Assembly: GCF_003002875.1 (NCBI RefSeq)
Contig: NZ_PVTH01000001.1
Span: 186,001 to 250,000 of the forward strand
Length of the DNA: 64,000 nucleotides
Direction: 5' to 3'
Origin: Arcticibacter pallidicorallinus
Lineage (GTDB): Bacteria > Bacteroidota > Bacteroidia > Sphingobacteriales > Sphingobacteriaceae
Both the position numbers and the translations under genes were made by a program. Shown here piece by piece: positions 1 to 64,000 of the stretch (position 1 is the first letter of the stretch; each line of letters begins with the position of its first letter). The notes beneath the pieces are model-generated. The model had not been told where the DNA came from. It saw nothing but the letters and a program-made list of their open reading frames with translations, and ran no database searches.

Positions 1-2584
1 CGGCGCAGTTTCAGCGGGTGGCGACAATGATGTGCCGGTTGATTTCGGAAACGGTGTTTCAGATCTTAATCCCGACGATATTGAGTCGGTGACTGTTTTG
101 AAAGGGGCGGCTGCGGCAGCACTCTATGGTAGCCGGGCTAACAACGGGGCCCTCATCATCACGACCAAGTCTGGGAAAGCCAGAAAAGGTGGTCTCGGCA
201 TATCATTCAACTCCAATTCCAGCTTTAACGATGTCTTGCGCTGGCCGGATTATCAGTACGAATATGGGCAGGGCAATAATAACAGAAATGCTGCTGGCGA
301 ACTTTATTACTCTTATGGCGCATCAGAAGATGGTGTCAGCACAGGCGGCACCTCCAGTGCATGGGGACCAAAGTTTAATGGACAGTCTTATTTTCAATAC
401 GATCCGGCAACAGGAACTCAGGGACTTACACGAACTCCCTGGATCCCCTACGAAGACGGGAGCATCAAGGATTTCTGGAGAACAGGATCGACTTTTCAAA
501 ACTCATTGTCTCTGGATGGAGGAAATGATCGATTTACTGCGCGCGGGTCGTTAACGCATACCAAGAATGAGTGGATAATGCCGAATACCGGATTTGAAAG
601 AATGGCGGCATCTCTAAATACCAGTATGGAGCTATCAGATAAGCTGCAGTTGAATGGAAAATTTTCCTATACCAACAAATCAAGCGATAACGTACCGGGG
701 ACGGGTTATAATAACCAGAGCGTAGCTTACTTTATGATTCTTCAAAATCCAAGTATTCCGGTTAAATGGTATGAGCCGCGGTGGCAACAAGGCCAGGAGC
801 AAATTCAGCAGATTCATCCCTTTAGCTCCTATATTGAGAATCCGTATCTCATAGCGCATGAAATGACCAATGGTATCAACAGTCATAATATTGACGGAAA
901 CCTGCAGGGGATATATACATTCAATGATAAATGGAACGTGATGTTCCGGTCGGGGTTAAGCAGCCGTCAGGATCAGAGAGAAATGCGCAGAACTTTCGAT
1001 ACGGCTAATTTTCCGCTTGGTTACTATAAGCAGCAGGACGTCAGCTTTTTCGAATCGAACACAGATGCGATGCTGACCTTCAAAGATAAAATCGTTCCAA
1101 AGCTGGGTATACAGGCCTCCCTTGGGGGGAATTTAATGAGCAGGAGACTAAAGGAGAACGGTGGTATCGCAAGGGGCTTGTTGCTGCCGGGTGTGTATAA
1201 GCTGTCCAACGCGCTAACTTCCGCGGTTGCTGAAAATGAGCTGATAGAGAAGAAGGTGAACAGCGTTTATGGACTGATGAACTTTGGATGGGACGATAAG
1301 GTGTTTGTTGATATTACGGGGCGTAATGATTGGTCATCGACTTTGCCTGACGGGAACAATTCTTATTTCTATCCCTCTGTGAGTTCTAGCTATATAATAA
1401 GCGACATCTTTACTTTACCAAGAGCTATTTCCTTTGCTAAGCTTCGCCTGTCCTGGGCGCAGGTGGGCTCAGATACAGATCCTTATCAAACGCGCAAATA
1501 TTACAACACTTCGGTGTTTCCAGGTTCGGCAGACGCTCCGAGCGTATTGCATAATGCAAATTTGAAGCCTGAGAGAACAGAATCATGGGAAGGTGGCGTT
1601 AACTTCGCTTTATTTAATAGCCGGATAGATGCTGATGTTAATCTTTATCAAACAACAACCAAAAACCAGGTATTGTCTGTCCCTCTTGATGTAACAACGG
1701 GCTTCAGTCAGGCCTGGATTAACGGAGGTGTCATCCGTAACCGGGGCGCGGAGGTCATGTTGAATGCAAGACCTGTAGTAAGTAAGGATTTTGGATGGAC
1801 ATCGACCATAACGTGGTCTATGAATCGCAACAAAGTGTTAAAACTTAGTGAGGATGTGGAAGGCTATCAGCAGATCATTGCATCCAGCGGTGCTGGGGCG
1901 GTGCAGACTATCGTGACGAAGAACGGTTCGACAGGTGATTTGTGGGGATTCGGCCTCGTCAGAAACGAAGACGGTCAAGTTATCTTCAATCAATCGACGG
2001 GCCTTGCTCTGAGGCCTACAGAAAAAGTCAAAATCGGGAATGCGTACGCGGACTGGAAGGGGGGCTTTAATAATGAATTCAGATACAAAAACTGGAAGCT
2101 GAGTGCTTTGATCGACGGGCAATACGGCGGCATCGTCTACTCGCAGACGCATCATAAGCTTACTGAGACCGGAAAGCTGAGACATACGCTGGCAGGCAGA
2201 GAAGAGGGTAAAGTGGTAGGTGAGGGTGTTGTGTTAAATGCAGATGGCAGCTACTCGCCAAATACCACAAAGGTCAACATCAATACCTGGTATTCGGATT
2301 ACTACCGCAGGGCCAATGTAGAAACTAACAGCTTCGATGCATCTTATCTCAAGTTAAGAGAAGTCCGGCTGGAGTTCAACCTGCCAAAAAGTATCCTGGA
2401 CAAGGCCAGGATAGCGGGTGCTAGTGTTGCCTTATACGGAAGGGACCTGGCGGTAATTTCTGACTTCCCGATCTTCGATCCGGAGACGGCTGCCTTCAAT
2501 GGGTCGAGCATCATGCCGGGTGTTGAAATGGGTCAGATGCCGAGCACACGAACCTTCGGATTAAACCTCAGACTTACGTTGTAG
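1..2584 (+). CDS. SusC/RagA-family TonB-linked outer membrane receptor, 3' part
   Basis: The reading frame is open from base 2 with no stop, so the gene starts before the window; the GTG at 32 is not a real start. The first visible residues contain the end of the plug domain typical of SusC (DIESVTVLKGAAAAALYG, then RANNGALIITTK), followed by about 800 residues of beta-barrel ending in an aromatic-rich strand (FGLNLRLTL). SusC proteins form the TonB-driven channel for glycans or peptides in the outer membrane, with SusD as the lid. The susD gene follows after 60 bases, so the pair is one operon. No enzyme gene follows, so the substrate cannot be inferred. Confidence 0.95.
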   Translation, partial: GAVSAGGDNDVPVDFGNGVSDLNPDDIESVTVLKGAAAAALYGSRANNGALIITTKSGKARKGGLGISFNSNSSFNDVLRWPDYQYEYGQGNNNRNAAGELYYSYGASEDGVSTGGTSSAWGPKFNGQSYFQYDPATGTQGLTRTPWIPYEDGSIKDFWRTGSTFQNSLSLDGGNDRFTARGSLTHTKNEWIMPNTGFERMAASLNTSMELSDKLQLNGKFSYTNKSSDNVPGTGYNNQSVAYFMILQNPSIPVKWYEPRWQQGQEQIQQIHPFSSYIENPYLIAHEMTNGINSHNIDGNLQGIYTFNDKWNVMFRSGLSSRQDQREMRRTFDTANFPLGYYKQQDVSFFESNTDAMLTFKDKIVPKLGIQASLGGNLMSRRLKENGGIARGLLLPGVYKLSNALTSAVAENELIEKKVNSVYGLMNFGWDDKVFVDITGRNDWSSTLPDGNNSYFYPSVSSSYIISDIFTLPRAISFAKLRLSWAQVGSDTDPYQTRKYYNTSVFPGSADAPSVLHNANLKPERTESWEGGVNFALFNSRIDADVNLYQTTTKNQVLSVPLDVTTGFSQAWINGGVIRNRGAEVMLNARPVVSKDFGWTSTITWSMNRNKVLKLSEDVEGYQQIIASSGAGAVQTIVTKNGSTGDLWGFGLVRNEDGQVIFNQSTGLALRPTEKVKIGNAYADWKGGFNNEFRYKNWKLSALIDGQYGGIVYSQTHHKLTETGKLRHTLAGREEGKVVGEGVVLNADGSYSPNTTKVNINTWYSDYYRRANVETNSFDASYLKLREVRLEFNLPKSILDKARIAGASVALYGRDLAVISDFPIFDPETAAFNGSSIMPGVEMGQMPSTRTFGLNLRLTL

Positions 2585-2644
2585 CAGTTTTTAGCTAATT
2601 AAAATTGTACGATCGCGCTTGAAGAAGCCACTAAAAATATAATA

Positions 2645-4102
2645 ATGAAACGAATTATAATCGCAGTTTTTACATTCATCCACATCATGGTACTTTCTTC
2701 TTGTACCAAGGATTTTGAAGACTTGAATACCAATCCGAACCTGATTGAGAAGGTAACTCCGGGTAGTTTGCTTACACCTACTATTTATGGAATGAGTAAC
2801 TATTTTACCGTGAGAAGTTATGACTTTACCTGGCAAATGATGCAGGTAGGCCTCCCCAATCCAAGTGTGCAATTGGGGGCTCATCGTTATGATGTTTCAG
2901 AATCCGCAGGTAATGGTACCTGGAACACGACTTACAGATACCTGCGTAATATCAGGGAAATGGAAGCAGCTGCAGATGTATACGCCCAGCCTGCGTATCG
3001 TGCTGTTGCGATCACTCTGAAGGCTTACATTGGCGGTATCCTGACCGACAGTTTTGGGGATGTCCCATTTTCTGAAGCGCTGAGAGCTGAAGAGAACATC
3101 AGTCAGCCAAAGTTTGATACGCAGGAGGAGATTTATACCAGGCTTATTGCCGAGCTCGAAGAAGCAAACACCATCTATGCAGGTGAAGGCGTAATGTCTG
3201 GCAGCGATTTGCTTTACAACAACGACAAGCTGAAGTGGAGAAAGTTCAACAACTCTCTTTTGATGCGTATGCTTTTGAGGGTTTCCAAAAGAACGGAATT
3301 TAATAGCTATGAACGCCTGAAGGCCATGATTGCTGATCCTTTGAAGTATCCGGTGTTTTCGAGTAATGCGGAAGCAGCGTTAGTTAAAATATCGGGGATT
3401 GCTCCGTATGATTATGCCTGGAGCCGTCGTCAGGACTATGTGAATTCTGAGGCAATGAGCGAGTTCTTTGTTGACATGCTGAATGGCTTGCAGGATCCGA
3501 GAAGAGCCTTATTCATGACGAGGGCTAGTCAGATTGTGGATGGTAAGCCTGTTGATATCGGTTTTAGAGGCATCCCGTCTGCGCATTCGGGAGACGTATC
3601 TCAGTTCAACTATACACCTAGTAGTCCTAATGGGGACCTGATGTATCCTAGTGCTGTTGGAACGGAAATCTATGAAGTCTTAATGACTTATGCAGAAGTC
3701 GAATTTATTAAAGCAGAAGTTGCTTTGATGACAGGAGATCAAACGGCTGCGAAAATGGCTTATGAACGTGCGGTAACGGCGGCAGTTACTCAATGGAAGA
3801 ACGGTATAATGCCCGCCAATTATTTCCAGAATCCGGTGGCGGCATTTAATGGTACTCTTGAACAGGTCATGAATCAGAAATACATCGCGTTGTTTTTTAA
3901 TGATTACCAGCAATGGTTTGAATATAGAAGGACGGGTTTTCCTAAGTTGCCAAAAACGCCTTATATGCTTCATGACGGGATGATGCCTACCCGTTTTATG
4001 TATCATAGCGATGTCCGCCAGTTCAATCCCGAGAATTATAAGATCGCCGCGGATCGAATAGGCGGAGATAATATCCATACAAAGGTTTGGTGGGAAAAAT
4101 AA
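2645..4102 (+). CDS. SusD/RagB-family nutrient-binding lipoprotein
   Basis: 485 residues. The N terminus is a lipoprotein signal with the lipobox LSSC (Cys20), then the SusD hallmark DFEDLNTNPN. Helical TPR-like stretches (YRAVAITLKAYIGGILTDSFGDVPFSEAL) and a C-terminal YQQWFEYRRTGFP motif match the SusD_2 type family that pairs with SusC. It should sit on the cell surface as the lid of the upstream receptor and bind the transported ligand. It is the last gene of the operon: a strong hairpin follows 12 bases after the stop. Start chosen because it gives an intact lipoprotein signal. Confidence 0.93.
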   Translation: MKRIIIAVFTFIHIMVLSSCTKDFEDLNTNPNLIEKVTPGSLLTPTIYGMSNYFTVRSYDFTWQMMQVGLPNPSVQLGAHRYDVSESAGNGTWNTTYRYLRNIREMEAAADVYAQPAYRAVAITLKAYIGGILTDSFGDVPFSEALRAEENISQPKFDTQEEIYTRLIAELEEANTIYAGEGVMSGSDLLYNNDKLKWRKFNNSLLMRMLLRVSKRTEFNSYERLKAMIADPLKYPVFSSNAEAALVKISGIAPYDYAWSRRQDYVNSEAMSEFFVDMLNGLQDPRRALFMTRASQIVDGKPVDIGFRGIPSAHSGDVSQFNYTPSSPNGDLMYPSAVGTEIYEVLMTYAEVEFIKAEVALMTGDQTAAKMAYERAVTAAVTQWKNGIMPANYFQNPVAAFNGTLEQVMNQKYIALFFNDYQQWFEYRRTGFPKLPKTPYMLHDGMMPTRFMYHSDVRQFNPENYKIAADRIGGDNIHTKVWWEK

Positions 4103-4114
4103 AGTGTAGATCAG

Positions 4115-4160
4115 AAAATATTAGAGGCCGGTCATATTCATGACCGGCCTCTAATATTTT
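4115..4160. terminator. bidirectional intrinsic terminator
   Basis: A perfect 21-base inverted repeat (4115-4135 with 4140-4160) around a 4-base loop. The stem core is GC-rich (AGAGGCCGGTCAT) and is flanked by AAAATATT/AATATTTT, so both strands end in a U tract. It lies between the converging susD and hsp20 genes and would stop both. Confidence 0.9.
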
Positions 4161-4174
4161 GAGAAAAAGAATTG

Positions 4175-4615
4175 TTATTTAATGTCGATCTGTCGGCGCA
4201 CAGATTTTGCTTCTTCTCTTTTAGCAATACTGATCTTCAGTACGCCGTTAACATACTCTGCTTCGATGCCATTATCGTCTGCGCTTTCGGGCAGTGTGAA
4301 GGATCTGACGAAGGAATTATAACTGTACTCGCGCTTGCTGTAATTCTTTTGATTGTCTTTATGCTCAGAACGCAGTTCAGCAGAGATGCTCAAAACGTTT
4401 CTGTCGAGATTGATATTGAAATCTTCTTTCTTCAGACCAGGGGCAGCCAGCTCTATGTGGAAGTTGTCTTCTGTTTCGCTGATGTTAGCGGCCGGTACAC
4501 GCATTACGGTACGGTCTGTGAAAAATGTGTCGTTAAAGATAGAATCGAAAACATCATTAAAGCCTGGCATTAATGCGTTGTTTTTCTTGTCGGAATTAAA
4601 TTTAACAAGTGTCAT
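4175..4615 (-). CDS. Hsp20/alpha-crystallin small heat shock protein
   Basis: 146 residues, normal length for a bacterial small heat shock protein. The alpha-crystallin domain covers about residues 38-146: ANISETEDNFHIELAAPGLKKEDFNI near its start and the conserved GVLKISI-type motif (YVNGVLKISIAKRE, near 127) at its end. It is an ATP-independent holdase that binds unfolding proteins in the cytoplasm as an oligomer. The start is well supported: a strong AAGGAGGAAAA Shine-Dalgarno sequence lies 6 bases upstream (4621-4631), which is uncommon in this phylum. It is transcribed alone, with fabF about 180 bases upstream on the same strand. Confidence 0.95.
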   Translation of the reverse strand: MTLVKFNSDKKNNALMPGFNDVFDSIFNDTFFTDRTVMRVPAANISETEDNFHIELAAPGLKKEDFNINLDRNVLSISAELRSEHKDNQKNYSKREYSYNSFVRSFTLPESADDNGIEAEYVNGVLKISIAKREEAKSVRRQIDIK

Positions 4616-4620
4616 CTTGA

Positions 4621-4631
4621 TTTTCCTCCTT
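4621..4631 (-). promoter_or_regulatory. strong Shine-Dalgarno of hsp20
   Basis: Minus-strand AAGGAGGAAAA, six bases before the hsp20 ATG. A near-perfect anti-16S match is notable because most genes in this window (for example nosZ, fabF, both complete susC genes) lack one. Confidence 0.75.
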
Positions 4632-4717
4632 AAATAATTAATGATTCAACTAGAGTTAACTTATAATTTTTAATACACAAGACGATGTACAAGAGGTATG
4701 CCAGCGGGGATTTTAAT

Positions 4718-4768
4718 ACTTTCTACTGAAAAAAGTTCAGTTTGCTTGAAATTTTTTCAGTAGAAAGT
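4718..4768 (-). terminator. 17-bp perfect inverted repeat between fabF and hsp20
   Basis: Arms 4718-4734 and 4752-4768 are exact reverse complements (ACTTTCTACTGAAAAAA). The loop of 17 bases holds a second, imperfect TTCA/TGAA pairing. It lies 25 bases after the fabF stop and about 100 bases before the hsp20 start. A factor-independent terminator of fabF is the simplest reading, but the stem is A/T-rich with internal A/T tracts, so an operator in the hsp20 promoter is possible. Confidence 0.55.
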
Positions 4769-4792
4769 GTCAAATTTTCATCGATTCAATGC

Positions 4793-6037
4793 TTAGACGG
4801 CCTTGAATACGACGATTCCATTGTGCCCACCAAAACCAAACGTATTGCTCATGGCTACTTTTACCGGAGCATCGATAGTTTCTCCAAGCACTACACTAAG
4901 GCTATCGTGGACTGCGGGGTCAAGTTGTTGGGTGTTTATGGTAGGTGGAATAACCTGATCACGCATTCCTAACAGACAGATTACTGCCTCGACTGCACCA
5001 GCTGCACCGAGGAGGTGTCCGGTCATAGATTTTGTTGCACTCATTTTAAACTTCAGTTTTTCTCCCTGAGTAAGTTTAAGCAAGGCATTAATCTCCGAAA
5101 GGTCTCCTACTGGGGTAGAGGTAGCATGCAGATTGATATAATCGACATCTTTGATTGACATAGATGCTTCGGCGAGCGCTTTTTCCATCGCTTTTGCCGC
5201 TCCAATACCTTCAGGATGTGTGGCGGTCATGTGATAAGCATCTGCTGTCATGGAGGCTCCAACGATTTCGCCATAGATGTGCGCGCCACGTTTAACGGCT
5301 TGTTCGTAATCTTCCAATACAAGCGCACCTGCGCCTTCACCCATTACGAAACCATCACGCTCCACATCAAACGGACGAGATGCTGTTTTAGGATCGTCAT
5401 TCCGCGCAGACATGGCCTTCATGGAGCTGAATCCTCCGAAAGAAGCGGGTGTAATCGGAGCCTCGGAACCACCCGTAACGATCACCTTGGCCTGGCCTAA
5501 ACGGATATAGTTGTAGGCGTCCATGATTGCTGTATTCGAGGTTGCACATGCTGATACAGTAGTATAATTGATACCCATATAACCGTTGCGGATGGAGATC
5601 ATTCCGGAGGCCATGTTGGCGATGAGCTTTGGTACAAAGAAAGGACTGAACCGGGGTTTTCCATCGCCATTGACATATTCCGTTACCTGGTCTTCAAATG
5701 TCTGCATGCCTCCCTGGCCTGATCCCCAGATCACTCCGGCATCAAAAGGGTCCATGTCTTTCAGGTCTATGCCCGAATCTTTTATAGCTTCGTCAGACGC
5801 GATAAGGGCATACTGAGTAAACAAATCGGTTCGTTTTATGTCGCCTCTATCCAGATATGCTGAAGCGTTAAAATCCTTTACTTCGCATGCAAAACGTGTG
5901 CGAAATTCTGAGGCATCGAAATGAGTAATCGGTGCTGCCGAACTTTCGCCTGCTACTATCGCCCGCCAGAACGCTGAGGCGGTTGCACCTAAGGGGCTGA
6001 TGACGCCCATTCCTGTAACTACAACTCTATTGAGCAT
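4793..6037 (-). CDS. fabF: beta-ketoacyl-ACP synthase II (FabF)
   Basis: 414 residues, the usual KAS II length. It condenses malonyl-ACP with acyl-ACP in fatty acid elongation. The catalytic triad is visible: Cys164 in VSACATSN, His304 in NLHATSTPVGD, His341 in TKSMTGHLLGAAG; the C-terminal glycine-rich NTFGFGGHN is also intact. The N terminus RVVVTGMGVISPLG fixes the start. There is no acpP upstream, so this may be a second or stand-alone fabF copy. The gene is divergent from the histidine kinase at 6162, and a possible -7 element (TACTTTCG, minus strand, 6059-6066) lies just upstream. Confidence 0.95.
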   Translation of the reverse strand: MLNRVVVTGMGVISPLGATASAFWRAIVAGESSAAPITHFDASEFRTRFACEVKDFNASAYLDRGDIKRTDLFTQYALIASDEAIKDSGIDLKDMDPFDAGVIWGSGQGGMQTFEDQVTEYVNGDGKPRFSPFFVPKLIANMASGMISIRNGYMGINYTTVSACATSNTAIMDAYNYIRLGQAKVIVTGGSEAPITPASFGGFSSMKAMSARNDDPKTASRPFDVERDGFVMGEGAGALVLEDYEQAVKRGAHIYGEIVGASMTADAYHMTATHPEGIGAAKAMEKALAEASMSIKDVDYINLHATSTPVGDLSEINALLKLTQGEKLKFKMSATKSMTGHLLGAAGAVEAVICLLGMRDQVIPPTINTQQLDPAVHDSLSVVLGETIDAPVKVAMSNTFGFGGHNGIVVFKAV

Positions 6038-6161
6038 AAATTAGATTTAAACTTTCTGCGAAAGTAGGCAAAAATGCACATCAACCGCATAACTAAAACT
6101 TATCATCCTTATTGTAGTTAGTAATATCTGGTATCTAATCACCCAAAATACTTTCCCGACT

Positions 6162-7223
6162 ATGGATGTACCCAATGCATTGTATTCGCTGACAGAGGCT
6201 TCTGATCAACTGTATTTTTCTTATCATGTGGAAGAAAACCGATTCATTTATCTGAACCCAGCTTTTATCGATTTTTTTGATTTAGATGTACAGCCCACTA
6301 TTCCATTATTATTGGCAATGGTTCATCCGGAAGATCAGAAATATGTTGCTTCGCAATGCGAAGCCTGCTTATCGGGCAATACAGTCGGTAATTTAGAATG
6401 CCGGATCGTCCGCCGAGAGTCACAAAGATACATCCGTATTTTTCCATATCTGATCACGGAAGCATCTGGGCGTTTACTGATGGGGTGTGCAGAAGATATA
6501 ACGACCTATAAAAGCCAGCTCAATGTGATCAGTAAGCATAATGCTAAAAAAGACTCCATCCTCAATATCGTCGCCCACGATCTGGCAGCACCCTTAGGCT
6601 TTATTCGGAATTTATCGACTTTGTTAAGTAGAGAGGCTTCAAACCGGGAAAATGCGAAGGTGAGAGAATACTCAGAATTGGTTAATAAGTTCAGTCTGAG
6701 GTGCATCAAGTTGATAAAAGATTTTATGGACCACGAGTTTTTGGAAAGTGCCGGGGTAAAGCTTGTGAAGAAGCGCATTGATCTTATCGAGAAGGTCAAG
6801 ATTCAGACAGAAGACTACCTGAACCATCAGGCGGAACTCAATAAGCAGATCTATTTTACTTCGAGCCGGACGCACATTTATGTGGATGTAGACGAGGATA
6901 AATTCCTTCAGGTAATCAATAACCTGGTATCAAACGCGCTAAAGTTTACGAGGGAGGGTGGAAAAATCACCATTGGTATGGAAGAGCAGGAGCACCATGT
7001 TCTGGTTACCATTGCTGATGATGGTATCGGGATTGCTAAAAAGTACCATGCAACATTATTCGAAAGATTCAGTGACGCCCGCCGAACCGGCCTTAAGGGA
7101 GAACCCTCGACTGGTCTGGGGATGTCAATTATCAAAACGATCGTAGAATGGCATGATGGTACAATCTGGTTTGATAGCGAGGAAGGTAGAGGCTCCACCT
7201 TTTATATTCAGCTTCCGAAATAA
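6162..7223 (+). CDS. cytoplasmic PAS-domain sensor histidine kinase
   Basis: 353 residues with no membrane segment. A PAS fold covers about 5-115 (ending GCAEDITTY). The HisKA box has the phospho-acceptor His139 in NIVAHDLAAPLGFIRNL. The HATPase domain shows an N box (NNLVSNALKFTREGG), G1 (DDGIGIAKK) and G2 (GEPSTGLGMSIIKTIVEWHDG). It should sense a cytoplasmic signal and autophosphorylate, but no response regulator is adjacent; the nearest is the single-domain receiver at 13870, across the nos cluster. Pairing these two is only a guess. The ligand of the PAS domain cannot be told from the sequence. Confidence 0.93.
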   Translation: MDVPNALYSLTEASDQLYFSYHVEENRFIYLNPAFIDFFDLDVQPTIPLLLAMVHPEDQKYVASQCEACLSGNTVGNLECRIVRRESQRYIRIFPYLITEASGRLLMGCAEDITTYKSQLNVISKHNAKKDSILNIVAHDLAAPLGFIRNLSTLLSREASNRENAKVREYSELVNKFSLRCIKLIKDFMDHEFLESAGVKLVKKRIDLIEKVKIQTEDYLNHQAELNKQIYFTSSRTHIYVDVDEDKFLQVINNLVSNALKFTREGGKITIGMEEQEHHVLVTIADDGIGIAKKYHATLFERFSDARRTGLKGEPSTGLGMSIIKTIVEWHDGTIWFDSEEGRGSTFYIQLPK

Positions 7224-7248
7224 ATTTTTTTTGACTTTCTTTTAAATT

Positions 7249-7280
7249 AAACGCCTTGATATTAAGGCGTTTGCTGTTTT
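7249..7280 (+). terminator. intrinsic terminator after the histidine kinase
   Basis: AAACGCCTT (7249-7257) pairs with AAGGCGTTT (7264-7272) around a 6-base loop, followed by GCTGTTTT. It separates the kinase from the nos promoter. Confidence 0.75.
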
Positions 7281-7299
7281 ATGTCCCGCATTAACAGCT

Positions 7300-7379
7300 C
7301 TGACTTGCAAAACTTGACGGAAGTCATATTTTTAGAAAATATTAAAAGATATTTTTGTCTTTAACTCCACGCAAGTCAG
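7300..7379 (+). promoter_or_regulatory. nos promoter with FNR/DNR-like box
   Basis: TTGACGGAAGTCAT (7314-7327) fits the CRP/FNR-family pattern TTGAC-N4-GTCAA with one mismatch. TATTTTTG (7350-7357) matches the Bacteroidota -7 element TAnnTTTG exactly. If transcription starts about 5 bases after it (near 7362), the box centre (7320.5) lies at about -41.5, the class II activator position. Outer arms CTGACTTGC (7300-7308) and GCAAGTCAG (7371-7379) form another exact inverted repeat around the whole element. The rest of the 304-base gap (to 7527) would be a leader of about 165 bases with no gene I can see. Confidence 0.6.
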
Positions 7380-7527
7380 TTTTTATTCAACTCGCTTTAG
7401 AATGACCAGGTGTGGTATTTATCAAGCCCGATTATGAAACGGACCCCAACCCTGAGAAAATTGGATAGTTCCTGACACCGATTGATGACCGATGGCCACA
7501 AATAGAAATCACAATAAATAAATAGAA

Positions 7528-8028
7528 ATGAAAAGTTTGAAAGTATCAATATTAGGAGTTCTTCTCGCCGTCATCTTAGTGATGTATGGATGCGGAGGAA
7601 ACAATTCAGAAAATTCTTCCTCGGCGAGTACTTCTGAAAGTATTGCCCCTGCGGCCGCACAACAAGTTTCGGTTGATCCCAAACTGAAGAGCGACAGTAA
7701 GGGTGTTGGTCGTTTCACATCAGTAGAAATGGGACCGATTGATAAGAAGCTCGCAGAGAAAGGTGAGGCGATCTTCGTTTCCAAATGTTCAGCCTGTCAT
7801 AAAACAACTGAAGAGAAGGTAGTAGGCCCGGGCTTAAAGAACATTACAGAAAAGCGTGCACCGGAGTGGATCATGAACATGATTACTAATCCGGAGGAAA
7901 TGACGAAGAAAGATCCGGTAGCAAAAGCGTTATTCGAGGAGCATCTTATTCAAATGACGTTCCAGAACGTTTCCGACGAAGAGTCAAGAGCAATCCTGGA
8001 GTACTTCCGAGTTAATGATTCCAAATAA
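7528..8028 (+). CDS. c-type cytochrome lipoprotein of the nos cluster
   Basis: 166 residues. An N-terminal hydrophobic segment ends in MYGC (Cys22), a probable lipobox, followed by a Ser/Ala-rich linker to about residue 50. One heme c site, CSACH (Cys87, Cys90, His91), and a likely axial Met143 (QMTF) define a monoheme class I cytochrome c. It lies 14 bases before nosZ; in clade II nos clusters such cytochromes are thought to deliver electrons to NosZ in the periplasm. First gene of the nos operon. Confidence 0.9.
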   Translation: MKSLKVSILGVLLAVILVMYGCGGNNSENSSSASTSESIAPAAAQQVSVDPKLKSDSKGVGRFTSVEMGPIDKKLAEKGEAIFVSKCSACHKTTEEKVVGPGLKNITEKRAPEWIMNMITNPEEMTKKDPVAKALFEEHLIQMTFQNVSDEESRAILEYFRVNDSK

Positions 8029-8042
8029 ATAAACCTAAAACC

Positions 8043-10028
8043 ATGAAATCAATTACTAATCTAAGCAAGGTGCTCTTGCCAGCCATTCTTGCCTCGGTTG
8101 CTTTCACAGCCTGTAAGCCAGGAAAGGCAGTGGATTCGGTAGATGGCGATGCATCTAAAAAGGTGTATGTCGCTCCCGGAAAGTACGATGAGCTGTATAT
8201 GTTCGCTTCCGGAGGATTCAGCGGACAAGTTGCTGCGTACGGACTTCCGTCGGGACGCCTGCTGAAAGTCATTCCTGTTTTTTCTCAAAATGCAGAAAAC
8301 GGTTATGGCTATTCGGAAGAAACAAAGCCTATGCTGAATACCTCACATGGCTTCGTGCCATGGGATGATGCCCACCATACACAGTTGTCAAAGACCAATG
8401 GTCAGGATGACGGCCGCTGGCTGTTCATCAACGGCAACAACACTCCACGAATTGCGAGAATTAACCTCTCCACGTTTAAGACTGAGGAAATCATCGAATT
8501 ACCTAATGTGGGCGGGAACCACGCATCTCCATACTGTACAGAAAATACTGAGTATATTGTGGGGAATACGCGTTTCAGCATTCCCATGGACGCTACACAA
8601 GACGTTCCAATCGATTCTTACAAAGAAAATTTCAAGGGGGCAGCGACCTTCATCAAGGTTGACAAGGAAAAGGGCACCATGAACGTCGCCTTTCAACTGA
8701 TCGTTCCAGGCTATAATTATGATCTGGCAAGAGCCGGAAAAGGTGTTTCAAAAGACTGGATGTTTTTCTCTACCTACAATAGCGAACAGGCAAACACATT
8801 GCTGGAAGTAAATGCAAGTCAGCGCGACAAGGATTTTATTATGGCCGTGAACTGGAAAAAAGCCGAAGCTCTGGTAGCACAGGGTAAAGGAAAGCGAGTT
8901 CCGGCAAAATACGCACATAATGTATGGGATGAGAAAACGCATTCTGCCACCTCTACCATGATGAAGGATGTGCTGATGCTCAACGTGCAAGACTATCCGG
9001 GACTGGTTTATTATATCCCATGTCCTAAGTCCCCACATGGCGCTGATGTTAGCCCCGATGGCGAATTCTTTGTTGCCAGCGGAAAGCTAGCGGCCGTTAT
9101 TCCGGTATTCTCCTTTAAAAAGATGCTAGCCGCGATCGAAAAGCAAGACTTTGAAGATCAGCGTGCGGACATGGGTATCCCTGTGTTAAAGTACGCTTCC
9201 GTACTAGAAGGTGAAGTAGAAAAGCCGGGTTTAGGACCTTTGCACACGGAGTTTGATGACCAGGGGTATGCCTATACCTCCATGTTCGTTTCTTCTGAAA
9301 TTGTAAAATGGAAAGTTTCTACTCGTGAGATCATCGATCGTATTCCCACTTACTATTCCATCGGCCATTTATCCGTGCCGGGAGGTGACAATAAAAAGCC
9401 GTATGGTAAGTACGTTGTAGCCTTGAATAAGATCACCAAAGACAGATACCTCCCAACTGGTCCGGAACTTACTCAGTCTGCTCAGCTGATTGATATAACC
9501 GGAAACAAGATGAAGCTGTTGCTTGACTTCCCGACAATCGGTGAGCCGCACTATGCACAATCGATTGCAGCGGATTTAATAACGAAGAACCAGGTGAAGT
9601 TTTTCAAGCTTGAAGAGAATCACCATCCTTATGCGGTAAAATCGGAAAAGGATACGCGGGTTGTGAGAAAAGGAAATCGTGTGGATGTCTACATGAGTGC
9701 TATTCGTTCACATCTTGCCCCTGATAATATCGAGGGAATCAAGTTAGGTGACGAAGTTTACTTCCACTTAACTAACCTCGAACAAGACTGGGATGTGCCG
9801 CACGGATTCGCGGTTAAGGGGGCGAATACTGCTGAGCTACTGGTTATGCCGGGCGAAACAGCGACGTTGAAATGGACACCTGACCGCAGCGCGATCTTCC
9901 CGTTCTATTGTACGGATTTTTGTTCTGCCCTGCACCAGGAGATGGCAGGATACGTTCGGGTATCGCCAGCAAATTCAAATGTTCCTATCTCATACAAGAT
10001 TGGAAATAATCCTTTAGCTAAGAAATAA
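8043..10028 (+). CDS. nosZ: nitrous oxide reductase, Sec-dependent clade II
   Basis: 661 residues. NosZ reduces N2O to N2 with a CuZ cluster and a CuA site. The signal region ends in AFTAC (Cys24), a lipoprotein-type Sec signal; the twin-arginine motif of clade I enzymes is absent. The beta-propeller domain contains DDAHH (CuZ ligand region, near residues 107-111) and GGNHASPYC. The C-terminal cupredoxin domain holds the CuA motif C623-T-D-F-C627-SAL-H631-QE-M634, all ligands intact, with DVPHGFAV before it. It sits between the cytochrome c gene and the accessory genes, as expected for a functional clade II operon. Confidence 0.97.
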   Translation: MKSITNLSKVLLPAILASVAFTACKPGKAVDSVDGDASKKVYVAPGKYDELYMFASGGFSGQVAAYGLPSGRLLKVIPVFSQNAENGYGYSEETKPMLNTSHGFVPWDDAHHTQLSKTNGQDDGRWLFINGNNTPRIARINLSTFKTEEIIELPNVGGNHASPYCTENTEYIVGNTRFSIPMDATQDVPIDSYKENFKGAATFIKVDKEKGTMNVAFQLIVPGYNYDLARAGKGVSKDWMFFSTYNSEQANTLLEVNASQRDKDFIMAVNWKKAEALVAQGKGKRVPAKYAHNVWDEKTHSATSTMMKDVLMLNVQDYPGLVYYIPCPKSPHGADVSPDGEFFVASGKLAAVIPVFSFKKMLAAIEKQDFEDQRADMGIPVLKYASVLEGEVEKPGLGPLHTEFDDQGYAYTSMFVSSEIVKWKVSTREIIDRIPTYYSIGHLSVPGGDNKKPYGKYVVALNKITKDRYLPTGPELTQSAQLIDITGNKMKLLLDFPTIGEPHYAQSIAADLITKNQVKFFKLEENHHPYAVKSEKDTRVVRKGNRVDVYMSAIRSHLAPDNIEGIKLGDEVYFHLTNLEQDWDVPHGFAVKGANTAELLVMPGETATLKWTPDRSAIFPFYCTDFCSALHQEMAGYVRVSPANSNVPISYKIGNNPLAKK

Positions 10029-10070
10029 ACAATGGCCGGGACATTGTCCTGGCCATTAATCTTTTGAAAT

Positions 10071-10643
10071 ATGCAAGTCAGATCCAGAATCATCGTTGCA
10101 ATAAGTGCTGCGCTAATGATCAGCGCCTATTTCTTACCCTTATGGCAAATAATTCTTGAAGCACCTCAATACCCTGAGGGGCTGGGTATGAAAATTTGGC
10201 TAAACAACATTACGGGAAATATTGATCAGATCAACGGCCTGAATCATTATATCGGAATGAAGCATATCATCGTGGATGACTTTGTTGAGTTTAAAGTGCT
10301 GCCCTATGTGTTTGCGTTTATCATAGCGGTAGGCTTGTTCGCTGCCTACGACGGGCGATTAACCTGGTTAAAGATCTGGTTTGGCCTCTTGGTAGTTTTC
10401 GCGGTAGTAGGACTGACAGATTTCTATCTATGGGAATATGACTACGGACATAACCTCGACCCGATGGCTGCCATAAAAGTACCCGGTATGAACTATCAGC
10501 CTCCTCTTATAGGATACAAACAGCTTCTGAATTTTCTGGCGGGCTCGCTGCCTGATATCGGGGGTGTAATCGTCGTGGCCGCCGCTTTAATGGCAGGCGG
10601 AGTCATGGTTCATGAAATGAGATTAAAAAATAAGAAGATATGA
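10071..10643 (+). CDS. four-helix membrane protein of clade II nos clusters
   Basis: 190 residues with four predicted membrane segments (about 7-26, 77-95, 99-118, 163-181) and a large loop between the first two that contains GLNHYIGMKHI. Proteins of this kind are regularly found between nosZ and nosL/nosD in clade II clusters, but I know of no proven function; a role in copper delivery or electron transfer to NosZ is plausible from position and from the His/Met residues in the loop. Its stop overlaps the nosL start by four bases (ATGA), so the two are translationally coupled. Confidence 0.8.
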   Translation: MQVRSRIIVAISAALMISAYFLPLWQIILEAPQYPEGLGMKIWLNNITGNIDQINGLNHYIGMKHIIVDDFVEFKVLPYVFAFIIAVGLFAAYDGRLTWLKIWFGLLVVFAVVGLTDFYLWEYDYGHNLDPMAAIKVPGMNYQPPLIGYKQLLNFLAGSLPDIGGVIVVAAALMAGGVMVHEMRLKNKKI

Positions 10644-11086
10644 GAAAGCGCTATAGCCTGTTTTTGATTGCTTTGGTTCTGATTATTTCGTGTACGCAGA
10701 ACCCTGAACCGATCGCTTACGGCCGGGATGCTTGTGATCATTGTAAAATGACGATAATGGATCAAAAGTACGGGGCCGAAATAGTGACAAAAAAAGGAAA
10801 GATCATAAAGTTTGATGCTGCTGAATGTATGGTTGACTTTATCAAAAGTCCTGATAGCAAAGTTGATATAGCGTCAGATAAATTTATGACTACGGACTTC
10901 GCACATCCCGGGACATTGATAGATGCTGATAAATCTTTTTTTCTGATAGATAGGGCTTATCAATCGCCGATGGGAGGTAACCTGGCGTCTTTTACATCTA
11001 TGCAGCTAGCCGAAAATAACCTGCAAAGCGCTGATGGAAAAGTCCTGAGCTGGAACGAGCTTTTACAGCAAACGTCTAAAAACTAA
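10640..11086 (+). CDS. nosL: NosL copper-binding lipoprotein
   Basis: 148 residues, lipobox IISC (Cys18). The conserved NosL copper motif CDHCKM (Cys32, Cys35, Met37) follows in the normal place, and the body (KFDAAECMVDF, YQSPMGGNLASF) matches the family. NosL is an outer-face Cu(I) chaperone needed to build the copper sites of NosZ. Coupled to the preceding gene by an ATGA overlap. Confidence 0.95.
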   Translation: MRKRYSLFLIALVLIISCTQNPEPIAYGRDACDHCKMTIMDQKYGAEIVTKKGKIIKFDAAECMVDFIKSPDSKVDIASDKFMTTDFAHPGTLIDADKSFFLIDRAYQSPMGGNLASFTSMQLAENNLQSADGKVLSWNELLQQTSKN

Positions 11087-11090
11087 CGGC

Positions 11091-12326
11091 ATGAAAATCC
11101 TGGCGTCCTCTTTATGTCTTTTACTGCTTCTGCAGGTGTCAGTTATGGGAGAAACTTTGATTGTTGGACCGGGTAAGACGTATTCGTCGCTCAGGGCAGC
11201 AGTTGCGATTGCGGATAAAGGAGACACCGTTTTGGTACTGAAGGGAACATATGTATCGCTAAACACGATCATTGATAAAGAGATTACCGTCCTGGGAAAA
11301 GGTTATCCTACCCTGGACGCGCAACAGAAGGAAGAGGTGGTGACGATAACAGCGAATAATGTAAAGCTTGACGGCTTTATCATCAGGAATTCAAAGTCAG
11401 GTGATATGCGTGACTTCGCAGGGATTCGCTTGCATAGAGTGCATAACGTAACCGTATCCAATAATAGGCTCATCAATACTTTTTTTGGCATATACCTTTC
11501 GGATTCAAAAAATATTCGGGTAAGTGGTAACACCGTTAAGGGGAGCCGGGAAGCGATAAATTCGGGTAACGGCATTCATTCATGGAAGTGCAGCAGGGTA
11601 ACTATCAGCAATAATTCGATATCGGGTCATCGGGACGGGATATACTTTGAGTTCGTGAATAATAGCTTGATTAAAGGGAATACAAGTGCCAATAATCATC
11701 GCTATGGTTTGCATTTTATGTTCTCTGATGATGACACTTACAGAAACAATACTTTTAAGAATAATGGATCGGGAGTGGCCGTAATGTACTCCAAACGGAT
11801 CACTATGCTGCATAATGTATTTCAGGAAAACTGGGGTAGTTCCATATACGGACTCCTGTTGAAGGACATCACGTCGAGTCAGATAAATGGCAACCGGTTT
11901 GTCAGGAACACCACGGGTGTCTATATGGAGGGCTGCGAGAATATTTCGGTGCATCAGAACGACTTCAGCAACAATGGTTGGGGGCTAAGGGTTCTGGCCA
12001 ACTGTGTAAACAGCACTTTCGAGAAAAATAACTTCAAGTCAAATTCATTTGACGTGACAACAAACGGTTCATTAAGTCTGAATCGTTTTAAGGACAACTA
12101 CTGGGACAAATATGAGGGTTACGATCTGAATAAGGATGGGAAGGGAGATATACCGTATCGCCCGGTTAGCTTATATGCCCAGATTATCGAACAAATACCG
12201 CAAAGCGTGATGCTGATGCGAAGCTTTATAGTGAGTTTATTAGACAAGGTAGAAAGAGCTATTCCATCTCTCACTCCAGAATCGGTGAAAGATGAATTTC
12301 CAAGTATGAAGCAATGGACGAGATAA
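11091..12326 (+). CDS. nosD: NosD periplasmic maturation protein
   Basis: 411 residues. A Sec signal (residues 1-20) precedes a right-handed parallel beta-helix with many NNxxx and GIYL/GIYFE turns (for example SNNRLINTFFGIYLSD, GVYMEGCENISVHQND). NosD is the periplasmic partner of the NosFY ABC complex and is needed for CuZ assembly; it is thought to hand over copper from NosL to NosZ. It starts four bases after nosL and overlaps nosF by 13 bases. Confidence 0.96.
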   Translation: MKILASSLCLLLLLQVSVMGETLIVGPGKTYSSLRAAVAIADKGDTVLVLKGTYVSLNTIIDKEITVLGKGYPTLDAQQKEEVVTITANNVKLDGFIIRNSKSGDMRDFAGIRLHRVHNVTVSNNRLINTFFGIYLSDSKNIRVSGNTVKGSREAINSGNGIHSWKCSRVTISNNSISGHRDGIYFEFVNNSLIKGNTSANNHRYGLHFMFSDDDTYRNNTFKNNGSGVAVMYSKRITMLHNVFQENWGSSIYGLLLKDITSSQINGNRFVRNTTGVYMEGCENISVHQNDFSNNGWGLRVLANCVNSTFEKNNFKSNSFDVTTNGSLSLNRFKDNYWDKYEGYDLNKDGKGDIPYRPVSLYAQIIEQIPQSVMLMRSFIVSLLDKVERAIPSLTPESVKDEFPSMKQWTR

Positions 12327-13018
12327 TAGAAATAAGAGATCTGAAGAAATCCTTTGGTAAGCTGGAGGTATTGAAGGGTATTGATTGTAAGTTTCGAAGA
12401 GGTGAAGTAGTATCTGTACTGGGTCCGAATGCCTCTGGTAAGACAACACTGATCAAATCTATTTTGGGAATGGTTTTGCCCGATGCAGGAGAGCTTCTCT
12501 TCAACGGCCAGCCGGTAACAAATACGTTCGAATATAAAAGACATATCGGATATATGCCCCAGATTGGTCGATATCCGGAGAATATGAAGATGGGTCAGAT
12601 CTTCGACATGATGAGAGATTTGCGCCAGGAGCACGCACAAGATGAAGACCTTTTAAAGACATTTAAGCTGGAGAGCATGTTTCATAAACCGATGCACACT
12701 CTCTCGGGAGGGACCAGGCAAAAGGTGAGTGCGGCATTGGCGTTTATGTTCAATCCGGAAGTATTGATTCTGGATGAACCTAGTGCAGGCCTGGACCCTC
12801 TCGCTTCTGAGCATCTCAAAGAGAAAATCAAGGAGCAAAGCGCGAAGGGGAAACTGGTTCTGTTTACATCCCATATCATGAGCGAGGTGGACGAGATAGC
12901 CGGATCTATACTTTATCTGTTTGAAGGGAAAGTTAGATTTTTTAAGGAGTTGGACGCGATTAAATCCGAAGCGGGAGAAGTAAGACTCGGGAAAGCCCTG
13001 ATAAAAACATTAATCTGA
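12314..13018 (+). CDS. nosF: NosF ABC transporter ATPase
   Basis: 234 residues, a single nucleotide-binding domain. Walker A GPNASGKT (37-44), signature LSGGTRQ (130-136), Walker B LILDEP (151-156) and a switch His in FTSHIMSEVDE are all intact. NosF drives the NosDFY machine that matures the CuZ site. The gene overlaps nosD by 13 bases and precedes nosY by 5 bases. Confidence 0.96.
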   Translation: MDEIIEIRDLKKSFGKLEVLKGIDCKFRRGEVVSVLGPNASGKTTLIKSILGMVLPDAGELLFNGQPVTNTFEYKRHIGYMPQIGRYPENMKMGQIFDMMRDLRQEHAQDEDLLKTFKLESMFHKPMHTLSGGTRQKVSAALAFMFNPEVLILDEPSAGLDPLASEHLKEKIKEQSAKGKLVLFTSHIMSEVDEIAGSILYLFEGKVRFFKELDAIKSEAGEVRLGKALIKTLI

Positions 13019-13023
13019 AAGTT

Positions 13024-13791
13024 ATGTGGAAGATTGCGAAATACATCATTTTTGATATCATAAAGAGTAAAGTATTGATAGCTTATACCGCTTTACTTGC
13101 TCTAATATCGGTTAGCATCTTTATGATGGACACAGATGTAACGAAAGGGCTGGTCAGTATATCTACGGTTGTAATGATTATCGTACCGCTCGTAAGCGTT
13201 GTTTTCGCCACTACATATATCTTCAATGCGAGCGAGTTTACGGAGCTACTTGTTTCGCAACCTATCAGCAGGAAAGATATTCTTTTGGGTAAATACGTGG
13301 GAATAGGCGCATCTATTTTAGGTGCTTTCATTTTGGGAGTATGTGTTCCCGTCAGCTTGTTTGCTTTTTCCGTTACAGCCCTGGTTTTGATGTTGGTCGG
13401 CTGCTTGCTCAGCCTTTCGTTTGTATCCCTGGCGTTTTTAGCTGCTACCATGACCAGTGACAAGGCGAAGGGGATAGGACTGTCTTTGATGATTTGGTTT
13501 TACTGTGCGATTATTTTTGATGGGCTGGTGCTTCTGTTCCTGTTCAGCTTTAATGATTATCCGTTGGAGAAAGCCATGATTATCCTGACATCATTAAATC
13601 CGGTTGATTTGGGCAGGGTGATGATCTTGCTCCAGCTTGATATTTCTGCTTTGATGGGATACACAGGGGCGCTCTATCAGAAATTCTTCGGTAGTGGGTA
13701 TGGGATGCTGTTTGCTACTGTTTTCCAGATGGTATGGATTACTGTGCCCCTGCTGCTCGCTTTGAGGATCTTCAAAAGGAAAGATCTTTAA
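13024..13791 (+). CDS. nosY: NosY ABC transporter permease
   Basis: 255 residues with about six membrane helices, ABC-2 type. FTELLVSQPISRKDILLGKY (a coupling-helix region) and the C-terminal LRIFKRKDL are typical of NosY. It is the membrane part of NosDFY. Last gene of the nos cluster; nosR, nosX and a Rieske protein are absent from the window. Confidence 0.95.
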   Translation: MWKIAKYIIFDIIKSKVLIAYTALLALISVSIFMMDTDVTKGLVSISTVVMIIVPLVSVVFATTYIFNASEFTELLVSQPISRKDILLGKYVGIGASILGAFILGVCVPVSLFAFSVTALVLMLVGCLLSLSFVSLAFLAATMTSDKAKGIGLSLMIWFYCAIIFDGLVLLFLFSFNDYPLEKAMIILTSLNPVDLGRVMILLQLDISALMGYTGALYQKFFGSGYGMLFATVFQMVWITVPLLLALRIFKRKDL

Positions 13792-13858
13792 TTACCATAA
13801 AGGCCCGATACAACTGTTCGCTGAATTTGTTTTTAAAATATTTAATACATCCTTTTAC

Positions 13859-13866
13859 TATATTTG
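13859..13866 (+). promoter_or_regulatory. TAnnTTTG match directly before the receiver gene
   Basis: TATATTTG ends only three bases before the ATG at 13870. If used, the mRNA would be nearly leaderless. No TTTG -33 box at the usual distance was found, so chance is possible. Confidence 0.35.
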
Positions 13867-13869
13867 TCT

Positions 13870-14223
13870 ATGACAAAAAAGGTCGTGATTATTGAGAGAG
13901 ATAGGGATATTCTTGAAGTCGTATCCTACATATTAGTTGATGCCGGTTATGCCGTAAGTGCCATTGGGCCGGAAGACGTGACACTCGAATATATCATAAG
14001 CGAAAAACCGAACCTCATTCTTTTGGATGTTATTAATATATCAAAAGAAGGAACCGCGTTGTGTAAGGCGATTAAAGATAATCCAGAGCTGGGAAAAATT
14101 CCTGTTGTTGCGCTTTCAACTCATTTGAAGCCACAGTTGATAAAAGAAACCTGTGCTGACGACGTAATGAAAAAGCCATTCGATATAGATGAGCTTCTGC
14201 AGATTGTAGAAGAGCACATATAG
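13870..14223 (+). CDS. single-domain response regulator (receiver only)
   Basis: 117 residues starting at the ATG at 13870 (a TTG two codons earlier is less likely). A complete REC domain: acidic pair ERD near residues 9-11, phospho-acceptor Asp in LILLDVIN, Ser in VALSTH, and the conserved Lys in KKPFD. There is no output domain, so it acts through protein contacts. It follows nosY by about 80 bases and precedes the remains of a histidine kinase on the other strand. Confidence 0.9.
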   Translation: MTKKVVIIERDRDILEVVSYILVDAGYAVSAIGPEDVTLEYIISEKPNLILLDVINISKEGTALCKAIKDNPELGKIPVVALSTHLKPQLIKETCADDVMKKPFDIDELLQIVEEHI

Positions 14224-14233
14224 ACCGATTAGT

Positions 14234-14685
14234 TCAACCGTCTTTGGGTAAGGAAAAGCAGAATCTGCTGCCTTCTCCAGGGGCGCTTTCTACCCATATC
14301 TTTCCACCTTCAGCTTCTATGAAATCTTTGGAGATGGCCAGGCCGAGACCTGATCCCGACTTGTTGTTTCCGTCGGTAGGAACCTGGAAATATCTATCGA
14401 ACAGACGTTTCTGGTAGCGCTCATCTATTCCTTTTCCAGAGTCCCGGACGGAGAACTCGATGTTACTGCCTTTTTCGAGAATCTGAACCCATTGACGTTT
14501 GGCAGATCATTTCTGCTTACGAGTTCGAGTTCAATTAATTTTTGCTCTGCCTGAAAAGATACCGTATCCATAGCGTAAAGAGCTATTTCTTTTGGGTTGG
14601 CTTTTGCAAAGTTGAGCTGCAGATTTCCTGTTTCTACCTGTGCAAGATTCAATGCCTTTTGCTCTTTTGGTGTGGGTTGGCTCAA
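14234..14685 (-). pseudogene. decayed sensor histidine kinase remnant
   Basis: Two pieces of one kinase in different frames. The upstream piece (about 14485-14685) reads LNLAQVETGNLQLNF then QKLIELELVSRNDLPNVNG, the stretch just before a HATPase domain. After a frame change the downstream piece (14234 to about 14480) reads IEFSVRDSGKGIDERYQ, LFDRYFQVP and SGSGLGLAISKDFIEAEGG, the G1, F and G2 boxes, ending with a proper stop. The N box (about 30 codons) is missing between them, and the PAS/HisKA region is gone upstream. It cannot make a working kinase. Confidence 0.85.
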
Positions 14686-14903
14686 ACGCTACAGTTAAAG
14701 AGGTAATCATGTATTGTCGTCATTTGATAGCTGATTAAAGATTTCTGTAGTATTTTTTTCCCCCGGTAGAAAATTGCGGGGTTTTCCTTAAGAATGGTGC
14801 CTGGTCTGAGCTACTGTTCTATTAATAATTAGCTTTTAATTTCATTAATGTTTACGTAGATGAGATATTTGAATTTACACAAACTAAAATCAATAAGATC
14901 AAT
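14686..14903. other. intergenic, no gene seen
   Basis: A/T-rich spacer between the kinase remnant and the esterase gene. GATATTTG (14864-14871) is one base off the -7 consensus and could serve the esterase. No hairpin of note. Confidence 0.4.
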
Positions 14904-15830
14904 ATGCGAATGCCAATATTATTTCTATTTCTATTATTTTTTTCTGTTCTGGTTCAGGCGCAGGAGTTTATACCTCTATGGCCTGAAGGTCGCATGCCGA
15001 ATTCGAAGGGGCTGAAATTGCAGGACAGCATAGCCAATGAAAGGATTTTCCAGGTAGGCACTCCGGGAATGTATGCGTTCTTTCCTTCTCAAAGCGAGAA
15101 TAAAGGCACTGCCGTCGTGATATGCCCAGGAGGCGGATACGAAAGGCTTGCTTACGTTATCAGCGGCACGCAGCTTGCGAAATGGTTTAATACTATCGGT
15201 GTCAGCGCGTTTGTCCTTAACTATCGTCTTCCCAATTCTCCGGATTTACAAATACGGGAAACAGGCCCTTTACAGGATGCACAGCGAGCCATCAAGCTGA
15301 TCAGGGCAAATGCCTCAAAATGGGCAATAGATCCTCAAAAAGTCGGTATCCAAGGATCATCTGCCGGCGGACATCTGGCAGCCTTAGCTAGCGTTAGCGG
15401 GAAAGATATCTCCGCAATCGGCGACACCCTGGATCAGATATCGCCAATGCCTAATTTTAGTATCCTGGTGTCTCCCGTAATTGACCTGGGCGAGTATGCG
15501 CACTTGGGAAGCAAGAAAAATCTGCTCGGTGCAAGCCCTTCCAAAGCCTCTATCGAACGCTTCTCACCACATTTGAACGTCAGCCCTTCCACGCCTCCCT
15601 CTTTTCTTGTGCACGCTTTTAATGATAAATCTGTCAGCGTTAATAATTCCCTTCTTTTTTATAAAGCCCTCGTGGATAATAACGTGCGATCCAGTCTGCA
15701 TGTCTTTCCTCAGGGAGGACACGCCATCGCCTTAAGAAATAATCCGGGCTCCACAGAGCACTGGACGCATTTGTGTGAAGGCTGGATGTCGGAGATGGGA
15801 TTTACAGCAAGACAGTCATCCGACAAGTAA
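14904..15830 (+). CDS. secreted alpha/beta-hydrolase, probable carbohydrate esterase
   Basis: 308 residues. Signal peptide 1-19 (cut near VQAQ). Alpha/beta-hydrolase features: oxyanion CPGGGYERLAY (74-84), nucleophile Ser153 in GSSAGGHLA, an acid region HAFNDKSVSV, and the catalytic His in FPQGGHAIAL. This is the pattern of small acetylxylan esterase or BD-FAE-like enzymes that remove acyl groups from plant polysaccharides. Substrate is not certain. The last 29 bases overlap the end of the convergent TonB receptor gene. Confidence 0.85.
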   Translation: MRMPILFLFLLFFSVLVQAQEFIPLWPEGRMPNSKGLKLQDSIANERIFQVGTPGMYAFFPSQSENKGTAVVICPGGGYERLAYVISGTQLAKWFNTIGVSAFVLNYRLPNSPDLQIRETGPLQDAQRAIKLIRANASKWAIDPQKVGIQGSSAGGHLAALASVSGKDISAIGDTLDQISPMPNFSILVSPVIDLGEYAHLGSKKNLLGASPSKASIERFSPHLNVSPSTPPSFLVHAFNDKSVSVNNSLLFYKALVDNNVRSSLHVFPQGGHAIALRNNPGSTEHWTHLCEGWMSEMGFTARQSSDK

Positions 15831-17841
15831 GGTTTCGTCCCGGTCGGGAGATTTTCATGATGTCCAGATGTTGGAAATAATCCTCATCGAAGAGGTTCTC
15901 AACGCTCAGGTTGATCTTCAGTTTGGTCTGTTTTGACAAGCTGAATTGTTTTCCCATGTGGAGGTTGAGAATTGTCGATTCGGGAGTCATCGTTTCGCCA
16001 TATTTCTGAGTACTTACATGTTTCTGCGCTGCGTTAGTTACCCCTTCAATCCTGAAAAAGGTTTTGCGGAAATTGTAATCTACCGCATTGATGGTTTTAA
16101 ATGGAGCGATCAGCGGTAAAGCGGAACCTTCGTTGTCAGATCCACGGGTAAAGGTATTCAGACTACTTACAACCAGCCGATTCATCGGTTCCCACTTAAG
16201 GGCCACTTCTCCTCCATACAGGCGGGCTGATGCGACGTTTATATATTGCTTTACACCGCTTGCACCAATAGTCATCGTGCTATAGCCATCCAGTATTGTT
16301 CCCGCGATATAATCCTGAATGAAATACCCAAATACATTTGTAGAAATCTCTAATGAAGAGTTTCGATAAGTAGAGCCAAAAGACAGGTTGAGAGATGATT
16401 CCTGACTAAGATCCGGGTTTCCCAGGTAGTCAAAAGCATCCAGCCTGTTATAGATGTAAAAAGCATAAGCTTCCTGTAGCGAGGCTGCCCTTCCACCCCT
16501 GGCTATAGCAGCATTTAGCAACCAATCTTTATCTGGCTGGAAGCTTGCAGCAATACTAAGATTAGCAACCATCCTGTTCCGTGAAAGGGCACCTTCAAAA
16601 AGACCGGATAGTTGCTCTTTAGCGTCACTTCCCGAGATCGCATCATGCATGTACTCCAAACGGGCCGAAGGTGTTAGCGTAAGCTTTTTGCTGAGTGATA
16701 TGGCGTCTGATATATGTAGTCCTAAATCGCTTCGAACCGGGTTCGCCAATGTGTACATGAACATAGGAGAACCATCGGAAGGATACATCGTCATGGTTGC
16801 CCAAAGCCGGTTATGATAGCCGTCTACCTTCACTTTCATGTGGTGGCTGTCGCTCAGGTGCAGATCAAGCACTGAAAATGCACCAAAGGTAGTAGAAGTT
16901 CCGGGCATGTCCATATGCATGGGTACGGTCTCCGGAGGCCTTCGTGTATCGTCCATGGCGTGATCAATATAGTTGTAATATCCCTTGGTCTCCCAGCGTA
17001 CCATTCCCGCTCTGCTGTTTCGAACAAATGAGAGAGCGGCAATTCGGGCCTTCGCGAAGGCGACATCCATCGTTAAAGCCGGATAGCCGATGTCATAACC
17101 TTCATCCTGAAGGTAGTCAGCCTTCAGATAGCCTGATTTTCCGGACCTGACCATCATCGAGACACTTCCATTCCATTTTCGGTATTGGGAAAATGGAATT
17201 TCACGGCCTCCGGATGCCCTGTAATTGCTGCTTCTGCGGAAAATTCCATTTGCCTGGAAAGCAAGATCAGCATTACTGTATTCGACGCCCGCTAATGTTT
17301 GCACCGCAGCACCGTTTGTTTCGAAGCCTGAGCCGAAGCGGCCAGACCATTGCTGTACATCTGAAAATGATGGTTGCTTAAGCCGGAAATCAATGCCGCC
17401 GCCTATACCGCTTCCCGCTGCATTCGCTCCGGGATCGTATGAAACAGAAAAGCTTTCCAGATTATTAGGCTCGACGTAAGAGCTTATTGGATCCATTTTG
17501 TCGGTGCAGGCACCAAAGATGCGCATGCCGTTGATGCTCATGGTTATCTGCCCCCCATTTAGGCTACGCAGGCTGGGCTCCATGGCAAAATTACCCCTGC
17601 GGATCATGTTGATCCCAGGAGTATACTCCAGAATCTTGTCAGTCAGCTCCTGCAAATTATTCTGCCTGATTTCCCTGGCTGCCTCTGAAATATTCTTCGA
17701 TGGACTTACAGGCACTTCCTGCAAGAGTAGTGTCCTTAAGGGAAGCTGCCGGTCCAGGGAGTCTGAATTCTGCGCCCGCAATGTGGCCGAAAAGGCAGAC
17801 AGCCCAAAAAAGGCCGTCCAGATTTTAAATTGCCTTTTCAT
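15802..17841 (-). CDS. OprC/NosA-like TonB-dependent copper receptor
   Basis: 679 residues. Signal peptide 1-23 (cut near LRAQ), a plug domain (about 40-155; TPGINMIRRGNFAMEPSLR, SINGMRIFGACTDKM, GSGIGGGIDF) and a barrel ending in NLTCRMTVLL. There is no STN or CarboxypepD extension. Two motifs recall the copper site of Pseudomonas OprC (CxxxM and HxM): Cys112-TDK-Met116 in the plug and His294-Ala-Met296 in the barrel. Met/His-rich loops (VPMHMDMPG, 307-314) follow. The genes upstream in the operon are also metal-type, and the nos cluster nearby needs copper. I infer outer membrane copper uptake. Confidence 0.85.
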   Translation of the reverse strand: MKRQFKIWTAFFGLSAFSATLRAQNSDSLDRQLPLRTLLLQEVPVSPSKNISEAAREIRQNNLQELTDKILEYTPGINMIRRGNFAMEPSLRSLNGGQITMSINGMRIFGACTDKMDPISSYVEPNNLESFSVSYDPGANAAGSGIGGGIDFRLKQPSFSDVQQWSGRFGSGFETNGAAVQTLAGVEYSNADLAFQANGIFRRSSNYRASGGREIPFSQYRKWNGSVSMMVRSGKSGYLKADYLQDEGYDIGYPALTMDVAFAKARIAALSFVRNSRAGMVRWETKGYYNYIDHAMDDTRRPPETVPMHMDMPGTSTTFGAFSVLDLHLSDSHHMKVKVDGYHNRLWATMTMYPSDGSPMFMYTLANPVRSDLGLHISDAISLSKKLTLTPSARLEYMHDAISGSDAKEQLSGLFEGALSRNRMVANLSIAASFQPDKDWLLNAAIARGGRAASLQEAYAFYIYNRLDAFDYLGNPDLSQESSLNLSFGSTYRNSSLEISTNVFGYFIQDYIAGTILDGYSTMTIGASGVKQYINVASARLYGGEVALKWEPMNRLVVSSLNTFTRGSDNEGSALPLIAPFKTINAVDYNFRKTFFRIEGVTNAAQKHVSTQKYGETMTPESTILNLHMGKQFSLSKQTKLKINLSVENLFDEDYFQHLDIMKISRPGRNLTCRMTVLL

Positions 17842-17842
17842 A

Positions 17843-18637
17843 CTAGAATAGCAAGTCTAAGGTTATATCTTCAACAATGACCGCGTTCCCTCTCTTCAGT
17901 TTGAAGTGTAACCGCCAGTCACCAGTCATGGTAAAATTGACTTTACCGCTGTAGTGTCCCTTTCCGGTATGAACAGGGTTTACATTATTGGGCGATCCGT
18001 GTCCCATTGAAGGCATTTCAGGCTTTAGCTCAACGCTAAGGTCTTCAACGGCAGGGAAGTTCATCATATCCTGACGCTTGTTGATCAGAATTTGCAGATC
18101 ATTAATGCCTGTCTTAGGCTTGAATGGCTGAATAAGAGCTACTGTGTAGCTAATACCATCACTGCCTACGATTGCTGCTGTGTGCTTTGTATTAGCTGCA
18201 GCTGGTTTTACTACGATATCAAAAACAACAGGTTCATTGTTGACAGATACAGTCAGCGTCCAGCTTCCCATCGTGCCCGACGGCATGGAAAACACGACTG
18301 CCCCCTCGTACAAGGACTGTTCCGCATTATAGACAGGTTGCTCGGCGGGACTGGAATGTGCCATGGTCATCATGTCCATGACAGGTTTATAGGTGACGGA
18401 AGCGTTGGTCAGATTTGCACCCGAGCTGGTTTTAAGCGATACGTATAGTTTGTTCCACGAAACCCTCAGATCTTCGCTATCTGCCCATAATTTTACCCTT
18501 ACACCACCGGGGGTGGTCTTTTCGTCAATCAGCGCCTTCTTTAGCTCCTGATCGGTGTTTATATCATTATCCTTGCTGCACGAGGCGAACGCAAACAGCG
18601 CTACCAGCAACATCATTAATTTAAATGTATGGTTCAT
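17843..18637 (-). CDS. lipoprotein with two YtkA/FixH-like domains
   Basis: 264 residues, lipobox FASC (Cys20). Two similar beta-sandwich halves are visible: about 45-150 with a Met/His cluster MDMMTMAHSSP and GSWTLTV, and about 155-260 with MPSMGHGSP and GDWRLHFKL. This GxW and Met-rich pattern is that of YtkA/FixH-like domains, which occur near copper transport genes. It ends one base before the TonB receptor gene and should act in the periplasm or on the outer membrane as a copper-binding partner. Function is inferred. Confidence 0.8.
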   Translation of the reverse strand: MNHTFKLMMLLVALFAFASCSKDNDINTDQELKKALIDEKTTPGGVRVKLWADSEDLRVSWNKLYVSLKTSSGANLTNASVTYKPVMDMMTMAHSSPAEQPVYNAEQSLYEGAVVFSMPSGTMGSWTLTVSVNNEPVVFDIVVKPAAANTKHTAAIVGSDGISYTVALIQPFKPKTGINDLQILINKRQDMMNFPAVEDLSVELKPEMPSMGHGSPNNVNPVHTGKGHYSGKVNFTMTGDWRLHFKLKRGNAVIVEDITLDLLF

Positions 18638-18736
18638 TTGAGTAATAAATAAAGGTGATTAAAGGCAGGAGATTGCCATATGTAGAAATACTAGCGAATT
18701 CCACATCATAAAAAAACTAATCTGTAAAGTTTATTT

Positions 18737-19105
18737 TCAGACTTTGGGGGGCTGAAACAAGATGCTGGAGTATCCCGACGGAGTCAAATGAGGATAGGGG
18801 GTATTTATGGTGGTTGTCAATTCACAACCAAAAAAAACAATGAAATTCTCCGGCATAAAGGAATCCTGCAGGAGCTGCTTCTGCACTTCTCTTTCTTGTT
18901 TGCTTTCCTTTTCTTCCACTTGTTTCAGCTTCTTAGAAAGATAACATTTGCCTTCACAATTCAACCAGACTTTATCCTTGTTCTCGCAAAGATTTGAAGC
19001 AATGTAGTCGCGGTTCAATTCAAAGCCTGCAAAGACGGCCATCCTCGACAGGCTTACGCCGAGCAGAAGCGGTATCATAAGGAAGGCCGTGAGACGATAG
19101 AACAT
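18737..19105 (-). CDS. small cysteine-containing membrane-anchored protein
   Basis: 122 residues. An N-terminal hydrophobic segment (about 5-27) is followed by CENKDKVWLNCEGKCYLSKK (residues 40-59; three Cys) and a charged KQVEEKESKQERE helix, then a hydrophobic FIVFFGCEL stretch. Small proteins with this CxGKCYLxKxLK motif are common in Bacteroidota beside metal TonB receptors, but I know of no proven function. It is the first gene of the operon that continues with the YtkA-like lipoprotein (99-base gap) and the receptor. Confidence 0.7.
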   Translation of the reverse strand: MFYRLTAFLMIPLLLGVSLSRMAVFAGFELNRDYIASNLCENKDKVWLNCEGKCYLSKKLKQVEEKESKQEREVQKQLLQDSFMPENFIVFFGCELTTTINTPYPHLTPSGYSSILFQPPKV

Positions 19106-19493
19106 CGCATCAAAGTTAAAGAAACTGACGATATGCTCCGGTACAAATCTTTAAACTTTATCAAAGTCAACCTGTTCCTCGCGGATCTTAACGAGCAACA
19201 ATTTGGTGACGGAACTAAAGGGGGACACTAAAAAAGCCCGATCTCTTTGTTTGGAGGAATATGAAGCGGTTCGGTATCCGAGAGTAAAAATCGGCGGAAA
19301 CAGCTGCCAGGGATATAGAATCCTTCAAAAAACTTAGACAGATCCTTAATAGTCGCAATCGCAACAGGATTTTTTACCCAATTCTCGAACTATGGGTTAA
19401 TGTACGTTTTTTGATATAGTGGGGAGGTACAGGACAGTGGTAAGAGTAATTTTTCACACCTTTAGAGACTAAGAAACCAAATTATTAACTTTC
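19106..19493. other. intergenic with a 53-codon open stretch
   Basis: 388 bases between divergent genes. On the minus strand 19228-19389 is open for 53 codons between two stops with no ATG (it contains FFEGFYIPGSCFRRFLL). It may be the tail of a lost gene. I do not recognise it. Confidence 0.3.
19111..19118 (-). promoter_or_regulatory. -7 element of the copper uptake operon
   Basis: Minus-strand TAACTTTG matches TAnnTTTG exactly and ends five bases before the ATG of the small Cys protein. A TTTG lies 25 bases further upstream. The mRNA would have little or no leader. Confidence 0.5.
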
Positions 19494-21617
19494 ATGTTCA
19501 AAAAGGTATCACTTATTTTTTCTGCTGTCTTTTTCGCTTCTATATGCGCGGCGCAGCAGCCGGAAAAAATTGACCGTTACGCGCTTGTGGAAAGGAACAG
19601 TCCTAAAATAACAGCCATATCGGAACTGTCTTCCCTATCGGTCGGAAATGGTAATTTCGCATTTACAGTCGATGCTACCGGACTACAAACATTTCCTGAA
19701 CTTTATTCAGCAGGCGTGCCCCTGGGAACACAATCTCAGTGGGGGTGGCATAGTTTTCCAAATACGCATAATTATAAACCGGAGGAAACCCTTAAGAAAT
19801 ATAACTTTAGGGGTCGCGACGAATTATATTCCGTTCCGGTAAATGAAGAAGGAAGACATCGAGATGCTGCGGAGTATCTCCGTGTCAATCCACACCGTAT
19901 GCATCTCGGTTATATCGGACTGGAACATGCTAATGGCCGCCTGAGATCGGAGCAGATCAGCCGCATAGATCAGAAACTCGAACTTTGGAACGGAGAGATA
20001 AAAAGCAATTTCCATATCGGAGGAACTCCTGTAACTGTCAGAACCGCTGTTCATCCCAAGTATGACGAAGTAGCCGCGACAATAGGTTCTTCTTTGCTTG
20101 AGAAGGGGAAACTGAGCATCAGCTTTCGGTTTCCTTATCCTTCCGGTAAACACGCGGATGACGCTTCAGACTGGACGCTGCCTGAAAAACACTTAACAGA
20201 AGTTGTATCTCACAGGAACGGCTCGTTAATTTTCAAAAGAACGGTAGATACTACGGTCTATTACGTAACGGTAAGATATAAGGGGAAGGCTTCCTTATCA
20301 GAAAAGGAACCTCACTATTTTGTCTTAACCCCGAAGAGTCGTGAGTTTTCATTTACTTCCGAATTCACAGAAGAGGTTCCTGTTCAAATTCGTGGCGGTG
20401 CCAAAGAAACATTTACTGCATCATCTAAGTACTGGCAGGGGTTCTGGACAAAGGGAGGGGTGGTCGATTTCTCGAAGTGTACGGACACGAGAGCGAAAGA
20501 GCTGGAGCGCCGGGTTATCCTTTCGCAATATCTGCTCGCCATTCAATCAGCGGGAAAGTATCCACCACAGGAGACCGGACTCACTTACAATAGCTGGTTC
20601 GGGAAGTTTCACCTCGAGATGCATTGGTGGCACTCGGCAAACTTTGCGCTGTGGAACCATACTGACCTGCTGGAACGTAGTCTTGGCTGGTATAGTCAGG
20701 TAGCCCCTGTGGCAACAGAGATTGCTCGTAGGCAAGGTTTTGATGGCCTCCGCTGGATGAAAATGACCGACCCCTCAGGCATCGAGGCCCCCTCCAAAGT
20801 CGGCTCCTTTCTGATTTGGCAACAGCCGCATTTTATTTACATGGCAGAGCTTGTATACAGGAATAATCCTTCCCCGGAAGTGATCAGAAAATATGGAGAG
20901 CTGGTCAATCAGACTGCAGAATTTATGGCTTCCTTTGCCACTTACGATGAAGCAAAAGGCCGCTACTTGCTTAAGGGAGCCATTGCAGCTCAGGAAACGC
21001 TTCGGGCATCCGAGGTTATTAATCCTCCTTTTGAACTCTCTTACTGGCATTACGCGCTGTCTGTAGCCCAGCAATGGAAGGAGCGGGCGGGTGAAAAGCG
21101 GAATGCTCATTGGGATGAGCTGATCGCTAAGCTTTCTCCTCTGGCGGCTGCAGATGGCTTATACCTGGCTTCTGAAGATGCTGTAGACACTTACAAAGAT
21201 GTCAGGTTTACCTCAGATCATCCTGCTATACTTGGGGCGTTGGGGATCTTACCTCAAAACAGGCTGATTAATCCGGATTATATGAAAAATTCGTTGGATT
21301 GGATCTGGGACAACTGGAACTGGCCAAAAACCTGGGGTTGGGACTATCCGATGACGGCCATGGCTGCCGCCAGGTTGGGCGACCCCGAGAAGGCGGTAGG
21401 AGCCCTGCTGATGGATCAGCAGAAAAATACCTATCTGGTCAACGGCCATAATTACCAGGATGCCCGCCTCCGGGTTTATCTCCCCGGAAACGGCGGGTTG
21501 CTGACAGCCATCGCGATGATGTGCGCGGGCTGGGACGGAAATGAAACCCCAAACCCAGGCTTCCCTAAAGACGGTAAATGGAACGTACGGTGGGAAAACC
21601 TCCAACCTATGCCGTAA
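19494..21617 (+). CDS. secreted (alpha/alpha)6-barrel glycoside hydrolase-like protein
   Basis: 707 residues with a signal peptide (1-20, cut near CAAQ). The N-terminal half (about 25-310) is beta-rich with SLSVGNGNFAFTVDATGLQT, as in the beta-sandwich domain of GH65/GH95-type enzymes. The C-terminal half is helical with many Trp and aromatic residues (LEMHWWHSANFALWNHTD, FELSYWHYAL, WDNWNWPKTWGWDYPM), like an (alpha/alpha)6 barrel. The exact family and catalytic residues are not known to me. It is 25 bases upstream of a GH28 gene, so a role in pectin breakdown is likely. Confidence 0.7.
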   Translation: MFKKVSLIFSAVFFASICAAQQPEKIDRYALVERNSPKITAISELSSLSVGNGNFAFTVDATGLQTFPELYSAGVPLGTQSQWGWHSFPNTHNYKPEETLKKYNFRGRDELYSVPVNEEGRHRDAAEYLRVNPHRMHLGYIGLEHANGRLRSEQISRIDQKLELWNGEIKSNFHIGGTPVTVRTAVHPKYDEVAATIGSSLLEKGKLSISFRFPYPSGKHADDASDWTLPEKHLTEVVSHRNGSLIFKRTVDTTVYYVTVRYKGKASLSEKEPHYFVLTPKSREFSFTSEFTEEVPVQIRGGAKETFTASSKYWQGFWTKGGVVDFSKCTDTRAKELERRVILSQYLLAIQSAGKYPPQETGLTYNSWFGKFHLEMHWWHSANFALWNHTDLLERSLGWYSQVAPVATEIARRQGFDGLRWMKMTDPSGIEAPSKVGSFLIWQQPHFIYMAELVYRNNPSPEVIRKYGELVNQTAEFMASFATYDEAKGRYLLKGAIAAQETLRASEVINPPFELSYWHYALSVAQQWKERAGEKRNAHWDELIAKLSPLAAADGLYLASEDAVDTYKDVRFTSDHPAILGALGILPQNRLINPDYMKNSLDWIWDNWNWPKTWGWDYPMTAMAAARLGDPEKAVGALLMDQQKNTYLVNGHNYQDARLRVYLPGNGGLLTAIAMMCAGWDGNETPNPGFPKDGKWNVRWENLQPMP

Positions 21618-21642
21618 AAATATTGTATACACCACTTAAATA

Positions 21643-23328
21643 ATGATTAAAATGAAGTATCTATTTCCTGCCGTTATGCTTATTCTGACGGCTTTTGCCG
21701 TTAGTTCGTGTACGAACAGTAAGTCTGAAAGTAAATACGAATACCTGTACAAAGACCTGCCTTTTGACATGCCCGTTATATCGGCTCCTACATTCGTCGA
21801 TAATGATGTTAGGATAACTGATTTTGGTGGAGTCGGTGATGGAATATTTCTTAACACACAAGCATTTGCCAAGGCTATAGATGCACTGTCGGAAAAAGGA
21901 GGCGGAAGGCTGATCGTTCCTTCGGGCGTTTGGTTTACAGGACCTATAGTCTTTAAGAGTAATATTAATCTGCATCTGGAAGATCAGGCAATCATCCTGT
22001 TTTCCCCAGATAAATCGCTGTATCCGCTGATCGAGACATCTTTCGAAGGGCTGGATACACGCAGAAGCCAGTCTCCTATCTCCGGTACGAATCTCGAAAA
22101 CATAGCGATTACTGGTAAGGGAGCAATAGACGGTAACGGTCATCACTGGCGTCCGCTTAAAAAGGAAAAGGTTTCTGAAAACTTCTGGAAACGTGCTACA
22201 GCCAATGGAGGAGTTTTTAAGCGCCCAGATTACTGGATGCCATCTGCTCAGTATTTGTATGGCGATTCCATAAGTGATATGAATGTTCCAAAGAACCTGA
22301 AGACCGACGAGGAGTGGGAGTCAGTGAAAGATTTCCTTCGCCCGGTTATGGTAAGCTTCAGAGAGTGCAAGAATGTATATCTCCAGGGGGTGATCTTTCA
22401 GAATTCCCCGGCATGGAATATTCATCCACTGATGTGCGAGAACGTCATCATAGATGGCGTGCAGGTGCGCAACCCTTCTTATGCTCAAAATGGGGATGGC
22501 CTTGATCTGGAATCTTGTAAAAACGCCATCATCGTGAATAGTACCTTTGACGTAGGGGACGATGGGATTTGTATAAAGTCGGGCAAGGATGAAGATGGCC
22601 GAAAAAGAAATCGCCCATGCGAAAACGTGATTGTAGATAATTGTACCGTGTTCAAAGGTCATGGTGGCTTTGTGGTCGGCAGTGAAATGTCGGGCGGAGT
22701 CCGTAATGTTTCGGTCACCAATTGCCAGTTTCTCGGAACCGACGTTGGTCTTCGTTTTAAAAGCAAAAGAGGCCGTGGTGGGGTAGTGGAAAATATCTAT
22801 ATATCAAACATAAGCATGTTTGATATCGCTACAGAGCCGTTGTTATTTGACCTTTATTACGGAGGAAAGTCTGCAGTAGAGGTCCTCGAAGAGGGAGCTG
22901 AGCCGGTGGAGACCAAGTTTGAGCCGGTAGATGAGACGACACCTTCGTTTCGTAACATCTACGTAAAGGATATTTCCTGCAGCAATGCCCGGAGAGCGAT
23001 GTATTTCAATGGACTCCCGGAGCATAACATCGATAATATCAATATTGAAAATGTCATGATCCATTCTGAAATAGGAGCGGAGCTTATTGAATCAGAAAAT
23101 ATAAAACTGAAAAATGTACAGATCTATGCGGCCAAGAGCCCTGCACTCTTCTTGAAAAATGTGAAAAATGTACAGGTTGAGGGTTTTAAGGCCGACAGTA
23201 CGCAAAGCAATATATTCGAGGTGGCAGGAAGCAGGACGAAAGATGTAGCCATTACATCTTTATATAATGCCGAAGCGCTGAAAGTCGGATCAGAAACAAA
23301 ACGAGAAACGGTGAAAATGTCGAATTAG
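21643..23328 (+). CDS. GH28 polygalacturonase-type lipoprotein
   Basis: 561 residues, lipobox VSSC (Cys23). Start at ATG 21643 or at the in-frame ATG 21652. A right-handed beta-helix with the GH28 catalytic set: NGD (Asp285), GDD (Asp306, Asp307), GHG (His340) and RFKSKRG. The N-terminal DFGGVGDGIFLNTQAFAKAI is the usual pectinase entry motif. It hydrolyses galacturonan or rhamnogalacturonan, probably at the cell surface or in the periplasm. Second gene of the operon begun by the 19494 gene. Confidence 0.92.
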   Translation: MIKMKYLFPAVMLILTAFAVSSCTNSKSESKYEYLYKDLPFDMPVISAPTFVDNDVRITDFGGVGDGIFLNTQAFAKAIDALSEKGGGRLIVPSGVWFTGPIVFKSNINLHLEDQAIILFSPDKSLYPLIETSFEGLDTRRSQSPISGTNLENIAITGKGAIDGNGHHWRPLKKEKVSENFWKRATANGGVFKRPDYWMPSAQYLYGDSISDMNVPKNLKTDEEWESVKDFLRPVMVSFRECKNVYLQGVIFQNSPAWNIHPLMCENVIIDGVQVRNPSYAQNGDGLDLESCKNAIIVNSTFDVGDDGICIKSGKDEDGRKRNRPCENVIVDNCTVFKGHGGFVVGSEMSGGVRNVSVTNCQFLGTDVGLRFKSKRGRGGVVENIYISNISMFDIATEPLLFDLYYGGKSAVEVLEEGAEPVETKFEPVDETTPSFRNIYVKDISCSNARRAMYFNGLPEHNIDNINIENVMIHSEIGAELIESENIKLKNVQIYAAKSPALFLKNVKNVQVEGFKADSTQSNIFEVAGSRTKDVAITSLYNAEALKVGSETKRETVKMSN

Positions 23329-23358
23329 GCAATTTATATTCTCAAAATATCCAACCAG

Positions 23359-23390
23359 GAGGCTGTATCATGTAAATGATCAGCCTCTTT
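23359..23390 (+). terminator. intrinsic terminator after the GH28 gene
   Basis: GAGGCTG (23359-23365) pairs with CAGCCTC (23381-23387), with a further ATCAT/ATGAT pairing inside, followed by TTTTC. The remaining gap up to 23580 holds no gene I can see. Confidence 0.8.
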
Positions 23391-23586
23391 TCATTTCGGC
23401 CCGTCTGCCCATCTTCCGATAACCGCCGGTATTAATCTTGTAGAAAAGCTGAATTCAATTTTGATAAGGAAATTTCATTTAAAACAAATGCAGTAGAAAA
23501 ACCGCTTGTGCACAAAGTTTTTTTGGAGGAATGACCGCAATCAGAGCTCTCAATTAAAAAAAACAGATAAACATTATGGTTCTTAA

Positions 23587-23653
23587 TTGGAATTATTCTA
23601 AATAGGTCTATATTTGAAATGAAATAAGCCGCACAAGTACCAGTTGTGCGGCT
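23587..23653 (+). promoter_or_regulatory. promoter with a 5'-end mRNA hairpin
   Basis: TTG (23587-23589), 19 bases, then TATATTTG (23609-23616): a good Bacteroidota -33/-7 pair. Transcription should begin near 23622. Immediately after, AGCCGCACAA (23627-23636) pairs perfectly with TTGTGCGGCT (23644-23653) around a 7-base loop. The stem has no U tract, so it would sit at the 5' end of the mRNA, about 45 bases before the receptor ATG. Confidence 0.7.
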
Positions 23654-23697
23654 ATTATCCGGCAGAGCCGGTTCACCTTTAACGTTACTTAAAAGTC

Positions 23698-26082
23698 ATG
23701 CAAATTACGAAATTTTTGCTTGTGGGCATGCTGTGTGCCTGCAGAATTGTTGCCTACGCGCAAATCAACCCCTCAGGAAGTATCAGTGGATACATCAAAG
23801 ACAGCAATGGGAAGCCTGTTATTGCTGCTACCATCAAATTACTGAACACATCAACCGGTACCATCACCAACGGTCAGGGTTACTATCGCATCGGACCCCT
23901 AAAGCCGGGTAATTATGTCCTGGAGGCCCACTCTGTAGGGTTGGGCAAAATAAGCCGGAAAATCCAGGTGAAGCCCGGTACGGATCTTATCTCTGACATA
24001 GAGCTGAGAGAAGTCAGTCAGCAAATGGAGACAGTTTCGGTGATCGGAAGATCAGAAGTTCGGGAGCTTAATCGTCAGGCTTACAACGTGGTAGCAGTCG
24101 ATGCCAGGAGACTGCATAACTCAACGCTTGACATCTCTCACGCACTTGATCGCGTATCAGGAGTAAGAGTAAGGGAAGCGGGGGGACTAGGTTCGCGTAT
24201 GGATTTCTCGCTAAACGGTTTTACCGGCAGACAGGTGAAATTCTTTATCGATGGGGTGCCTATGGATAACTTTGGTTCGTCTTTTCAGCTTAACAATATT
24301 CCTATCAATCTGGCGCAGCGCGTGGAAGTTTACAAAGGCGTGGTTCCCGTGTGGCTGGGCTCTGATGCGCTCGGTGGTGCAATCAACATTGTTACAGTGA
24401 ATGATACCAGAAGCTACGCCGACGCTTCGTATTCTTTGGGGTCATTCAATACTCACCGCAGCTCACTCAACGCTGGTTACACCACACCTTCTGGTTTTAA
24501 ACTAACTCTTAATGCATTTCAAAATTACTCAGATAATAACTACAAGGTCACAACTGATGTAGCAAGCTTTTCCGGTCAGTATTTTCAGCATCAAAAGGTC
24601 AGGAGATTTAATGATACCTACCATAACGAGACGCTGATAGCCAGTGCGGGCGTTGTTAATAAGCCTTTCGCTGATCAGCTGATGTTTGGTGTTACATTAG
24701 GTCAAAACTACTCGGAAGTTCAGACTGGTGCGAGAATGGTTAGCGTATTTGGCGACTGGCACCGTAAAGGTAGCATCATCATGCCCAGCGTAAAGTACTC
24801 TAAAGAAGATCTGTTGATAAAGGGTCTTGATTTAAGGATTACCGGGAACTACAATCTTGGAAAGGAGCAGAACATCGACACCGTGTACCGCAGATATAAC
24901 TGGTTTCAGGAGTATAAAGAATACCCCGGACAGGGTAGTGAACGTGAGCGTTCGATGTACAAATACAGTAATAACAATGGTCTTGGAACGGTTAATCTTA
25001 GCTATGCGGCGAGTGAGAAACATTTGTTGACATTGAATAACGTTTACAATACATTTAACAGGAAAGGTTCAGATGAGCTATATCCCGAAAGTGATAAATA
25101 CGAGCAGCCAAGAAAAAATGTAAAAAATATCCTGGGATTAGGCTATCAGTTCAAAACTTCTGAAAAGTGGAATACTTCATTTTTCGCCAAACATTTCTAC
25201 CAGCATAACAAGTATTCTCAGAGTTACAATCCTAGTGGAAGTTGGGGAGACCTGGCCTATTTGGTGCAGGAAAACAGCCTCAATAGAATCGGATTCGGCC
25301 TTGCGTCTACCTACTTTATTATGCCTAATCTGCAGGCAAAGGCGTCCTATGAAAAGAGCTATCGATTACCCGAAACAGATGAGCTATTTGGTGACCTGCT
25401 GAATTTGGAAGGAAACATAGATCTCGATCCTGAACACAGTCATAATTATAATTTCGGACTAAGCTACCAGGCCCAGATCGATAAGAGCCACAGACTCAAC
25501 TTTGAGGGCGGCGTGTTGTATCGCAACGCGAAAGATTTTATTCGCCCGAGCCTCAACAATAATCAGACGAAGCAGGTGATGGATAATCTTGCCGACGTAA
25601 CCAATCTGGGCTTCGAGGGAGAGCTGAGGTACTCGTTCAGGCAGCTTTTTACAGCTGGTATCAACATGACTTACCAAAATCTTCGGAATAATACAAAGTA
25701 TGAAGAGAACCAGACGATGGAAAGCCCTCTTTACCGCGACAGGATTCCCAATATGCCGTATCTCTTTGGTAACGCCGATGCTTCCGTGTTTTTTAACAAT
25801 GTAGGAAAGAAAGGGAATACGCTAACATTAGGCTATAACGTGCTTTACGTTCACGCTTATTACCTCTCATGGCCAAGTCAGGGTACATCCGACCAGAAAT
25901 ATGACATCCCAAGGCAGTGGATGCAAGACGTAAATGCTGTTTATTCCTTAGGAAAAGGCAAGTACAATATTGCACTTGAATGTAAAAACCTCCTGGACAA
26001 CAGAGTCTACGATAATTTTTCCCTGCAAAAGCCCGGGAGGGCGGTCTACGCTAAAGTAAGATACTTTATCAGCAATAACTAA
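23698..26082 (+). CDS. XusA-like TonB-dependent siderophore receptor
   Basis: 794 residues. Signal peptide (1-22), a CarboxypepD_reg-like domain (about 27-112; GSISGYIKDSNGKPVIAATI), plug (about 115-230; NGFTGRQVKFFIDGVPMDNF, SDALGGAINIV) and a barrel ending in KVRYFISNN. It is followed by a DUF4374 lipoprotein and a PepSY membrane protein, the gene set of the xenosiderophore system XusABC of Bacteroides. I infer ferric siderophore uptake. No FecA-type STN domain is present, so it is not linked to an ECF sigma factor. Confidence 0.88.
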   Translation: MQITKFLLVGMLCACRIVAYAQINPSGSISGYIKDSNGKPVIAATIKLLNTSTGTITNGQGYYRIGPLKPGNYVLEAHSVGLGKISRKIQVKPGTDLISDIELREVSQQMETVSVIGRSEVRELNRQAYNVVAVDARRLHNSTLDISHALDRVSGVRVREAGGLGSRMDFSLNGFTGRQVKFFIDGVPMDNFGSSFQLNNIPINLAQRVEVYKGVVPVWLGSDALGGAINIVTVNDTRSYADASYSLGSFNTHRSSLNAGYTTPSGFKLTLNAFQNYSDNNYKVTTDVASFSGQYFQHQKVRRFNDTYHNETLIASAGVVNKPFADQLMFGVTLGQNYSEVQTGARMVSVFGDWHRKGSIIMPSVKYSKEDLLIKGLDLRITGNYNLGKEQNIDTVYRRYNWFQEYKEYPGQGSERERSMYKYSNNNGLGTVNLSYAASEKHLLTLNNVYNTFNRKGSDELYPESDKYEQPRKNVKNILGLGYQFKTSEKWNTSFFAKHFYQHNKYSQSYNPSGSWGDLAYLVQENSLNRIGFGLASTYFIMPNLQAKASYEKSYRLPETDELFGDLLNLEGNIDLDPEHSHNYNFGLSYQAQIDKSHRLNFEGGVLYRNAKDFIRPSLNNNQTKQVMDNLADVTNLGFEGELRYSFRQLFTAGINMTYQNLRNNTKYEENQTMESPLYRDRIPNMPYLFGNADASVFFNNVGKKGNTLTLGYNVLYVHAYYLSWPSQGTSDQKYDIPRQWMQDVNAVYSLGKGKYNIALECKNLLDNRVYDNFSLQKPGRAVYAKVRYFISNN

Positions 26083-26125
26083 ATATCCGAATCACCAGGG
26101 TTCATCAACCTCAAAAATCAAAAAA

Positions 26126-27367
26126 ATGAAGACTTCATATCTACACCTATTGGTAGCATTCTTTGTGTTCAGCCTTTTCACCGCCTGTGATCCGGAGCTG
26201 GAATACCTTAATGTCGATGACACCGACACTGAGCTTACGGGCGTAACTAAGTACATTATCTCTGCTACCCCTATTGGTACCACAGGAATCGCAGATTACC
26301 TGCTCACCGCGAATAGCCTCAAAGAGGGTGTAATCACGACACAGGGAAACGGCCTCGAACAGGATGGTTCTTATCGTTACTACATAACACACAAGAACAG
26401 GTTCTTCAGTATGCTGTATGGCCAGGGTAATCCCGGTGCAGTTACAAGTTATCGCCTCGATTCTACCGGGACTTTAACTAAGCTCAGCAATTTTCAGAGT
26501 GAGACAGTACAAGTTTTTGCACCGGTGATGGATGATGTTTTAACTATCAAAGTGCCAAGATCCGGAAACGAATTTGCCTCGATGTTTCGCGTTGATGCGC
26601 GGAAATATCAGATCGTGGGAGAGAAACAAGTCAATATCGTTCAGCTTGCGGGAAACGGAGAGCGGGCACACTTTACCTGGGCAACGCAAGTCGGCGACAA
26701 GTTATTTCTGCCGTACATGAGCATAAAGGGAAAAGCTCCTGATGCATTTGGGACAGCATATCCGGACAGCTCCTGGGTCGCGGTCTTCTCTTATCCTGAG
26801 CTTGAACTTGAAAAGGTCATAAAAGATAACCGAACAAGCTATATCGGCGCCTATTTTAATAATGGTCTGGTTGAAACGGAGAATGGGGATGCCTATGCTT
26901 TTTCTCCTGCGGCAGCAACTAACAACAACGTCCCTACATCTACCAAACCCTCGGCTATAATCCGCATTCTGAAGGGTACAAACGAATTTGATCAGAGCTA
27001 CTTTTTCAACGTAGAGCAGGAGTCTGGTGGGCATCATATTGCTGCCCAGTCTTATCTGGGCAATGGCATATTCATTCTGCAGATGTATCCTAAGCCTAAA
27101 TCTCTGGAAGGTGTAGCCAGGAAGTTTGCCATAGCGGACGTGATCAACAAGAAATTTAAATGGGTAACGGGTCTTCCGGAGGATATTACCAAAACAACAA
27201 CCATTAATAACTACTCACCGGGCGACGGAAGAACGGGGTATATCGGTATCACGACCGCCAGTGAAGGAAGCTATGTTTACATCTTCGACGCAGAGATCGG
27301 TGCTGCGAAGCGGGGATTGAAGGTTGAAGGAGGAACAATTACCGCGATTAACGCTCTCAAATATTAG
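26126..27367 (+). CDS. DUF4374 lipoprotein, XusB-like siderophore binder
   Basis: 413 residues, lipobox FTAC (Cys21). The body is all-beta with repeats of the form YRYYITHKNRFFSMLYGQGNP and VGDKLFLPYMSIKG, matching DUF4374, a beta-propeller family. XusB of Bacteroides, a surface siderophore-binding lipoprotein, is of this kind as far as I recall. It lies 43 bases after the receptor and 5 bases before the PepSY gene, so it should capture the siderophore for the receptor. Confidence 0.8.
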   Translation: MKTSYLHLLVAFFVFSLFTACDPELEYLNVDDTDTELTGVTKYIISATPIGTTGIADYLLTANSLKEGVITTQGNGLEQDGSYRYYITHKNRFFSMLYGQGNPGAVTSYRLDSTGTLTKLSNFQSETVQVFAPVMDDVLTIKVPRSGNEFASMFRVDARKYQIVGEKQVNIVQLAGNGERAHFTWATQVGDKLFLPYMSIKGKAPDAFGTAYPDSSWVAVFSYPELELEKVIKDNRTSYIGAYFNNGLVETENGDAYAFSPAAATNNNVPTSTKPSAIIRILKGTNEFDQSYFFNVEQESGGHHIAAQSYLGNGIFILQMYPKPKSLEGVARKFAIADVINKKFKWVTGLPEDITKTTTINNYSPGDGRTGYIGITTASEGSYVYIFDAEIGAAKRGLKVEGGTITAINALKY

Positions 27368-27372
27368 CTACC

Positions 27373-28662
27373 ATGGCAACTTCCAGATTTAAAAAGGTAA
27401 ACAACTGGCTGCATCTCTGGCTGGGACTGATCTCAGGGATTATTGTATTTATCGTCTGCATAACCGGGTGTATCTGGGTATTCAACGAGGAAATTATGGC
27501 GCTGCTGGAGCCCGAAACCCGGATCGAAAAGCAAGATAAACCTGTTTTGAAACCTTCGCAACTTAGCAGCATCGCCCTCCGGCTTCACCCGGATAAAAGA
27601 GTCTCATATGCCATGTATCAGCAGGGGCGTACTATTAATGTCAATCTGAGGTCTGAAAAAGAACAAGGAAGACGGGGCGGGGGCACTACACTGAAGCTGA
27701 ACCCTTATACAGGGGAGGTGCTGAGTCAGCAGATCCATAAAAAAGGAGAGACGGATTTCTTTCGGTTCATCCTGAACGGTCACCGTTTTCTCTGGCTACC
27801 CTTTGAAATCGGAAGACCTATAGTAAACTACGGTACGTTAATCTTTGTCGTGCTGCTGATAACCGGGCTTATCTGGTGGTATCCAAAGAAGTGGAACAAA
27901 ACCGCAAAGGAAAAAAGCTTCAAAATTAAATGGGGAGCTTCTTTCAAGCGTGTGAATCTGGATCTGCATAATGTGTTGGGATTTTATTCGCTGCTTTTCC
28001 TTTTGGCTATCTCCTTAACGGGAATGGTCTATGGAATTAAGTGGTACAGTGAAGGATTATACTGGGTAACCTCCGGGGGACAAACGCTGGTTCCGTATGA
28101 GCGACTGCAATCTGACTCTTTACAAGCGAATAAACACTACACTCCTGAACAAGCAATGGACATTGCCTGGGATAGAGTCATACGCAAGCATCCGAAGGCT
28201 GGCGGTTTTTACTACAGTTTCGCTGATGCTGCAAGGGCTAAGGCGACCATCGACATCACCATCTATCCCAGCGCAGGGCAGTTTTACAACAATAAGGGTT
28301 ACACGTTTGACCAGCATACACTCAAGCAGCTGGAACGCAAAGACGTTTATGCTGCCGATTACCAGGAAGCTTCATTCGGCACCAAGCTGAGGAAAATGAA
28401 TTACGACATCCATGTAGGAAGCATCCTCGGGTTTCCTGGTAAGGTGCTCGCGTTTCTGGCTTCTCTTATAGGCGCTTCCCTCCCTGTTACCGGGTTTTTG
28501 GTCTGGTGGGGGCGGAAATACGGGAAAACGAAGAAGCCCGGCAAAAAAGTAGCTGATAAGCGAACGCCGGGTTCTTTCCGTGTTGCCGGTAACCGGGGGG
28601 CAACTAAGCCGCCCGTCCCGGTGCTGCAAACAGCATCTGGCATACCTGAAAATGACGAATAA
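27373..28662 (+). CDS. PepSY-domain inner membrane protein, XusC-like reductase
   Basis: 429 residues with four membrane helices typical of PepSY_TM proteins: about 12-38 (WLHLWLGLISGIIVFIVCIT), 150-170, 198-222 and 355-382. HLWLG and LDLHNVLGFYS carry His residues that may bind heme. Such proteins are thought to reduce ferric siderophores at the inner membrane and release iron. The C terminus is basic and low-complexity. Third gene of the Xus-like operon. Confidence 0.85.
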   Translation: MATSRFKKVNNWLHLWLGLISGIIVFIVCITGCIWVFNEEIMALLEPETRIEKQDKPVLKPSQLSSIALRLHPDKRVSYAMYQQGRTINVNLRSEKEQGRRGGGTTLKLNPYTGEVLSQQIHKKGETDFFRFILNGHRFLWLPFEIGRPIVNYGTLIFVVLLITGLIWWYPKKWNKTAKEKSFKIKWGASFKRVNLDLHNVLGFYSLLFLLAISLTGMVYGIKWYSEGLYWVTSGGQTLVPYERLQSDSLQANKHYTPEQAMDIAWDRVIRKHPKAGGFYYSFADAARAKATIDITIYPSAGQFYNNKGYTFDQHTLKQLERKDVYAADYQEASFGTKLRKMNYDIHVGSILGFPGKVLAFLASLIGASLPVTGFLVWWGRKYGKTKKPGKKVADKRTPGSFRVAGNRGATKPPVPVLQTASGIPENDE

Positions 28663-28684
28663 TCAAATTATAACATAAAGCAAA

Positions 28685-29407
28685 ATGAACAATCTCAAAT
28701 CATTATTATTACTGCTGATTTTCTTAAGTGTAGGTGCAGTAGAACTCCACGCTCATGCCCTTTGGATCGAAACAGCTAGTACGGCAAAGAAAGGACATGC
28801 ACAATCAGTAAAAGTTTTTTATGGTGAGTATGCCACCAAAGAATTGGAAGAAATTGGAAAGTGGTACTCTGATGTGAAAGATTTTACGCTGTGGCTCACA
28901 GTGCCTGGGAAAGAAAAAGTGAAGTTAAGTACAGTAGCGGGAACTAACTTTTACTCCGCCAGCTTTACGCCTGACGAAGATGGCATTTATCTGTTAACAG
29001 TCAGTCACGAGGCAAAAGATCTTGGCGGAACAACCAAGTATGAATTCTCGTCAGTCGCCGCAGTGGCGGTGGGTAAATCAAATGCTGTTGATCATGCGTC
29101 TATTCCAAATTCAATCAATGTGGCTGCAAATGAAGCAAAAAACTATAAAGTGAATTCGCCCGTGCAGCTTAAAGCTGTTCTTAACGGCCAGCCTGTAGCT
29201 AATAAACCGGTATCAATATTCTCTCCCGAAGGTTGGAGTAAAGAATTTACGACAGATGACAACGGCAGTATTTCGTTTACTCCGCAATGGCCTGGGCGAT
29301 ACGTTTTGGAGTTAAGTAACTTCGAAAAGGTGAACGGAGAGCATAACGGTCAGAGCTATACTGCCGCATGGCAGGGGGCAACTTCAAGTTTCGAGGTTGT
29401 TAAATAA
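28685..29407 (+). CDS. DUF4198-family periplasmic protein
   Basis: 240 residues with a signal peptide (cut near ELHAHA). The mature N terminus HALWIETA and the two Ig-like beta domains are those of DUF4198, a family often beside metal or siderophore uptake genes. The C-terminal part (GQPVANKPVSIFSPEGW to WPGRYVLELS) resembles a bacterial Ig domain. It lies 22 bases after the PepSY gene, so it belongs to the iron operon. Function unproven. Confidence 0.75.
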   Translation: MNNLKSLLLLLIFLSVGAVELHAHALWIETASTAKKGHAQSVKVFYGEYATKELEEIGKWYSDVKDFTLWLTVPGKEKVKLSTVAGTNFYSASFTPDEDGIYLLTVSHEAKDLGGTTKYEFSSVAAVAVGKSNAVDHASIPNSINVAANEAKNYKVNSPVQLKAVLNGQPVANKPVSIFSPEGWSKEFTTDDNGSISFTPQWPGRYVLELSNFEKVNGEHNGQSYTAAWQGATSSFEVVK

Positions 29408-29502
29408 TATCAATCCTGATTATCCAATCGAACTAGTTTAAGATTCATCTGCCGGTTTCCGTCAGGATAAAAACTGGCACTGCATTTGACCCGATTATTA
29501 TC

Positions 29503-29985
29503 ATGAAAACAAAACAGCTTCCTAAAATCTCTTTTCTTTTGCTGGCCGCAGCGACGCTTGCATCGAGCTGCGGTAACACCAATAATGGCAAAATAGCTCT
29601 GACTTCTGATTCGACATCTTTAGAAGAACCTCTCAAAGGCTGTTATATCGCAGTGATCAAACGAGATACTATTCAGCTAGCCATTACCGACGTAAAAGGA
29701 GATCAGATTGAGGGGAGCCTTATTTATGACTTCTGGGAAAAAGATCGGTCGAGAGGAACATTTTCGGGAGAATATAAAGATAGCGTACTATCAGCCAACT
29801 ATGTGTTCAATGCCGAAGGAACCACATCCGAAAGACCGGTTCTTTTTAAGAAGGTAGCCGATGGTTTCGTAGAAGGGTATGGTGAGACTAAAACAGAGCA
29901 GGGCAAAGAAGTATTTTCAGATCCGGATGCTATCCAATTTGAGCAGAGCCATGCCTTAAAACGTACAGATACTTGCTTGCCTTAA
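29503..29985 (+). CDS. lipoprotein of unknown function
   Basis: 160 residues, lipobox ASSC (Cys23). The mature part has a short beta-rich domain (GCYIAVIKRDTIQLAITDVKG then GSLIYDFWEKDRSRGTFSG) seen in many uncharacterised Sphingobacteriales lipoproteins. It is 95 bases after the DUF4198 gene and 30 bases before the quinone oxidoreductase; membership in either operon is unclear. Confidence 0.65.
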   Translation: MKTKQLPKISFLLLAAATLASSCGNTNNGKIALTSDSTSLEEPLKGCYIAVIKRDTIQLAITDVKGDQIEGSLIYDFWEKDRSRGTFSGEYKDSVLSANYVFNAEGTTSERPVLFKKVADGFVEGYGETKTEQGKEVFSDPDAIQFEQSHALKRTDTCLP

Positions 29986-30015
29986 ACTCACGTACAGTAT
30001 AATAAATCATAAGAC

Positions 30016-30861
30016 ATGAAAATTGCGATAACCGGAGCTACGGGTCAACTAGGACAACTGGTAGTCTCCAAGCTTAAAAATCAGGGAGCAGGAGAAAACA
30101 TTGTAGCCCTTGTTCGTTCAAGGCAGAAAGCGTCGGGCCTGGGCGTAGAAATTCGTGAGGCTAACTATGACGATGCTGAGACGCTCGAATCGGCTTTGTC
30201 TGGAATAGACACACTGCTACTCATCTCAGGAAGTGAGGTAGGGAAACGGGCAGTGCAGCACCGCAATATAATTGATGCTGCGAAGAAGAATGATGTGAAG
30301 TGGATAGTGTATACCAGCCTTCTTCATGCGGATACATCCACGCTTAGTCTTGCTGCAGAGCACCTGGCTACAGAAGCTGCGTTAAGAGACTCGGGTATTC
30401 CCTATACGTTATTAAGAAACGGGTGGTACACCGAAAATTATACAGGTTCTATTCCGGGTGCACTTGCGGGTGGTGCATTTATCGGTTCTGTGGGAGAAGG
30501 GAAGATTGCATCTGCAGCACGGGCGGATTATGCAGATGCGGCTGTAGCAGTGCTAACCACTGAAGGTCACGAAGCTAAGATATACGAACTCGCTGGAGAT
30601 CAAGCATGGACGCTGAGTGATCTGGCTGCTGAAATATCCAGGCAATCTGGAAAAAATATACCATACGTCAACATGCCGGAAGCTGAGTATGCTAATGCTC
30701 TTAAAGGGTTCGGCTTACCTGAGGGCCTTTCTCATGCTATTGCCGGATGGGACGTATCTGCATCCAGGGGCGATTTGTTTGATGATGGTCGAGAGCTGTC
30801 CCGCCTGATAGGGCATCAGACAACACCGCTTTCTGAGGTTGTGGCTGCAGCACTTAAGTAA
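30016..30861 (+). CDS. NmrA-type NAD(P)H:quinone oxidoreductase, QorB-like
   Basis: 281 residues, atypical short-chain dehydrogenase fold. The nucleotide site GATGQLG (7-13) is at the N terminus and VRSRQKA follows. The central VYTSLLHAD and LLRNGWYTENY motifs match YtfG/QorB-like quinone reductases, which use NADPH to reduce quinones in the cytoplasm. Convergent with the STN protein gene at 30886, 24 bases away. Confidence 0.85.
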   Translation: MKIAITGATGQLGQLVVSKLKNQGAGENIVALVRSRQKASGLGVEIREANYDDAETLESALSGIDTLLLISGSEVGKRAVQHRNIIDAAKKNDVKWIVYTSLLHADTSTLSLAAEHLATEAALRDSGIPYTLLRNGWYTENYTGSIPGALAGGAFIGSVGEGKIASAARADYADAAVAVLTTEGHEAKIYELAGDQAWTLSDLAAEISRQSGKNIPYVNMPEAEYANALKGFGLPEGLSHAIAGWDVSASRGDLFDDGRELSRLIGHQTTPLSEVVAAALK

Positions 30862-30885
30862 ACTTAAACTTCGCAAATGCGGAAC

Positions 30886-32622
30886 TTACATTAATATCAG
30901 TCCCGCATTCCAGCCAATCCAAGCTCTTACCTTGTCAGAAAAGGATCGGCTGTATCGAGGTGCTATGTCTGTTTTATATCCCTCTCCGGCTATCCCAATA
31001 GCCTTGCTGTAGTAAACAGAGTAAGAAGGGCCGGCAAAAACCGTGATAAATTTCGTAGCCTTAAATTGCAGGTGTGTTTGAGCTTTATTCAGGTAATGGT
31101 TATTAACAGGCTTACCAAGATAGAGAAACTGTGACAATAGCTCTGCAGCTAAAGAGAGGCGATGATTAAAGATAAAGTCGTGACCCCAGCCTATCCCTGC
31201 GGAGTAGACCTTTTTGGAATCGGACACGTTCATCCCTCCGATCAGCATCGTGTATAGCTTTGCATTTCCCGTCTTGATGCTGATATTGGTATTCAACACC
31301 TCGTTGCTGGAGATACTCACCTTATGGTAACCTTTTCTTACCAGATTTAGCAGGCCGAAACCTACTCCTGAAGAGGTGTCGGCTACATTGACCAAGCCGA
31401 TTTGCGTGCCATGCATATTTTTGGAATAGTTAAGAATACCGGCAATCTGCGAACCTTTAAGGCTCCCCCCATTGATATTCGCCATGCCTGCAATCTGTGT
31501 TCCGCGAACTGACTTTGCAGCAAGGTTTACGATGCCTGCTACTTGTACTCCGTACAGCTTGTCTAAACTGGCGTTGATAATTCCGGCCGCCTGCACACCG
31601 TGAATAGACCCTCGAACGGTGTTGGCTAGTCCAGCCGCCTGTACCCCGTCGGTACTGTCTAAAACAAGGTTTGCCAGTCCTCCGGCCTGTACCCCATTCA
31701 CTGATCCGCCTACGACGTTCAGCATACCTGCAAGCTGCACTTTCTTTACGTCCTTTTTGGTGACATTAAATATTCCGCCAAGTTCGACACCGTCAACACC
31801 GGCAGTGTAACCACCAAAGAGATTCAGCGACCCTTTGTTCACAATCTGGGAACTCAGCATTCCATGAGAACTTAATCCCGGCATCAGGGATGCTTGAAAG
31901 GGACTGTTCGCAATAAAATCGGGAATATTCAAACTCTGTATCCGTTGACGCGAAGAGGTGAGGAAGCGCCCGAAACCGAAACGTTCCACCCGGTTTGAAG
32001 GTCCTGCGTTTGAATCATCATCCACATAACCTTGCGCACTAACCGTAATTGCTGACAGAAATTGCAGGCTGGTATCGCGAAAATTTTCTTTGCTCACTGT
32101 CAGAACTATTCCCTCTTGTGCCTTTTTGAATTTTAGCTTGAAAAAGCCCTTCTCGTCTGTAAGGGTTGATCTTAGTAACTTTTTCTCGTAGACGCTTGCC
32201 TCTTTTACAGTTTCGCCGCTTCGTTCATCGTAAACATATCCTTCAATTTCGTAAAGCTTCCTTTGCGTGTAGATGTTTTCAGGCACTACCGAGAATCGCC
32301 GGGATGTAGGTCGCAGAATGATGTAATTCCCGCTTTCTTTGAACTCCACGTCTCCTCGAAACAGCTGCTCGAGAACCTCCCTGATCGTTTTGTTTTGCGC
32401 TGAAAATGAGATAATGCTATCTTTTTGCAGAATCGCTCCCGTATAGGAGAAGTTGAAGCCCCCTTGTTTGCTGATCGCGTTAAGGACATTCTGGAGCGGC
32501 TGCCTGTTTATGTTCAATGAAATTTTCCGCGACAGATTGGAACGATAGACTGGAGAAGTGTGCTGTCCAAACACTGGTACAAGAAAGAAAGCAAAGAGCG
32601 TAAAAATGAGGTTTGCCTTCAT
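30886..32622 (-). CDS. STN-domain protein with GxQxAGxxN repeats and C-terminal barrel-like domain
   Basis: 578 residues. Signal peptide (1-20). An STN domain (about 32-105; ISLNINRQPLQNVLNAIS, REVLEQLFRG) is followed by a CarboxypepD_reg-like domain (about 124-195; GYVYDERSGETVKEASVYEK). Then nine or so repeats, mostly of 16 residues (about 278-420), of the form GVQAAGLANxVxxSxx. The C-terminal part (about 455-578) is beta-rich with TVFAGPSYSVYYS and resembles a small barrel. There is no TonB plug or large barrel. It is the third gene of an ECF sigma/FecR operon, 6 bases after fecR, the slot normally held by a TonB receptor. The role as surface signal receiver is inferred. Confidence 0.8.
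   Translation of the reverse strand: MKANLIFTLFAFFLVPVFGQHTSPVYRSNLSRKISLNINRQPLQNVLNAISKQGGFNFSYTGAILQKDSIISFSAQNKTIREVLEQLFRGDVEFKESGNYIILRPTSRRFSVVPENIYTQRKLYEIEGYVYDERSGETVKEASVYEKKLLRSTLTDEKGFFKLKFKKAQEGIVLTVSKENFRDTSLQFLSAITVSAQGYVDDDSNAGPSNRVERFGFGRFLTSSRQRIQSLNIPDFIANSPFQASLMPGLSSHGMLSSQIVNKGSLNLFGGYTAGVDGVELGGIFNVTKKDVKKVQLAGMLNVVGGSVNGVQAGGLANLVLDSTDGVQAAGLANTVRGSIHGVQAAGIINASLDKLYGVQVAGIVNLAAKSVRGTQIAGMANINGGSLKGSQIAGILNYSKNMHGTQIGLVNVADTSSGVGFGLLNLVRKGYHKVSISSNEVLNTNISIKTGNAKLYTMLIGGMNVSDSKKVYSAGIGWGHDFIFNHRLSLAAELLSQFLYLGKPVNNHYLNKAQTHLQFKATKFITVFAGPSYSVYYSKAIGIAGEGYKTDIAPRYSRSFSDKVRAWIGWNAGLILM
31363..31791 (-). repeat. 48-bp coding repeats (16-residue GxQxAGxxN units)
   Basis: Units start at residues 278, 294, 310, 326, 342, 358, 374, 390 and 405. 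Core consensus G-V/T-Q-x-A-G-x-x-N. The regular hydrophobic alternation suggests a beta-solenoid. The DNA is diverged between units, so the array is old. Confidence 0.85.
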
Positions 32623-32628
32623 TCTGAA

Positions 32629-33570
32629 TTATTTGAGAATGTAGGAATTACCTCGCCTGATCACCTCGCAGTTTATAGTCTCTCCCACTATCTGGAGTAT
32701 TCTGTCGAGTGATTCATTCTGGAAGCGCGTTGTGAGTGTGACGTTCCTCAATGCAGGGTTTTCTATCCTGATCTCTGCCTGATAGGCTTCATTAAGCACT
32801 TCTACAAGCCGCCAAAGTGGCGTATTGTCGGCTACAAACTCGTTGCTGCGATAGTAATTATAAAGCAGGTCTGTGTTTTTGAGCAAGGTCAGTTTCCCTT
32901 CTCTTGCAGTAACTTTCTCACCTTTATGCAATTCTACCACCTGCTCACCTTTGCTTACCTTTACAATGCCTGTTTCCACAATAACTTCTGTGAGCGATTC
33001 AGTGTGTTTAACGTTAAAGGAAGTTCCGACCACCTCTATGTTCAGCCCGTCTGTCTCTATAATAAACGGTCTTTGTTTATCAGGCGCAACATGGAAGAAT
33101 ACCTCTCCTCTTTCCAGCTTAACGTTTCTATCGCCACCATCAGCATCAAACGAGTAGGAGAGGACTGAGTTTTTGTTTAATATAACACTGGAGCCATCGG
33201 GCAGTGACTGATTAAGAGTCTGCTGATAGGCGGTAAGCGTCTTGTTTTTATTTCCCATCAGGTTAAACATCATCCATGCTCCGCATACCAGCACAAGGGC
33301 CGCCGCTATTTTCATCCATCCATAGCGTGCCCAAAGCTTTACAGGTTTCGTTTGAGGGATACTCACTGTCTTCGCCTTGAAGCGCTCCCAGGCTTCGTCT
33401 TCATTAATGGTGCTGGCCGTTGCCAGTTTCTTACTGGTATTCCATATCAGCTCCAGATTTGAAAACTGCTTCCGGTGGCTTTCGCTGGCTGCAAGCCATA
33501 GCTCTACTTTCCTGTCTTCATCCTGACGGGTTTCTCTTAAAAGATACTTAATTAAAAGTTCGTCGTCCAT
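32629..33570 (-). CDS. FecR-family anti-sigma factor
   Basis: 313 residues. Cytoplasmic N-terminal region (1-85), one membrane helix (about 87-105; IAAALVLVCGAWMMFNLM), a FecR domain (about 115-215; LPDGSSVILNKNSVLSY, VKLERGEVFFHV, VVGTSFNV) and a C-terminal DUF4974 domain (about 245-313) that normally contacts the STN domain of an outer membrane transducer. It should hold or activate the upstream ECF sigma factor in response to a surface signal. Starts 4 bases after the sigma gene. Confidence 0.93.
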   Translation of the reverse strand: MDDELLIKYLLRETRQDEDRKVELWLAASESHRKQFSNLELIWNTSKKLATASTINEDEAWERFKAKTVSIPQTKPVKLWARYGWMKIAAALVLVCGAWMMFNLMGNKNKTLTAYQQTLNQSLPDGSSVILNKNSVLSYSFDADGGDRNVKLERGEVFFHVAPDKQRPFIIETDGLNIEVVGTSFNVKHTESLTEVIVETGIVKVSKGEQVVELHKGEKVTAREGKLTLLKNTDLLYNYYRSNEFVADNTPLWRLVEVLNEAYQAEIRIENPALRNVTLTTRFQNESLDRILQIVGETINCEVIRRGNSYILK

Positions 33571-33574
33571 GTCC

Positions 33575-34153
33575 TTATAAATATTTGTCGACCAACCAAA
33601 GTATTACCAGCGGCAGAAAGTCTGCCAGCTTTACCCGCATTATTTTTAGGGCCTTACCCATCTGGTTTTCCACGGTTTTGACCGAGATCCCCAGATGGAT
33701 AGCTATTTCCTTATATTTTAACTCTTCAAAACGGCTCATCTGAAAAATGGTGCGGCACTGCTGAGGAAGCTCATTCAGAGCCTCCGCAATATGATGTTCA
33801 AGCTCTCCTAGTTCGAGCTTGTGGGTAGCGCTGTATGCTTTTCCTTCCATAGCATAGGCAGCATAAGTCTCGTATTTCGCCTTTATTTTATTATGCTTAA
33901 AGTAATTGAGGCAGTCGTTATGTACCATCTTGTATAGGTATGCCTTTACAGAGATCTGCACGCTCAACTGCTCCCGGCGCTCCCATAACCTCAGAAAAAC
34001 GTTCTGTACCATTTCTTCCGCCAGCGCTTCGTCGCGCAGCATGACGTTGGCGTAAGCGTGTAAGGCTTTAAAATGTTCCTTAAACAAGCGCTCAAACGCA
34101 TTTTCGTCATCGAACGGTGCCTGGGATACTGAAGCAGCAACTGTTGATTCCAC
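33575..34153 (-). CDS. ECF RNA polymerase sigma factor, Bacteroidota FecI-like type
   Basis: 192 residues. Sigma region 2 (about 20-90; AFERLFKEHFKALHAYA, AEEMVQNVFLRLWERRE, VHNDCLNYFKHNKIK) and region 4 (about 115-175; LNELPQQCRTIFQMSRFEE, YKEIAIHLGISVKTVENQMG). The C terminus (LADFLPLVILWLVDKYL) is hydrophobic. It should direct RNA polymerase to target promoters when released by FecR. First of the tight sigma-FecR-STN trio, 78 bases after the DUF2807 gene. Confidence 0.94.
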   Translation of the reverse strand: MESTVAASVSQAPFDDENAFERLFKEHFKALHAYANVMLRDEALAEEMVQNVFLRLWERREQLSVQISVKAYLYKMVHNDCLNYFKHNKIKAKYETYAAYAMEGKAYSATHKLELGELEHHIAEALNELPQQCRTIFQMSRFEELKYKEIAIHLGISVKTVENQMGKALKIMRVKLADFLPLVILWLVDKYL

Positions 34154-34231
34154 TTTGTAAGTTTCGTCCCAAACTTAGATATTTTTCGCAAAATATTTCA
34201 TTTCAGAACATGAAACGGAATCAAATGACGG

Positions 34232-34882
34232 TTAAAATTTCACAACCTTGCCGCTTCCGGTAACTTTGGAATCCAGCTGAGGGTTACCCCTGTAGAAAAC
34301 CTGTCCGCTGCCACTGATGCGGGATCTTAGATGCGCAGACACGCTAAGCCTTACATCGCCGCTACCTGAAATATCAATATCTGCGTTTTCCGCCTGCAGG
34401 TTCTCAAGTCCAGCTTTTCCGGACCCTGACAGATCGATGTCTGCGTTTTTAGCTTGCAGTTCATCGTGCAGAACGATATCTCCGGAACCACTGATGCGCA
34501 GGTTAAATTTGTCTTGTGCAGGGAATTCTCCGCGTATACTCATTTCTCCACTCCCGGTCAGGGCAAGAAATTCCAATTCAGGCATGGTAATGAAGACCTC
34601 TATGTCGTCGTCGCTAACGCTTGCGTTTCTATAGCCAAGCTCAAGCGTGTTTTCTCTCACTTTTGTTTCGAAGCTGCCTATGAGATTAGAAGAGCCTCTC
34701 AGCTCTACACGGAATTCCGTGCCCTGGTTGATGTATACCCGGTTTGATCCGCTGCTGGATACGCCATCAAATGTGCCTGGAGTTCGTAGTTCTGTAATCT
34801 TATTGCCATTGGCTTCTAATCGCTCTTTTGTGCATGAAGTAATAACAGCTGCAAATAAGCCTATAAATAATAAAGTTTTCAT
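34232..34882 (-). CDS. DUF2807 (head GIN domain) lipoprotein
   Basis: 216 residues, lipobox ITSC (Cys17). The body has GSGE, SGSGDI, SGSGKA, SGSGDV and SGSGQV turns at a spacing of about 18-21 residues, the beta-helix pattern of DUF2807. Such proteins are common surface or periplasmic proteins of Bacteroidota with unknown role. It follows the 34909 repeat protein by 26 bases, so they are probably co-transcribed. Confidence 0.88.
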   Translation of the reverse strand: MKTLLFIGLFAAVITSCTKERLEANGNKITELRTPGTFDGVSSSGSNRVYINQGTEFRVELRGSSNLIGSFETKVRENTLELGYRNASVSDDDIEVFITMPELEFLALTGSGEMSIRGEFPAQDKFNLRISGSGDIVLHDELQAKNADIDLSGSGKAGLENLQAENADIDISGSGDVRLSVSAHLRSRISGSGQVFYRGNPQLDSKVTGSGKVVKF

Positions 34883-34908
34883 AGATGTTTTTATGTGATT
34901 ATTGATTG

Positions 34909-36057
34909 TTAAAAAGTAAAATGTAGTCCGCCTGCGTAACCGATATATAAGCCATGAAAATAGTCTCTGTTAGAACGGCTCTCTCGCTTCCATAAATAGT
35001 CATTTACCAGGGTTTCGCCCCACAGCGTATTGGTGTGGACGAGATTAAGAGTAGGGCCGCCGAAAATTTCTATGGTTTTACCCAGCTTCAATGCAGGGAA
35101 TATTCTCAAACTCGACTTGAAATACTCACCCGTGTGAAAGTTGTCCAGATAGACTGTAGCAATTTCTGTGTTTAAGCGCAGTAAATTACTTAGAAAGAAA
35201 TGCGCGCCGAGTCCCGCTTCAAATGCATACATCTCATCATCGATATCCTTCCAATTGTAGCCCGCGCCGATAATTCCGTATAGCTTTTTACCTCCGGAAC
35301 GAAAGGATAGGAGGGAGGTCTGAGTTTCATCCGTACTTAACCCGATGCTCTTTTCTCCGTTTCTGATGATGTTGATGATACCAATCGGATGATCGCTGCT
35401 GTCGGCAACATTAATAAAAGCAGCAAGCTGGATGCCCTTAACTTTTCTGGCAACGTTCGCAAAGCCACTGATCTGAGAACCGGAAACATCTTCTCCAATA
35501 TTGGCGAAGCCAGAAATCTGTGAACCTCTGACGCCCTTCGCAACATTGGTAAACCCTGCAACCTGGGTTCCCTGTACCTGCATTGCGACGTTGGCGAAGC
35601 CGGCAAACTGCGCACCTTTTATCTCTTTTGCCAGGTTAAAAAAGCCGGCAAACTGTGCGCTTTCCCCGTTGCCAACAGCCACATTACCAAAGCCCGCAAA
35701 CTGCAGTCCCCTTGAATCTCCATAAGTATTTAGAAAGCCAGCGAAAAGTAAGCCGTTTGCCTTATTGCCGATATGATTGGAAAAGCCGGAAAAAGCTAAG
35801 CCATGTACGTTATGCTTGACGAAGTTTGACAGGCCCGCGAAAGCGAGTCCTTTCTCCTCAGCGGAAACACCAGCAATCAAGTGCAATGAAAAATGATTGG
35901 TATCGGCTGGTGCATCTGTTCCATTCGTGCTAAGCGGATAAACAATGCCAATGTGTACCTTATCGAATTTAGGTAACTGAGCTGCGCTTTCAGCTGCCTG
36001 AATAGATAACAACGCCGCAATCGCGGTTCTAAAAATGGGGGTATATTGTCTCGTCAT
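34909..36057 (-). CDS. surface repeat protein with 15-residue GxQxAGFxN repeats
   Basis: 382 residues from the ATG at 36057; a TTG eight codons upstream is less likely because the ATG gives a clean signal peptide (1-26, cut near ESAAQ). About ten repeats (about 70-217 in this numbering) of 15 to 16 residues, the last five exactly 15 apart (G148, G163, G178, G193, G208), with core G-x-Q-x-A-G-F-x-N. The C-terminal half (about 255-382) has KKLYGIIGAGYNWKD, FEAGLGAHFFL and EIFGGPTLNLVHTN, alike to the C terminus of the STN protein at 30886. No STN domain. Function unknown; probable outer membrane beta-solenoid/barrel protein. Confidence 0.8.
   Translation of the reverse strand: MTRQYTPIFRTAIAALLSIQAAESAAQLPKFDKVHIGIVYPLSTNGTDAPADTNHFSLHLIAGVSAEEKGLAFAGLSNFVKHNVHGLAFSGFSNHIGNKANGLLFAGFLNTYGDSRGLQFAGFGNVAVGNGESAQFAGFFNLAKEIKGAQFAGFANVAMQVQGTQVAGFTNVAKGVRGSQISGFANIGEDVSGSQISGFANVARKVKGIQLAAFINVADSSDHPIGIINIIRNGEKSIGLSTDETQTSLLSFRSGGKKLYGIIGAGYNWKDIDDEMYAFEAGLGAHFFLSNLLRLNTEIATVYLDNFHTGEYFKSSLRIFPALKLGKTIEIFGGPTLNLVHTNTLWGETLVNDYLWKRESRSNRDYFHGLYIGYAGGLHFTF
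35407..35850 (-). repeat. 45-bp coding repeats (15-residue GxQxAGFxN units)
   Basis: About ten tandem units in the 34909 gene. The five C-terminal units keep an exact 15-residue period; the N-terminal ones are 15-16 residues with GLAFAGLSN-type cores. Same motif as in the STN protein at 30886. Confidence 0.88.
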
Positions 36058-36104
36058 TCTTGTGATTTTAAAGTGTGACAACGAAAAGGATATTCACCCC
36101 TACG

Positions 36105-36139
36105 CAATACTAAAAAATATTTCTGCCACTATATTGCAA
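36105..36139 (-). promoter_or_regulatory. possible promoter of the repeat-protein operon
   Basis: Minus-strand TAGTATTG (36105-36112) is one base off TAnnTTTG; a TTG lies 24 bases upstream (36137-36139). Weak. Confidence 0.3.
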
Positions 36140-36199
36140 TACGAAGACTAGATCTTAACCCTGAGATAGGGAAACGTTTATCACTATTACAGACTGACT

Positions 36200-36482
36200 A
36201 TGAAAACAGAGGAATTATTTGACGCAATCATCATTGGAGGAAGCTACGCGGGACTGTCAGCTGCGATGGCCTTGGGTCGTTCTGTAAGAAAGGTATCGGT
36301 TATAGAAGCGGATTGCCGTGTAACAGGCAATCCGTGTAGACTTTATGCAGAAAACGGCTGTTCCGGGAGTGTACGCTTGTGGTGATAACTCATCTCCAAT
36401 GCGTTCTGTTGCAAGTGCCGTTAGCACCGGCGCTACCGCCGGCGCTATGGTAAATATGGAATCGGTAAACGAGGAGTTTTAG
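36200..36482 (+). pseudogene. broken thioredoxin-reductase-like FAD oxidoreductase
   Basis: The first 50 or so codons encode an FAD-binding start (DAIIIGGSYAGLSAAMALG, then KVSVIEAD). A jump to another frame near 36345 gives the true C-terminal end of the same family: TAVPGVYACGDNSSPMRS, then AVSTGATAGAMVN, with a stop at 36480-36482. About 200 central codons, including the NAD-binding domain, are missing. The remains overlap the end of the SDR gene by four bases. Confidence 0.88.
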
Positions 36483-37270
36483 CTTTTATCCTTCGGCTCC
36501 TGTTGTTTACCCATTGTTTCTGAGGCTACGCTATCAGGCAGGACGTTAGCCATCGCGACCTGTACTTTGTTCTTCATTCCGGAGACGATTTTATCGTCGC
36601 CGGACATTAATGCGTCATAGCCGTCTTTGGCGACATCTTCCGGGTTGGAAAGCTTGGAGTCCAGGATCTTAGAATCCAGCATATCCGCTTTGTTGAAGAA
36701 ATCGGTGTCCGTAGCCCCTGGCAACAAAGCGGTAACGGTTATATTGGTGTCTTTCAGTTCGTTTCGTATGGCTGCCGTCCAGGAGTTCACAAACGCCTTC
36801 GTGCCGTGATAGACAGATTGGTATGGTCCGGGTGCTTCTCCTGCTATCGAACCCACGTTTAATATCCTGCCGTCATTCATCAACAGCATGTCTTTCAGGA
36901 ACAGCTTGGTCAGCGTGATACAAGAGATAACGTTTAATTGGATAATATCAATCTCTTTTTCCAGGTCGGTATCCTCGAATTTTCCATAGTATCCCTGTCC
37001 CGCATCATTGACCAAAATGTCGATGTGGATACGGAGGGATTTGACTTCATCGTAGATCTCCCGGGCACTCTCTTTTAAAAAGAGGTCTTTAGCGATGGTA
37101 TGCACTTGTATTCCCTCGCTGCGTAATTCTGAGGCGGTACGCTCCAACGCACTTGAATCCCGTGCTACAATAACAAGGTTGTATTTATCCTTTGCAAATA
37201 ATTTTGCCAGCTCATATCCTATGCCGCTGGTGGCGCCTGTTATTAACGCATGTCTTTGATTGTTTTCCAT
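36479..37270 (-). CDS. short-chain dehydrogenase/reductase
   Basis: 263 residues, classical SDR. Cofactor motif TGATSGIG (11-18), NDAG (88-91), catalytic Ser141, Tyr154 and Lys158 (YHGTK). Arg37 after the second strand (VIVARD) suggests NADP(H). Substrate unknown. Cytoplasmic. It stands alone, ending over the broken oxidoreductase. Confidence 0.9.
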   Translation of the reverse strand: MENNQRHALITGATSGIGYELAKLFAKDKYNLVIVARDSSALERTASELRSEGIQVHTIAKDLFLKESAREIYDEVKSLRIHIDILVNDAGQGYYGKFEDTDLEKEIDIIQLNVISCITLTKLFLKDMLLMNDGRILNVGSIAGEAPGPYQSVYHGTKAFVNSWTAAIRNELKDTNITVTALLPGATDTDFFNKADMLDSKILDSKLSNPEDVAKDGYDALMSGDDKIVSGMKNKVQVAMANVLPDSVASETMGKQQEPKDKS

Positions 37271-37469
37271 TGGTTTTTATTTAGTTAGATGATGTTTAGA
37301 GTGTAGTATAATACAGATAATTTTTACTATTGTTCAAACGGAAAACATTATAAGGCACGGCACAGACAATAGCGGCTTTAATACCCGAATCGACTGGTCA
37401 CGAAATACAATCCCAGGGGAACGGGCTGTATCATGGAAAATGAGCGGCTTTTTTCTTGAAGAGTATAAC
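37271..37469. other. intergenic, no gene seen
   Basis: Spacer between two minus-strand genes. No convincing hairpin or promoter. Confidence 0.4.
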
Positions 37470-38471
37470 TTAGCGTTTGGAAGAAAACGAAATCCGCTCC
37501 CTGATCTGGAATTGTACCTTGTCATCGCCATCTTCCGTTCGATGTTTAGTAGTTGCTTTCTTTTTCATTGCCGTCGTCGTTGTTTCCGTTATGTTCTCGT
37601 TCCTTCGTTTCAAATCCCTTAGCAGTCTGTTGCCTTCGTAACACATATTATTAAAGGATGCTCCCCGTGTTTGCTGCGCCTCATTGAGTTTCATATTCAC
37701 CGGACCCGTAGGGTATTCTCCCGGTTCTTCCGCGTGGAAAGCAGCGACAATTGAACAGGGACTGAATTCCTTGCTATTGAGCAATACATAACCTTCTTCC
37801 ATCCGGGTTTCACTATAGGCCAGCAGTGACACGCTGAGCATCAGCAGCTGATCGGGTTCCGGCCGGGTTTCAAAGCGGATCTCCCGGGCCTCAAGCTGAG
37901 CCTGCCAACGAAACTCCAGGTCTTTCACTTCCAGATATTCGTAGTACTCCTTCCTGAAATTGAAGCCGATCAGACTGAAACGGATCTTGTACTTACTCAC
38001 CGGTTTACTGATGCTTAGCGGTACCCTCAGGTCGGTTTTGGCGTTCAAAGCTCCCATGAACACGCTTAGGCGACCCTCTTCATCCCGCTCTACCCGCTGA
38101 CTGACCTGTAGTACTTCGCTCAGCCGGCTCTTCATATTGAAGTCCATCCCGATGAGGCTTTCCAGGTCCGCGTCATGCAAGTCGCGCTGACCAACGCTTC
38201 CGCGTAAGCTATTGCGAAGACCCCGGTACACCAGCTGCGTGCTGCGGCTTACCGCTTCGCCATCCCGGTGCACGTAGGCCGGCTCAAAGGCCTGACGGAT
38301 TACTGCCGCCGTGGTACTGGAAAGCCCGAACTCCGTGGAGGCCCGGATGCTGGCACTGGTCTGTTCGAATTTACGGGGTTTCCCCTGGATGATGTTCATT
38401 TCGCGGTAGCCGCGATATACAACGGAACCTGCTGTTCCGCGTACGATTCCTTTCTTGTCTACTTTTGCCAT
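37470..38471 (-). CDS. uncharacterised Sphingobacteriales protein
   Basis: 333 residues from the ATG at 38471 (MAKVDKKGIVRG). A longer frame to 38543 exists but its 24 extra residues look non-natural. No signal peptide or membrane helix. The N terminus is basic and Ser/Thr-rich (VVYRGYREMNIIQGKPRKF); the middle is beta/alpha mixed; the C terminus has a basic, Thr-rich tail (ENITETTTTAMKKKATTKH). I recall similar proteins as multi-copy hypothetical proteins of this order. Base composition is higher in GC than its neighbours. Function unknown; nucleic acid binding is only a guess from the charge. Confidence 0.65.
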   Translation of the reverse strand: MAKVDKKGIVRGTAGSVVYRGYREMNIIQGKPRKFEQTSASIRASTEFGLSSTTAAVIRQAFEPAYVHRDGEAVSRSTQLVYRGLRNSLRGSVGQRDLHDADLESLIGMDFNMKSRLSEVLQVSQRVERDEEGRLSVFMGALNAKTDLRVPLSISKPVSKYKIRFSLIGFNFRKEYYEYLEVKDLEFRWQAQLEAREIRFETRPEPDQLLMLSVSLLAYSETRMEEGYVLLNSKEFSPCSIVAAFHAEEPGEYPTGPVNMKLNEAQQTRGASFNNMCYEGNRLLRDLKRRNENITETTTTAMKKKATTKHRTEDGDDKVQFQIRERISFSSKR

Positions 38472-38902
38472 AACCTTGTTTGATTTGGAGAACAAGGTAG
38501 CGCGGCAGAAAACCTGTGACGATTTTTTCGCCAAAATCGACAAAATTTTATGGAATTTTTAAAAAAACGTACTTCAAAAGCAGTCAAGCCTCGCTTAGGC
38601 TGAGCTTAGTACTTCTTTATATGAAAGACTATATGTCCACATAAAAGGCAGTGAAAAGTCCCACTTCAAGCTCCTCAGGTGGGACTTATCGCGGAACAAT
38701 GAGTGCCTGTTACCGGCTTGATATAAGAGCGGTATTAGACAGGACTAAGAAAATGATACCCCCCCTTTCATATTTGGACTTTTACGCTATGCTCTTTTTT
38801 CTTTCGCCCCATGCTGTAAAGGCAGCACCCGATTGGAAGCGTAGGATAATAACTGTTATTTCAGTTGATATTTAATGCTATTTTTAGGCATACCAATTAA
38901 CC
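38472..38902. other. 431-base gap with one hairpin
   Basis: AAGTCCCAC (38656-38664) pairs with GTGGGACTT (38679-38687) around a 14-base loop. There is no clear U tract on either side. CATATTTG (38769-38776) is one base off the -7 consensus and could serve the GH51 gene. No gene seen. Confidence 0.4.
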
Positions 38903-41485
38903 ATGATCAGAAAATTCAAAAATCTAAGAGTTGCTCTCTTCTTCTTTTTAGGATACTGCATTTCAAACGGCGCGATGGCGTCCGATCAGCCGGACTCGGT
39001 TTATCTTTTCGCTTACGGCACAAATGGTTTACGCTTCGCCTGGAGTCAGGACAAGCAAAACTGGACTTCCATAGGCAACGGACATCCCTACGTAAAGAGC
39101 GATTACGGTGCATGGGGGAGCGAGAAAAGAATGTATACGCCTTATTTAATCGAGGGAAAGGACGGAAGATGGCAGGCGGTATGGGGTCTCAACGATCGTA
39201 CTTTGCAATTTGCTCATGCAGGTTCGAATGATCTGATCAGCTGGGGTCCTCAAAGTTATCCCTATCTGGAAAAGGGAAAAAATGTATTGAAGCCGGTCAT
39301 CTCTTATGACAAGATTTCTCAAACCTATCGCATAACCTACACGGATTCTCAGAGTAAATACTTTCAAACCACAACCCAAGATTTCAAGAAGTACAGCTCT
39401 GCAGAGGAAGTTCCGCCTGCCCAATATAAAAATCAAAGTACTACCATTTCCCTGGGAGGGGAGAAGGTCGAAGGACAAGTACATCGCGTTTCATGGATAC
39501 TTGTTGACGGTCTCCTTAAAAGCTACCAGCTGACGCAATATAATGCGGCGCTGAACGCTGAAACAACCAGTCAGGATGCACAGCGTTTTGCCGGCTTGAA
39601 AACAGTTGATGCTAAGATTGTCCTGCAACCACAAGCGTCCAAGCCAATCAGTGACATGTTGATGGGAGTATTTTTTGAAGATATCAACTATGCTGCTGAC
39701 GGGGGTCTATATGCGGAGCTTATTCAGAATCGTGGCTTTGAGTATCATCCGGCGGATAAAAAATATAATGATAAGGCCTGGACCAGCACTCACGCATGGA
39801 GTGTTAGAGGCGAAGGCGCCAGCCTACAAGTGGATTCAGTACAACCTTTGCATGGCAATAATCCCCGTTATGCAATGTTCACGACCGAAAGCAGTAGAGC
39901 CGCACTGATAAATACCGGCTTCGATGGTATTGTCGTTAAAAAAGGCGAGGCCTATAATTTTTCAATGTTCTCCAGGCAAATTGCCAAAGCGGGCGGTAAG
40001 CTCGAAGTGAGATTGGTAAGCGAAAAACAAGGTTTGCTGGCTAAAGCTACGATTGCGCTTCCTTCTTCAGAATGGAGGTCCCTCAAAACCACTTTGACCG
40101 CTTCAGCAGACGCTTCCGATGTGAGGCTTGAACTGCAGCCCTTGCAAGCAGGAAGCTATGGATTCGATATGGTCTCTCTCTTTCCTCAAAAAACTTTCAA
40201 AGGGCGTAAAAATGGCCTGCGTCCCGATCTCGCAAAGACCATCGCTGATCTCCATCCCCGTTTCATTCGCTTTCCAGGCGGATGCGTAGCGCACGGAGAC
40301 GGGATTGACAATATCTACAAATGGAAGAATACGATTGGGCCATTGGAAACACGCGTCCCTGATCGCAACCTCTGGAACTACCACCAGAGCATGGGGCTCG
40401 GTTATTTCGAGTATTTCCAGTTCTGCGAAGATGTAGGGGCAGAGCCCGTTCCTGTACTTGCTGCCGGGGTACCGTGCCAGAACTCATCTCATGGGGGCGG
40501 GGGACAGCAGGGTGGCATCCCAATGAGTGAAATGGGTAAATATGTTCAGGATATTCTCGATCTGGTAGAATACGCCAACGGAGGAGTCAACACCACCTGG
40601 GGAAAGAAGCGTGCTGAAGCCGGCCACCCCAAGCCTTTCAACCTCAAATATATCGGCATCGGAAACGAAGATCTGATCACTGAAGTGTTCAGGGAACGTT
40701 TTGAAATGATCTATCACGCACTGCGCAAAGCCCACCCCGAAATAACGATAATTGGTACTGCCGGTCCTTTCTTTGAAGGAACGGATTATGTAGAGGGATG
40801 GAAGATTGCTTCTGAACTGGATATTCCGGTTATCGACGAGCACTACTACCAGTCGCCCGGTTGGTTCATCAATAACCAGAATTTTTATGATAAATACGAC
40901 CGCTCCAAATCCAAAGTCTACCTAGGTGAATATGCTGCCAGTCTGCCCGGAAAGGTCAGGACGAACCTGGAAACCGCTCTTGCGGAGGCGGCATACCTCA
41001 CATCACTGGAACGAAACGGAGATATTGTGCACATGACTTCCTACGCGCCACTGCTGGCTAAAGAAGGACACACCCAGTGGAATCCCGATCTGGTGTATTT
41101 CACCAACACGGAAATAAAGCCGACAGTCGGTTACTATGTGCAACAGCTTTACGGACAACATGCCGGCGACCGCTATATTCCCGCAACGATCACCCTGTCT
41201 GAGCAGGCAGAAAATATCCGCAAGCGGATTGCTTACTCTGCGGTAAGGGACAGCAAGTCAAACGATCTCATTATCAAAATGGTGAATATCCTTCCAGTGT
41301 CGGTGAATGCTGAGCTTGACCTGGCGGGGCTCAAACTCGGGAAAAAGATATCCAGAACGGTACTAAGCGGTGATCCCGCCGGCACAACAGCTAAGCCTCA
41401 AACGATTGATGATGTGATTTTGGAGAAGAACACGCTCGAACTTCAGCCATACTCCCTCACCGTTTTACGATTCAGCAACAAGTAA
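38903..41485 (+). CDS. GH43-like propeller fused to GH51 alpha-L-arabinofuranosidase
   Basis: 860 residues, signal peptide 1-27. Residues about 30-220 look like a five-bladed propeller of the GH43 type (FAWSQDKQNW, MYTPYLIEGKDGRWQAVWG) but lack the RDP catalytic motif. A GH51 enzyme follows (about 235-860): LMGVFFEDINYAADGG, a carbohydrate-binding-like insert (about 285-430), FPGGCVAHGDG, the acid/base Glu589 in IGIGNEDL and the nucleophile Glu676 in VYLGEYAA. It releases terminal arabinofuranose from arabinan or arabinoxylan. Two bases separate it from the GH43 gene. Confidence 0.9.
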   Translation: MIRKFKNLRVALFFFLGYCISNGAMASDQPDSVYLFAYGTNGLRFAWSQDKQNWTSIGNGHPYVKSDYGAWGSEKRMYTPYLIEGKDGRWQAVWGLNDRTLQFAHAGSNDLISWGPQSYPYLEKGKNVLKPVISYDKISQTYRITYTDSQSKYFQTTTQDFKKYSSAEEVPPAQYKNQSTTISLGGEKVEGQVHRVSWILVDGLLKSYQLTQYNAALNAETTSQDAQRFAGLKTVDAKIVLQPQASKPISDMLMGVFFEDINYAADGGLYAELIQNRGFEYHPADKKYNDKAWTSTHAWSVRGEGASLQVDSVQPLHGNNPRYAMFTTESSRAALINTGFDGIVVKKGEAYNFSMFSRQIAKAGGKLEVRLVSEKQGLLAKATIALPSSEWRSLKTTLTASADASDVRLELQPLQAGSYGFDMVSLFPQKTFKGRKNGLRPDLAKTIADLHPRFIRFPGGCVAHGDGIDNIYKWKNTIGPLETRVPDRNLWNYHQSMGLGYFEYFQFCEDVGAEPVPVLAAGVPCQNSSHGGGGQQGGIPMSEMGKYVQDILDLVEYANGGVNTTWGKKRAEAGHPKPFNLKYIGIGNEDLITEVFRERFEMIYHALRKAHPEITIIGTAGPFFEGTDYVEGWKIASELDIPVIDEHYYQSPGWFINNQNFYDKYDRSKSKVYLGEYAASLPGKVRTNLETALAEAAYLTSLERNGDIVHMTSYAPLLAKEGHTQWNPDLVYFTNTEIKPTVGYYVQQLYGQHAGDRYIPATITLSEQAENIRKRIAYSAVRDSKSNDLIIKMVNILPVSVNAELDLAGLKLGKKISRTVLSGDPAGTTAKPQTIDDVILEKNTLELQPYSLTVLRFSNK

Positions 41486-41487
41486 CT

Positions 41488-42468
41488 ATGAAGAAAAGAG
41501 ATTTTCAGATACTCCTGGCAGGCTTATTGGCCCTTTTGTTCACTGTCGATCTAAAGGCGCAGAGTGCCGGATACCTGTTTGCCTATTTTACCGGCAATAA
41601 GATGGAGCAGGAACAAATACACTTTGCTGTCAGCAAAGATGGATTCACTTATTCCGCCCTGAATAACAATAAACCGGTTATTGATTCAAAGGCGATCAGC
41701 TCCAGTGGGGGAGTCCGCGACCCGCATATCTTGCGAGGCGAAGACGGAAAGACCTTCTATATGGTCGTTACCGATATGGCCTCATCAAAAGGCTGGGACT
41801 CCAACCGTGCGCTCATCCTGATGAAATCGCGCGATCTGATAAACTGGACTTCCCATGTGATTGATATTCAGCAAAAGTATAAAGGCCACGAGGATTTGAA
41901 ACGTGTTTGGGCGCCTCAAACGATCTACGATTCCGAAGCCGGTAAATACATGGTGTACTGGTCAATGAAACATGCTGATCAACACGATATTATCTATTAT
42001 GCCTATGCGAATAAGGACTTCACGGATCTGGCTACTGAGCCTAAACCCCTGTTCATTCCCAGGTCGCCTGCCTTCAACATTGATGGTGACATCATTAAAA
42101 AGGACGGTGTCTATCATCTGTTCCGCAAAACCGGCGGTTCTGACGGTGCAGGCATAAAGGTCGCCACAACCACCTCCCTTACTTCAGGCAACTGGCAGGA
42201 AAACGACCGCTACCTGCAACCCACGAAAGAAGACGTAGAGGGTTCGTCGGTTTTCAAGCTGAATAACTCAAACAGCTATATCATGATGTATGATCTCTTC
42301 AAAGCACATAGCTTCCAGTTCTCTCGTAGTGAAGACCTGCAAAATTTCCGGGTAATTGATAATGAGGTGAAAATGGATTTCAAACCACGACATGGTTCTG
42401 TAATTTCCCTGACAAAAAGAGAGCTGAAGTCCCTGACAAAAAAATGGGGCAACCGCAATAAAAGTTGA
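41488..42468 (+). CDS. GH43-family glycosidase
   Basis: 326 residues, signal peptide 1-25. Five-bladed propeller with a complete GH43 triad: Asp78 in GVRDPHIL, Asp199 in FNIDGDII, Glu251 in DVEGSSVF. Likely an arabinosidase or xylosidase acting with the upstream GH51 enzyme. Co-transcribed with it (2-base gap). Confidence 0.9.
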   Translation: MKKRDFQILLAGLLALLFTVDLKAQSAGYLFAYFTGNKMEQEQIHFAVSKDGFTYSALNNNKPVIDSKAISSSGGVRDPHILRGEDGKTFYMVVTDMASSKGWDSNRALILMKSRDLINWTSHVIDIQQKYKGHEDLKRVWAPQTIYDSEAGKYMVYWSMKHADQHDIIYYAYANKDFTDLATEPKPLFIPRSPAFNIDGDIIKKDGVYHLFRKTGGSDGAGIKVATTTSLTSGNWQENDRYLQPTKEDVEGSSVFKLNNSNSYIMMYDLFKAHSFQFSRSEDLQNFRVIDNEVKMDFKPRHGSVISLTKRELKSLTKKWGNRNKS

Positions 42469-42540
42469 TTTTTCGCATGGACGATCTTAGGAGCGACTGA
42501 TATGTTACATATTAGTCTATAAAGTTAGTAGATAATTTAC

Positions 42541-42548
42541 TATCTTTG
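42541..42548 (+). promoter_or_regulatory. -7 element of the tRNA-Cys gene
   Basis: TATCTTTG, an exact TAnnTTTG match, ends eight bases before the tRNA, so transcription would begin at or just before the mature 5' end. No clear TTG -33 was found. Confidence 0.6.
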
Positions 42549-42556
42549 TAATACAA

Positions 42557-42626
42557 GCCCGGATGGCCGAGTGGTAGGCGGAGGTCTGCAAAACCTTTTA
42601 CGGCGGTTCGAGCCCGCCTCCGGGGT
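42557..42626 (+). tRNA. tRNA-Cys (GCA)
   Basis: Cloverleaf read by hand: acceptor GCCCGGA/TCCGGGG, D arm GCC/GGC, anticodon stem GAGGT/ACCTT with loop CTGCAAA (anticodon GCA), T arm GGCGG-TTCGAGC-CCGCC, discriminator U73 (the Cys identity base). The CCA end is not encoded. The first acceptor pair is G1:G72, a mismatch; all other acceptor pairs are normal. Confidence 0.9.
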
Positions 42627-42636
42627 CTGCATTCTT

Positions 42637-42676
42637 AAACGAGATCCGTCCGGCAATTACCAGACGGATCTCGTTT
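42637..42676. terminator. terminator hairpin between tRNA-Cys and satP
   Basis: AAACGAGATCCGTC (42637-42650) pairs exactly with 42663-42676 around a 12-base loop. It serves the tRNA transcript and, on the other strand, the convergent transporter gene. Confidence 0.85.
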
Positions 42677-42681
42677 CAACA

Positions 42682-43257
42682 TTAAAGCGGAAGCACTTTC
42701 TTGCCCCAAACCTCATTCAGGACCTGTGCTGTAGCGGTGTAAATAGCTATGAGTCCGCAAATAATCCCCTCATAACCCGCAAAAGTTTTTATTCCCTCAT
42801 TACCCGTATAATCGCCAACGGCCAGCAAGATAAATAAAAGGGTTAAAGACCCAAAAACCATCTGTAGCGCTCTGCTTTGCTTTAGCGTTGCCAGAAACAG
42901 AAGAAAAGTAAAAAGGCCCCACATAGACAAATATGCAACCAGTCCGTTTACAGAAACAGGAGTGGCCCAGCCCAACTTTGGTAAAACCAGCAGGCCAACA
43001 AACGTCAGCCAGAAAAAACCGTATGATGTAAAAGCCGTAAATCCGAAGGTGTTGTTTTTCTTAGCTTCGATGATCCCTGCGATCACCTGTGCTATGCCGC
43101 CGTAAAAAATTCCCATCGCCAGAATCATGGAATCCAGCGCAAAAAATCCTGCGTTATGAATATTTAACAGCACAGTGGTCATGCCGAATGCAAACAGTCC
43201 CAGGGGTGCAGGGTTCGCATATAAATCTCTTAGAATTACTTCTCTTTCTTCTTTCAT
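42682..43257 (-). CDS. satP: acetate/succinate transporter, GPR1/FUN34/SatP family
   Basis: 191 residues, six membrane helices. The family signature [12 protein letters not shown] is at residues 15-26 and [13 protein letters not shown] (about 52) and [13 protein letters not shown] (about 75) follow. It moves acetate or succinate across the inner membrane, probably with protons. It is transcribed alone. Confidence 0.93.
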
Positions 43258-43369
43258 TTGTCAATTACTATTCTCGTGCGAAAATAGAACTCCGTAGATT
43301 ACAAAAAAGGGATCTGCGTCACAATTCTCTCATAATTTATAAACTCTACAACACCTATAGATTATTCTC

Positions 43370-43377
43370 TATATTTG
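43370..43377 (+). promoter_or_regulatory. -7 element of the S-box/susC operon
   Basis: TATATTTG, exact TAnnTTTG. Transcription near 43383 would place the S-box-like leader about 18 bases into the mRNA. Confidence 0.6.
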
Positions 43378-43400
43378 CAGCTTTATTGGTCTTCCCACTA

Positions 43401-43453
43401 CTTACCCAGAAAGATGGAGGGAAAGACCCTATGAAATCTTAGCAACATGCTAC
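43401..43453 (+). ncRNA. SAM-I (S-box) riboswitch-like leader, shortened
   Basis: CTTACCCAGA, then a helix AAGAT (43411-43415) with ATCTT (43436-43440) around GGAGGGA and ACCC (43419-43421 with 43427-43429), TGAAAT and AGCAAC (43441-43446): the 5' half of the S-box consensus (GGAGGGA..GGCCC..UGAAA..GCAAC) with compensated pairs. Directly after, TGCTA (43448-43452) resembles the GGUGCUA of the 3' half, but the P3 hairpin that should lie between is missing. The 3' P4/P1 strands are not clear. It may be a minimal or broken riboswitch. Confidence 0.6.
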
Positions 43454-43501
43454 ACACAGATACACATACAAACACATCTCTTACTTTTTAATACTACTGA
43501 A

Positions 43502-46500
43502 TTGAAACTTTTCTACTTGCTCAGGAGCAGGTTGCTGTCTGCACTTCTCCTCACTACTTTGCTTTTACTAAAATCCTACAGTGCTTCTGCCCAGCAAAGC
43601 CGTATAAGCGGACGGGTAATTGAAGCAGGCACATCAGAACCTCTTCCCGGAGTAAGCGTTACCATTAAAGGTTCCACGAACGGAACGCTGACGGACGTGG
43701 ACGGCCGCTATAATATTCAGGTAAGCTCAAATGAAGATGTTCTACGCTTTACCTTTATTGGCTTTGAAACCAAAGAGGTTCCCGCCCGGCAGGCATCTGC
43801 AGTGATCGAGCTCAAACAGGCGAATAATACCCTGAACGAAGTGGTGGTTGTTGCCTATGGTACGGCTAACAGATCTAACTTTACGGGTTCTGTTTCTTCC
43901 ATCAAAGGCGATCAGCTTGAAAAACGTCCTGTATCCAATATAGGCCGCGCCCTCCAGGGTGTAGCTCCCGGAATACAGTCAACGGCTCAATCGGGACAGC
44001 CCGGAACGGATGCCACGATCAGGATCAGGGGAATTGGCTCTGTCAACGCTTCAAGTGCGCCTTTATACGTTGTTGATGGCAATCCTTTCAGTGGTGATCT
44101 TGCCTCCATCAACCCGAATGATATAGCCTCTGTGAGTGTCCTGAAGGATGCAGCCTCCAGCGCCTTATACGGTTCAAGGGGTGCGAATGGTGTGATCATC
44201 ATTACCACCAAACAGGGTAAAAGGAGCGGTGAAACCCGCGTGGGAGCTAACTTCTCTCAGGGTTTTTCGTCTCGCGCAGTTAAAGACTATAATCACTTAA
44301 GTACCAATGAATACTTTGAACTAACCTGGGAGGCCATCCGGAACAACCAGCTTGCTAACGGTGTATCGGCAGCCAGCGCAGCAGAGACAGCAAGCCGCAG
44401 CCTTGTGCCCTCACTTAGTATCAATCCTTATGGATCAGCATTCCCGCAGCCGGTAGGTACCGATGGAAAGATTGTATCGGGAGCCACTCCTTTATGGAAT
44501 GACAGCTGGGTGGACGAACTGACAAGGGTAGGAAAGAGAACACAGGCAGATATCAACTTCAGTGGGGGTAACGATAAATCGCAGTATTATATCTCGGGGG
44601 GTTACCTCAATGATGAAGGAATGGCTATTGGTTCAGGCTTCAAAAGGTATAATGCTCGTGTAAATGTTAGTACACAGGCTAAGAAATGGTTGAGTGCGGG
44701 ACTGAATATCAGTGCTGCAAACTCCAAACAGGATTATCCTCAATCTGAAGATACGCAAACATCCAATGTGATTAACTTCAGTCGTATAGTGGCCAATTTT
44801 TATCCGGTATACAAGAGAAACGCAGACGGATCATATCTGCTCGACCCGATAACCAATAACAGGGTTCTCGATTACGGAGAATACAGGCCTTCAGCTGCCA
44901 GTCCGCGCACCAACCTGGTCGGTACGGTAGGTCTTGACAAATCAGAGATTTCCAAAGATAACCTTTCAGGAAGGGCGTTCCTCGAAGCGACCTTTCTTCC
45001 CGAACTGAAGCTGCGTACTACCTACAGCGCTGATTTAACCAATCAGAATGACCACTATTACATCAACCCCTCTTTTGGCGAAGGAGCGGCAACGCAAGGG
45101 TCTGTTACAAGGAGTAATTACAGAACCCTCTCTTATACGATCAACAACATCCTGACTTACGATAAGCGGTTTAATGACGACCATCATTTGAATCTATTAG
45201 CCGGACAGGAGTTCTATAGCTTCAACAGAAAACAGATCTCCGGATCCCGCGCCAGGTTTGCGTTCCCCGATTTTTATGAACCCGACGCAGCCTCTCAGCT
45301 GAACTCCTTCAACGGTTATTCCGATCAGTATGCTTTGCTGAGTTTCCTGGGTCGTGCTGAATACGATTACAAAAACCGCTATTTCTTCTCAGGTTCATTA
45401 AGAACCGACGGATCATCACGCTTTTCACCATCAGCGCGCTGGGGTACGTTCTGGTCGCTGGGTGCCTCCTGGAAAGCCTCAGAGGAAGCGTTCCTTAAGA
45501 ACCAGTCATGGCTTGATCTCCTGACCCTCCGGGCAAGTTACGGTGGCCAGGGTAATGACAATCTGGGTATTTATTACGCATACGAAGGTCTCTACGCCGT
45601 ATCCAATAATCTGGGTGAAAACGGAGTCGTGACTTCCCGTTTGGCTACTCCTGACCTGAAGTGGGAAACCAACCTGAACCTCAATGTAGGTCTCGATATC
45701 TCCGTTCTGAACAACCGCTTGGGTGCAACCTTCGAATTCTTCAGCAGACGCTCGAAAGACTTGCTGTTCAAACAGCCCAAGGCGCCTTCAATCGGCTACA
45801 GCTCAATTGATGCCAATATCGGATCGCTTCAAAACAACGGGTTTGAGGTACAATTGAACACGGTTCCGGTTTTGTCCAAGAACTTCAGATGGGGGCTTGA
45901 TGTAAATCTTACACACTACAAAAATAAGATCACAGCTCTTCCGCAGCAATTTGTCGACAATGGCAACAAGCGCCTTACCGTAGGCGGCTCCATCTACGAC
46001 TTTTACCTGAAAGAATGGGCGGGCGTCAATCCCGAAACCGGAAGTCCGCAGTGGTACTTTACTGATGCGAATAACAATAAGGTGGTCACCACACAATACG
46101 GTATGGCAACCAGCTATATCGGTAAAAGTGCACTTCCCGATTTCTTTGGCGGTATCACCAATACCTTCAGGCTGTTCGATTTTGAACTTTCTGCCCTCCT
46201 TGCGTATAGTGTTGGCGGATATGTGCTCGACCGCGATTACGTATTGGTCCTGCACAACGGTAATTCTCCCGGCAGAGCCTGGGGTAAGGAGATGTTGAAC
46301 CGCTGGACACCGGAAAACCGGAACACCGATGTGCCCGCACTCTCTACGACGGCCAATAACTGGAACTCGCTTTCCACACGATTCCTCTACGACGCTTCCT
46401 ATGCCAGGCTAAAGAACGTTTCTTTACGCTATCATTTGCCTAAGTCGATTATAGATCGTCTGAACATCAGCGACCTGAGCGTATCACTGATCGGGGAGAA

Positions 46501-46618
46501 CTTGCTTACCTTCTACGGACACCAGGGTATGGATCCTGAGCAGGTAGTAGACGGTACAACTTATTTCAGATACCCGGCAATCAAATCGGTATCCGCAGGC
46601 ATACAGTTAACATTTTAA
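43502..46618 (+). CDS. SusC/RagA-family TonB-linked outer membrane receptor
   Basis: 1038 residues beginning with TTG at 43502; no in-frame ATG precedes the signal peptide (1-30, cut near SASAQ). CarboxypepD_reg domain (about 34-110; ISGRVIEAGTSEPLPGVSV), TonB box region EVVVVAYG (about 114-121), plug (to about 240; GANGVIIITTKQG) and barrel ending AGIQLTF. Together with the SusD and TlpA genes it forms an operon behind the S-box-like leader. If that leader senses SAM, the substrate may be a sulfur compound; this is speculation. Confidence 0.94.
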   Translation: MKLFYLLRSRLLSALLLTTLLLLKSYSASAQQSRISGRVIEAGTSEPLPGVSVTIKGSTNGTLTDVDGRYNIQVSSNEDVLRFTFIGFETKEVPARQASAVIELKQANNTLNEVVVVAYGTANRSNFTGSVSSIKGDQLEKRPVSNIGRALQGVAPGIQSTAQSGQPGTDATIRIRGIGSVNASSAPLYVVDGNPFSGDLASINPNDIASVSVLKDAASSALYGSRGANGVIIITTKQGKRSGETRVGANFSQGFSSRAVKDYNHLSTNEYFELTWEAIRNNQLANGVSAASAAETASRSLVPSLSINPYGSAFPQPVGTDGKIVSGATPLWNDSWVDELTRVGKRTQADINFSGGNDKSQYYISGGYLNDEGMAIGSGFKRYNARVNVSTQAKKWLSAGLNISAANSKQDYPQSEDTQTSNVINFSRIVANFYPVYKRNADGSYLLDPITNNRVLDYGEYRPSAASPRTNLVGTVGLDKSEISKDNLSGRAFLEATFLPELKLRTTYSADLTNQNDHYYINPSFGEGAATQGSVTRSNYRTLSYTINNILTYDKRFNDDHHLNLLAGQEFYSFNRKQISGSRARFAFPDFYEPDAASQLNSFNGYSDQYALLSFLGRAEYDYKNRYFFSGSLRTDGSSRFSPSARWGTFWSLGASWKASEEAFLKNQSWLDLLTLRASYGGQGNDNLGIYYAYEGLYAVSNNLGENGVVTSRLATPDLKWETNLNLNVGLDISVLNNRLGATFEFFSRRSKDLLFKQPKAPSIGYSSIDANIGSLQNNGFEVQLNTVPVLSKNFRWGLDVNLTHYKNKITALPQQFVDNGNKRLTVGGSIYDFYLKEWAGVNPETGSPQWYFTDANNNKVVTTQYGMATSYIGKSALPDFFGGITNTFRLFDFELSALLAYSVGGYVLDRDYVLVLHNGNSPGRAWGKEMLNRWTPENRNTDVPALSTTANNWNSLSTRFLYDASYARLKNVSLRYHLPKSIIDRLNISDLSVSLIGENLLTFYGHQGMDPEQVVDGTTYFRYPAIKSVSAGIQLTF

Positions 46619-46634
46619 TATTAGGAATTACAAG

Positions 46635-48155
46635 ATGACAAGGATCTTTAAAAAATACATCGCCCTTTTCTCCATACCCTTTTTCCTCTTCGCATCCTGT
46701 GAAAAGGAACTATCCACATCGCCCACATCTTCAGTTTCTGAGGATAAGCTCTTCAGCACCGTAGAAAATATCGAAACAGTATTGAACGGGACCTGGAGCT
46801 ACATGAACGATACCTATTTCACCTACGCGAATCCGGGATACGGGGCTATCTTGCGCACAAGTGATGCAATGGGCAGCGACGCGGTGATTAACCCCTCGAA
46901 ATACGGATTTCCCGCAGCATACTCCTTCACCCAGATGCAGATCAATAACGATACACGGGTTTCGGCGTTCTGGACGCTTCTATACAAAGTGATTGATAAC
47001 TGCAATAATATCATCACCAAAATAGATGCTTCCGTTGGATCTCAGGAAAAGAAGGACCAGATTAAAGGACAAGCCCTGGCCCTGAGAGCCAACAGTTACC
47101 TCACGCTCGCCACCTTCTATCAGTTCACCTATCTGAAAGATCCTGAAGCGAAGGCGGTACCGATCTACACGGAGCCTGCAAAGCCAACTTCCGAGGGTAA
47201 CCCCAAAGCGAGTTTGAAAGAAGTGTATAACCGCATACTGACCGACCTGAAGGAGTCACAAACTCTGTTGTCTAAATACAGCCGTGCTTCTTCAGCGAAA
47301 TACAAGATCAATACAGATGTCGTCAATGGACTTCTTGCCAGGGCTTATCTGAACACGGGAAACTGGACGGAAGCAGCCCTGCACGCCGCAGAAGCACGCA
47401 AAGCATATCCATTGATGAGTGCTTCTGAATACACAGCCGGATTCAACAGCCTCAGTAACAGCGAATGGATCTGGGGTCATGGTCAAACTACTGATCAGAG
47501 TAACGCCAGCTATAATTTTCACTTTCTCGATGTGAGTTCGGCCTCTTCTTATTACTACAGCTTTATGGCCGATCCTTACTTTAAAGATCTGTTTGACGCC
47601 AATGATATCCGCACTCAGTTGTTTTTATGGGATGGACTCAAAGGTCGCGAAGGCTCTTTGAGATACCAGAAGTTCAAGTTCAGACAAAACCAGACGGCAG
47701 ATATCGTTCTGATGAGATCCTCTGAAATGGTCCTCATAGAAGCCGAGGCAAAAGCGCGTGGAGGTCTTCTTACAGAAGCCGCGCAGCGTTTAAATGAATT
47801 GCGAACCATTCGTAAGGCTTCCCTCCTGGACGTGGCAGGTAAAGGCGCGGCCGATGTTATTGATGCTATCCTGATAGAGCGGCGGAAGGAACTCTGGGGA
47901 GAAGGCTTTGCACTATCTGATATCTTGCGTACTCAAGGGAAAGTAACCCGGAAAGCATTTAATACAGGCGGCGCAAACCCCGCGCCGGTTTATGTTACGA
48001 TTACTACTCCTGAGGGTACTACGGGACAGGTTCCCGGCATCGGACACACTGTCCTGGTGTTCCCGGATAAAACGCCTTTCGTAGCAAATAGTCCTTACTA
48101 TCTGTTTACGATTCCTCAGCTCGAAGTGATCAATAATCCCAATCTAAACAATTGA
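46635..48155 (+). CDS. SusD/RagB-family lipoprotein
   Basis: 506 residues, lipobox FASC (Cys21). Typical SusD pattern: N-terminal STSPTSSVSEDKLFSTVENIE, TPR-like helices (GQALALRANSYLTLATFYQF), and the C-terminal RRKELWGEGFALSDILR. Forms the lid of the SusC above (16-base gap). Confidence 0.94.
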   Translation: MTRIFKKYIALFSIPFFLFASCEKELSTSPTSSVSEDKLFSTVENIETVLNGTWSYMNDTYFTYANPGYGAILRTSDAMGSDAVINPSKYGFPAAYSFTQMQINNDTRVSAFWTLLYKVIDNCNNIITKIDASVGSQEKKDQIKGQALALRANSYLTLATFYQFTYLKDPEAKAVPIYTEPAKPTSEGNPKASLKEVYNRILTDLKESQTLLSKYSRASSAKYKINTDVVNGLLARAYLNTGNWTEAALHAAEARKAYPLMSASEYTAGFNSLSNSEWIWGHGQTTDQSNASYNFHFLDVSSASSYYYSFMADPYFKDLFDANDIRTQLFLWDGLKGREGSLRYQKFKFRQNQTADIVLMRSSEMVLIEAEAKARGGLLTEAAQRLNELRTIRKASLLDVAGKGAADVIDAILIERRKELWGEGFALSDILRTQGKVTRKAFNTGGANPAPVYVTITTPEGTTGQVPGIGHTVLVFPDKTPFVANSPYYLFTIPQLEVINNPNLNN

Positions 48156-48156
48156 T

Positions 48157-49188
48157 ATGGCTATAAATATGCAAACGATAAGTAGCAGTATTGCAAAAAC
48201 TGCTGTGCTGGCCCTGTTTTTAACAAGTGGATCCAGCATGGCACAGGACAAGCTTAGCGCTGTCAGTATCAGCGGGAAAGCGACGGATACGGGTTCCGGG
48301 TATGTTTATTTACAGCGTTTTGATGATAAGGTGTTCTTTACTGTCGACTCTGCGAAAATTCAGAATGGACAGTTCCGGCTCAGTACCAACATCAAACTTC
48401 CGGAGCTGTATGGACTTACACTCGATAAGGCGCAAAATCCTTTGTATATCTTCATCGATTCAGAACGTGTTTCAGTGGATCTTATCCCCGATGCGAATTA
48501 CAGCAACTCGAAAGTTACGGGCTCAAAGGCACAAGATCTGTTCAATGAATACAAAAAGCTGGATAATGAAAGCCTGAAGATAGACAGTTTCATCAACGCG
48601 AATCCCCGGTCTATTGTATCTGCTTACGTGCTCTACCGCAATTTCTCCTATCGTCTGTCCCCCGATGAAATTGACCGGAACCTCAGCCTTCTTGACCCCT
48701 CGCTCCGGCAGACTCAATACGCCAACGAGTTGAGAAAGCTCAGCGATATCCTGCGTACGGTAGAGCCTGGCAAAAAAGCGCCTGACTTTACGTTGAACGA
48801 TCCGCAGGGCCAACCCGTTAAATTGTCTGATCATAAAGGCAAGTATCTGCTGGTCGACTTCTGGGCGTCCTGGTGCGGTCCATGTCGTCGCGAAAATCCC
48901 AACCTGGTGAAGGCATGGCAGAAATATAAAGACAAGGGCTTCGACGTATTCGGTGTTTCTCTTGACCGGAAGAAAGAAAATTGGGTTAAAGCAATAAAGG
49001 ATGATCAGTTAACCTGGACGCAGGTGTCCGATCTGAAGTTTTGGAATAGTGAGGCTGCAAAATTATACGGTGTCCGTGCTATCCCATCCAACGTCCTGCT
49101 GAGTCCCGACGGCACTATTATCGCTAAGAATCTGACAGGGGAGACGCTTCACTCGAAACTGGAACAACTTCTTGGGAGTAAAAACTAG
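48157..49188 (+). CDS. TlpA-like thioredoxin with DUF4369 domain
   Basis: 343 residues. Signal region 1-29. An N-terminal DUF4369-type beta domain (about 35-120; VSISGKATDTGSGYVYLQRF) and a C-terminal AhpC/TSA-thioredoxin domain (about 205-343) with active site Cys240-GP-Cys243 (WCGPC) and cis-Pro in RAIPSNVLL. A periplasmic disulfide reductase. Such genes often follow SusCD pairs in this group. One base after the susD stop. Confidence 0.92.
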   Translation: MAINMQTISSSIAKTAVLALFLTSGSSMAQDKLSAVSISGKATDTGSGYVYLQRFDDKVFFTVDSAKIQNGQFRLSTNIKLPELYGLTLDKAQNPLYIFIDSERVSVDLIPDANYSNSKVTGSKAQDLFNEYKKLDNESLKIDSFINANPRSIVSAYVLYRNFSYRLSPDEIDRNLSLLDPSLRQTQYANELRKLSDILRTVEPGKKAPDFTLNDPQGQPVKLSDHKGKYLLVDFWASWCGPCRRENPNLVKAWQKYKDKGFDVFGVSLDRKKENWVKAIKDDQLTWTQVSDLKFWNSEAAKLYGVRAIPSNVLLSPDGTIIAKNLTGETLHSKLEQLLGSKN

Positions 49189-49497
49189 GGAAAAAAAATA
49201 AGCACCTGATGGGCAGGTGCTCAAACTAACCAATTATAAACCTATCAATCAATATACAAAGGGCGTGCCAAAGTATCGACTAACTGATAATATGTGCGTT
49301 ATTTGTGAAATAATATTGTAGAGAGGGCGTGTTTATTCCACAAAACGTGGCATTTCGTGTATATAAAGGCTTATTGCTGCTGTTTTTTCATGGCTCATGC
49401 GGGAAACTTCTTCTCGCGTTCTTATACTGGTTTTAACGTGTTTTATACCTGTATTTAAAACATCTTTTCATCTCGGCATCTTAGTGTCTGAGAAGCT
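49189..49497. other. 309-base gap with a hairpin
   Basis: AGCACCTG (49201-49208) pairs with CAGGTGCT (49214-49221). The A tract is before, not after, so on the plus strand it is a poor terminator; it may mark the mRNA end of the TlpA operon. TTATTT-GTG-AAATAA (49299-49313) is a small inverted repeat. No gene seen. Confidence 0.5.
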
Positions 49498-50517
49498 ATG
49501 GAAGAATTTAGAAATGTCATTGTCTTGGGCGCGTCCGCAGGCGGTATAGCTGCCCTTTCCTCACTTATCAGCGGATTGCCCGATGATCTGGACGCTGCTG
49601 TACTGGTGGTGCTGCATCTGTCGAGAAAATCTAACGCTGACATCATCATTACAGGCTTTAAGAAGCAGACCACGTTAAATTGTCAGGTCGCTTCCGAGGG
49701 GGCAAAGATTAGAAAAAGACATCTCTACCTCGCGCCCCCCGAGCATCATATCATCGTCAGGAACGGTCAGATTCACTTGACGCAGGGACCACATGAAAAC
49801 AAGTACCGCCCATCCATTGATGTCTTGTTCCGCTCAGCAGCGGTACATTACGGACATCGTACGATCGGTGTTGTTTTAACCGGACTCTTGGATGACGGGA
49901 CTTCGGGAATGTCGGCCATCAAGAAAGCCGGAGGCATTTGCATCGTGCAGGATCCTTCAGACGCCGAGTATGGCGATATGCCGCAGAGCGTTCTGAATAA
50001 TACGGAGGTCGATTATAAGGTCAGCCTCGCCATGATCCCCTCTATCATAGAGGTGCTGATGAGCCGGCCTCTTCCTCCTGAGCAGGCCGTTCCGGTAGAA
50101 CTCCAAATTGAAGCTGACATAACACAAAACCTGATGTCCGATCTAAATCAACTAAAAAAGATCGCTGATCGCAGCGACTTTATATGCCCGGACTGCGGCG
50201 GCGGACTCTGGGCTGTTAAAGATGACCCCATTCATCGTTACAGGTGTCATACCGGGCATGTATATACCGAGCGACTGCTGGCTGAAGAACAGGTACAGGG
50301 TATCGAAGAATCTTTATGGGTGTCGATTCGCATGCTGGAAGAAAGGCGTAACTTGCTGCTGCTGATGCGTACGCATGACGACCAGGCCGGTAACCTGCAA
50401 TTGGCAGAAGCTAATCAGGGGAGGGCTATAGAGATCGACCGCCATATAAAAAGGCTGAAGCAGGTTCTCACAAAGCTGGTATCGGACGTCCGGGACTCTG
50501 AACAGGAGAATTCCTGA
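49498..50517 (+). CDS. CheB-type methylesterase with a C-terminal zinc ribbon
   Basis: 339 residues. The CheB catalytic domain (about 5-185) has Ser13 (GASAGG), His40 (VVLHL) and Asp132 (TGLLDDGTSGM). There is no receiver domain. After it a zinc-ribbon-like motif, Cys230-PD-Cys233 with Cys250-HTG-His254, and a helical C-terminal tail. Orphan CheB domains like this occur outside chemotaxis clusters; no CheR, CheA or receptor gene is nearby, so the target protein is unknown. Confidence 0.9.
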   Translation: MEEFRNVIVLGASAGGIAALSSLISGLPDDLDAAVLVVLHLSRKSNADIIITGFKKQTTLNCQVASEGAKIRKRHLYLAPPEHHIIVRNGQIHLTQGPHENKYRPSIDVLFRSAAVHYGHRTIGVVLTGLLDDGTSGMSAIKKAGGICIVQDPSDAEYGDMPQSVLNNTEVDYKVSLAMIPSIIEVLMSRPLPPEQAVPVELQIEADITQNLMSDLNQLKKIADRSDFICPDCGGGLWAVKDDPIHRYRCHTGHVYTERLLAEEQVQGIEESLWVSIRMLEERRNLLLLMRTHDDQAGNLQLAEANQGRAIEIDRHIKRLKQVLTKLVSDVRDSEQENS

Positions 50518-50580
50518 ATCAATGTGAAACAATAAGGTTCTTTTGCATATTGACTGTAGTAATCTACAACATCAATCTTT

Positions 50581-51651
50581 ATGAACCAGACAAAAGTAAG
50601 AGCCTACGGTACCGAATCAGCCGAAGCGCCATTGAACCAACTGAGCATCAGTCGGCGGGCTGCTACGCCGCACGATGTCGAAATTGAAATAGCCTATTGC
50701 GGAGTATGTCACTCGGATCTGCATACGGCGCGGAATGAGTGGCATGGAACGGTTTATCCTTGTGTACCCGGACATGAGATCGTCGGTAAGATTGTCAGTC
50801 TGGGCGATCATGTTAGCAAGTTCAAGCTGGGTGACATGGTTGGAGTAGGCTGTATGGTAGACTCCTGTCGCGAATGTCAATACTGTAAAGAAGGGCTGGA
50901 GCAGTATTGCGAGCCCGGCGCTACTCAAACGTACAACTCGCCGGATAAGCATCTTGGTACGCAAACTTACGGCGGTTACTCGGAGCGTATAGTCGTGGAC
51001 GAAAGCTTCGTACTTCGTATTCCTGCAAACCTCGACTTGGCCGCAACTGCACCACTTTTGTGCGCCGGTATAACCACGTATTCTCCTTTAAAGCACTGGA
51101 AAGTCGGTCCTGGCATGAAGGTAGGGATTGTAGGTATCGGCGGTCTTGGTCACATGGGAATTAAGATTGCCAGGGCTATGGGCGCGCATGTAGTGGCCTT
51201 CACTACTTCCGAATCAAAATTCGCAGAGGCAAAACGTCTGGGTGCCGACGAGGTCGTACTGTCAAAAGACGATAAGCAAATGGCAGCCTTTCATGGCAAA
51301 CTGCACTTTATCCTCGACGCAGTATCCGCTCAGCACGATATCAACGCGTATCTTGCCTTGCTGAGGGTAGACGGTTCCCTGGCCCTGGTAGGAGCTCCGG
51401 AATACCCTTTACCTGTATCCGCATTCAGTCTGATCCCCGGCCGCAAAAGCCTGGCAGGATCCATGATCGGCGGCATCGCCGAGACTCAGGAGATGCTTGA
51501 CTTCTGCGGAGAGCATAACATCACTTCCGACATCGAAATGATCGACATTGAACAGATCAACGAAGCCTACGAACGCTTACTGAAGGGGGATGTGAGATAC
51601 CGCTTCGTAATTGATATGAGTGCCTTCAGAAATGAAAAATCCGAAGTGTAA
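50581..51651 (+). CDS. zinc-dependent NAD(P)H alcohol dehydrogenase
   Basis: 356 residues, medium-chain dehydrogenase of the YahK/cinnamyl-alcohol type. Catalytic zinc site CGVCHSDLHT (40-49) and GHE in VPGHEIVG; structural zinc Cys cluster (CRECQYCKEGLEQYC); Rossmann GIGGLGHMG. Reduces aldehydes in the cytoplasm. Single gene. Confidence 0.93.
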   Translation: MNQTKVRAYGTESAEAPLNQLSISRRAATPHDVEIEIAYCGVCHSDLHTARNEWHGTVYPCVPGHEIVGKIVSLGDHVSKFKLGDMVGVGCMVDSCRECQYCKEGLEQYCEPGATQTYNSPDKHLGTQTYGGYSERIVVDESFVLRIPANLDLAATAPLLCAGITTYSPLKHWKVGPGMKVGIVGIGGLGHMGIKIARAMGAHVVAFTTSESKFAEAKRLGADEVVLSKDDKQMAAFHGKLHFILDAVSAQHDINAYLALLRVDGSLALVGAPEYPLPVSAFSLIPGRKSLAGSMIGGIAETQEMLDFCGEHNITSDIEMIDIEQINEAYERLLKGDVRYRFVIDMSAFRNEKSEV

Positions 51652-51674
51652 TGAAACATCTCCTACGGCAGAAT

Positions 51675-52394
51675 TTACTCCACTAAATCGAAGGCCTCGG
51701 CAAACCTGAGTAGCTGTGTGATAGAGCGTATTTCCAGCTTGCTCAGGATATTCTTCCGATGGTTGTTGACGGTGTGGATGGAGATGAAAAGCCTGTCGCT
51801 GATCTCATAGCTGCTCAGGCCCCTGGTAATGAGCGTGATTATTTCCTTCTCTCTCTTGCTGAGGCGTGTGAACTTGAGGTAGTTTTTCACCATAAACGAG
51901 TTGTCGTCGCAGAGCTTGCAAATCTTTTTTCCGGCAAATCCCATGCTGCTAACGTCTAAAGCAATATTCATCAGGCTTGGGCTGCCTCCCGGCTGATCGG
52001 GAGGGCACAGGTGAGATGTCGTGTAATACCACTTATAGTCGGCATCGCAGCCGGGTCTCACCCTCTGAAAAAAGCCATAAACGTCTGTATAGTCCTGGGC
52101 TTTGATAAATTTTCCTAATTCCATGCTGAGACAGGCAATTTCCTCTGCTGGAAAGAAATTGCTAAAATACGCGGCACCCATATTCTGGAGCTCTTCTTTG
52201 CTGCGCCTCAAAATATCGCAGCCCTGTTTATTCATATACCGGTTAGTCATCAGTAACAGACTTTGCTCCATAACACATCCGGGAATATAGTCGCCGATGT
52301 CTTCTAAACTGAACCGGTTATGATTTATCAGGTTCCCCAAATGCAGGAGCGATGCCGCAATGGGCACAGTAGTATGATCAAGGATCGGTACCAT
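51675..52394 (-). CDS. LuxR-family regulator with N-terminal PAS-like region
   Basis: 239 residues. The C-terminal helix-turn-helix (about 175-235; LSKREKEIITLITRGLSSYE, SIHTVNNHRKNILSKL) is typical of LuxR/GerE. The N-terminal 160 residues look like a PAS-type sensor fold with several Cys. Divergent from pirin by 98 bases, a pairing that suggests it may control pirin. Confidence 0.9.
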   Translation of the reverse strand: MVPILDHTTVPIAASLLHLGNLINHNRFSLEDIGDYIPGCVMEQSLLLMTNRYMNKQGCDILRRSKEELQNMGAAYFSNFFPAEEIACLSMELGKFIKAQDYTDVYGFFQRVRPGCDADYKWYYTTSHLCPPDQPGGSPSLMNIALDVSSMGFAGKKICKLCDDNSFMVKNYLKFTRLSKREKEIITLITRGLSSYEISDRLFISIHTVNNHRKNILSKLEIRSITQLLRFAEAFDLVE

Positions 52395-52492
52395 GGCGTT
52401 TCATAGGTTTACTTATTAAATCTACCGATTAAAACTTGAAGTTTTTGCGCAATTTTATTACGATCTTACGTAGTGTATAAAAACAAATTCCC

Positions 52493-53407
52493 ATGTTAGA
52501 TATCGTCATCGAATCCCGAAGTGCTATTCTCAGTCCCGCTGTCAAAGTGAAACGTATTCTTCCGTTTCGCCTGCGGAGAATGATCGGGCCTTTTATTTTC
52601 ATGGATCATGCGGGCCCCATTTCCGCTATGCCGCAGCAGCCCTCGACGCTCGATGTCCTTCCGCACCCGCATATCGGCCTGTCGACGGTTAGCTATCTGT
52701 TCGGGGGACAGGTTACTCACCGTGACAGCCTGGGCGTAGAACAGATCATTCGTCCCGGAGAAGTCAACTGGATGACCGCCGGAAGCGGCATCTCCCATTC
52801 AGAACGGTTTGAAGACCCCGCTTCTCTTGCCGGGGGACTGGAGATGATCCAGACCTGGGTTGCACTGCCAGAGCGCGACGAAGAAGCTGCGCCCTCCTTT
52901 AATAACTATACCCCGGAACAGCTTCCTGTCTATACAGATAAGGGTGTTTGGATGCGACTCATCGCAGGGGATGCGTACGGACTGAAGAATGGTGTCAAGA
53001 CGAATTCGCCCCTGTTTTACCTCCATGTGGTCCTGCAGAAAGGGGCAGCATTCGGCTTGCCTCGGGAGCATTCAGAAAGAGGCTTTTACATCGTGAAGGG
53101 AAGCATGGAAATTTCCGGCATCACCTACACAGCCGGAAAGATGCTGGTGTTCAGCAAAGGCGTCGATCCCTTGCTGATAGCGAAAGAGGATACCACCCTG
53201 ATGCTTCTCGGCGGTGAGCCCTTAGGCGAACGCTTTATCTGGTGGAACTTTGTCTCTTCCAGGAAAGAACGTATCGAACAGGCCAAAGAAGACTGGAAGC
53301 AGGGGAGGATTATCCTGCCCCCAAACGACGATAAGGAGTTTATCCCCCTGCCCGATGATAAATTCAGACCCGCCGGAAGTAGCCCGAGACCCGAGCCGCT
53401 TTCCTAA
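52493..53407 (+). CDS. pirin-family protein
   Basis: 304 residues, two cupin folds. Metal ligands His58, His60 (HPHIGL), His102 and Glu104 (SHSERF) are intact in the N-terminal cupin. Bacterial pirins may act as quercetinases or as redox-linked regulators. The C-terminal cupin covers about 180-275. Single gene. Confidence 0.92.
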   Translation: MLDIVIESRSAILSPAVKVKRILPFRLRRMIGPFIFMDHAGPISAMPQQPSTLDVLPHPHIGLSTVSYLFGGQVTHRDSLGVEQIIRPGEVNWMTAGSGISHSERFEDPASLAGGLEMIQTWVALPERDEEAAPSFNNYTPEQLPVYTDKGVWMRLIAGDAYGLKNGVKTNSPLFYLHVVLQKGAAFGLPREHSERGFYIVKGSMEISGITYTAGKMLVFSKGVDPLLIAKEDTTLMLLGGEPLGERFIWWNFVSSRKERIEQAKEDWKQGRIILPPNDDKEFIPLPDDKFRPAGSSPRPEPLS

Positions 53408-53558
53408 CGGCAAAAAAAACACTTCCGGGCAAGGTATTATCTATTAGCACGAATGCTACATTGTTTCATTACATGAAATATCGTTGCTCGCTTTTCGAGA
53501 AAAACAGCTCATTTTGGTAATTTCCTACAAAAGATTGGTAAGAAATAGGAGATATTCC

Positions 53559-53592
53559 TTTTGACAAATCGAAAAATAAGTCAGTATCTTAG
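53559..53592 (+). promoter_or_regulatory. probable promoter of the third susCD locus
   Basis: TTTTG (53559-53563), 21 bases, TATCTTAG (53585-53592; one base off TAnnTTTG). Transcription would start near 53598, giving a leader of about 335 bases. Confidence 0.5.
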
Positions 53593-53660
53593 ATTTATAT
53601 CCAATTGAGACCGACTCATTCTTTGAGAAAGCGAGCGATTGATAAAGAGTTCGACTGAAA

Positions 53661-53676
53661 ATGAAAACGTTTTCAT
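53661..53676. promoter_or_regulatory. LacI-family operator palindrome
   Basis: ATGAAAACGTTTTCAT is a perfect 16-base palindrome and fits the LacI/CRE pattern TGWNANCGNTNWCA at every position. It lies about 60 bases after the predicted start site and about 260 bases before the susC gene. No LacI-type gene is in the window. Confidence 0.7.
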
Positions 53677-53749
53677 AAAGCTGATAGCCATTTAAACGTT
53701 CAAATCCGGTGCTTACTTAACTAACTACGACAAACCAAATAAACCAAAT

Positions 53750-53821
53750 ATGAAGCAGTCTTTACTTACCTCCTTTTATTGTTGTTCCCAATCAACTTAT
53801 AGGATCTGGCAGATCTCCTGA
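53750..53821 (+). other. short ORF in the susC leader, likely signal-peptide remnant
   Basis: ATG at 53750 opens 23 codons (MKQSLLTSFYCC...). With one base inserted in the T run near 53776 the reading becomes MKQSLLTSFLLLFPINL, a SusC-like signal start. It may be a frameshifted old N terminus or a leader peptide. Confidence 0.4.
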
Positions 53822-53932
53822 CCGAAGAGCGTTATGGATGCGCTCCCTCAGTCTTTACGTAAAAGCGACTGAATGACTTTCGCAAGCTGAAAGCCTGTGA
53901 AGGATTTTTCAATTAACCAGTGATAGAAAATT

Positions 53933-56900
53933 ATGGACTCAACATGTATTAAAAACCGCAGTATGCGGCCGATGGGCTTGCGACTAATTACCAGGGTACT
54001 CTCCCTTGCATTAGTAGCAGGACCATTGCAACTAGCAGCTAAAAACCATTTAAAAAAACCCGCCGGCAAAGAGTTACACACTGTAGCTGCTGCTCCCATC
54101 AAAGGCATCGTCCGCGATGAACAGAACGAGCCGCTTCCCGGAGCAACAGTTAGATTAAAGGGAGGTTCTGCCTCTGCAATTACCGGTGTGAACGGTGCTT
54201 TTACCATCAACGCCAACAGAGGTGATATCCTCGTTATCAGTTTCATAGGATTCGGTGATAAGGAAGTTAAAATTGCAAATGAAACATCCACCCTGAACAT
54301 TACACTGGAGCCGACTGACCGTACCTTGAATGAAGTAGTGGTAGTCGGTTATGGTACCGTCAAAAGACGTGATCTTACCGGATCTGTTTCATCGGTTAAA
54401 GCGGAGGAAATTACCGCTAGACCAGGGCCTAACCCCATGGAGTCGCTCCAGGGAAGGGTAGCGGGTCTGGACATTACGCGATCATCCGGACAGCCGGGGG
54501 CTCCTGTCAACCTGCAGCTTCGTGGTACCCGCTCCTTTACCGCAAGCGGCAATCCATTGTTCATTATTAATGGTCTTCCGGGCGACTACGAAACCTTAAA
54601 CCCCTACGATATCGAATCCATTGAAGTATTGAAAGATGCCTCTTCGACTGCCGTCTATGGTTCGGCAGGTGCGAACGGGGTAATTATCATTACTACGAAA
54701 GGTGGAAAAGCTGGTAAAATAAGTGTTGATTTTAACTCGTTCTACGGCTACAATGGCTGGTCTGTCACTCCCGAAGTTCGTAAAGGCGACGATTACTTAC
54801 AAGCCAAGCGTGATGCCTTCAAGTATGTGTTCGATGCCACCGCTAATAAGTGGACCACTACCGGAGCCCTGTGGCAGTCGCCCGCAGACGACGAAACGAT
54901 CTTCGGTCCTCAACGATACGAGACCTTTAAGCGAGGCCAATTTGTAGACTGGGCAGATGAATTTCTTCGTGATAATGCAGGCACGCAGAACTATAGCCTG
55001 GGTGTATCCGGGGGAACTGACCGGACTAAGGCATATATATCCTTCAATCATGCAGACGAGAAGGGTCAGTACAACGGAGACCAGTATAAGCTGTATTCGA
55101 CCAGTATGCGCATCGACCATAAAATAAGAGATTGGATCTCCGTGGGAGGTAACCTCCAGGCATCTTATGTCGACAGGGATAAAGCTCAGGACAAACTCGA
55201 GAATGCGCTGGTAACCGACCCGCTGGTAAGACCTTACAGGGAAGATGGCACACTGAATCCGGATCTTGGAAACAACGTGTACAACCTTCTTTTGGATTAT
55301 CAGCCCGGGGTTTACGGAAACGTGGATAACAATTCCAAGATTTTCTTAAATCCATACATTGAGTTAAAGCCGCTGAAGGGGCTTACCTTTCTGACCCGTG
55401 CCGGTGTTCATATGAACTATCTGAACACCTATCGCTTTGATGGTGTGGGTTCTGTAAATTATACGTATGTCAACGCAGGTATCGCTAAAGCGCAGGTCAC
55501 ACAAAACCGCGTGCAGGAGCTGCAATGGGAAAATATTCTGACGTACAACTTCAAGGTGGCTAAAGATCATGACTTTACGCTTACCGGTGTGACCTCCTGG
55601 ATCGATAATCAGAAAACGAATACAGAAATGGTCCAGAATAACGTAGCGTCCAATAACTTCAAATGGTATAAGTTCAGCGGTGATGAGAATACCAGAGCGA
55701 CGTCAAGTTATGAAATGTATAAGACCCTGGGCTTAATGGCGCGTGTTAATTACTCGTATTTGGGTAAGTACCTATTTTCCGCTTCCATACGTCGCGATGG
55801 ATCATCGGTGTTGTACACGGAAAACCAATGGGATAACTTCCCTGCATTATCGGCAGGCTGGAGGATCTCCGACGAGAATTTCATGGCCGGAACCAAAGAC
55901 TGGCTTGACAATTTGAAACTCCGCGCAAGCTGGGGTATTGCAGGAACGGCTAAAATACTTCCCTATAGCTCCGTCTCCATTATGGAAAGCAATAATATGT
56001 CGCTGGGGGGTGTAACACAGCCCATCTTCCGTAACTCGCAGTTTCTCACCAATCCCAATCTTGGATGGGAGAAATCCAGAAATCTGAATTTTGGTTTAGA
56101 TGCCTCCTTCTTCAAGAACCGTATTGATTTGGCATTAGACTATTACACCACGAACACCGACGGCGTAATTTACAGCGTTAACTCACCGGTCATTTACGGA
56201 TCATACAGACCAGGTGTCCTCTATCAGACTAATATTAATATCGCCGAGACCAGAAATAAAGGTTTTGAGCTTACGCTGAATACCCGCAATATCGTTAGCC
56301 GGAACTTTGAATGGACCACTTCAGCGGCGTTCGCAGTAAACAGAGATAAAATCCTGAACTTAACAGGCGGAACAGCGAATAACATCGTGAACGGAAACTA
56401 TTCCCTTACACTGGGCGAACCAATAAATTCCTTCCGTAACTATAAACTTGACGGCGTATGGCAGATCGGAGAAGAGGTTGATGCCGCAGTCTTTGGCAAA
56501 CGTCCCGGTGATATAAAGGTTAACGTTCCTGGAATGGAGCAGCTCGCACCGGGTGTATTTACCAAACAAGCTGTGAACGGCACACCAATGTATTATTACA
56601 CCGACCTTGCAGAAGCTCAAAAATATAATCCGGAATTGACTGCAGCGAATTCACGGTATAATTACAGTGCCAATGACTATCAGATCGTGGGACATAACAA
56701 TCCCGATTGGTCACTCGGTCTGCAAAATCAGTTTAAATTCAAAGGCTTTGACCTGGGTGTCTATACCTACTTCAGATTCGGACAAACTATTTCCTATAAC
56801 ATGATGGGATGGTATCAGCCTAGTGCTTTCGCCATAAATGCAAGTCCCCCAAGAACATTCCCTACCCATTTCAACTACTGGACGCCTGAAAATCCATCAA

Positions 56901-57196
56901 ACGATTTTCCGGTCATGAATAATCTGGCCTCTCCATCAACCATGACAGGATTCTCAGGTCTGAACTACGTAGACGGTTCGTTCTTTAAAATTAAGAATAT
57001 CACCCTGGGATATACATTGCCGACAAATATCCTGCAGAAGATCTCCATGCAGAGAGTGCGTTTTTATGGCACGATTACCAATCCTTTGGTTGTCGCCAAG
57101 AGCCCGCTGCTGAAACAGTATGACCCGGAGATGAATGGAGAGTTGGATTATCCATTAACCAAGCAGGTAGTACTCGGATTGAACGTCACTTTTTAA
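53933..57196 (+). CDS. SusC/RagA-family TonB-linked outer membrane receptor
   Basis: 1087 residues from ATG 53933; an ATG at 53963 (MRPMGLRL) is an equal or better start for the signal peptide (cut near QLAA). CarboxypepD_reg domain (about 58-125; IKGIVRDEQNEPLPGATVRL), TonB-box region EVVVVGYG (about 136-143), plug (to about 260) and barrel ending VVLGLNVTF. Likely glycan importer, induced when a LacI-type repressor leaves the operator upstream. Its susD follows by 22 bases. Confidence 0.94.
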   Translation: MDSTCIKNRSMRPMGLRLITRVLSLALVAGPLQLAAKNHLKKPAGKELHTVAAAPIKGIVRDEQNEPLPGATVRLKGGSASAITGVNGAFTINANRGDILVISFIGFGDKEVKIANETSTLNITLEPTDRTLNEVVVVGYGTVKRRDLTGSVSSVKAEEITARPGPNPMESLQGRVAGLDITRSSGQPGAPVNLQLRGTRSFTASGNPLFIINGLPGDYETLNPYDIESIEVLKDASSTAVYGSAGANGVIIITTKGGKAGKISVDFNSFYGYNGWSVTPEVRKGDDYLQAKRDAFKYVFDATANKWTTTGALWQSPADDETIFGPQRYETFKRGQFVDWADEFLRDNAGTQNYSLGVSGGTDRTKAYISFNHADEKGQYNGDQYKLYSTSMRIDHKIRDWISVGGNLQASYVDRDKAQDKLENALVTDPLVRPYREDGTLNPDLGNNVYNLLLDYQPGVYGNVDNNSKIFLNPYIELKPLKGLTFLTRAGVHMNYLNTYRFDGVGSVNYTYVNAGIAKAQVTQNRVQELQWENILTYNFKVAKDHDFTLTGVTSWIDNQKTNTEMVQNNVASNNFKWYKFSGDENTRATSSYEMYKTLGLMARVNYSYLGKYLFSASIRRDGSSVLYTENQWDNFPALSAGWRISDENFMAGTKDWLDNLKLRASWGIAGTAKILPYSSVSIMESNNMSLGGVTQPIFRNSQFLTNPNLGWEKSRNLNFGLDASFFKNRIDLALDYYTTNTDGVIYSVNSPVIYGSYRPGVLYQTNINIAETRNKGFELTLNTRNIVSRNFEWTTSAAFAVNRDKILNLTGGTANNIVNGNYSLTLGEPINSFRNYKLDGVWQIGEEVDAAVFGKRPGDIKVNVPGMEQLAPGVFTKQAVNGTPMYYYTDLAEAQKYNPELTAANSRYNYSANDYQIVGHNNPDWSLGLQNQFKFKGFDLGVYTYFRFGQTISYNMMGWYQPSAFAINASPPRTFPTHFNYWTPENPSNDFPVMNNLASPSTMTGFSGLNYVDGSFFKIKNITLGYTLPTNILQKISMQRVRFYGTITNPLVVAKSPLLKQYDPEMNGELDYPLTKQVVLGLNVTF

Positions 57197-57218
57197 TCAG
57201 GCCAAAAAATTTATACAC

Positions 57219-59279
57219 ATGAATACTCAAAATATAAGAAGCATATTATATAAATGTGGGGTCGGTCTGATGATCGCACTAGCTGTGCCATCATGCAAGC
57301 TCGACGAATACAATCCCACTTCTTTATCGGAAGAGAATGTCCTGAGGGATTTTAACGGCTGGAAAGCTTTCCAGTCAAACTGTTATACCGGGCTCTGGGG
57401 CTCGCTTATCGGGATGCCTTACGGATTGGTTTCAGAAGCCGGTACCGACCTCTGGACCTTCCCGTATAATAACCACAATCAGTTCAGGGACATCCTCGCT
57501 TACGAAGAGTTTACCAACAGTTCGGGGGTGGTAAGAAACGTCTGGGATTTTGCATACGGCTCTATAAATGCCTGCAACAAGACGATCCAGTTAGCCACTG
57601 AGTTAGAGGATGGCGATGCCAATGATATCAAGGTACTGGTTGCAGAAGCCCAGTTCCTGAGAGCCTATTACTACTCGGTTCTGGTAACCCAGTTCGGTAG
57701 TGTTCCGCTGATCATAGTCGATACTCCTGAAAAAAGCCTGACTCCACAGCGCAACCCTGTTCCGGAGATCTATACGCAGATCGTAGCCGATTTAACAGCT
57801 GCCTCACAAAACCTGCCGGTACAGCCGTATGAAAATAATGCTCAGCGTGCGACCAAAAAAGCTGCACTCGGACTCCTTGCCCGCGTCTATGCGCAGGGAG
57901 CGGGCGAAGGCTTAAGTGAGAACGGCAAAACGTACTGGCAGCGCGCCAAAGAAGTTGCGGATGACCTGATCAACAACCAGGCTCAGTACAATGCTGCGTT
58001 GTACACAGATTTCTCGCAGGTTTTCGCTTCCGCCAACAACCGCAATAATGCGGAATCTTTGTTCTCCGCTTACGGAGTTGATCCTTATAACCCATCATAC
58101 GATGTGTTTACAGGTAATACAAGACCCAATCTGTACCTTCATTTTTATCCTAAATTTGACGATGCTTTCAGCACTTCAGACGTATTTAAAAGAGGCGTAA
58201 ACTCCAATACCTCCAACGCTTATTACGGGCGTTTAAATCAGCAGTTTTTTGCGCCTACCAAATATCTGATCAATTGCTTCGACGCCCGCTATGATAAACG
58301 TTGGGAAAATACGTTTGCTACAGCATTCGCCAATTATTCCGGAGAGCAGGCCAGAGCTAGTTTAGGAACCTCCGTTCCCGCACCGGCAAACGTGGCTTAC
58401 AGTGCGGCTACCGTTACACTAACGGCGGCTATGTGCACCAAATACGGTATCGATCCTTCACATATCGGGAAAAAGATCTATCCGTATGCCGACGTAAACG
58501 CACGTAATGCTTCTCAGAATGCGACCTGGCAGTATATTCCTAAGATATGGAAAAAGGGTGCTTATACAGGTGCGACTTCCGAACTGGAGACCGTAGCCAA
58601 TGCCAATGTGCATCCTTATCCGCTGGCTGCCGATGAAGACCGGTTTTTCGCCTACCTGAGTAAAGACAGACTGAGCGCCGAAGACAAAAAAGCCCGCGGG
58701 TATGTTACAGTGAATATTGACGACCTGTTTGACGCTTCAGACCCTTCGGGCAGCACCTACAAAACGGTTAGTCCGAATAACGGATTAACACCGTCGAGCC
58801 TGGCCAACCTGTTCCCTGCGATGATGAAGTTTAACCACAACTTCGACGGTGCATGGTTAGGTTCAAACTTCCAGCAAAAGCTGGGTAATATCATGGTGAT
58901 GCGTATGGCAGAAGTGTATCTGCTTGCTGCGGAGGCTACTCTGCAGGCCAATGGTAACGGGGCCGCGGCCGCCGGATATCTGAATGAATTACGTAAACGC
59001 GCCTGCAGAAATGCCGCTGACTTCAACACCGCAACAGGGATGCAGCTTACATCCGCTACCATGAACGATGTGTTCGATGAGTACGCACGTGAACTTTGCG
59101 GCGAGTTTAACCGTTGGGCCCTCTTGAAACGTAATAAGGCGTTTGAAACCAGGCTGCCAACTTACAACAAAACAGCGGCTGCGAATTTCGCACCTGCCAA
59201 GCACTATAACCGGCCAATTCCGTTTAACTTCCTCAATACGATCAATAATGCGGATGAATTCGGTAACAACGGTTACTAG
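57219..59279 (+). CDS. SusD/RagB-family lipoprotein, large type
   Basis: 686 residues, longer than the usual 500-550. Lipobox PSC (Cys26 in AVPSCKLDE). SusD motifs: LDEYNPTSLSEENVLRDFNG, AEAQFLRAYYYSVLVTQFG, and C-terminal RELCGEFNRWALLKR. The extra length is in the middle (about 330-500) between SusD helices. Lid of the SusC above. No glycosidase follows. Confidence 0.93.
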   Translation: MNTQNIRSILYKCGVGLMIALAVPSCKLDEYNPTSLSEENVLRDFNGWKAFQSNCYTGLWGSLIGMPYGLVSEAGTDLWTFPYNNHNQFRDILAYEEFTNSSGVVRNVWDFAYGSINACNKTIQLATELEDGDANDIKVLVAEAQFLRAYYYSVLVTQFGSVPLIIVDTPEKSLTPQRNPVPEIYTQIVADLTAASQNLPVQPYENNAQRATKKAALGLLARVYAQGAGEGLSENGKTYWQRAKEVADDLINNQAQYNAALYTDFSQVFASANNRNNAESLFSAYGVDPYNPSYDVFTGNTRPNLYLHFYPKFDDAFSTSDVFKRGVNSNTSNAYYGRLNQQFFAPTKYLINCFDARYDKRWENTFATAFANYSGEQARASLGTSVPAPANVAYSAATVTLTAAMCTKYGIDPSHIGKKIYPYADVNARNASQNATWQYIPKIWKKGAYTGATSELETVANANVHPYPLAADEDRFFAYLSKDRLSAEDKKARGYVTVNIDDLFDASDPSGSTYKTVSPNNGLTPSSLANLFPAMMKFNHNFDGAWLGSNFQQKLGNIMVMRMAEVYLLAAEATLQANGNGAAAAGYLNELRKRACRNAADFNTATGMQLTSATMNDVFDEYARELCGEFNRWALLKRNKAFETRLPTYNKTAAANFAPAKHYNRPIPFNFLNTINNADEFGNNGY

Positions 59280-59306
59280 AAAATAAAAATTTGATTGCCT
59301 TTAGTT

Positions 59307-59340
59307 TAGCAGGGGCGTACCGCTGAGGTCGTCCCTGCTA
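59307..59340 (+). terminator. hairpin after the large susD
   Basis: TAGCAGGGGCG (59307-59317) pairs with CGTCCCTGCTA (59330-59340) with one G-U pair. No long U tract follows, so termination may be partial and the AraC gene 16 bases later may be read through. Confidence 0.6.
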
Positions 59341-59355
59341 TCTGCGTAATAAAAT

Positions 59356-60240
59356 ATGAAGCCCCTATTTCACAAAGTTTCCTTACAGCTCGAGAGTTCG
59401 TACAATATTCGTCACGACAGAAAACCTCATTTTGTCGGTATCTGGCATTATCATCCCGAGCTGGAACTTCACTATGTTATCAAGGGGGAGGGCTTAAGTT
59501 TTATCGGCAATACGATCCGGAATTTCTCTCCCGGTGATATCGTTTTGCTGGGCGAGAATCTTCCGCATACCTTCCGTTGTAAGGAAGAATACCATCAGAA
59601 TAACCCTGACCTCGAGATAGAGGTCATTGTGATGCACTTTTTGCCCGACTGCCTGGGCCCGCAGTTTCTAAGCCTTCCGGATGCCCATCACCTGAATAAA
59701 CTTTTCGAGAAGGCCAGAAGCGGATTAAGCTTTACCGGTACGACCGCCAAAAAATTGGCCGTACTGATGCGCCAGATATTGCAAGTCTCGGGACTGGAGA
59801 GGATCATTACCGTTTTATCAATTTTACGGACGATGGCAGAGAGTGAGGAGTTCGATATCATATCTTCAGGCTCGGGGATCTTCTACCGCTCCAGCGAAGC
59901 GGATAATATTAAGTTGAACAAAATCTACAATTACACGCTGGCCAACTATCGCAAAGATCTCACTCTGACGGAGATCGCTTCGGTTAGTAATCTGAGCGTT
60001 ACCTCATTTTGCAGGTATTTCAAACTCATGACCCGAAAAACCTACTACCACTTCTTAATCGAGATCCGGATCAGCCATGCCTGTCGCGCCCTGGTCGAAG
60101 ATAAGGCGCCAACCGAACAGATCTGTTCTGATTGTGGCTTCAATAACGTGTCCAATTTCTACCGCCATTTCAAGAGAGTAACCGGAATGACGCCTTTCGA
60201 TTATAAGCGGAAGTACCTGAACAAGGTAATGGTGCATTGA
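59356..60240 (+). CDS. AraC-family transcriptional regulator with cupin sensor
   Basis: 294 residues. An N-terminal cupin (about 20-110; HYHPELELHYVIKGEGLSFIG, FSPGDIVLLGENLPH) and two C-terminal helix-turn-helix motifs (about 190-290; LTLTEIASVSNLSVTSFCRY, TEQICSDCGFNNVSNFYRHF). Cytoplasmic, DNA-binding when a sugar-like ligand is bound. Its place after the susCD pair suggests it controls it. Confidence 0.93.
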   Translation: MKPLFHKVSLQLESSYNIRHDRKPHFVGIWHYHPELELHYVIKGEGLSFIGNTIRNFSPGDIVLLGENLPHTFRCKEEYHQNNPDLEIEVIVMHFLPDCLGPQFLSLPDAHHLNKLFEKARSGLSFTGTTAKKLAVLMRQILQVSGLERIITVLSILRTMAESEEFDIISSGSGIFYRSSEADNIKLNKIYNYTLANYRKDLTLTEIASVSNLSVTSFCRYFKLMTRKTYYHFLIEIRISHACRALVEDKAPTEQICSDCGFNNVSNFYRHFKRVTGMTPFDYKRKYLNKVMVH

Positions 60241-60256
60241 GAGCGCGGTGGATAAC

Positions 60257-61402
60257 CTATAGTTCAAACCAATCGAAGTTGAATTTGACGCCTAGCAGAC
60301 CGAATAATTTTCCACGATCGGGATCGTATTGAATATCTAAGGGCAGAGAAATTTCATTGTTTAGCCGAAAGCGGAGGGTACCGTTCAGCGTAAGGAATTC
60401 ATCCTTTTCATTTGAATAGATCACCTTTGAGCGTTTATTATAAGTGGAGCTTAGCTTTATTTCCAATATCGATTTGTCATTGTTTCTGTCCCGGAAGACG
60501 CAGTTTAAACCCCCTTCCAAACTGATAATTCGTCTGTTGAGATCCCGGCCGTTTGAAAGTGAGTCGTCAAGTAAACTATACTGTGCCTTGATGTCAAATT
60601 CAAGGCTGCTCTTCCTGCCGATTTTCATAAAGCCGGAGGTGGCTCTTGTACTCAGATTAATATCCTCAATCTCGCCATTGGAAAAGGTGGAAGCTTCTGA
60701 ACCCACAGTCCATAATAGCTTGTATTTATAACTATCGACAAGCTCCTCGTAGATGTCTTTGACGTTTTGGGCAAAACTAAAGTCCCCGCTGATAGTATCC
60801 TGGTTTAAGGGCAGACCGGTAATTAAGTCCTGTGATTCTTGACTGAGAGAACGAAATTTAATATTGGCGTCATTAAGAAAGCCGTTTAGTTCGTTATTCA
60901 TTTCCTGAAGCTTTTTAATGTCGTGACCATATTGCTCACTCAGGGCTTGTTCTACCGCATTAAAAAAAATCGTTGATCTGTTTAATTTGTGGGATAACAA
61001 CAGCGAAAAGTCTTTAGCGACTGAGAAGTCGCGTTTGTTAATGATTGCGTAGCGATACCCGAAGCTGGCACCGTTAAATCTGTACTTTTCATCCATCTTC
61101 AAGTCAAAATCGAGGTTGGAGTTTCTCCAGAACGACTGGGATTTATACAATGAATCTATATTTAAATCCGGATTGACCTTCAGGCGAAGAGCGAACAGAT
61201 TGGATGAAAACCGGAACCTCTTCTCCTCGCCGGACAGATCCGTCAGTGCCAGCTGAAAGAAGTCTGTCAAGACATCCCGAAAGTTTCCGCTTCGGATATC
61301 CCCATCTGACTTGATAACGGACAGAGTATCCGCCTGGCTGCTTTGACAAAAAGCATGATGAAAGGATACGATAAGTGTGAGGAATATTGCTATTTTTTTC
61401 AT
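60257..61402 (-). CDS. outer-membrane-like protein of unknown function
   Basis: 381 residues from ATG 61402 (MKKIAIFLTLIVSF); a longer frame to 61522 overlaps the upstream gene and is rejected. Signal peptide (1-20, cut near AFCQ). A central helical region (about 140-240) with many Gln, Leu and Asp sits between beta-rich parts; the end (LFGLLGVKFNFDWFEL) is a typical terminal barrel strand. Possible outer membrane protein. One base after the 92-residue gene. Confidence 0.65.
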   Translation of the reverse strand: MKKIAIFLTLIVSFHHAFCQSSQADTLSVIKSDGDIRSGNFRDVLTDFFQLALTDLSGEEKRFRFSSNLFALRLKVNPDLNIDSLYKSQSFWRNSNLDFDLKMDEKYRFNGASFGYRYAIINKRDFSVAKDFSLLLSHKLNRSTIFFNAVEQALSEQYGHDIKKLQEMNNELNGFLNDANIKFRSLSQESQDLITGLPLNQDTISGDFSFAQNVKDIYEELVDSYKYKLLWTVGSEASTFSNGEIEDINLSTRATSGFMKIGRKSSLEFDIKAQYSLLDDSLSNGRDLNRRIISLEGGLNCVFRDRNNDKSILEIKLSSTYNKRSKVIYSNEKDEFLTLNGTLRFRLNNEISLPLDIQYDPDRGKLFGLLGVKFNFDWFEL

Positions 61403-61403
61403 C

Positions 61404-61682
61404 CTAAATGATCTCCATAACGTAGCCTTTGTAGATCGGGCCTTCAGGAAAACTGTCAGGGGTAGAGGGATTTGTCGGCTCGCTGATAGTAAACGCAGTC
61501 CCCCCGGAGGGCGATACGCCATTTATAGATACTAAATATAGCCCTGCGTCTGTATCCAGTGACTTTACACCTGATCCCTTGACGGCAAACGTGCTGTAAA
61601 CAAGTCCGTTCCTTCTTAATTTAACTTCAATAAAGCCAAATGTTCCACCTTGAAACTCCGCGGAAAAATTGATTGTTTTCAT
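61404..61682 (-). CDS. small beta-rich protein, unknown
   Basis: 92 residues from ATG 61682 (MKTINFSAEFQGG), no signal peptide. Beta-rich with Gly/Ser turns (KGSGVKSLDTDAGLYLVSIN). Lies between the M15 peptidase and the outer membrane-like gene, so it is probably co-transcribed and may be an accessory or immunity-type protein. Not recognised. Confidence 0.6.
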   Translation of the reverse strand: MKTINFSAEFQGGTFGFIEVKLRRNGLVYSTFAVKGSGVKSLDTDAGLYLVSINGVSPSGGTAFTISEPTNPSTPDSFPEGPIYKGYVMEII

Positions 61683-61725
61683 GTCAGGCTGAATGATGCA
61701 ATAACTGGCAATGGTTGCTTGTATC

Positions 61726-62505
61726 CTAAAGAATTTTAGCGATCTCAAAGTGCATTCCGTCTTTTCTTGAGAAATGCCCTCCCCAGTAAAAGCCATGTTT
61801 GTTCGCAATGCTCACCAGAGTCCGTACTGAGCCTTTTTGAGTGGTCAGGGCGGGGAGTGTACCAATACCATTCCAGGCAGCATTGATATCAAAGGCAGAA
61901 CCAAAGGCATGATTGCTTAGGGTTTTGGTACTTCCTCTGACATATCTGGGGACAAAAGATCCGTCCCAGGTAATGATCCTGGACATTAAACCCGCTGTTT
62001 CCCATTCCTTCCATAATGCCACAAGCTGGTTCGCGCCCAGCTTATGGAATCTGACCTTTTCGTCTCCCTTGATACGGGTCAATTGCGGGATGGAAAGCGT
62101 TTTAATGTTGTTCCTTTCCCAATCGTCTGTAATCACGATGTTTTCCGGATTTCGGGGCAGGGGTTTTGAAATAAATTGGAAATGACCGAAAACGTTTTGG
62201 CGATCCAGATTCGATACGAGCGGCCCGAATGGAGGTGGTGGGGGAAAGGAAGCTCCCAGCTCATCCCTGCGTTCGTCTATAGTGCCCTCAAAGCCCAGTC
62301 TCATAGCGACGCCATAGGATTTATTGCCTACTATCCCGTCAGGCTCCAGACGGTGCTTGTTCTGAAATTTGATTGTCGCAGCCTTCGTTCTCGGCCCGAA
62401 ATCTCCGTCTATGAGCCCAAAATAATACCCTTTTCCTCTTAAAAAAGCTTGCCAGAGCTCGACAGAAGGACCGCTACTTCCGATCTGAATTACTTTTAAT
62501 TCCAT
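61726..62505 (-). CDS. PG-binding and M15 peptidase, endolysin-like
   Basis: 259 residues, no signal peptide. N-terminal peptidoglycan-binding domain (about 4-65; GPSVELWQAFLRGKGYYFG, TKAATIKFQNKHRL), a Pro-rich linker (88-92), then a D-Ala-D-Ala-type M15 peptidase with zinc ligands His199, Asp206 (NHAFGSAFDIN) and His252 (GMHFE). It cleaves peptidoglycan peptide stems. Without a signal peptide it must leave the cell by another route (phage-like lysis, type VI or contractile injection); this is inference. Next to a patatin-like gene. Confidence 0.85.
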   Translation of the reverse strand: MELKVIQIGSSGPSVELWQAFLRGKGYYFGLIDGDFGPRTKAATIKFQNKHRLEPDGIVGNKSYGVAMRLGFEGTIDERRDELGASFPPPPPFGPLVSNLDRQNVFGHFQFISKPLPRNPENIVITDDWERNNIKTLSIPQLTRIKGDEKVRFHKLGANQLVALWKEWETAGLMSRIITWDGSFVPRYVRGSTKTLSNHAFGSAFDINAAWNGIGTLPALTTQKGSVRTLVSIANKHGFYWGGHFSRKDGMHFEIAKIL

Positions 62506-62527
62506 GTCTGTATATTATTTTCCGCTA

Positions 62528-64000
62528 TTACTTAATCAAATCCCTTTCCTTCAGATCTTTTATTACATAGTCGAGTGCTTTGTCTGCAATCTTGTCATCG
62601 AGAATTTTAGACACAGCGTTGATGGCGACGTCAATAGGCCACCTGCCGTCGATAAGACTATTGATAATCTTTCGGATCCTGGATTTCAGCAGGTCCCGGT
62701 AGTCGGCAAAAAAGTGTTCGTCCAGCTTATCCAGTTTGTACAAAGGCAAGGGATTCGGATCTCTATACCGTATGGTCTTCGTTCCATCGGCGTTCTGAGT
62801 CTTTTCCAAACGGATAGGTTCTTTAATAGTTATATCAGGAATAATCGGCACCAATGTCCGGCCTTGCTCATCAGTGTATGAATATTTCGCTATTCTGTCC
62901 GGATGGTTTTTATAGCCGCGTATGACCGATTCCACACATTTGTAGTTTTCAGAAGAGTCAGGCTCATTCAAGTCAACGACAAAGTATTTTCTTAAAAAAC
63001 TTTGACAATTGTGGCGCCCGAGAAAAAAGTCGTGGATTCTAAACTCCTTTTTGAAAAAGCCGCCGAAGCCGCCCAAGGACCCGCAGGCTATCGCATGATC
63101 AGGCCTGGCGACCCCATCCTTTGAAGGGGCGATGATATGCAGCCCGTAGTTGTTTATATCATACGCTTCGAAGGCGTCTTTTGCGTCAAATATCAGTTGG
63201 GAGTTCAGCGCAGAAACAAATTTAGGTATATAGTCAAGCAAGTTAGCTGAGCGATCGTCTGGCACCTTCAAATCGTAATCCAGAGAGGGGAAGGGGTCAA
63301 TCAGGATGACGGAGCTATCCGTCAACTTTCTTTTTTGGAGGGTTTTTTCCGCGTCATTGCTGTTGTCGAGATCGACGTCGGTTTGTATGTCTTTATAATG
63401 CTTGATCCGGATATTCAGAAGCAACTCTTTGCAAAGCTCAATGGGCTCATTGTTAGCCGTACCACCATCACCGTTTACCGTCTTGTAGATATGGTCCTCC
63501 TTCGAAATGCCATTTCCAAGATTAATGCTCTCCCGATCGAATTTGCCGTTTTTTTTGAAATAGGGATTGTCCCAAATGTATTTTGCCTCCCGTTCGACGA
63601 TTCTGGCTTTCAATCCGACAGGAAAGGCGCCCGTAGCCTTTGCTGAATCCAATAAGGCTTGTAGATTTTTCCGGTTCTCCGATGAGATCTCCATTCGTCC
63701 GTCGTTCTCATATTTATCCGACCATCGGAAATGCGATATGTCGCGGTGTTCAGAAATAAATTGTTCGGTTGTTGCCGGTGATTTGCTTCTCAATTTGTAC
63801 TTAATACCGGTAATATTGAAGAGCGTCAAAAAGAGTTCTGCCTCTGCGTTTAAAAAGGTCGGAATAGTTGATTTGGGATTGTTGTTTTGAATATAGCGCT
63901 TAAACGTTTCCGCGACTTCGTCAACGAAGCCGGCATTCAAAAGCGAGGGAATGAATCCTTCCTGAATATCCTGTTCTGCGAGAAGCTCATTCAATACGTC
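62528..64000 (-). CDS. patatin-like phospholipase, C-terminal part
   Basis: The frame is open to the window edge, so the start (and the Gly-x-Ser-x-Gly nucleophile) lie outside; the TTG at 63994 is not taken as the start. About 490 residues are visible. SAKATGAFPVGLKAR, the catalytic Asp in GDGGTANNEP, and GSLGGFGGFFKKEFRIHDF with FLGRHNCQSFLRKYF are the patatin pattern. It should hydrolyse phospholipids. The gene is 22 bases before the M15 peptidase, so the two are likely one unit. Confidence 0.85.
   Translation of the reverse strand, partial: DVLNELLAEQDIQEGFIPSLLNAGFVDEVAETFKRYIQNNNPKSTIPTFLNAEAELFLTLFNITGIKYKLRSKSPATTEQFISEHRDISHFRWSDKYENDGRMEISSENRKNLQALLDSAKATGAFPVGLKARIVEREAKYIWDNPYFKKNGKFDRESINLGNGISKEDHIYKTVNGDGGTANNEPIELCKELLLNIRIKHYKDIQTDVDLDNSNDAEKTLQKRKLTDSSVILIDPFPSLDYDLKVPDDRSANLLDYIPKFVSALNSQLIFDAKDAFEAYDINNYGLHIIAPSKDGVARPDHAIACGSLGGFGGFFKKEFRIHDFFLGRHNCQSFLRKYFVVDLNEPDSSENYKCVESVIRGYKNHPDRIAKYSYTDEQGRTLVPIIPDITIKEPIRLEKTQNADGTKTIRYRDPNPLPLYKLDKLDEHFFADYRDLLKSRIRKIINSLIDGRWPIDVAINAVSKILDDKIADKALDYVIKDLKERDLIK

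Follow-up and report, generated by a model that had tools for sequence, protein, structure and literature searches.

Sigma-FecR pairs are numerous in Bacteroidota, and their signals are taken to arrive through TonB receptors. In published accounts of related systems, the signaling domain of FoxA binds and protects FoxR, and PupR ends in an STN subdomain (PMC11637429, PMC7186176). A partial precedent for an STN transducer without a TonB barrel is, according to its published description, PUMA3 (VreI-VreR-VreA) of P. aeruginosa, in which such a transducer stands with a sigma and an anti-sigma factor, and VreA is a small, largely soluble protein whose C-terminal domain resembles TolA/TonB (PMC2729926). 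The same description reports that virulence-related genes, tpsA among them, are under the control of PUMA3, and that the sigma factor did not induce a vreA reporter.

In this study, a 64,000-nucleotide stretch of the Arcticibacter pallidicorallinus genome (hereafter, the window) was analyzed, in which an operon shares with the FecI-FecR-FecA/SusC-type cell-surface signaling (CSS) systems an ECF sigma factor, a FecR protein with an STN-like C-terminal domain, an STN-bearing third protein and the order of the genes. It differs from them in that models of the plug and TonB barrel do not match the third protein, which also lacks a conserved TonB box (crude regex), in the separate clade formed by the FecR proteins of such systems, and in a promoter-like element missing from 21 canonical control loci. 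Compared with VreA, the third protein carries 16-residue LA_2272 repeats and a C terminus resembling those of the repeat protein REP and of outer-membrane proteins. The claim of the sequence-only reading that no system of this make-up had been described was thus too strong, since VreA, as described in PMC2729926, also has an STN domain and no barrel, although its C-terminal part differs.

Organization of the operon

The five genes lie on the minus strand in the order REP, DUF2807 lipoprotein, ECF sigma factor, FecR and STN-CarboxypepD-repeat protein (Table 1). The last three are as tightly packed as was initially noticed, with 6 bases between the STN and FecR genes and 4 bases between the FecR and sigma genes, while 78 bases separate the sigma gene from that of the DUF2807 protein and 26 bases the latter from REP.

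Table 1. Features of the operon and its predicted promoter (window coordinates).
Feature	Position	Strand	Remarks
Predicted ECF promoter (scored 39-mer)	36069..36107	-	core TAGGGGTGAATATCCTTTTCGTTGTC at 36077-36102
REP, secreted repeat protein, 382 aa from ATG 36057	34909..36057	-	paralogous to the STN protein over the latter's repeats and C-terminal part
DUF2807 (head GIN) lipoprotein	34232..34882	-	PF10988, E 2.7e-35
ECF sigma factor, Bacteroidetes type	33575..34153	-	TIGR02985
FecR anti-sigma factor	32629..33570	-	PF04773, E 1.5e-21; PF16344, E 1.5e-9
STN-CarboxypepD-repeat protein, 578 aa, proposed transducer	30886..32622	-	
STN domain, residues 56-105	32308..32457	-	PF07660, E 3.6e-10
CarbopepD_reg_2-like domain, residues 126-180	32083..32247	-	PF13715, E 5.1e-7
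16-residue GxQxAGxxN repeats, residues ~272-415 (limits by eye)	31378..31809	-	NF047436; unit profile
C-terminal region common to REP and STN protein	30886..31377	-	alignment with REP; possibly outer-membrane

The sigma factor scored 172.6 bits against TIGR02985 (cut-off 126.4), which places it among the FecI/Bacteroidetes-type ECF sigma factors. Its neighbor is a membrane anti-sigma factor composed of an N-terminal part, a transmembrane helix at about residues 86-105 (read from the sequence), a FecR domain (residues 113-204, PF04773) and an STN-like FecR_C domain (residues 245-311, PF16344); by a crude rule, a transmembrane-like helix was found in 99 of 102 FecR proteins. A Cys residue behind a hydrophobic N terminus was read from the sequence of the DUF2807 protein. 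All five FecR_C anti-sigma factors of this genome precede an STN protein, i.e., four TonB receptors and the STN-repeat protein.

Conservation of the gene order

Among 94 STN-repeat loci, the STN-repeat gene directly follows sigma-fecR in the same direction in 84, is convergent to fecR-sigma in eight, is accompanied by FecR only in one, and has neither sigma nor FecR nearby in one (L059), so that fecR lies beside or near it in 93. In the window, a secreted STN signaling domain (PF07660) is encoded in the gene adjacent to fecR, and the protein begins like one with a signal peptide; by a crude rule, a signal-like N terminus was recognized in 84 of the 94 proteins. The repeat unit is identical in kind to that of the LA_2272 family surface repeat (NF047436) and of the REP-only proteins; however, no sigma or FecR gene was found within 5 kb at any of 22 loci that hold STN-less REP members and no STN-repeat gene.

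In a quick tree with long branches, built from related and hence not independent genomes, the 43 FecR partners of STN-repeat proteins formed one clade as against 21 receptor-partnered FecRs (SH-aLRT 97; one change), and this clade spans six family codes. The STN-repeat profile matched in 156 of 300 genomes of the order at E 1e-60 (a few of these matches may be repeat-only), with long open frames in many genomes. Judging from these comparisons, the sigma-FecR-STN-repeat layout is conserved and no local accident, and the three proteins appear to have been inherited jointly. In the mirror-tree analysis of 90 loci, distances of the FecR C-terminal domain gave a partial correlation of 0.16 with those of the STN domain and likewise 0.16 with those of the repeat domain; the former value does not exceed the latter, and hence gives no sign of specific co-evolution.

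The STN-repeat protein and REP

The domain order first read from the sequence, STN and CarboxypepD followed by GxQxAGxxN repeats, was upheld by profile searches. The LA_2272_repeat model scored 34.7 bits (cut-off 25), which identifies the surface repeat, while the CarbopepD_reg_2 match, at 30.1 bits, lies under the Pfam cut-off of 32.2 and recurs in all 16 aligned family members (E 0.01); the STN model was found in 15 of the 16. No Plug or TonB-barrel model matched the protein of the window, nor did Plug or TonB_dep_Rec match any of the 16 members at E 0.01, and TonB_C and TolA models gave no match in the aligned members. By a crude regex, a TonB box was found in 29 of 91 STN-repeat proteins versus 23 of 28 TonB-dependent receptors (TBDTs), and is thus not conserved in the former. 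Observations that were named beforehand as speaking against the proposal, a hidden TonB plug or barrel and the absence of the gene order from relatives, were not made at the sequence level. The STN region gives, in addition, a weak match to FecR_C (E 0.0074) that falls short of the cut-off of that model.

REP, correctly recognized at the outset as a second repeat protein with a matching C terminus that opens the operon together with the DUF2807 lipoprotein, shows 34% identity with the STN-repeat protein across residues 298-575 of the latter, matches no Pfam model and ends with Phe. Given the promoter-like site at 36077-36102, its start at ATG 36057 is likelier than the longer one at TTG 36081. 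The idea that REP is required everywhere was dropped, as in 17 of 23 triad-bearing genomes (picked mostly for absence of REP near the triad) REP matches at E 1e-8 fell solely within STN-repeat genes.

The last residue of the window's STN-repeat protein is Met; across the families, C-terminal Phe/Trp/Tyr was found in 58 of 93 STN-repeat proteins, 45 of 68 REPs and 22 of 28 TBDTs, versus 11 of 206 sigma/FecR proteins. From this C-terminal residue only, we infer a putative outer-membrane site for the STN-repeat protein. Structure prediction of both products, proposed earlier as a check, was performed with AlphaFold (two rows, window sequences alone) and yielded poor models, with a mean pLDDT of 33.4 for the STN-repeat protein and 43.9 for REP; blocks of pLDDT 53-74 were attained by the REP repeats alone. 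Of the "small barrel-like end" once ascribed to the STN-repeat protein, no more could be documented than the 16-residue repeats and, in the majority of relatives, an aromatic last residue. Among the 39 proteins cleanly counted (62 measured, of 90), repeat numbers are odd in 26 and even in 13, which makes one transmembrane strand per repeat improbable; a beta-solenoid is possible. Foldseek found nothing in the PDB at E 0.001 or better for the REP model; the best matches, phage tailspike beta-helices (E 0.08), were not counted as evidence. In the PDB sequence search, just the CarboxypepD part matched below E 0.001, to two SusC homologues; no relative was found in the viral collection, and the scan of genome contigs returned solely a canonical SusC locus, which served as a control.

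A promoter-like element

A promoter-like element, TAGGGGTAA-N12-TTGTC, is newly described here before many REP, sigma, STN-less TonB-receptor and DUF6134 genes of the studied genomes. The exact TAGGGGT-N14-TTGTC occurs once in the A. pallidicorallinus genome, before the operon, where the position-weight-matrix score is 37.9 (runner-up in the whole window, 4.1); directly before the window's sigma gene there is no such site (score -12.3). Sites above the 99% background level were found upstream of 40/49 REP, 14/25 STN-less TBDT and 34/103 sigma genes, but of 0/101 FecR and 0/8 DUF4249 genes. Among genes outside the matrix training set, sites precede 11 of 13 DUF6134 genes (scores 12.7-25.5) and 6 of 94 STN-repeat genes (scores 2.4-9.6, with the 99% level at 0.7 and the background maximum at 10.3); these six all belong to the eight convergent to fecR-sigma, and the two others (L137 and L144) have no site of their own. 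No site was found at 15 of the 94 STN-repeat loci. With the shared site upstream of REP, the REP-DUF2807-sigma-FecR-STN genes likely form one regulatory unit, and control of its own operon by the sigma factor is predicted from the site and its distribution.

The exact motif was matched 54 times in 24 genomes versus 11 times with the pattern read backwards. For four of 30 matches examined, no suitable start was found within 15-200 bases, although one of the four (L191) is a REP promoter with a called start that is closer; two others (L188 and L192) precede short genes of unknown kind. In one genome (L200), an exact site lies upstream of a FecR gene.

Proposed mechanism and alternatives

Taken together, we consider it fairly probable (about 0.62) that the operon encodes a FecI-FecR-type CSS system in which the STN-CarboxypepD-repeat protein replaces the TonB-dependent transducer. 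The operon probably responds to some cue in the cell envelope by activating its own expression, and the transducer probably belongs to the outer membrane; the contact with FecR, the location and the signal are all what we infer. The STN-repeat protein would reside in the outer membrane or be attached to it, and its periplasmic STN domain would, by analogy with FoxA/FoxR and PupR, touch the C-terminal domain of FecR. A change felt by the repeat/C-terminal part would alter this contact, leading to cleavage of FecR, as for FoxA/FoxR, and the freed sigma factor would start transcription at TAGGGGT-N14-TTGTC, yielding REP and the DUF2807 lipoprotein together with additional amounts of the three signaling proteins. 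In relatives, the site stands before genes of STN-less TonB receptors, of DUF6134 proteins and of small proteins presumed to lie in the outer membrane. This points to a system for adjusting the envelope and not for the import of a single iron carrier.

The STN-repeat protein might instead be an adaptor relaying to FecR the signal of a ligand sensed by a separate STN-less TonB receptor. An STN-less TBDT is encoded nearby on the same strand at 18 of 94 loci, some with DUF4249 or DUF2807, the site precedes over half of the STN-less TBDT genes in these stretches (14/25), and nearby TBDTs with an STN domain (4/94 loci) have their own sigma-fecR. However, TBDTs without STN are widespread in Bacteroidota and could be no more than targets, and at 76 of 94 loci, the window included, no same-strand STN-less TBDT is nearby, which leaves this reading rather unlikely, even though the PUMA3 authors suggest unknown outer-membrane receptors as possible partners of VreA (PMC2729926). 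A periplasmic location, as suggested by the solubility of VreA and by the absence of a barrel from the AlphaFold model, is unlikely in view of the C-terminal aromatic residues shared with REPs and TBDTs.

It is improbable that the STN-repeat protein is a mere envelope product of the sigma factor, with a leftover STN domain and a FecR responding to another cue. REP, an STN-less paralogue, is indeed a predicted target, as is the STN-repeat gene itself at six of eight convergent loci, but canonical receptors likewise serve as both target and transducer, and the retention of the STN domain (15/16), the proximity of fecR (93/94) and an STN neighbor for each FecR_C protein of A. pallidicorallinus argue otherwise. 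Although the gene occupies the position of a receptor, it is hardly credible that it encodes a degenerate TonB receptor or arose by a local rearrangement, as the Plug model is absent from all 16 members, the FecR partners form one clade across six family codes and long open frames persist in many genomes.

The preferred reading, that an STN-repeat protein replaces the receptor, would give Bacteroidota a testable second design of surface signaling. A widespread branch that has a different type of transducer, along with a promoter-like element that is defined, raises the questions of whether FecR signaling needs TonB, what the STN domain must be attached to for signaling and which envelope state is sensed, while the element itself predicts target genes. 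More tentatively, these systems could constitute a separate, old surface-signaling class of Bacteroidia without TonB energy or import, in which the envelope is monitored by an outer-membrane repeat protein, possibly by way of how much of its paralogue REP is present or how REP is assembled. The response of the sigma factor would be the production of REP, of surface lipoproteins and of small outer-membrane proteins, joined in some genomes by a fatty-acid-hydroxylase-like enzyme whose gene lies within the same gene run; this is possible, but we do not favor it.

Organization of the operon

The sequence-only reading had described the transducer encoded in this sigma/FecR operon as an STN protein devoid of TonB plug and barrel, and this was borne out by model searches, in which neither the TonB plug nor the barrel models matched the window's STN protein. 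Its STN region was weakly recognized by the FecR_C model (E 0.0074, under the cut-off), which is expected if both are STN folds; the C-terminal end of PupR is an STN subdomain (PMC7186176). Since the window's sigma gene lacks a promoter-like site of its own, the most fitting interpretation is that all five genes form a single self-regulated unit.

Genes and promoter-like site of the operon, in transcription order
Feature	Position	Strand	Remarks
Promoter-like site	36107-36069		matrix score 37.9
REP (secreted LA_2272-type repeat protein)	36057-34909	minus	first gene
DUF2807 lipoprotein	34882-34232	minus	second gene
ECF sigma	34153-33575	minus	Bacteroidetes TIGR02985 factor
FecR	33570-32629	minus	FecR and FecR_C domains
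STN-repeat protein	32622-30886	minus	STN (E 3.6e-10), CarboxypepD-like domain, LA_2272 repeats

Between REP and an SDR gene, the stretch 36200-36460 (read on the plus strand) looks, by eye, like a FAD/NAD-dependent oxidoreductase of the thioredoxin-reductase type reduced to its two ends, and is probably a gene remnant. Outside the operon, on the opposite strand (23698-29407), there is a perhaps metal-related cluster of a TonB receptor, a lipoprotein, a PepSY-like membrane protein and a DUF4198-like protein, all named by eye.

Conservation of the gene order

The STN protein used as a single query gave matches in 22 of 60 relatives at E 1e-10, some of them being STN domains of TonB receptors alone or repeats alone. 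A 16-row profile found matches in 74 of 395 phylum genomes at E 1e-20, among them STN domains of receptors as well as repeat proteins lacking STN; within the order, 156 of 300 genomes were matched at E 1e-60. In total, 115 stretches (two per genome in some cases) were fetched by profile or query match, independently of gene order, 60 of them being hand-picked from a longer list of order-level matches. Together with the window they contained 94 open frames with STN and repeats (including L051, split into two frames, and L053, ended by the contig end). The sigma-fecR pair was located immediately upstream of the STN-repeat gene in 84 of these 94 cases and convergent to it in eight; fecR without sigma was found once (L071) and neither gene once (L059). 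The sigma-FecR-STN-repeat order is not a local accident. None of the 22 loci having a repeat protein without an STN protein carried sigma or FecR within 5 kb; for one of them (L055), whose repeat gene bears a promoter-like site, the genome (G011) has the triad elsewhere (L044).

The same triad was found in records named as two Persicobacter plasmids, whose two stretches showed no matrix site scoring >6. A Hymenobacter volaticus plasmid carries sigma, DUF2807, FecR, STN and REP as separate genes, with one site (score 16.2) ahead of DUF2807. In this locus (L178, 3370-7119) DUF2807 lies between sigma and FecR, and the STN and repeat parts are separate adjoining genes, so that the transducer is either naturally divided or interrupted by a broken frame. 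In L138, L139, L140 and L146 a canonical sigma-fecR-STN receptor operon follows the sigma-fecR-STN-repeat operon, so that both designs adjoin.

The promoter-like element

The pair GGGT-N15-TGTC was found ahead of REP in 23 of 28 loci, compared with at most 6 for any shuffled pair; ahead of sigma it occurred in 30 of 93, the highest shuffled count being 9. A matrix built from 50 sites, every one AGGGGT-N15-TGTC by construction, had the consensus gCrTAGGGGTAAA-N10-GTTGTCtTA, with a 99% background level of 0.7 and a maximum of 10.3 among 600 background pieces; in the 21 canonical control loci (sigma-fecR with an STN-bearing TonB receptor) no stretch scored >7.6. The Arcticibacter genome has a single copy of the exact core TAGGGGT-N14-TTGTC, upstream of REP; across 24 triad-bearing genomes the count is 54 (11 for the reversed pattern), and one of these genomes (G344) has none. 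The looser AGGGGT-N14-16-TTGTC gave four matches in the Arcticibacter genome, as many as the backward control; besides the operon's, two have different spacing and one lies within a SusC gene.

Scores above the 99% background were found upstream of 40/49 REP, 14/25 TonB receptor and 34/103 sigma genes (the last denominator including sigmas of adjoining canonical operons), these counts being partly circular because the training sites were drawn from the same classes. A site preceded 1 of 29 DUF2807 genes and none of the FecR (0/101), DUF4249 (0/8) or STN-bearing TonB receptor genes (0/4). Among the 94 STN-repeat genes, which were outside the training, six had a site (scores 2.4-9.6; the seventh-ranked gene scored -6.6), and all six (L128-L132, L134) belong to the eight convergent loci, where the STN-repeat gene, facing fecR-sigma, needs its own promoter. 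In L144, one of the remaining two, a site lies upstream of the TonB receptor that heads the STN-repeat gene's run; in L137 the STN-repeat gene has none. In L130, REP, the STN-repeat gene and the TonB receptor gene have one common variant, TCAGGGTAA...GTGTC, scoring a sub-threshold -5.1 at REP. Of 13 DUF6134 genes, also outside the training and immediately upstream of sigma in several of these loci, 11 had a site, each scoring above the background maximum, the region scanned being longer than the background pieces. Overall, 79 of the 94 loci carry a site (68 from the matrix scan of gene classes and 11 from the DUF6134 scan).

FecR partnership and proposed mechanism

The FecR_C model finds five FecRs in the Arcticibacter genome, and all five are followed by an STN protein, namely four TonB receptors with their own sigma and the window's STN-repeat protein; for the sixth STN protein (C16, a 693 aa frame) the searches made revealed no FecR_C neighbour. 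In a quick tree with some long branches, 43 FecRs encoded next to STN-repeat genes (selected from 90 and spanning family codes f1, f14, f15, f25, f28 and f30) were separated by one change from 21 beside STN-bearing receptors (SH-aLRT 97), the receptor part being recognized in 20 of these 21 controls, as the L165 piece ends before it. The operon parts are co-inherited (distance correlations 0.53-0.87), and no specific FecR-STN signal stood out from this joint inheritance.

Building on the documented parts, gene order, inheritance and element, we propose that the STN domain would reach the C-terminal domain of FecR in the periplasm, and that the repeat and C-terminal part may stand in for plug and barrel as the signal-feeling part. 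In canonical FoxA/FoxR the contact is present without signal and shields FoxR from proteolysis (PMC11637429). A C-terminal aromatic residue occurs in 58/93 STN-repeat proteins, as in TonB receptors (22/28) and unlike sigma/FecR proteins (11/206), and is suggestive of outer-membrane insertion; in the window's own protein the last residue is Met. The 16-residue repeat is present in 5-11 copies, odd and even, among 39 clean cases; a solenoid accommodates this more readily than an arrangement with a single membrane strand for each repeat. A crude test indicated no conserved TonB box in the STN-repeat proteins.

The system would operate in the manner of cell-surface signalling, whose sigma factor, membrane anti-sigma factor and adjacent STN protein are present here, bar the TonB-dependent receptor; control of the operon by its own sigma is predicted from the promoter-like site. 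The earlier claim that no such system had been described has to be narrowed, as PUMA3 (PMC2729926) is evidence that an STN transducer can do without a barrel, and the idea therefore has precedent. The present system differs in its repeat/putative outer-membrane part, separate FecR clade, spread over many families and element, and no published description of such a system or element was found among the papers listed, which for two of the searches were the best-ranked 12 of 52 and 12 of 144.

Predicted targets elsewhere

We examined the gene downstream of 30 exact sites, and the identifiable predicted targets were mostly secreted or envelope proteins. They comprised REP (13), sigma (4), STN-less TonB receptors (2; L193 not near a triad), a presumed outer-membrane protein of 206-217 aa (3; L185, L186 and L204, neither of two tested having a Pfam match), a DUF6134 protein (1; L201), FecR (1; L200) and short unknown genes (2); the remaining four sites had no fitting downstream gene. 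Near position 1501 of L185, L186 and L204, the family of ~210 residues behind exact sites represents two family codes (f15, f25); it is presumed to be an outer-membrane family because its sequence resembles such proteins.

At 11-237 bases upstream of sigma, a fatty-acid-hydroxylase-like gene was present in 14 loci and a DUF4833 domain in 16, fused in 11 of the latter (frames of 499-542 aa; Pfam check on the L095 protein), which suggests a putative lipid-modifying member of the regulon. The fusion, placed behind REP or DUF2807, was observed in L095, L096, L099-L101, L104-L106 and L109-L111, and the DUF4833 part alone in L102, L103, L108 and L113.
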